Assembly: GCA_023701075.1 (NCBI GenBank)
Contig: JAMPXQ010000017.1
Span: 1-15,898, forward strand
From: Candidatus Woesearchaeota archaeon
Lineage (GTDB): Archaea; Nanobdellota; Nanobdellia; Woesearchaeales; GW2011-AR15
DNA length: 15,898 nucleotides
Direction: 5' to 3'
The notes beneath the pieces were generated by a model. It had not been told where the DNA came from and searched no databases. It saw only the letters and a program-made list of their open reading frames with translations. Of this stretch, positions 1 through 15,898 are shown piece by piece; within the stretch, counting starts at the first letter, position 1; each line of letters starts with the position of its first letter. The position numbers and the translations under genes were made by a program.

Positions 1-1
1 C

Positions 2-1294
2 AAGATAGATTCCGGAGAAGAAGTCAGGATCCTTGCAAGGCTGAAGAACAAGAATGCATATTCCAGCATAAAGAATGTATCCCTTAAGATAATCTCTGAT
101 TTTGCAAACTTCTCTGATCCTTATCATCTGCTGATAAAAGGGAATGAGACAGTCATACTGCTAAACAGCATCATGCAGGTTCCCCAGCTAGAGACTGAGA
201 AGAGCTACAAACTGAAATTCAATCTGACTTATCTTTCAGAAGACAATGCAAGATTCTCTGAAAAGTTCGAGAAGACACTGACTGTCAAGCCATCAGGGAT
301 CACTTTATCTGTTGAAGGGAACGGTGAAGCGTATGAGAATACGCCTGTGAAATATACTGTGACCATAAAAAATCTTGCAGGTGTAAACCTCAATGTCGAT
401 TTCAAATCCATACTGCCTGTCCAGGCTATCGGTGCAACCTCTTTCTATAGCACAGTGAATAAATCTAAGAGCAAGACGTTTGAAATCACCGTGCTTCCCG
501 GATATGTCGAGAAAGACACTGAATACATAATGAATTTCTCTGCTGACTATGAACTTTTAGGCGAGAGAAAAAGCGAAGCCTCAAAAAAGCTCAAGGTGAA
601 ACCAAAGAAGCCTTCTGTGACAATATCAAGGTCGCTTTCCAAAAGCACGATGTATAAAGGAGACCTTGCAGATGTCACATATACTTTGAGCAATGCCGAT
701 ACTTTTCCGGTATATAACCTAAGGCTGATAGGCATAAAGAGCAACAGGGCAGATTCCCTTACTTTCTTTGAATTTAGTCTGGATAAACTGGACGCAGGGG
801 AAAAAACAACTTTTTCAGGCGGGCAGATACTCGCAAAGAAAAGCGGCAGCATAGGGAAATCAATACTCTTCTTTGAAGATGATAAAAAGAGGAGGTTCAA
901 TGCGACAAGTGAAGACAATAGCATCGATGTGAAAGACAGCAACAACGAAGTATATGAACTTGAGATAACCCAGCATAATGATACGCATATAGCATCCAGC
1001 TTGAGATCAAATGGAATCATCTCTACGGAATATAAACCATTCACTACGCAAGATTTCAAAGAATATGAGCTATATGGCAAGCAGGCAAGAGCCTATTCTA
1101 ATGTCTTGATCTGGAAGCAGATTTCCAATACCACAGTTCAAGAGCCTATAGTCCAAGAAGAAGCTGCACAGCCAGATGGAAACAAATCAGATGAACCAAT
1201 CGAAGAGAAAAATGAACCCCCTGAGAAGAAGAGCAAGACTTCAGTATGGAAGGCGATGGCCAACTGGTTCATGGGACTTTTCAAAAAACGCTAG
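2..1294 (+). CDS. Secreted/cell-surface beta-sandwich repeat protein (COG1361/CARDB-like), 5'-truncated
   Basis: The reading frame is open from base 2, so the true start lies left of the window; the ATG at 173 is only an internal methionine. The visible 430 residues contain roughly three tandem segments of about 110 residues with alternating hydrophobic residues and NxT/NxS sites, as in archaeal Ig-like NEW3/CARDB (COG1361) surface proteins. The second segment begins near 290 (KPSGITLSVEG) and the third near 600 (KPKKPSVTISR). After them comes an acidic Pro/Glu linker (about 1135-1230) and a short aromatic, basic tail (KAMANWFMGLFKKR). The tail is too short for a normal membrane helix and may be an amphipathic anchor or sorting signal. 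A cell-surface location is inferred from the repeat type because the N-terminus is missing. No enzymatic motif is visible. The family call is by pattern only. Confidence 0.6.
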   Translation, partial: KIDSGEEVRILARLKNKNAYSSIKNVSLKIISDFANFSDPYHLLIKGNETVILLNSIMQVPQLETEKSYKLKFNLTYLSEDNARFSEKFEKTLTVKPSGITLSVEGNGEAYENTPVKYTVTIKNLAGVNLNVDFKSILPVQAIGATSFYSTVNKSKSKTFEITVLPGYVEKDTEYIMNFSADYELLGERKSEASKKLKVKPKKPSVTISRSLSKSTMYKGDLADVTYTLSNADTFPVYNLRLIGIKSNRADSLTFFEFSLDKLDAGEKTTFSGGQILAKKSGSIGKSILFFEDDKKRRFNATSEDNSIDVKDSNNEVYELEITQHNDTHIASSLRSNGIISTEYKPFTTQDFKEYELYGKQARAYSNVLIWKQISNTTVQEPIVQEEAAQPDGNKSDEPIEEKNEPPEKKSKTSVWKAMANWFMGLFKKR

Positions 1295-1325
1295 TTTCAG
1301 CAACCAAGCATAGTTCATATTCACC

Positions 1326-2654
1326 ATGAAACAAACTAAAACAAAAGATATCCTTGTCTTCTTGTTCCTCTTATCATTTGTCTTTCTATTAAAATATGAT
1401 ACGTTTAACTATCCTTTTTTCTGGGATGAACTCGGGGTTGACATACCTTCTGCAATATGGTCTTATGACAATCATCTTTCGCCCTTCATAGGAGAAAAAG
1501 CAATGGGGCATCCACCAGTATCTTACATTATCCTGGCAATATTTTTCAAGATATTTGGGATAAGCATATTCTCAGCAAGGCTTGCTGTGCTGCTTGCGAC
1601 TGCAGCGGCATTATTCTATATCTTCAAGATTGGCGAACATATATATGACACAAAACTAGGCATGGCTGCTGCAATCACAAGTTTCCTAATCCCAATTTTC
1701 TTCAGCCAATCCGGTCTTGCGATGAGCACGACATTCATGATCCCTTTTGCATTTATCACCATCTACTATTTCCTTAAAAAAAATATCCTGATATATTCAA
1801 TATCTGCCACGTTATTAATTATGACAAGAGAACTAGGTGTCCTCCTAGTTTTCCTATTGACATCCTTATGGATCTTCCAACGTAAGGCAAATATAAAGAC
1901 GCTTGCAGTTTTATCCATCCCTCTAGTTGTATTTATCATCTGGACATTACTAAATAAATATCTATTCGGATGGTACATCTATATACCGACAGCGGTTAGA
2001 ATATCCTCTAGTTTCTTATTTGACTTCAGGTCAAGGATATTTGACTTTTTTTCACAGTATAGGATATTACTCTTGATACCGTTCATCTTCATCAAACAAT
2101 TCAAACCTGAAGAAAAAACATTATACTATATACTCATGAGCTATGTACTATTCCATTCATTTTTTACTTTCTTGCCAAGATATTTTACTTTTCTTTATCC
2201 TTTGCTAGTCATTATATCTTTTGGCATCATCTATAGCTATTCTAAAAAAATTGCCATACCGTTCTTTCTCATCCTTTCAATACTGTTTATTTTTTCATGG
2301 AATGGACAAAGAAGCATCCCTCCGGGATGGATGCTAGAGACCAATATGGAATATGCAGATATAGCCAAGACTCATGCACATGCAGCGAGATTTATCGAAC
2401 AGAACTATCCAGACAAAAGAGTGCTCACATGCTGGCCTATGTCAAGCGAACTCAGTGACCCTAATATGGGATATGTCAGCAGTGCCATTGACATCGTGGA
2501 AATGCAGAACATGGATGAGGGATTTGACATAGTCTATTTTTCCAGACAATCCAATTGCTACAATCTATTTGATAATATGGATGCAACCAAACTTGAAAAA
2601 GCGGCAACTTTTGAATCAAATGGGAAGAGCGCAGATGTCTATAAAAAAATCTAA
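1326..2654 (+). CDS. GT-C fold membrane glycosyltransferase (ArnT/PMT, GT39/GT83-like)
   Basis: This 442-residue protein has many hydrophobic helices. The first extracytoplasmic loop carries the acidic pair WDE (D34-E35), followed by GHPPVSY at residues 61-67. That is the usual layout of lipid-phosphate-sugar-dependent glycosyltransferases such as ArnT and protein O-mannosyltransferase, where the acidic pair binds the metal or acts in catalysis. The last ~100 residues (after about residue 325) form a soluble outer domain. The likely reaction is transfer of a sugar from a polyprenyl-phosphate donor to a protein or lipid outside the membrane; donor and acceptor cannot be read from the sequence. 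It starts 31 nt after the surface protein stop, so that protein could be a target, but this is inference. The gene is visibly richer in A+T than its neighbours, partly because of its Ile/Phe/Leu content. Confidence 0.75.
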   Translation: MKQTKTKDILVFLFLLSFVFLLKYDTFNYPFFWDELGVDIPSAIWSYDNHLSPFIGEKAMGHPPVSYIILAIFFKIFGISIFSARLAVLLATAAALFYIFKIGEHIYDTKLGMAAAITSFLIPIFFSQSGLAMSTTFMIPFAFITIYYFLKKNILIYSISATLLIMTRELGVLLVFLLTSLWIFQRKANIKTLAVLSIPLVVFIIWTLLNKYLFGWYIYIPTAVRISSSFLFDFRSRIFDFFSQYRILLLIPFIFIKQFKPEEKTLYYILMSYVLFHSFFTFLPRYFTFLYPLLVIISFGIIYSYSKKIAIPFFLILSILFIFSWNGQRSIPPGWMLETNMEYADIAKTHAHAARFIEQNYPDKRVLTCWPMSSELSDPNMGYVSSAIDIVEMQNMDEGFDIVYFSRQSNCYNLFDNMDATKLEKAATFESNGKSADVYKKI

Positions 2655-2700
2655 GCATTAGTAGATATATGCACCATAGATAATATCTTTTTGGCCAAAA

Positions 2701-2710
2701 CATATATTAA
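2701..2710 (+). promoter_or_regulatory. TATA box for the translin-family operon
   Basis: The A+T element catatattaa is centred about 27 nt before the ATG at 2733. Transcription would therefore begin at or near that ATG, giving a leaderless message. Confidence 0.5.
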
Positions 2711-2732
2711 CCAATCGTCTTTCTTAGGATGC

Positions 2733-3284
2733 ATGATCGATAAGAAAAATTTTGAGAAAATCCGAAAAGAGCTGGAGGCAAGGGACGTCAAAAGAGAAGA
2801 CATGATATCCCGTTCCAGGGAAATAGGGAAAGCCAGCAAGCAGGCCATCTATGCAATACACAGAAAGGACATGACAGAGGCTGCAAAGCTCATCGAGAAA
2901 GCAAAAAAACAGATGAGCTCGTGCGAACAGTATGTCGGCGCATATGATTCTTCACTGCAAGAGTATGCTGAAGCTGCTGCATACTTTGGATATATGCAGG
3001 GAAAGCTTCCTACTGCAGAGACATTAGGGATTGATATCGAAGATTATCTCTCAGGTCTTTGCGACCTCACCGGAGAACTCGCAAGAAGAGCAGTCTTTAG
3101 TGTCGTTGAAGAAGATTTCAAAGAAGTCGAGAAAGTCAAAGAGATTGTCTCTGAGATATATGAAGAGTTCCTGAAATTCGATCTGAGGAATGGGGAACTT
3201 AGGAAGAAATCAGACTCCATAAAATGGAACTTGAAGAAGATAGAAGAGGTCTTATATGACCTTAAGATAAGGGGAAAACTATGA
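2733..3284 (+). CDS. Translin-family RNA/ssDNA-binding protein (COG2178)
   Basis: All-helical protein of 183 residues, matching the archaeal translin/TRAX family in pattern: an N-terminal helix rich in Lys/Glu, the segment SREIGKASKQAIYAIHR, a central EYAEAAAYFGYMQGK, then IDIEDYLSGLCDLTGELARR, and the C-terminal stretch ending in EEVLYDLKIRGKL. Translin family members form oligomeric rings that bind RNA or single-stranded DNA, and TRAX-type members have RNase activity that depends on acidic residues; catalysis here is not established. The frame can be extended to a TTG at 2691, but that extension overlaps the TATA box and looks non-coding, so ATG 2733 is chosen. The stop overlaps the next gene by four bases (ATGA), indicating translational coupling. 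Confidence 0.8.
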   Translation: MIDKKNFEKIRKELEARDVKREDMISRSREIGKASKQAIYAIHRKDMTEAAKLIEKAKKQMSSCEQYVGAYDSSLQEYAEAAAYFGYMQGKLPTAETLGIDIEDYLSGLCDLTGELARRAVFSVVEEDFKEVEKVKEIVSEIYEEFLKFDLRNGELRKKSDSIKWNLKKIEEVLYDLKIRGKL

Positions 3285-3760
3285 GCTTTTTTGAGGTACT
3301 AAAGAAACTTGAGGAATCAAAAGACTTCAAGAACTGGAAGAAGGATGAGAATTTCCTTGCGTACGGGTTCATCATGATAGGGGATGATATCAAGGAAGAG
3401 TGGCAGATAGGATATTTCAACCCGAATAACACTGTGACTGTCTTTGTCATAGGTGATACAATAATCAAGAACCCTGAATCAGACATATTCCAGGAAGGGA
3501 ATGTGAAACGCCTTGAGATAGAGAAAGTGAAAATTGATTTCCCCGAGGCCATGGAGAAATCTGATGATCTGCAGAAATCAAAATACCCAGAATATAAGCC
3601 ATACCAGAAGATGGTGATACTCCAGAACATGAGCATGGGGAATGTATGGAATATAACTTTCATGTCAAAGACGCTTAAAGTCCTCAATATCAAGATAGAT
3701 GCCATCAGCGGAGAAATCGTCAAGGATGAAGTCATAGAACTTTTCAAGTTCAGCAAATGA
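3281..3760 (+). CDS. Conserved-looking hypothetical protein, PepSY-like C-terminal half
   Basis: This 159-residue soluble protein starts inside the stop of the translin-family gene (ATGA overlap), so the two are co-transcribed and probably co-translated. It has no signal peptide and no membrane helix. The N-terminal ~20 residues are a charged helix. Residues from about 115 on (beta-rich, with VWNITFMSKTLKV and a following IDAISGEIV) resemble the repeat end of PepSY/YpmB-type domains, where a strand is followed by DxxTGEI. That likeness is weak and I do not recognise the family with certainty. Because of the tight coupling it may act with the translin-like protein. It is followed directly by a seven-T run. 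Confidence 0.65.
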   Translation: MSFFEVLKKLEESKDFKNWKKDENFLAYGFIMIGDDIKEEWQIGYFNPNNTVTVFVIGDTIIKNPESDIFQEGNVKRLEIEKVKIDFPEAMEKSDDLQKSKYPEYKPYQKMVILQNMSMGNVWNITFMSKTLKVLNIKIDAISGEIVKDEVIELFKFSK

Positions 3761-3767
3761 TTTTTTT
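3761..3767 (+). terminator. T-tract terminator after the translin operon
   Basis: Seven consecutive T directly after the stop codon, with a second T-rich stretch a few bases on. Archaeal RNA polymerase terminates at such T runs without needing a strong hairpin. Confidence 0.5.
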
Positions 3768-3802
3768 ATCCTTCTTTGAAATATATATTGCAAACTAATA
3801 GT

Positions 3803-3812
3803 CTTTTTAAAG
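3803..3812 (+). promoter_or_regulatory. TATA box for dut
   Basis: The element ctttttaaag predicts a start site near 3835, giving a leader of about 30 nt that contains the Shine-Dalgarno gggga (3855-3860) before ATG 3867. Unlike several neighbours, this unit is led by a ribosome binding site. Confidence 0.5.
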
Positions 3813-3866
3813 CGAAATAATAATTAGTTTCTTGTTCTTAATCAAGTAAATTACGGGGGATGAAAA

Positions 3867-4295
3867 ATGGTAGATGTAGCTATATTAAAGATGTATCCGG
3901 AGATGACGACTCCGCACTATGCGCATGAAGGAGATGCTGGAATAGACCTTAGGAGCAGTGAAGAAACCGCTATCCTTCCAGGAGAGACAAAGACTGTCGC
4001 GACAGGTGTAAAGATGGCAATACCACAAGGTTTTGTCGGGCTTGTATGGGACAAGAGCGGCTATGCATCAAAGAATTCGATAAAGACCATGGCAGGCGTC
4101 ATCGACAGTGGGTATAGAGGAGAGATAAAGGTTGTCATGATAAACCTTGGGAAAGAAGGGTTCAAGATAACAAAGGACATGAAGATTGCACAGATACTTA
4201 TCCAGCCGGTGACCAGGGCAAACCTGATACTGAAAGATAATCTCGATGACACTATAAGAGGAGAAGGCGGATTTGGAAGCACAGGCAAGAATTAA
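3867..4295 (+). CDS. dut: Deoxyuridine 5'-triphosphate nucleotidohydrolase (dUTPase)
   Basis: Hydrolyses dUTP to dUMP and pyrophosphate, keeping uracil out of DNA and supplying the precursor of dTMP. The 142-residue protein has the five motifs of the homotrimeric all-beta dUTPase family in order: DAGIDLR (23-29), DKSGYA (62-67, phosphate binding), AGVIDSGYRGE (76-86) with the catalytic Asp near 80, AQILI (108-112), and the Gly-rich C-terminal arm RGEGGFGSTG (131-140) that closes over the substrate. Length is normal for the trimeric type. ATG 3867 follows a GGGGGA ribosome binding site at good spacing. A 30-codon gene follows 13 nt after the stop. Thymidylate kinase, a later step of the same pathway, is encoded at 5714-6334 on the other strand. 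Confidence 0.96.
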   Translation: MVDVAILKMYPEMTTPHYAHEGDAGIDLRSSEETAILPGETKTVATGVKMAIPQGFVGLVWDKSGYASKNSIKTMAGVIDSGYRGEIKVVMINLGKEGFKITKDMKIAQILIQPVTRANLILKDNLDDTIRGEGGFGSTGKN

Positions 4296-4308
4296 AGGTG
4301 AAGAGACG

Positions 4309-4401
4309 ATGAAAGACAACAATGCAAATAAAAAAGTGAGTTTCAAAGAAATGATCAAGAGCAGGAAGCTAGACAGTTTCATTGAAGAAGAAAAAGCTTA
4401 A
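4309..4401 (+). CDS. 30-residue charged microprotein downstream of dut
   Basis: The frame ATG 4309 to TAA 4401 encodes 30 residues, beginning MKDNNANKKVSFKEM and ending SFIEEEKA. A strong GGTGA Shine-Dalgarno lies at 4297-4301, eight bases before the ATG, and the gene begins 13 nt after the dut stop, so it is probably expressed from the dut promoter. The Lys/Glu-rich sequence with spaced Phe, Met, Ile and Leu would form a short amphipathic helix. There is no Cys, signal peptide or membrane segment. The function is unknown. Chance occurrence is possible for so short a frame, but the ribosome binding site and position argue for a real gene. Confidence 0.5.
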   Translation: MKDNNANKKVSFKEMIKSRKLDSFIEEEKA

Positions 4402-4405
4402 TCTC

Positions 4406-5371
4406 TTATATTTTTATTTTAGCCAAATGCAGATAGTTTATGAATCCTAGTGAATATCCTCCTATCCCATTCTGCTTTGTCAGTTTCATCATCAGCCCAT
4501 ATGCAGAAATGAATGATTTATAACCCAGCTTTGCAAGGCCTGTTCTATTATCATCATAAAATTCCATATCCGGACAAAGCTCTTTTTTAAGACCGAATCT
4601 TCTTGCAGTGTCTATCTTTGAATCTTTTGAATCATGCAGCAACAGGTCTAGCGTATAATCCAACCGCATCAACCTGGCAGATTGTCTTAATACCGGGTTA
4701 CCTGATTCAATCAATGCTTGATAAGCTATGGCATTTGCATCTAACTCTCTAAAATAGCCAATGCGATGGCAGAATTCATGGGCACTGACAAACGGACTGA
4801 AATGCTTGTTGACTTTAAATAATGTGATATCTCTATCTATTATATTTGTGAGCCCTATGATACCAAGATAATCATAAAATATCTGGTTTCCTTGCTTAAT
4901 TTTATGAGAGAACCCAATTTTTTCTCCAGTACGCTTAAACAAATATCTTTCAATAGCATCACCAACTTGATCGTTAAGTTCATCTAGAGAGAGATCTGTT
5001 TCACTGTATTCTTCATTAATTGCTCTTATCAATTTTTTTACATCGCTTCTCAATTGGTTTTTATTAAGAAATTCATGCTTGGTTCTTTCATCTCTAAATG
5101 GCACATCATTAATATCCCAAATCTGAGATGACCTTACTTCCTGGATCATTTCAGCTACACCAAAACAAGAATGCATGAGCATGGCATATGTCATGATTGT
5201 TTCTAATCCAGAATGAACCTGATCAATGAAAGGCGTATCAAAATCTAAATCATTCATCTTTGCCAATATCTTTAGTCCTAATGAGCCATATATCAAAACA
5301 TCGCTCAGCCTATAAGGCAAATATGAAGCCACATCCAAAAAAACAATGTCTTTAGTTTCGCGTGAATGCAT
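4406..5371 (-). CDS. Putative zinc metallopeptidase, divergent DUF3810-like
   Basis: 321 residues with a gluzincin-type motif HEFCH (198-202) followed by RIGYFRELDANAIAY (203-217). The pattern HExxH, Gly at +3, Glu at +7 and an A-N pair at +10/+11 matches what I remember of DUF3810 peptidases (HExAHxxG...ExEAN), with E209 or D211 as the likely third zinc ligand. The C-terminal segment GGYSLGFINYLHL also resembles the conserved end of that family. Bacterial DUF3810 proteins have N-terminal membrane helices; here the N-terminal ~70 residues are only moderately hydrophobic (DVLIYGSLGLKIL), so membrane attachment is uncertain. There is a TATA box 25 nt before the ATG, suggesting a leaderless message. 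It stands alone on the minus strand, flanked by plus-strand genes, and is A+T-rich; it may be a later arrival. The substrate is unknown. Confidence 0.6.
   Translation of the reverse strand: MHSRETKDIVFLDVASYLPYRLSDVLIYGSLGLKILAKMNDLDFDTPFIDQVHSGLETIMTYAMLMHSCFGVAEMIQEVRSSQIWDINDVPFRDERTKHEFLNKNQLRSDVKKLIRAINEEYSETDLSLDELNDQVGDAIERYLFKRTGEKIGFSHKIKQGNQIFYDYLGIIGLTNIIDRDITLFKVNKHFSPFVSAHEFCHRIGYFRELDANAIAYQALIESGNPVLRQSARLMRLDYTLDLLLHDSKDSKIDTARRFGLKKELCPDMEFYDDNRTGLAKLGYKSFISAYGLMMKLTKQNGIGGYSLGFINYLHLAKIKI
4411..4420 (+). terminator. T-tract terminator of the dut unit
   Basis: tttttatttt lies 10 nt after the microprotein stop, inside the 3' end of the convergent metallopeptidase gene. The A-rich run at 4385-4395 could serve the same role for the opposite strand. 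Confidence 0.4.
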
Positions 5372-5390
5372 GACCTTGGTAAAAAGTTGA

Positions 5391-5402
5391 TTTATATAAA
5401 TA
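5391..5402 (-). promoter_or_regulatory. TATA box of the metallopeptidase gene
   Basis: tttatataaa on the plus strand reads as a TATA box on both strands. Its centre is 25 nt from the minus-strand ATG at 5371, as expected for a leaderless gene. Confidence 0.5.
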
Positions 5403-5423
5403 TTGTTACTTTGTAATGGTAAA

Positions 5424-5436
5424 AAAGATAATCTTT
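5424..5436. repeat. 13-bp palindrome next to the TATA box of the 71-residue gene
   Basis: AAAGAT-A-ATCTTT is a perfect 6-bp inverted repeat with a one-base centre. It lies between the two divergent TATA boxes and touches the plus-strand one. It could be an operator, but in A+T-rich DNA a palindrome of this size can occur by chance. Confidence 0.3.
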
Positions 5437-5443
5437 ATATATA
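5434..5443 (+). promoter_or_regulatory. TATA box of the Cys/His-rich protein gene
   Basis: tttatatata predicts transcription from about 5465, leaving a leader of nearly 60 nt that holds the GGTGA ribosome binding site at 5511-5515, six bases before ATG 5522. Confidence 0.5.
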
Positions 5444-5521
5444 CTTCTTATTTTAGGTGTCTTATTATAATGTAATATAAAATAAATAATCTATGATACA
5501 ACAATCCAAAGGTGAAACCCT

Positions 5522-5737
5522 ATGACTCTTGACAATACTGAAGCAGATGTCCCGGTTTTTGAGAAAGCCCTAAAGAAATTCAATTCCTGCGACCATGCGG
5601 TGCATTTCTTCGGCCAGAAGAGCTGCTCTCTCTTCAGCCATCAGATGGATAACAGCATTGATGTCCTCCACCACTGCGGGTGCTGCAGGACAAATACCAG
5701 TGAACCTACAACCTCAAAGAAAGTAAGGTTCCAATGA
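5522..5737 (+). CDS. Cys/His-rich 71-residue protein of unknown function
   Basis: A small protein with its own TATA box and a strong AAAGGTGA ribosome binding site. Between residues 23 and 55 it has five Cys (23, 35, 52, 54, 55) and five His (25, 28, 40, 50, 51), including CDHAVH and HHCGCC. This density suggests metal binding, probably zinc, but it fits no standard finger spacing that I recognise. There is no signal peptide or membrane helix, so it is probably cytosolic. The last 24 bases (5714-5737) overlap the 3' end of thymidylate kinase on the opposite strand, so the two messages share antisense sequence. The promoter and ribosome binding site make it more likely than not to be a gene. 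Confidence 0.55.
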   Translation: MTLDNTEADVPVFEKALKKFNSCDHAVHFFGQKSCSLFSHQMDNSIDVLHHCGCCRTNTSEPTTSKKVRFQ

Positions 5738-6334
5738 TTTCATTATCTTTGAAAATACTTCTTCTTTTGTTCCTGTAGCATCAATCGAAATCCATCTGCC
5801 TGTAATCAACCCAGATCCAGAGATATCCAGGTATGTCTGCCTGATCTTCGTGAAGAAATCAACATCTTTTTTCTCGAACTTGTCGCCATCCTTGTCAAAT
5901 GTCCTGGAGAGCCCTACCTTCGGATCAAGGTCCATGTATATTATGATATCAGGCATAATAGAGACAGCGGTCTTATTTATCTCCATGACCTTATCTATCC
6001 CTAAAGAACGTCCAACTCCTTGATATGCCAAGCTGCTGATGAAGCTCCTATCAGAGATGACAATCCCTTTCTTTTCCAGCACAGGAGACACGATATTCCT
6101 TATGGTCTGCGCTCTTGAAGCTGCATAGAGATATGCTTCAGCGACATAATCCATCTTCTCTTCAAACTTGCTTCCTTGCACCAGTTTCCTTATAGAATCT
6201 GCAATCTCGGAACCACCTGGCTCTCTAGTCAGGATCACTTCCCTATCAGAACTGCTCCTTTTCAGATGATCGAACAATAACCTTGACTGCGTCGATTTTC
6301 CTGTACCTACTGTACCTTCGAAAACAATATACAT
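5714..6334 (-). CDS. tmk: Thymidylate kinase (dTMP kinase)
   Basis: Phosphorylates dTMP to dTDP with ATP, a step of dTTP synthesis in the cytosol. The 206-residue P-loop kinase shows the Walker A motif GTVGTGKST (7-15), the substrate motif TREPGG (36-41), SRAQT (73-77) and the DRS motif (95-97) followed by SSLAYQGVGR (100-109). Length is normal for the family. The start ATG (complement 6332-6334) gives the usual N-terminus MYIVFEG, and a TATA box about 27 nt upstream suggests a leaderless message. The gene is convergent with the Cys/His-rich gene and overlaps its 3' end by 24 bp. Its pathway partner dut lies 1.4 kb away on the other strand; no thymidylate synthase is visible here. Confidence 0.95.
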   Translation of the reverse strand: MYIVFEGTVGTGKSTQSRLLFDHLKRSSSDREVILTREPGGSEIADSIRKLVQGSKFEEKMDYVAEAYLYAASRAQTIRNIVSPVLEKKGIVISDRSFISSLAYQGVGRSLGIDKVMEINKTAVSIMPDIIIYMDLDPKVGLSRTFDKDGDKFEKKDVDFFTKIRQTYLDISGSGLITGRWISIDATGTKEEVFSKIMKSLEPYFL

Positions 6335-6355
6335 GAGCCTATAAAATAAAAACGA

Positions 6356-6366
6356 GATTTATATTA
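6356..6366 (-). promoter_or_regulatory. TATA box of tmk
   Basis: The plus-strand gatttatatta reads aatataaat on the minus strand, centred about 27 nt before the tmk ATG. Confidence 0.45.
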
Positions 6367-6460
6367 TTAGCGATTTCATGCATCTTATTGTTATCCGATA
6401 ATCAGGAAGAACCTATATAGATATCTTAGCTATAGCCTAGATAAACTATTAGAATAAAAT

Positions 6461-6482
6461 ATACTATGAGAAATACTATGAG
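6461..6482 (+). repeat. Short direct repeat in the tmk/membrane-protein intergenic region
   Basis: atactatgag occurs twice, 12 bases apart (6461-6470 and 6473-6482). The rest of the 215-nt gap 6335-6549 holds only the two flanking promoters and A+T-rich DNA. A 21-codon frame starting at 6478 has no ribosome binding site. I see no other feature here. Confidence 0.3.
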
Positions 6483-6515
6483 CAAAAATAAGCTTAACAA
6501 ATTATTCAAGGTTAG

Positions 6516-6524
6516 GTTTATAAG
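6516..6524 (+). promoter_or_regulatory. TATA box of membrane protein A
   Basis: gtttataag is centred about 27 nt from TTG 6547 and 30 nt from ATG 6550, implying a leaderless or nearly leaderless message. Confidence 0.45.
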
Positions 6525-6549
6525 TCCTATACATCTCTCCTAATAATTG

Positions 6550-7095
6550 ATGCCAAAAAGACTTGAGAACATAAATTTCAAATTAGATAAGAAATGGATC
6601 ATCATCGGATTGGCAATCTTTGCTGCATCCTTTATCATAGATATATTCCCTGTGGCATTCATCACTGCTTTTACTGTCGCAAACACAATAATGCTTGCAT
6701 TCAAGAAATCTTTTGATCCACCACTGGACCCAGAGCTCTCGACTTTTGCAGCTGTCCTCATCACTGTGAAATATGGACTGATGTATGGCCTGGTCGCGGC
6801 ATTCATCACAAAATTCGTGCAGATGATGTGGATCCAAAAGATCAAGGCAGCATATTTTTTCATGATACTAGGATATATGCTGGCCGCGGTGCTTGCAGAT
6901 ATATTCTCAGGCATTGGAATAGTGAACCTTGGGCTTCTCATCACGATTGTCATAAATGTATTTATATCCATAATAAGGCAGGTTGTGCTAGGCTATTCTC
7001 CTTTTGAGACATATGGCAATGCAATCTCAAATGTCATATTCAACATGGTGCTTTTCATAGGCTTTGCTGAGCTGTTCCTCAAGATCATGATCTGA
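6550..7095 (+). CDS. Six-helix integral membrane protein A (paralogue of 7314-7856)
   Basis: 181 residues from ATG 6550; a TTG three bases earlier is possible, but the chosen start aligns MPKR with MPKK of the related gene. After a short basic N-terminus there are about six hydrophobic helices. A polar PPLDPELS loop precedes the third (near residue 65), which is Gly-rich (VKYGLMYGLVAAF). Size and helix number resemble ECF-transporter S components and MreD-like proteins, but no specific motif allows a family call. The same arrangement is seen in the gene at 7314-7856, across the tRNA-His. Function unknown. Confidence 0.7.
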   Translation: MPKRLENINFKLDKKWIIIGLAIFAASFIIDIFPVAFITAFTVANTIMLAFKKSFDPPLDPELSTFAAVLITVKYGLMYGLVAAFITKFVQMMWIQKIKAAYFFMILGYMLAAVLADIFSGIGIVNLGLLITIVINVFISIIRQVVLGYSPFETYGNAISNVIFNMVLFIGFAELFLKIMI

Positions 7096-7103
7096 GGCAT
7101 AGA

Positions 7104-7110
7104 TTTTTTT
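7104..7110 (+). terminator. T-tract terminator after membrane protein A
   Basis: Seven T in a row nine bases after the stop codon, before the tRNA-His promoter. Confidence 0.4.
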
Positions 7111-7146
7111 GGAGGACAATGGCAAATACCTATAATCTTCAATAAA

Positions 7147-7156
7147 TTTTTAAAAT
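7147..7156 (+). promoter_or_regulatory. TATA box of tRNA-His
   Basis: tttttaaaat is centred about 28 nt before the encoded G-1 of the tRNA, the normal archaeal spacing. Confidence 0.5.
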
Positions 7157-7179
7157 AAGGATAGTTTCGTTTTATCTAT

Positions 7180-7251
7180 GACGACCGTTGTGTAATGGTA
7201 GCATGGGGGACTGTGGATCCCCAGGCCCGAGTCCGATTCTCGGCGGTCGTC
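7180..7251 (+). tRNA. tRNA-His (anticodon GTG)
   Basis: Complete cloverleaf. G-1 (7180) faces C73 (7251), the histidine identity pair. The acceptor stem acgaccg/cggtcgt (7181-7187/7244-7250) is a perfect 7 bp. The D arm is 7190-7204. The anticodon stem gggga/tcccc has loop ctgtgga and anticodon GTG at 7213-7215. The T stem ccgag/ctcgg has loop tccgatt. No intron, and CCA is not encoded, as usual in archaea. It has its own TATA box and sits between two related membrane protein genes. Confidence 0.97.
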
Positions 7252-7280
7252 CTCCTTTTCATCTGTATCATTGACGAACA

Positions 7281-7292
7281 TTTTTATATAAG
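7281..7292 (+). promoter_or_regulatory. TATA box of membrane protein B
   Basis: tttttatataag is centred about 27 nt before ATG 7314, so the message should be leaderless. Confidence 0.55.
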
Positions 7293-7313
7293 AAACCTAT
7301 AACTTCACTGATA

Positions 7314-7856
7314 ATGCCTAAAAAAAGCAAGAAAAGGGATTATAAGATACTCTATCTCATATTCAAGATAATCCTTATTGCGCTTGTGATAAAGCTGTCT
7401 TCGACCTATAGGTCAATCGTCCTGCTGTTCTTATTTGAGATAATAGATGTATGGAAGACAATACTTAGAAGGACTATACCTTTCATACCGATAGATTTCG
7501 AATTCATCTTCGGGATCACTGCAAGCTATTTTTTCTCTCCGGTCTTAGGTGTCGTCATCTTCATAATGTCGCTTATCAATAGGTTCCTGCTGCTATCTAT
7601 TGAACCTAGACATATCGTAAAAATAATCCGGCATCCTTTGCTGTTCTTTGGGATATCTTTCATGGGATCCATCCCTTTCTTCTGGGCAGCATTCATCATG
7701 CTTGGCCTCAATTACCTGCTAAAATTCCTCCTGAATGCAGTCTTCTTAGATGAGACACCGGAAAAGATGCTGTATCATGGCGTAAATTTCACGGCGTCAA
7801 CCATAATATTCTATCTGATACACATGCTTCACTTCTATGTCTCGTTCATATTCTGA
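7314..7856 (+). CDS. Six-helix integral membrane protein B (paralogue of 6550-7095)
   Basis: 180 residues with a basic N-terminus (MPKKSKKRDYK) and about six hydrophobic helices. Several positions line up with the gene at 6550: the same length, an I/L-D loop before the third helix (IPIDFEFIFG here, PPLDPELSTF there), a Gly-containing third helix ending in INRF or ITKF, and a tyrosine-containing loop (LYHGVN or TYGNAI) before the last helix. This points to an old tandem duplication with the tRNA-His in between. The stretch HFYVSFIF closes the protein. An S-component- or MreD-like fold is possible from topology only; no ligand or partner is evident. Its promoter lies just after the tRNA. Confidence 0.68.
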   Translation: MPKKSKKRDYKILYLIFKIILIALVIKLSSTYRSIVLLFLFEIIDVWKTILRRTIPFIPIDFEFIFGITASYFFSPVLGVVIFIMSLINRFLLLSIEPRHIVKIIRHPLLFFGISFMGSIPFFWAAFIMLGLNYLLKFLLNAVFLDETPEKMLYHGVNFTASTIIFYLIHMLHFYVSFIF

Positions 7857-7884
7857 TCTTAGATGGTGTGTTGAATGAGGTCAA

Positions 7885-7897
7885 GGGTACAATACCC
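7885..7897. repeat. Perfect 5-bp inverted repeat upstream of the ribosomal operon promoter
   Basis: GGGTA-CAA-TACCC lies six bases before the TATA box at 7903. It may be the terminator hairpin of membrane protein B or an operator for the ribosomal protein operon; no T run follows, which makes a terminator less likely. Confidence 0.35.
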
Positions 7898-7900
7898 AAA

Positions 7901-7910
7901 TATTTATAAA
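7901..7910 (+). promoter_or_regulatory. TATA box of the S13p-S4p-S11p-Rpo3 operon
   Basis: tatttataaa predicts a start near 7932-7935, giving a leader of about 60 nt before ATG 7993. This operon is therefore not leaderless, unlike neighbouring single genes. Confidence 0.55.
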
Positions 7911-7936
7911 CCACTGATATTTCCTAGCTTTATCAT

Positions 7937-7981
7937 ACCCGAGTTGACGCGTTAGGGTTAATAACATGTTAATTCTTGGGT
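7937..7981 (+). promoter_or_regulatory. Possible leader hairpin of the ribosomal operon
   Basis: acccgag (7937-7943) can pair with cttgggt (7975-7981) over seven base pairs including one G-U. The 31-nt loop contains a near-palindrome around aacatgtt and two copies of gttaat. The 3' arm covers gggt, the only G-rich stretch before ATG 7993. That is a layout in which folding or a bound ribosomal protein could limit translation. No known archaeal leader motif was recognised. Confidence 0.3.
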
Positions 7982-7992
7982 TGACTATCAAA

Positions 7993-8460
7993 ATGACAGA
8001 AGAAAAAGCTAAACACATCGTAAGGATTGCAAATACTGACGTCACAGGCAGCAAGTCCATCTTGATTGCCATGACAAAGATCAAAGGGATCGGGTTCATC
8101 TTCTCAAATGCTGTATGCAAAGCAGCACATGTGAACAAATTCAAGAAAGCCGGACTCTTGGACTTGACAGAAGTAGATAGGATTCAGGAAGTCATAGCCA
8201 ACCCTGGCAAATACAATATCCCTTCATGGATGTTCAACAGGAAATATGATATCGAAGCAGGAGAGACAAAACACATAATCTCAGGTGATTTGACTTTTGC
8301 AGTCTCACAGGACATAAGAAGGATGCAGAAAATAAGGTCCTATAAGGGAGTAAGGCACAATGTCGGACTCACTGTGAGAGGACAGAGAACAAAATCAAAT
8401 TTCAGAAGAAATAAAGGTAAAGCAGTAGGCGTCAAGAAGAAGAAGGACGCTGCTAAGTAG
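7993..8460 (+). CDS. rps13: 30S ribosomal protein S13 (uS13)
   Basis: Component of the head of the small subunit, contacting tRNA in the P site and bridging to the large subunit. The 155-residue protein has the archaeal pattern: KHIVRIANTDVTGSK near the N-terminus, the helix-hairpin-helix segment ITKIKGIG-type (AMTKIKGIGF), PSWMFNRKYD in the middle, SQDIRRMQKIRSYKGVRHNVGL around the rRNA-binding helix, and a basic tail from VRGQRTKSNF on. The frame is open to an ATG at 7966, but the nine extra residues (MLILGLTIK) lack family likeness, so ATG 7993 is preferred. It is the first gene of a unit that runs into rps4, 10 nt away. Confidence 0.95.
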   Translation: MTEEKAKHIVRIANTDVTGSKSILIAMTKIKGIGFIFSNAVCKAAHVNKFKKAGLLDLTEVDRIQEVIANPGKYNIPSWMFNRKYDIEAGETKHIISGDLTFAVSQDIRRMQKIRSYKGVRHNVGLTVRGQRTKSNFRRNKGKAVGVKKKKDAAK

Positions 8461-8470
8461 GTAATCAAAA

Positions 8471-9064
8471 ATGGGAGATCCACGTTCACTACGAAAAAAG
8501 TTCAACAAGCCAAGCCATCCTTGGCAGAAGATGAGGATTGACGAAGAGAAAGTCCTCATGAAAGAGTATGGCTTCAAGAATAAAGTAGAGCTATGGAGAG
8601 TAATCTCAAAGCTTAGAGTCTTCAAGACACAGGTCAAGAGACTCATCGGAAAGCACGACGAGAAGGCTGAACAGCAGAAAGTCGAACTCATCGCAAGGAT
8701 GAAGAAGATGAGGCTTATCAGCGAGACTGCAGTGCTTGAAGATATCTTGGCAGTGACAATGAAAGACCTATGCGAGAGGAGGCTTCAGACACTGATTTTC
8801 AAGAAAGGCCTTGCAAGATCAATCAAGCAGGCAAGACAGTTCATCACACACCAGCATATAATGATAGGAGAGAGGAAACTCACAAGCCCGTCATATATCG
8901 TGAATGGCGAAGAGGAAGCTGTCCTTAGGTTCACTGAAAAATCAGCAATGAGTTCAGATGAACACCCAGAAAGGGTCCCGATCCAGAAGAAAGTCAAGGC
9001 AGAATACAAGAAAGCTGGCTTAGACAAAAAGAGAGGCGGCAGAAGAAGGCCTGATAGAAAATGA
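8471..9064 (+). CDS. rps4: 30S ribosomal protein S4 (uS4)
   Basis: Primary 16S rRNA-binding protein that helps nucleate assembly of the small subunit. The 197 residues begin with [18 protein letters not shown], typical of archaeal and eukaryotic uS4 (compare eukaryotic uS9/S4 N-termini), continue through the helical region [10 protein letters not shown], and contain the S4 RNA-binding domain from about 102 to 160 ([32 protein letters not shown]). A basic tail [10 protein letters not shown] ends the protein. Length is slightly above the usual archaeal size because of the tail. The stop overlaps the start of rps11 (ATGA). Confidence 0.95.
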
Positions 9065-9462
9065 GAGACAAATCAAACATCAGATGGGGAATCTGTTATA
9101 TCTATTCATCATATAACAATACAATAATCCATATAACTGACATCACAGGAAGCGAGACAATCGCAATATCTTCCGGCGGACAGCATGTCAAGGCACATAG
9201 GCTTGAGAGCAGTCCGACTGCAGCCATGGCTGCATCAAAGAAAGTAGGAGAGATTGCACTCGAAAAGGGCCTAAGCGGCCTTCACATCAAGATCAAAGCT
9301 CCGGGAGGCCATAACGGGCCAAACAGTCCAGGACCAGGTGCGCAAGCAGCTGTAAGGACACTTTCAAGGATGGGCCTAAGAATAGGAATCATAGAAGATG
9401 TCACTCCACTTCCACATGACGGATGCAGGAAGAAAGGAGGAAAGAGAGGTAGAAGGGTATAA
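9061..9462 (+). CDS. rps11: 30S ribosomal protein S11 (uS11)
   Basis: Platform protein of the small subunit near the E-site codon. The 133 residues show the family landmarks: [17 protein letters not shown] (14-30), [20 protein letters not shown], the [15 protein letters not shown] segment, and the highly conserved end [22 protein letters not shown] 9061 overlaps the rps4 stop by four bases. The rps11 stop (9460-9462) is immediately followed by the ATG of rpo3 with no gap, indicating strong translational coupling. Confidence 0.97.
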
Positions 9463-10233
9463 ATGGCAAGCATTGAAATGCTTTCAAAAAAAGAGAACAA
9501 AGCAACTTTTCTCCTAAAGAAAAGTTCACCAGCTTACAGCAATGCACTCAGGAGAATCATGCTGACTGAAGTTCCAGTGATGGCAATGGAAGACATTGAA
9601 ATCAGAAAGAACAGTTCAGCCATGTATGATGAGATATTGACGCATAGGCTCGGACTCATACCACTCACAACAGACCTAACTTCATATGAGCTGCCAAAGA
9701 CACAGGCAGACATAGACGAAAAGAAAGCAGTGTGCACATTGGAACTTACGCTAAAGGAAAAAGGCCCAAAGACAGTCTATGCATCAGACCTCAAGAGCAA
9801 GGATCCAAAAGTGAAACCAGTTTATCCAAAGATGCCAATCGTGAAACTCCTAAAAGACCAGGAGCTAGAGATTGTTGCAACAGCTGTCCTAGGAAAAGGG
9901 AAGGACCATGCAAAATGGAGCCCAGGGCATGTCTGGTACAATTACAGCCCAAAGATCACAATCAAAAAAAGCAAGGATCTAGAGAAATACAAGGATATGT
10001 ATCCACCACAGATATTCAACAAGAAAGGAGAGATAGAGGAGAAGCTGATACTTGATAACAATCTGGTTGACGCTGTCGCAAACATCAATCCAGAGATAAT
10101 CAAAGTGGAGTATGATGAGACAGAATACATATTCAATTTGGAGTCATGGGGGCAATTGCCACCAAAAGAGATGATCAGCGAAGCATTAAACATACTCAAT
10201 GCCAAGCTTGATGAGCTCAATAAATTGATTTAG
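9463..10233 (+). CDS. rpoD: DNA-directed RNA polymerase subunit D (Rpo3)
   Basis: Assembly platform subunit equivalent to bacterial alpha and eukaryotic RPB3. The N-terminal dimerisation domain is clear: ATFLLKKSSPAYSNALRRIM, then LTEVPVMAMEDIEIRKNSS and HRLGLIPLTTDL (61-72). The central insert (about 90-195) contains EIVATAVLGKGKDHAKWSPG. The region holding the [4Fe-4S] cysteines in some archaeal Rpo3 proteins is present as YPPQIFNKKGEIEE but has no cysteine; the only Cys in the protein is at 91. A cluster is therefore not expected here. The C-terminal part (ESWGQLPPKEMISEALNIL) returns to the dimerisation fold. It sits at the usual archaeal place between rps11 and tRNA-Leu/eL18. Confidence 0.95.
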   Translation: MASIEMLSKKENKATFLLKKSSPAYSNALRRIMLTEVPVMAMEDIEIRKNSSAMYDEILTHRLGLIPLTTDLTSYELPKTQADIDEKKAVCTLELTLKEKGPKTVYASDLKSKDPKVKPVYPKMPIVKLLKDQELEIVATAVLGKGKDHAKWSPGHVWYNYSPKITIKKSKDLEKYKDMYPPQIFNKKGEIEEKLILDNNLVDAVANINPEIIKVEYDETEYIFNLESWGQLPPKEMISEALNILNAKLDELNKLI

Positions 10234-10242
10234 CCACTCAAT

Positions 10243-10355
10243 GCGGGGGTGGCAGAGCCTGGAGGCCATGAGAAATCAGGGCCGGGCAACCAAATGCGCA
10301 AGGTTGAGGGCCTTGTCCCATAGAGGGTGCGCGTGTTCGAATCACGTCCCCCGCA
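10243..10355 (+). tRNA. tRNA-Leu (anticodon GAG) with a D-loop intron
   Basis: Begins nine bases after the rpo3 stop. The acceptor stem gcggggg (10243-10249) pairs fully with cccccgc (10348-10354); A73 is 10355 and CCA is not encoded. The anticodon arm is caagg-ttgaggg-ccttg (10299-10315) with anticodon GAG at 10306-10308. The T arm is gcgtg-ttcgaat-cacgt (10331-10347). The class II variable region (10316-10330) fits leucine. The D stem gca/tgc (10252-10254 and 10295-10297) is split by a 27-nt insertion after the GG of the D loop. The total is 113 nt; removal of 10263-10289 leaves 86 nt with the normal Leu D loop. Confidence 0.92.
10263..10289 (+). other. Noncanonical 27-nt tRNA intron in the D loop
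   Basis: The sequence folds as a relaxed bulge-helix-bulge. gcct (10257-10260) pairs with gggc (10284-10287), with one G-U. A 3-nt bulge gga (10261-10263) follows on the 5' strand, then an inner ggcc/ggcc helix (10264-10267/10280-10283) with a 12-nt loop. A second 3-nt bulge aac (10288-10290) lies on the 3' strand. Cutting after the second base of each bulge, as the archaeal splicing endonuclease does, removes exactly 10263-10289 and joins GG to CCAAA. The outer helix is replaced by the D stem beyond an internal loop, so this is not a strict motif. Confidence 0.75.
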
Positions 10356-10357
10356 GC

Positions 10358-10366
10358 CTTTAAATA
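10358..10366 (+). promoter_or_regulatory. TATA-like element for eL18-L13-S9
   Basis: ctttaaata, just after the tRNA, would start transcription near 10388. It could give the downstream three ribosomal genes their own promoter in addition to read-through. Confidence 0.4.
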
Positions 10367-10393
10367 ACTGGAATCGAAGGATTTCAAAAACAT

Positions 10394-10412
10394 AAAAACA
10401 CAGGGTGTTTTT
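10394..10412 (+). promoter_or_regulatory. Perfect leader hairpin before eL18
   Basis: aaaaacac and gtgttttt form an 8-bp perfect inverted repeat with a three-base agg loop, ending five bases before ATG 10418. The only Shine-Dalgarno-like bases, agggtg (10402-10407), lie in the loop and 3' arm, so folding would hide them. The T run in the 3' arm also resembles a terminator. Attenuation or translational control is possible. Confidence 0.4.
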
Positions 10413-10417
10413 AAGAC

Positions 10418-10765
10418 ATGAAAAATACACAATTAACGCAACTAATAATGGAGCTGAAAAAGGCATCGATAGAACAGGATGTCGCTATCTGGAAAAGGGT
10501 AGCAACTGACCTAGAGAAGCCTACAAAGCAGAGAAGGATAGTGAACCTGTCAAAGATCGACAGATACTGCAAGGATGATGAGACCATTGTCGTCCCTGGT
10601 AAAGTGCTCTCAATGGGCGACCTTAAGAAGAAGGCGACAATTGCAGCTTACAACTTTTCAGGAAATGCAATGGACAAGATCAAGGAAGCCGGCGGTAAGG
10701 CTATTTCAATTCAAGAGCTTTTGAAAAAGAATCCGAAAGGAAACAAAGTGAGGATATTAGGATGA
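10418..10765 (+). CDS. rpl18e: 50S ribosomal protein L18e (eL18)
   Basis: Large-subunit protein shared by archaea and eukaryotes. The 115 residues start MKNTQLTQLIMELKK and show IWKRVATDLEKPTKQRR, VNLSKIDRYCKDDETIVVPGKVL and the ending GNKVRILG, all typical of this family. The central region is related to the uL15 fold. Length is normal for the archaeal form. It follows the tRNA-Leu as in other archaea and overlaps the rpl13 start by four bases (ATGA). An inverted repeat covers its leader. Confidence 0.94.
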   Translation: MKNTQLTQLIMELKKASIEQDVAIWKRVATDLEKPTKQRRIVNLSKIDRYCKDDETIVVPGKVLSMGDLKKKATIAAYNFSGNAMDKIKEAGGKAISIQELLKKNPKGNKVRILG

Positions 10766-11184
10766 TAATCGTCGATGCTCAGGATATTGTTGCAGGCAGG
10801 CTCGCAAGCTATGTTGCAAGAGAAGCCTTAAAAGGCAAAGAAGTCAGAATAGTGAACTCTGAAAAAGCGATAATCGCTGGCAAGAAAAAGATCATATTTG
10901 ATGATTTCTTGCATAGAGTAGGGATGGGAACTCCAAAGAAAGGCCCATTCATCCACAGGTCTCCAGACAGGCTCCTCAGAAGGATTGTCAGAGGCATGCT
11001 CCCGTATGATAAGGCGAGAGGCAGGGATGCTCATAAAAGAGTGCTTTGCTATATCGGCGTACCAGAGGAGTTCAACGGCAAGGAGATAGTGCATCCAACA
11101 GACGGGCACAAGTCCAAGCTGCCAAATTACCAATATGTCACAATCGGTGAACTATCAAAGAGACTAGGTGCTAAATTTGAATAA
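10762..11184 (+). CDS. rpl13: 50S ribosomal protein L13 (uL13)
   Basis: Early-assembling large-subunit protein. The 140 residues contain IIVDAQDIVAGRLASYVAR at the N-terminus, IVNSEKAIIAGKK, the HRSPDRLLRRIVRGMLPY segment and the RGRDAHKRVLCYIGVPEEF signature; the end LGELSKRLG-like (IGELSKRLGAKFE) is also conserved. ATG 10762 overlaps the eL18 stop. The gene extends into the start of rps9 by eight bases when the TTG start of that gene is used. Confidence 0.95.
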   Translation: MIIVDAQDIVAGRLASYVAREALKGKEVRIVNSEKAIIAGKKKIIFDDFLHRVGMGTPKKGPFIHRSPDRLLRRIVRGMLPYDKARGRDAHKRVLCYIGVPEEFNGKEIVHPTDGHKSKLPNYQYVTIGELSKRLGAKFE

Positions 11185-11578
11185 GACAATCATAATAAAA
11201 TCAGGAAAAAGGAAGACCGCGATTGCTAAGGCAGTACTAAGGCCAGGCACAGGTGTTGTAAGAGTGAACGGAAGCCTACTCAACATCTATGAGCCAGTCC
11301 CATATAGGCTCAGGATTGAAGAACCTTTGATCCTTTCTGAAGAAGTCAGGAACAAGGTAGATATCGATGTGACTGTAAAGGGCGGCGGGTCAAACAGCCA
11401 GAGCGATGCATCAAGGATAGCAATCTCAAAAGCAATGGTCGAATTCGATCCAAAGCTAAAGAGCGTCTTCATGGCATATGACAGGCAGCTTCTTGTAGCA
11501 GATGTGAGACTCAAAGAGACCCACAAGCCAAGCACACATGGTAAGGCTAGAGCTAAGAAGCAGAAGTCATACAGATGA
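11177..11578 (+). CDS. rps9: 30S ribosomal protein S9 (uS9)
   Basis: Small-subunit head protein whose C-terminal tail reaches the P-site tRNA. From the TTG at 11177 it has 133 residues: KTIIIKSGKRKTAIAKAVLR, the VNGSLLNIYEP segment, DIDVTVKGGGSNSQSDA with the conserved GGG, AISKAMVEFDP, and the basic end KQKSYR, whose final Arg contacts tRNA. A GTG at 11168 is also in frame. TTG 11177 is preferred because taggtg (11165-11170) is a ribosome binding site at proper spacing and the N-terminus then matches the family. Last gene of the operon; Rpo10, Rpo6 and S2, which often follow in other archaea, are absent here. Confidence 0.93.
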   Translation: MNKTIIIKSGKRKTAIAKAVLRPGTGVVRVNGSLLNIYEPVPYRLRIEEPLILSEEVRNKVDIDVTVKGGGSNSQSDASRIAISKAMVEFDPKLKSVFMAYDRQLLVADVRLKETHKPSTHGKARAKKQKSYR

Positions 11579-11607
11579 GCAAATAGCTCTTTTTTCTTAT
11601 CTTTTTA
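11577..11607 (+). terminator. Terminator of the ribosomal protein operon
   Basis: gagc-aaata-gctc forms a short stem at the rps9 stop codon, followed by six T and then a second T-rich run (ctttttaat). Suitable for T-run termination by archaeal RNA polymerase. Confidence 0.5.
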
Positions 11608-11657
11608 ATATTGTTCTATCATGTTTTTATCAACAGTTGAATTCTGTTAAAGAGATT

Positions 11658-11667
11658 CTTTAAATAT
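11658..11667 (+). promoter_or_regulatory. TATA box of the Hsp20-like gene
   Basis: ctttaaatat is centred about 25 nt before ATG 11688, which selects that start over the in-frame ATG at 11676. Confidence 0.5.
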
Positions 11668-11687
11668 CTCTATCCATGACCATCATT

Positions 11688-11966
11688 ATGAACGGCATGC
11701 ATATCGATGAACGAGATGGAAATTATATGCTTGTCTTTGAGATGGCAGGTGTGAGAGAGCAAGACATCATCATAACCTGTGAAGATAATTCTGTACATGT
11801 CATAGCCTCTACTGCAACAATAACTACAGATGCCAAAGAGAGAAGAATAGATCTCAATTCAGTATATTTTGACAAAACAATTGCCTTAAGCGAGAAAGCA
11901 GATTTCTCAAAGATGAAACATGTCTTCTTCCTAGGAATGCTTGAAGTGACAATACCTAAGTGCTAA
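11688..11966 (+). CDS. Minimal Hsp20/alpha-crystallin-like protein
   Basis: 92 residues from ATG 11688, chosen by TATA spacing; ATG 11676 would add four residues but lies only about 13 nt from the TATA box. The pattern fits an alpha-crystallin domain almost from end to end: a strand NYMLVFEMAGVREQDIIIT (the usual 'PGV..edI.v' segment), strand SVHVIAS, a segment of alternating residues around YFDKTIALSEKADFSK, and FLGMLEVTIPK, equivalent to the A..nGvLxvxxPK signature. It lacks the long N-terminal arm and the C-terminal IxI tail that support oligomerisation in typical small heat-shock proteins, so chaperone action is uncertain. It is convergent with tag, 15 nt away. Assignment is by pattern. 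Confidence 0.6.
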   Translation: MNGMHIDERDGNYMLVFEMAGVREQDIIITCEDNSVHVIASTATITTDAKERRIDLNSVYFDKTIALSEKADFSKMKHVFFLGMLEVTIPKC

Positions 11967-11981
11967 ATACCTTTATGTGTC

Positions 11982-12542
11982 TTACCTTACGCTAATCTGG
12001 TGTCTAAAACAATCTACTGTATGATCATCTACGATTCCTACAGCCTGCATGAATGCATAGATTATCGTGGAGCCGACAAAATTCATCCCTCTTTTTTTTA
12101 GGTCTTTTGAGATCCTGTCTGAAAGCTCTGTCTTTGCAGGGATGTCCTTTAGCGACCTGAATGAATTCTTTATCTGTTTTCCATCAACAAATGACCAGAG
12201 GTAGCTGTCAAACGATCCAAATTCCTTTCTCATCCTCATGAATGCTCTGGCATTATTCACTGTAGATATAATCTTCAGCCTGTTCCTTATGATGCCAGGG
12301 TTTTGCATCAGCTCTTCTATCTTCTTCTCATCATATCCTGCTATTCTCTCATAACTAAATCCATCGAACGCTGCTCTGTAATTTTCTCTTTTCTTCAGGA
12401 CAGTGGACCATGAGAGGCCTGCCTGCGCACCTTCGAGTATCAGAAACTCAAACAACTTCCTATCATCATGAATCGGGATACCCCATTCTTCATCATGATA
12501 CTTCATCATCAATGGATCTGCTCCAGCCCATGTGCATCTCAT
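11982..12542 (-). CDS. tag: DNA-3-methyladenine glycosylase I
   Basis: Removes 3-methyladenine from alkylated DNA as the first step of base excision repair. With ATG at complement 12540-12542 the protein has 186 residues and begins MRCTWAGADPLMMKYHDEEW, like Tag of E. coli. The zinc-snap ligands Cys3, His16, His174 and Cys178 are all present (the last two in DDHTVDCFRH). The catalytic Glu37 and Trp45 lie in LILEGAQAGLSW. The frame continues upstream to 12647, but that extension overlaps the divergent promoter and microprotein. A TATA box 26 nt upstream suggests a leaderless message, and a perfect inverted repeat occupies the interval. The usual bacterial link is to alkylation repair; regulation here is unknown. 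Confidence 0.95.
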   Translation of the reverse strand: MRCTWAGADPLMMKYHDEEWGIPIHDDRKLFEFLILEGAQAGLSWSTVLKKRENYRAAFDGFSYERIAGYDEKKIEELMQNPGIIRNRLKIISTVNNARAFMRMRKEFGSFDSYLWSFVDGKQIKNSFRSLKDIPAKTELSDRISKDLKKRGMNFVGSTIIYAFMQAVGIVDDHTVDCFRHQISVR

Positions 12543-12566
12543 AAGCTTTTGGTCTATCAAAAGCTT
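12543..12566. promoter_or_regulatory. Candidate operator: perfect 9-bp inverted repeat between tag and the redox operon
   Basis: AAGCTTTTG (12543-12551) and CAAAAGCTT (12558-12566) are exact reverse complements around a six-base spacer. The element begins at the base next to the tag ATG and runs into the shared TATA box, covering the predicted tag transcription start. Since tag should be leaderless, a DNA operator is more likely than an RNA hairpin. Confidence 0.5.
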
Positions 12567-12572
12567 TAAATA
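12564..12572. promoter_or_regulatory. Shared TATA box for tag and the redox operon
   Basis: ctttaaata has the symmetric core tttaaa. On the minus strand it is 26 nt from the tag ATG. On the plus strand it predicts a start near 12593, just upstream of the ribosome binding site aaggtga (12594-12600) of the microprotein. No second TATA box is visible in the 67-nt gap. Confidence 0.45.
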
Positions 12573-12609
12573 GTTTCCTTTCCAAGATAACAGAAGGTGA
12601 TTGTAAAAA

Positions 12610-12696
12610 ATGGCAGATAAAAAACCGCTAGCAAAAAAACCAGTCAAGAAAGAAGATAAGAAAGAAGACGAAGAAGAAGGCTGTCCTTTCTGCTAG
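12610..12696 (+). CDS. 28-residue charged microprotein ending in CPFC
   Basis: ATG 12610 to TAG 12696, with the strong ribosome binding site aaggtga nine bases before. The first ~15 residues are Lys/Pro-rich (MADKKPLAKKPVKK), followed by mixed Lys/Asp/Glu and three Glu, and the protein ends in GCPFC. The terminal CxxC matches the form of glutaredoxin or zinc-knuckle motifs (CPFC), but no fold surrounds it, so it must be largely unstructured. It is the first gene of the redox operon, 10 nt before VKOR. It could be a thiol substrate, a metal or redox sensor, or a small partner of a larger protein. With no signal peptide it should stay in the cytosol. Function unknown. Confidence 0.55.
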   Translation: MADKKPLAKKPVKKEDKKEDEEEGCPFC

Positions 12697-12706
12697 AGAA
12701 ACAAAA

Positions 12707-13213
12707 ATGAAAAAACCTATCTTTTTTGTCTTAATTTTAGGAATGCTGATCTCGCTTTTCCTGCTATATGAACATTTCACGCCTTCTGCATCAAAGTTCT
12801 GCACGTTCGGCAATAATTTCGATTGCGGCATCGTGAACAAGAGCCCTTATGCAAATGTTGACGGGCTATCATATCTCCTTACTATCGATCTTGGGCTCAA
12901 TCTTCCAATAGTAGATCTGGCTGGCATAAACTGGTTCTTTGACCTTATGACTTCCAATGCGTTCCTCGGTTTATTGACGCTCATATTCATGGGGCTGCTG
13001 TTTGATTCGTATTTCAAGAAAAAAGACTTCTTTTTCATCAAGAAGAAAGCCACCATAGTCTGGCTTAGGTATATCACCCTGTTCGGCGTGTTCTACGGAG
13101 GATACCTGTTCTTGGTGCAGCACTTCATCCTCAAGACGTACTGCATATTCTGCATTGCTCTTGACGTGGTCTTACTAACATTATTCATCTTGACATGGAG
13201 GCTTAAAAAATGA
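12707..13213 (+). CDS. Vitamin K epoxide reductase (VKOR) family disulfide-forming membrane protein
   Basis: Quinone-linked membrane oxidase that generates disulfide bonds, the functional counterpart of DsbB. The 168 residues form four or five helices. The loop after the first helix carries Cys32 and Cys40 (KFCTFGNNFDC) followed by the conserved Ser46-Pro-Tyr-Ala. The active site CxxC is TYCIFCI with Cys146 and Cys149 at the outer end of the last helix. All four catalytic cysteines and the serine are present. No thioredoxin domain is fused; instead a separate thioredoxin-like lipoprotein gene overlaps its stop by four bases (ATGA), a usual VKOR partner. Electron acceptor (a quinone) is inferred from the family. 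Confidence 0.93.
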   Translation: MKKPIFFVLILGMLISLFLLYEHFTPSASKFCTFGNNFDCGIVNKSPYANVDGLSYLLTIDLGLNLPIVDLAGINWFFDLMTSNAFLGLLTLIFMGLLFDSYFKKKDFFFIKKKATIVWLRYITLFGVFYGGYLFLVQHFILKTYCIFCIALDVVLLTLFILTWRLKK

Positions 13214-13572
13214 GATACCTTGCTTTGCTTGCATTACTGATCATTGCCGTATCTGCGTGTTCGACACAGAAAGTGCCGCAGGAACAGGTGGATGAATTTG
13301 CAAAATGCCTCACTGAAAAGGGAGTCACAATGTATGGCACTTTCTGGTGCCCGCACTGTGCCAGGGTCAAGAAAAACTTCGGACCTTCTTTCCAATATGT
13401 CAAATATGTAGAATGTGACGCAAGAGGAGACAATGAGCAGTCTGAATTTTGCATAGAGAAGAAGATAGAGAACTATGCTACTTTTGAATTCGCGGATGGC
13501 ACCAGAGAAGTTGGAGAGCCTACTTTTGAAACCTTGGCCATAAAGAGCGGCTGCAAGGTTCCGGGGCAGTAA
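13210..13572 (+). CDS. Thioredoxin-like lipoprotein, VKOR partner, lacking the cis-proline
   Basis: 120 residues. The N-terminal signal ends in a lipobox-like AVSAC with Cys17, suggesting lipid anchoring on the outer face. The active site is WCPHC (Cys47 and Cys50), after TMYGTF as in VKOR-associated thioredoxins. Further cysteines at 33, 69, 81 and 115 could form structural disulfides. Where thioredoxin-fold proteins have a cis-proline (usually YPT), this protein has NYATF with Ala90; that residue governs substrate release, so the change is notable. It should shuttle oxidising equivalents from VKOR to exported proteins. It overlaps the VKOR stop by four bases and is followed two bases later by ccdA. 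Confidence 0.9.
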   Translation: MRYLALLALLIIAVSACSTQKVPQEQVDEFAKCLTEKGVTMYGTFWCPHCARVKKNFGPSFQYVKYVECDARGDNEQSEFCIEKKIENYATFEFADGTREVGEPTFETLAIKSGCKVPGQ

Positions 13573-13574
13573 AA

Positions 13575-14288
13575 ATGGCAGCTGTCACACTCCCGACCTG
13601 GCCGGTAGTCATAACAACTGCGCTTGTAGATTCAATCAATCCGTGCGCAATAGGCGTCCTTGTCATAATGATTGCAACGCTCTTAAAACTCTCTAAAGAC
13701 AAGAAGAAGATGCTGGCCATCGGCTCGATATACATAACCACTGTCTTCATCACTTATCTCGCTGCTGGTTTTGGACTCCTGACATTCATACAGAAGTTCC
13801 CGGGCATCAGCATATACCTAGGCTGGACAGTAGGTGTGATTGTAATTCTCATGGGACTCATCGAAATAAAAGATTTCTTCTGGCATGGGAAATGGATATC
13901 ATTACAGATACCTGCAAAGCATGCGAAGACCATCATGAACAAGATAAATAATCTTACTATAGGAGGCAGCGTGTTTTTAGGCATGTTCGTCGCTGCAGTC
14001 GAACTTCCTTGCACAGGAGGGCCTTACCTTGCCATAACCACTGCTCTTGCAAAAATAGGGATGAGCTGGAATGTGTTCTGGATGATGGTGATCTATAATT
14101 TCATATTCGTGCTTCCGCTCATAGTAATCATGATGATGGTCTATTTCGGCGTCAATCCTGATAAGATAAAGAACTGGAAGGATGACAAGAAGAGATGGAT
14201 GAGGCTTTTCACTGGCTTATTATTGATAGGGCTTGGAGTGCTATTAATACTCTTTGCGAACGGTGTGATACACCTCAGCGTAGGATGA
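13575..14288 (+). CDS. ccdA: CcdA/DsbD-type transmembrane thiol reductant carrier
   Basis: Moves reducing equivalents from cytosolic thioredoxin across the membrane to outer thiol proteins. The 237 residues make about six helices. The two redox cysteines stand in the expected motifs, SINPCAIG (Cys24) in the first helix and ELPCTGGPY (Cys146) in the fourth, with pseudo-twofold symmetry and the surrounding prolines. A charged loop from about 99 to 125 separates the halves. No periplasmic domains are fused, as in CcdA rather than DsbD. The gene starts two bases after the lipoprotein stop. With VKOR oxidising and CcdA reducing, the operon holds both directions of thiol transfer. Confidence 0.9.
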   Translation: MAAVTLPTWPVVITTALVDSINPCAIGVLVIMIATLLKLSKDKKKMLAIGSIYITTVFITYLAAGFGLLTFIQKFPGISIYLGWTVGVIVILMGLIEIKDFFWHGKWISLQIPAKHAKTIMNKINNLTIGGSVFLGMFVAAVELPCTGGPYLAITTALAKIGMSWNVFWMMVIYNFIFVLPLIVIMMMVYFGVNPDKIKNWKDDKKRWMRLFTGLLLIGLGVLLILFANGVIHLSVG

Positions 14289-14710
14289 AAATAAGCAAAG
14301 CTAAGAGGCTAAAGGCAGGCTTCATGAAGAGAGAAGGCATCATCTTTTTCAGTTATTTTTTTTCAATAACCTTCATCTGGTTTGGTGCATTGAAAATCCT
14401 AGGTTTCAGTGATTCTAATGCGCTTATTGCAAAGACATTGCCTTTCCTGTCTTCTGGACTGGCGATATTGGCAGTAGGATGCCTGGAAGTCCTTATCGGC
14501 ATCAGCCTCTTAATCAAACCATTGATGAAACTTGGACCATACATCATGATGTTATATCTCTTTGGAACATTATCTACCTTAGTTACCATGCCAACACTCT
14601 CTTGGGTAAGCTTCCCATTCGTCCCATCTACACTAGGGCAGTATGTGATAAAGAACCTTGTCCTTGTATGCGCGGCCATTGTCCTTGGAAACCAACTTAA
14701 AGATTTATGA
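14285..14710 (+). CDS. DUF417/DoxX-like four-helix membrane protein
   Basis: 141 residues from ATG 14285, which overlaps the ccdA stop (ATGA). The frame reaches back to 14195, but that is inside ccdA. Four helices: IIFFSYFFSITFIWFGALKI, then ILAVGCLEVLIGISLL, a third around IMMLYLFGTLSTLV, and YVIKNLVLVCAAIVL. The motifs FIWFGALK, GCLEVLIG and GQYVIKNLVL match what I recall of DUF417 (YkgB) and the wider DoxX family, which are often found with redox systems. DoxX-type proteins have been linked to quinone or thiosulfate chemistry and to membrane redox complexes; here the function is inferred only from the neighbours. Confidence 0.7.
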   Translation: MKISKAKRLKAGFMKREGIIFFSYFFSITFIWFGALKILGFSDSNALIAKTLPFLSSGLAILAVGCLEVLIGISLLIKPLMKLGPYIMMLYLFGTLSTLVTMPTLSWVSFPFVPSTLGQYVIKNLVLVCAAIVLGNQLKDL

Positions 14711-14973
14711 TGAAAATATCTGAACTGATAATCGGGCAAAGAGCTATAATTAAAGCAAAGATAAGTTCCAGAGGGGATGTGAGAACGTTCACGAAATTCG
14801 GAAGGGAAGGAAGGGTCTGCGAATTCATGCTTGAAGATGATAGCGGCAAGATAAAGATGCCTATTTTCGATGAAGCGATAGATGAACTCGTTATTGGCGA
14901 GACAGTTAAGATTGCCGGGTATGTAAAAGAATATAAAGGGGAAATGCAATTTAATGTGCTTGGGAGAGAATGA
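14707..14973 (+). CDS. Small OB-fold nucleic-acid-binding protein
   Basis: 88 residues with strand patterns typical of an OB fold: RAIIKAKISSRGDVRTF, VCEFMLEDDSGKIKMPIF, then ETVKIAGYVKEYKGEMQFNV. This matches the tRNA-anti/RPA-like OB family that binds single-stranded nucleic acid. The region 22-32 includes an Arg/Lys-rich loop. It starts at ATG 14707 over the previous stop codon; ATG 14710 is equally possible. It overlaps the next gene by four bases. It has no signal peptide, so it is cytosolic, an odd member of an operon otherwise of membrane and exported proteins. Confidence 0.75.
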   Translation: MMKISELIIGQRAIIKAKISSRGDVRTFTKFGREGRVCEFMLEDDSGKIKMPIFDEAIDELVIGETVKIAGYVKEYKGEMQFNVLGRE

Positions 14974-15752
14974 AGAAAGGACAGGTAGCCATCATTATCA
15001 TAATAGGGATAGTCATAATCATTTCTGCAATCTATGTCTTTTCTTCCAGAAATCTGGCAAGGAACCAGGAAAGCTTCAGTTTAGACAATTATGCAGACCA
15101 GATGAAGAGCTATATCGAAAAATGCATGTTTGAAGAGACAGTTCCTGCGATATATCTTCAAGGAGTGAGCGGCGGCTATTTTGATGATGCTCCGGCATAT
15201 GGTCAGCTAGGAGAAACCAAGATAGCCTATTGGTATAAAGATGGAAAAGATATCTCACCTACTATTGAAATACTTGAAGCCAATCTTGCAGAATATCTTA
15301 AGGAAAAATTCATCACCTGCACAGATTTTTCAAATATGGAATCTGTAAAAGGCTTAAGCATCATAAAACCTAATGATTATTCTGTCAAGGCAAAAATACT
15401 CATAAACGACAAGGAAGTAGAAGTTGAATTCTTATATCCTCTGAAGATAAGTTTGGATAATGCTGAGAGAGAGTCAAAATCTTATACAACCAAAGTATTT
15501 GTGCCCCTAGGTGCAGATTTCAATATGGCCAAAAAAGCTCTTGCAAATGCGGCTGCAGCGAAGGAATATTATGATCTTGAGAAAGATTGCGGAGATTTCA
15601 CAAAGATAAACCAGCTCACTAACATCTATTTTGCAAATGATATCTTCCAGATAAATGACTACAGCTCATTCTATGACAAGACATTTAGGGATACTTTCCA
15701 GTTCAGGTTCATGACTGAAGGACTAAAGGTGTATGGAAAATGCAGCGGATGA
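14970..15752 (+). CDS. Pilin-like exported protein with class III signal peptide
   Basis: 260 residues beginning MKKGQVAIIIIIGIVIIIS. A short basic leader ends at Gly4, followed by Gln and a long Ile/Val helix, as in archaeal type IV pilins and archaellins, which are cut after the Gly by a prepilin peptidase. The helix continues to about residue 24. The rest is soluble, with Cys at 52, 117, 207 and 258, which could form two disulfides outside the cell. The C-terminal half is beta-rich, then helical from about 187. It is longer than most pilins and may be a minor pilin or adhesin. The likely oxidant is the upstream VKOR system, an inference. It starts inside the OB-fold gene end (ATGA). Confidence 0.75.
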   Translation: MKKGQVAIIIIIGIVIIISAIYVFSSRNLARNQESFSLDNYADQMKSYIEKCMFEETVPAIYLQGVSGGYFDDAPAYGQLGETKIAYWYKDGKDISPTIEILEANLAEYLKEKFITCTDFSNMESVKGLSIIKPNDYSVKAKILINDKEVEVEFLYPLKISLDNAERESKSYTTKVFVPLGADFNMAKKALANAAAAKEYYDLEKDCGDFTKINQLTNIYFANDIFQINDYSSFYDKTFRDTFQFRFMTEGLKVYGKCSG

Positions 15753-15898
15753 ACATTATAATCTTCTTACTACTAATTATGATCTTTTTTTCTCAAGATA
15801 TAACTGCGGCTCCAGACTTAGTGTGCATAGAAGATGATACTTTCGGAAATGAATTATATACAGCATCACAAACTAAAGGGTTGCCTAAATTTCCGTTA
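15749..15898 (+). CDS. Secreted protein, 3'-truncated by the window edge
   Basis: ATG 15749 overlaps the preceding stop (ATGA). The 50 visible codons have no stop. A signal peptide is clear: MNIIIFLLLIMIFFS followed by QDITAAPDL, with a possible signal peptidase site after TAA. One Cys (residue 26) appears after it. Nothing more can be said about function. It continues the same operon, so the unit runs beyond the window. Confidence 0.65.
   Translation, partial: MNIIIFLLLIMIFFSQDITAAPDLVCIEDDTFGNELYTASQTKGLPKFPL

Follow-up and report, generated by a model that had tools for sequence, protein, structure and literature searches.

Here we report that the tRNA-Leu(GAG) gene of an archaeon which, judged from its RpoD relatives, probably belongs to the order Woesearchaeales very probably contains a noncanonical intron of 27 nt in its D loop, at tRNA position 19/20 (10263-10289), which would be cut out by the splicing endonuclease EndA, the exons then being joined by RtcB, and which belongs to a set of introns recurrently gained and lost; we hold this joint reading with high confidence. 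The gene lies in a window of 15,898 nt, that is, the whole stretch of DNA analysed, which is contig 59 of a 1.26-Mb, 76%-complete genome in 157 contigs (G000). All coordinates refer to this window, and the tRNA with its parts, rpoD and rpl18e are on the + strand. The intron itself belongs to a known class of noncanonical archaeal tRNA introns, and the point of interest is the pairing of such relaxed introns with an enzyme type that is called strict in reviews.

The precursor (10243-10355, 113 nt, no encoded CCA) begins with the acceptor stem (GCGGGGG/CCCCCGC) at 10243 and ends with the discriminator A at 10355. It comprises the complete set of parts of a class II tRNA-Leu(GAG), including an anticodon arm with the anticodon GAG (10306-10308) and the variable and T arms, plus 27 surplus bases in the D loop. 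Removal of these bases leaves 86 nt, made up of a 5' exon (10243-10262, tRNA positions 1-19) and a 3' exon (10290-10355, positions 20-73). The spliced form differs at 2 of the 86 positions from the intronless tRNA-Leu(GAG) found at the same place in a genome of the same genus (G001), the 5' exon being identical at 20/20 positions and 10291-10355 being 98% identical. The D loop restored in this way would read AGCCTGGCCAAATGC, and the tRNA-Leu(TAA) of this genome (locus L023) has an identical one. The earlier note had proposed a 27-nt noncanonical intron with exactly these ends, shortening the gene from 113 to 86 nt and restoring a normal Leu D loop, and the 84 matching positions as well as the shared D loop bear this out. 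A second tRNA-Leu(GAG) was not found in the 76%-complete G000. With introns allowed, ARAGORN named locus L026 Leu(gag), which was taken, from its anticodon arm, for a misread interrupted tRNA-Ile(GAT), and L028, named Ser(gga), was read in the same way as tRNA-Arg(GCG) with a D-loop intron.

The unspliced gene was missed by ARAGORN and by Rfam at the gathering cut-off, and the tRNA lists for this woesearchaeal group may therefore be short. When the 27 nt are taken out, ARAGORN reports tRNA-Leu(gag) with a score of 118. The intron models of tRNAscan-SE, as described in a section of PMC8450103, were built from Crenarchaeota/Euryarchaeota and Thaumarchaeota. A group I intron was rejected, since 27 nt is too short and no Rfam match at the gathering score covers the intron (the sole match at that score in the window is a tRNA-His); PMC6125680 places all of its 39 group I introns from archaea, some of them woesearchaeal, in rRNA genes.

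The gene is located within the order rpsM-rpsD-rpsK-rpoD-tRNA-Leu(GAG)-rpl18e-rpl13-rps9. The rpoD gene, encoding RNA polymerase subunit D (9463-10233; NF001988, 3.2e-83), stops 9 nt upstream of the tRNA, and rpl18e (10418-10765; NF003079, 8.3e-45) begins 62 nt downstream of it. These two genes were checked with NCBIfam, and the remaining names in the operon were taken from the translations. In addition, a perfect 8-bp hairpin, AAAAACAC-AGG-GTGTTTTT, was noted by eye at 10394-10412, with its end 5 nt ahead of the rpl18e start codon; it might serve in termination or in the control of translation, and a consensus scan for terminators gave none there. Three adjoining ORFs at 12707-14288 resemble, by eye, a disulfide-forming set, with VKOR-like, thioredoxin-like and CcdA/DsbD-like members.

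A splice motif is located at the ends of the intron. When the D-loop stretch is folded to minimum energy, the exon bases gcct (10257-10260) pair with the intron bases gggc (10284-10287), next to which are the 3-nt bulge gga (10261-10263) and an intron hairpin, GGCC.UGA(GAAA)UCA.GGCC (10264-10283). The predicted cuts fall after the second base of gga and after the second base of the unpaired aac (10288-10290), that is, two bases off the 4-bp central helix. With the cut fixed there, 4/4 central and 4/4 inner pairs occurred in 0.04% of 20,000 dinucleotide shuffles of the intron (P 0.0004), and the energy of the D-loop fold is moderately better than that of shuffles (z -1.39 for 46 nt and -2.61 for 36 nt). 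When the whole 113-mer is folded, the minimum-energy structure keeps the intron hairpin but has other pairings in place of the central helix. In the canonical hBHBh' motif each bulge sits between two helices; here no exon helix lies beyond the 3' cut (0/4 outer pairs), and the motif is therefore a relaxed one, of HBh' type, and falls short of a full bulge-helix-bulge. Consequently, from the bulge-helix-bulge model put forward in the earlier note, the gcct/gggc helix, the gga bulge and the cut sites can be kept, while aac is not a helix-closed bulge.

In the proposed mechanism, the bases G15-C16-C17-U17a of the precursor D loop would pair with GGGC near the 3' end of the intron, and this central pairing would present two cut sites, one between GG and A and the other between AA and C. 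EndA would cut at both, RtcB would join G19 to C20, and the D loop would refold after joining. While the anatomy, the boundaries and the comparative support come from the present analysis, we infer cleavage and ligation from the known archaeal pathway, and the cut order and the oligomer state likewise. RtcB is present in G001, G002 and G005; among these four genomes it was not found in G000, which is put down to the incompleteness of that genome (76%).

Then, which type of EndA could act on such an intron? The earlier note had expected an epsilon2 or alpha-beta enzyme. However, the one EndA gene found in G000 encodes 178 aa with both EndA domains (PF02778 and PF01974); alpha4 enzymes likewise have single-unit chains, about 180 aa long, that combine an N domain and a catalytic domain. 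An epsilon2 enzyme, with three fused units and about 390 aa (395 aa in 4fz2), does not fit the 178-aa ORF, and as regards the alpha-beta type no beta gene was detected in the 16 order genomes chosen for this search and the crenarchaea-specific loop (CSL) is absent. Across the order, PF01974 matched in 178 of 192 sampled genomes and was absent from 14, with two matches in six. The order's own EndA profile gave two full-length copies in G005 and in G043, one full and one nearly full copy in G080, one full and one partial copy in G127, partial matches on two contigs in G045 and in G110, and two partial matches in G007. Where the second copy is matched in full, its score (238-319 bits) is in the range of the alpha gene. 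In G005, G043 and G080 the two full or nearly full copies sit on different contigs, and the second ones could be true duplicates or come from mixed strains.

The stretches FRVY, HA[KR]W and RVAHST[KR]K, which we take to hold the catalytic Tyr, His and Lys, are kept in all 28 aligned proteins of the order (L070, L079 and L091 of the 31 loci gave no ORF by motif and were left out). Compared with the profile of 17 order proteins, 2cv8, presumably the S. tokodaii EndA, has 10 extra residues after 'fGkll', containing K-P-K. At this place, that of the CSL, a short loop occurs in 8/8 proteins of family f1. The woesearchaeal loop also falls about 3 residues short of that of the ARMAN-2 EndA (4fz2). 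K37 of the window's EndA aligns with the loop Lys K161 of ARMAN-2, and such a Lys occurs in 3 of the 28 order proteins, the window's included; a conserved Lys replacing that of the CSL or ASL is thus not order-wide, and K37 may, as a weak lead from the alignment, leave room for an ASL-like role in the window's species. The ASL and the CSL, the latter with K-P-K, are both described in PMC12397907. In length, the acidic L10 stretch equals that of M. jannaschii EndA (1a79), and the N. equitans alpha chain (3iey_A) has two residues fewer there. Judged from these alignments, the window's EndA would be a homomer, most likely alpha4, with neither CSL nor beta subunit.

The most serious competitor leaves the intron as it is and assigns it to a heteromeric EndA, whose beta subunit would be too divergent to be recognised or would lie in the missing part of the genome; we consider this compatible with the intron reading, and unlikely. 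It draws on the 76% completeness of G000 and on the nearest solved EndA, which is the N. equitans catalytic subunit, the solved complex of which holds a divergent chain, NEQ261. In addition, PF01974 alone detects a second gene in one of three genomes of genus g154 used as controls. The order's own profile, however, recovered a second match in all three controls (25 bits and E 4.5e-6 in G203; 14 bits and E 0.009 in G213; a 20-residue piece with 15 bits and E 0.02 in G219), and with the same profile, at E<=10, a single EndA gene and no beta partner was found in each of 16 chosen order genomes. These were picked mainly for few contigs and include G000, G001, the one-contig G002 and G019, with a one-contig genome of the same genus that carries a D-loop intron in the set. 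NEQ261 itself scores 69 bits with the order's profile; therefore a partner like NEQ261 should have been seen, while one that has diverged far more might escape detection. Moreover, the acidic L10 stretch that is shortened in the N. equitans alpha is kept in the woesearchaeal proteins.

As for the exact position of the insert, the intron of G005, a genome of the same family, is informative. Its tRNA-Leu(GAG) has a 30-nt intron exactly at 19/20, with an unlike hairpin and with the same ends as in the window, GCCU-GG before the first cut and GGGC-AA before the second. The inner helix begins one base later, giving a 4-nt 5' bulge, with a strict score of 4/4 and 2/4 (shuffle P 0.017; 0.044 by sum). 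The possibility that the boundaries in the window are one base off (10264-10290, giving A20) arises since ARAGORN accepts both spliced forms and so leaves the boundary uncertain by one base; the splice motif fixes it. Such a shift is very unlikely, for it departs from the rule that cuts lie two bases from the helix, the same-genome tRNA-Leu(TAA) has a C at this place, and the aligned cut in G005 gives U20.

Introns at the same site were also found in other tRNAs. In G000, tRNA-Arg(GCG) has 4/4 and 4/4 pairs (P 0.001), with GAGC in place of GGGC, and folds as expected, with an energy not better than that of many shuffles (27/200); tRNA-Ile(GAT) has 3/4 and 3/4 pairs (P 0.019; 0.028 by sum) and a minimum-energy fold lacking the expected central helix; and tRNA-Arg(TCG) has 4/4 and 3/4 pairs, keeps GGGC as does the G005 Leu gene, and carries an additional anticodon-loop intron of about 46 nt. 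In G002, tRNA-Ile(GAT) has 4/4 and 3/4 pairs. It should be noted that the anticodons and intron boundaries of these Ile and Arg tRNAs were set by eye, and that ARAGORN names two of them differently. The cases with 3/4 and 2/4 pairs are singly weak, and it is on the shared site together with the shared ends that the case rests. G002 also shows, by eye, a further D-loop insertion in tRNA-Val(TAC), and most of the introns seen in it are located in the anticodon loop. No tRNA-Leu(GAG) was found in G002 at E<=0.01 or directly behind rpoD, and G002 is therefore unusable as a control for this tRNA.

Some repeats and motifs around the tRNA genes were noted as well. A repeated element like GCTTGA.CGAAG.GAAAC, possibly a tRNA-tail repeat, was seen by eye directly behind tRNA genes (Asn, His and others) of G002 at L205, L208, L210 and L211, with less similar copies at L220 and L227. 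At L026 and L027 (G000) and L048 (G014), an exact or near copy of the tRNA 3' end lies roughly 100-150 bases further downstream (ATCTGGTCGGGCCCA behind tRNA-Ile is one example), which looks as though small elements had inserted at tRNA ends. Some long anticodon-loop introns of G002 (L213, L218, L221) contain, by eye, (G)ATGATGA or GTGATGA, which in our view resemble box C of C/D guide RNAs.

That the insert is a D-loop expansion retained in the mature tRNA is highly improbable: the insert does form a self-contained hairpin, but the same-place genes of relatives have no insert (G001, and G007 of the same family) or a different one (G005), the splice motif is located at the insert boundary, and similar motifs in other tRNAs of these genomes bound anticodon-loop introns, which are necessarily removed. 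We give practically no credence to a decaying pseudogene with a random insertion, which could account for the failure of ARAGORN and Rfam on the unspliced gene and is opposed by intact stems, by 84/86 kept positions and by the fact that this is the sole tRNA-Leu(GAG) found in the genome, at its common place.

How common this place is, and how often the D arm is interrupted, can be seen from 110 rpoD loci, namely 30 of 39 places in 38 of 40 relatives' genomes (the window included) and the best 80 named ones of 271 RpoD relatives, which are mostly titled Woesearchaeota and otherwise Nanoarchaeota, Nanoarchaeia or archaeon; the two sets overlap, were picked by RpoD likeness and are not an even sample. 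With an alignment score cut of 100, tRNA-Leu(GAG) lies within about 640 bases behind rpoD at 96 of these loci, redundancy included, and 14 are without it. The location within a ribosomal protein operon, pointed out in the earlier note, is thus real, but it is not special to the intron, and since the tRNA occupies this place with or without one, a link with ribosomal protein expression is not supported as intron-specific; nor would the tie of splicing to mRNA release, as envisaged in that note, be peculiar to the intron. The 96 loci collapse to 77 distinct precursors. Insertions of at least 6 nt, one or several, interrupt 42 of the 77; an anticodon-loop intron is present in 22 and a D-arm intron in 18 (19 introns, with L036, which has two, counted once), the sites by our own labels being 21/22 (n=11), 15/16 (n=4), 19/20 (n=2) and other (n=1). 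The view that D-loop introns are mainly crenarchaeal, taken in the earlier note, is therefore unfit here. In 16 of the 19 D-arm introns both the central and the inner helix reached 3/4 pairs or better (L030, L041 and L100 fall below) when the best cut within 8 bases was chosen, which favours the motif.

On a quick RpoD tree, in which 28 of 74 inner branches are open, the presence of a D-arm intron takes no fewer than 12 changes, and that of site 21/22 no fewer than 10, and the tree thus indicates that D-arm introns are gained or lost repeatedly among the relatives. Site 19/20 takes one change, with G005 and the window adjacent at a weak support of 27; consequently, their shared site can be one old gain, the hairpin having since diverged. 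Among the survey loci, L036/L104 have two introns in one D arm (15/16 and 21/22; 44 and 25 nt), and T-arm insertions occur in the tRNA-Leu(GAG) of L053, L118, L131 and L171, besides a D-arm intron in L131 and an anticodon-loop intron in L171. L115 (JAFCCF010000002.1) is titled Candidatus Aminicenantes bacterium and holds an archaeal rpoD-tRNA-Leu region whose RpoD is 49% identical to that of the window; the record is probably mislabelled or a mixed bin.

The woesearchaeal introns are similar to the HBh'/hBH introns of Crenarchaeota, Thaumarchaeota and N. equitans, that is, short, located outside 37/38, with a relaxed motif and several per genome, some tRNAs having more than one. ARMAN, small archaea that are placed with DPANN, provide a second parallel. 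According to PMC4033280 and PMC12397907, ARMAN-1 and -2 have relaxed motifs at various positions and an epsilon2 EndA, a three-unit chain unlike the single 178-aa alpha unit of the window. The crenarchaeal, thaumarchaeal and N. equitans hosts have two-protein enzymes according to PMC3218864, whereas only alpha-type EndA genes were found in the Woesearchaeales host. Korarchaeum, in PMC4033280 the sole alpha2 host named for noncanonical introns, likewise combines such introns with an EndA of the homomeric kind proposed here; however, this is credited there to a specific loop of its enzyme, and the insertion was not seen in the woesearchaeal proteins. The M. jannaschii homotetramer (1a79) shares the single-unit alpha chain, the absence of a long insertion and the aligned acidic L10 stretch, but alpha4 enzymes of this type are reported as strict in passages of PMC4090602 and PMC4033280, and the woesearchaeal introns are relaxed.

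PMC4090602 calls alpha4 and alpha2 enzymes strict and alpha2beta2 enzymes lenient, and lists intron positions 20/21 and 22/23. Passages of PMC6379350 limit efficient removal of relaxed motifs to (alpha-beta)2 and epsilon2 enzymes; they also describe an A. fulgidus alpha'2 enzyme that can excise a bulge-helix-loop intron at 37/38 when given a full-length precursor, and they call the (alpha-beta)2 enzyme of M. kandleri, which has no such loop, constrained. PMC3218864 records noncanonical positions for korarchaea and for three thermophilic methanogens, so that noncanonical introns beside a one-protein enzyme seem not wholly unprecedented, and a table in PMC4033280 includes Methanothermobacter among the hosts of multi-intron tRNAs. 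In the open-licence literature, no paper was found that treats tRNA introns of Woesearchaeota or DPANN by its title or the start of its abstract.

Given that reviews, in the parts cited above, call alpha4 and alpha2 enzymes strict, either this rule fails in Woesearchaeales or a partner subunit has been missed. We lean slightly towards the former: a homomeric alpha-type EndA with no CSL, no ASL and no beta subunit would then splice the relaxed HBh' introns of Woesearchaeales, both those in the D loop and those at other places. If this is true, relaxed specificity would need none of the known specificity devices, and the published rule that links architecture to specificity would not hold in a large archaeal order whose D-arm introns recurrently arise and vanish. 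At stake is whether the introns that an archaeon can keep are really dictated by subunit architecture and by lineage-specific loops.
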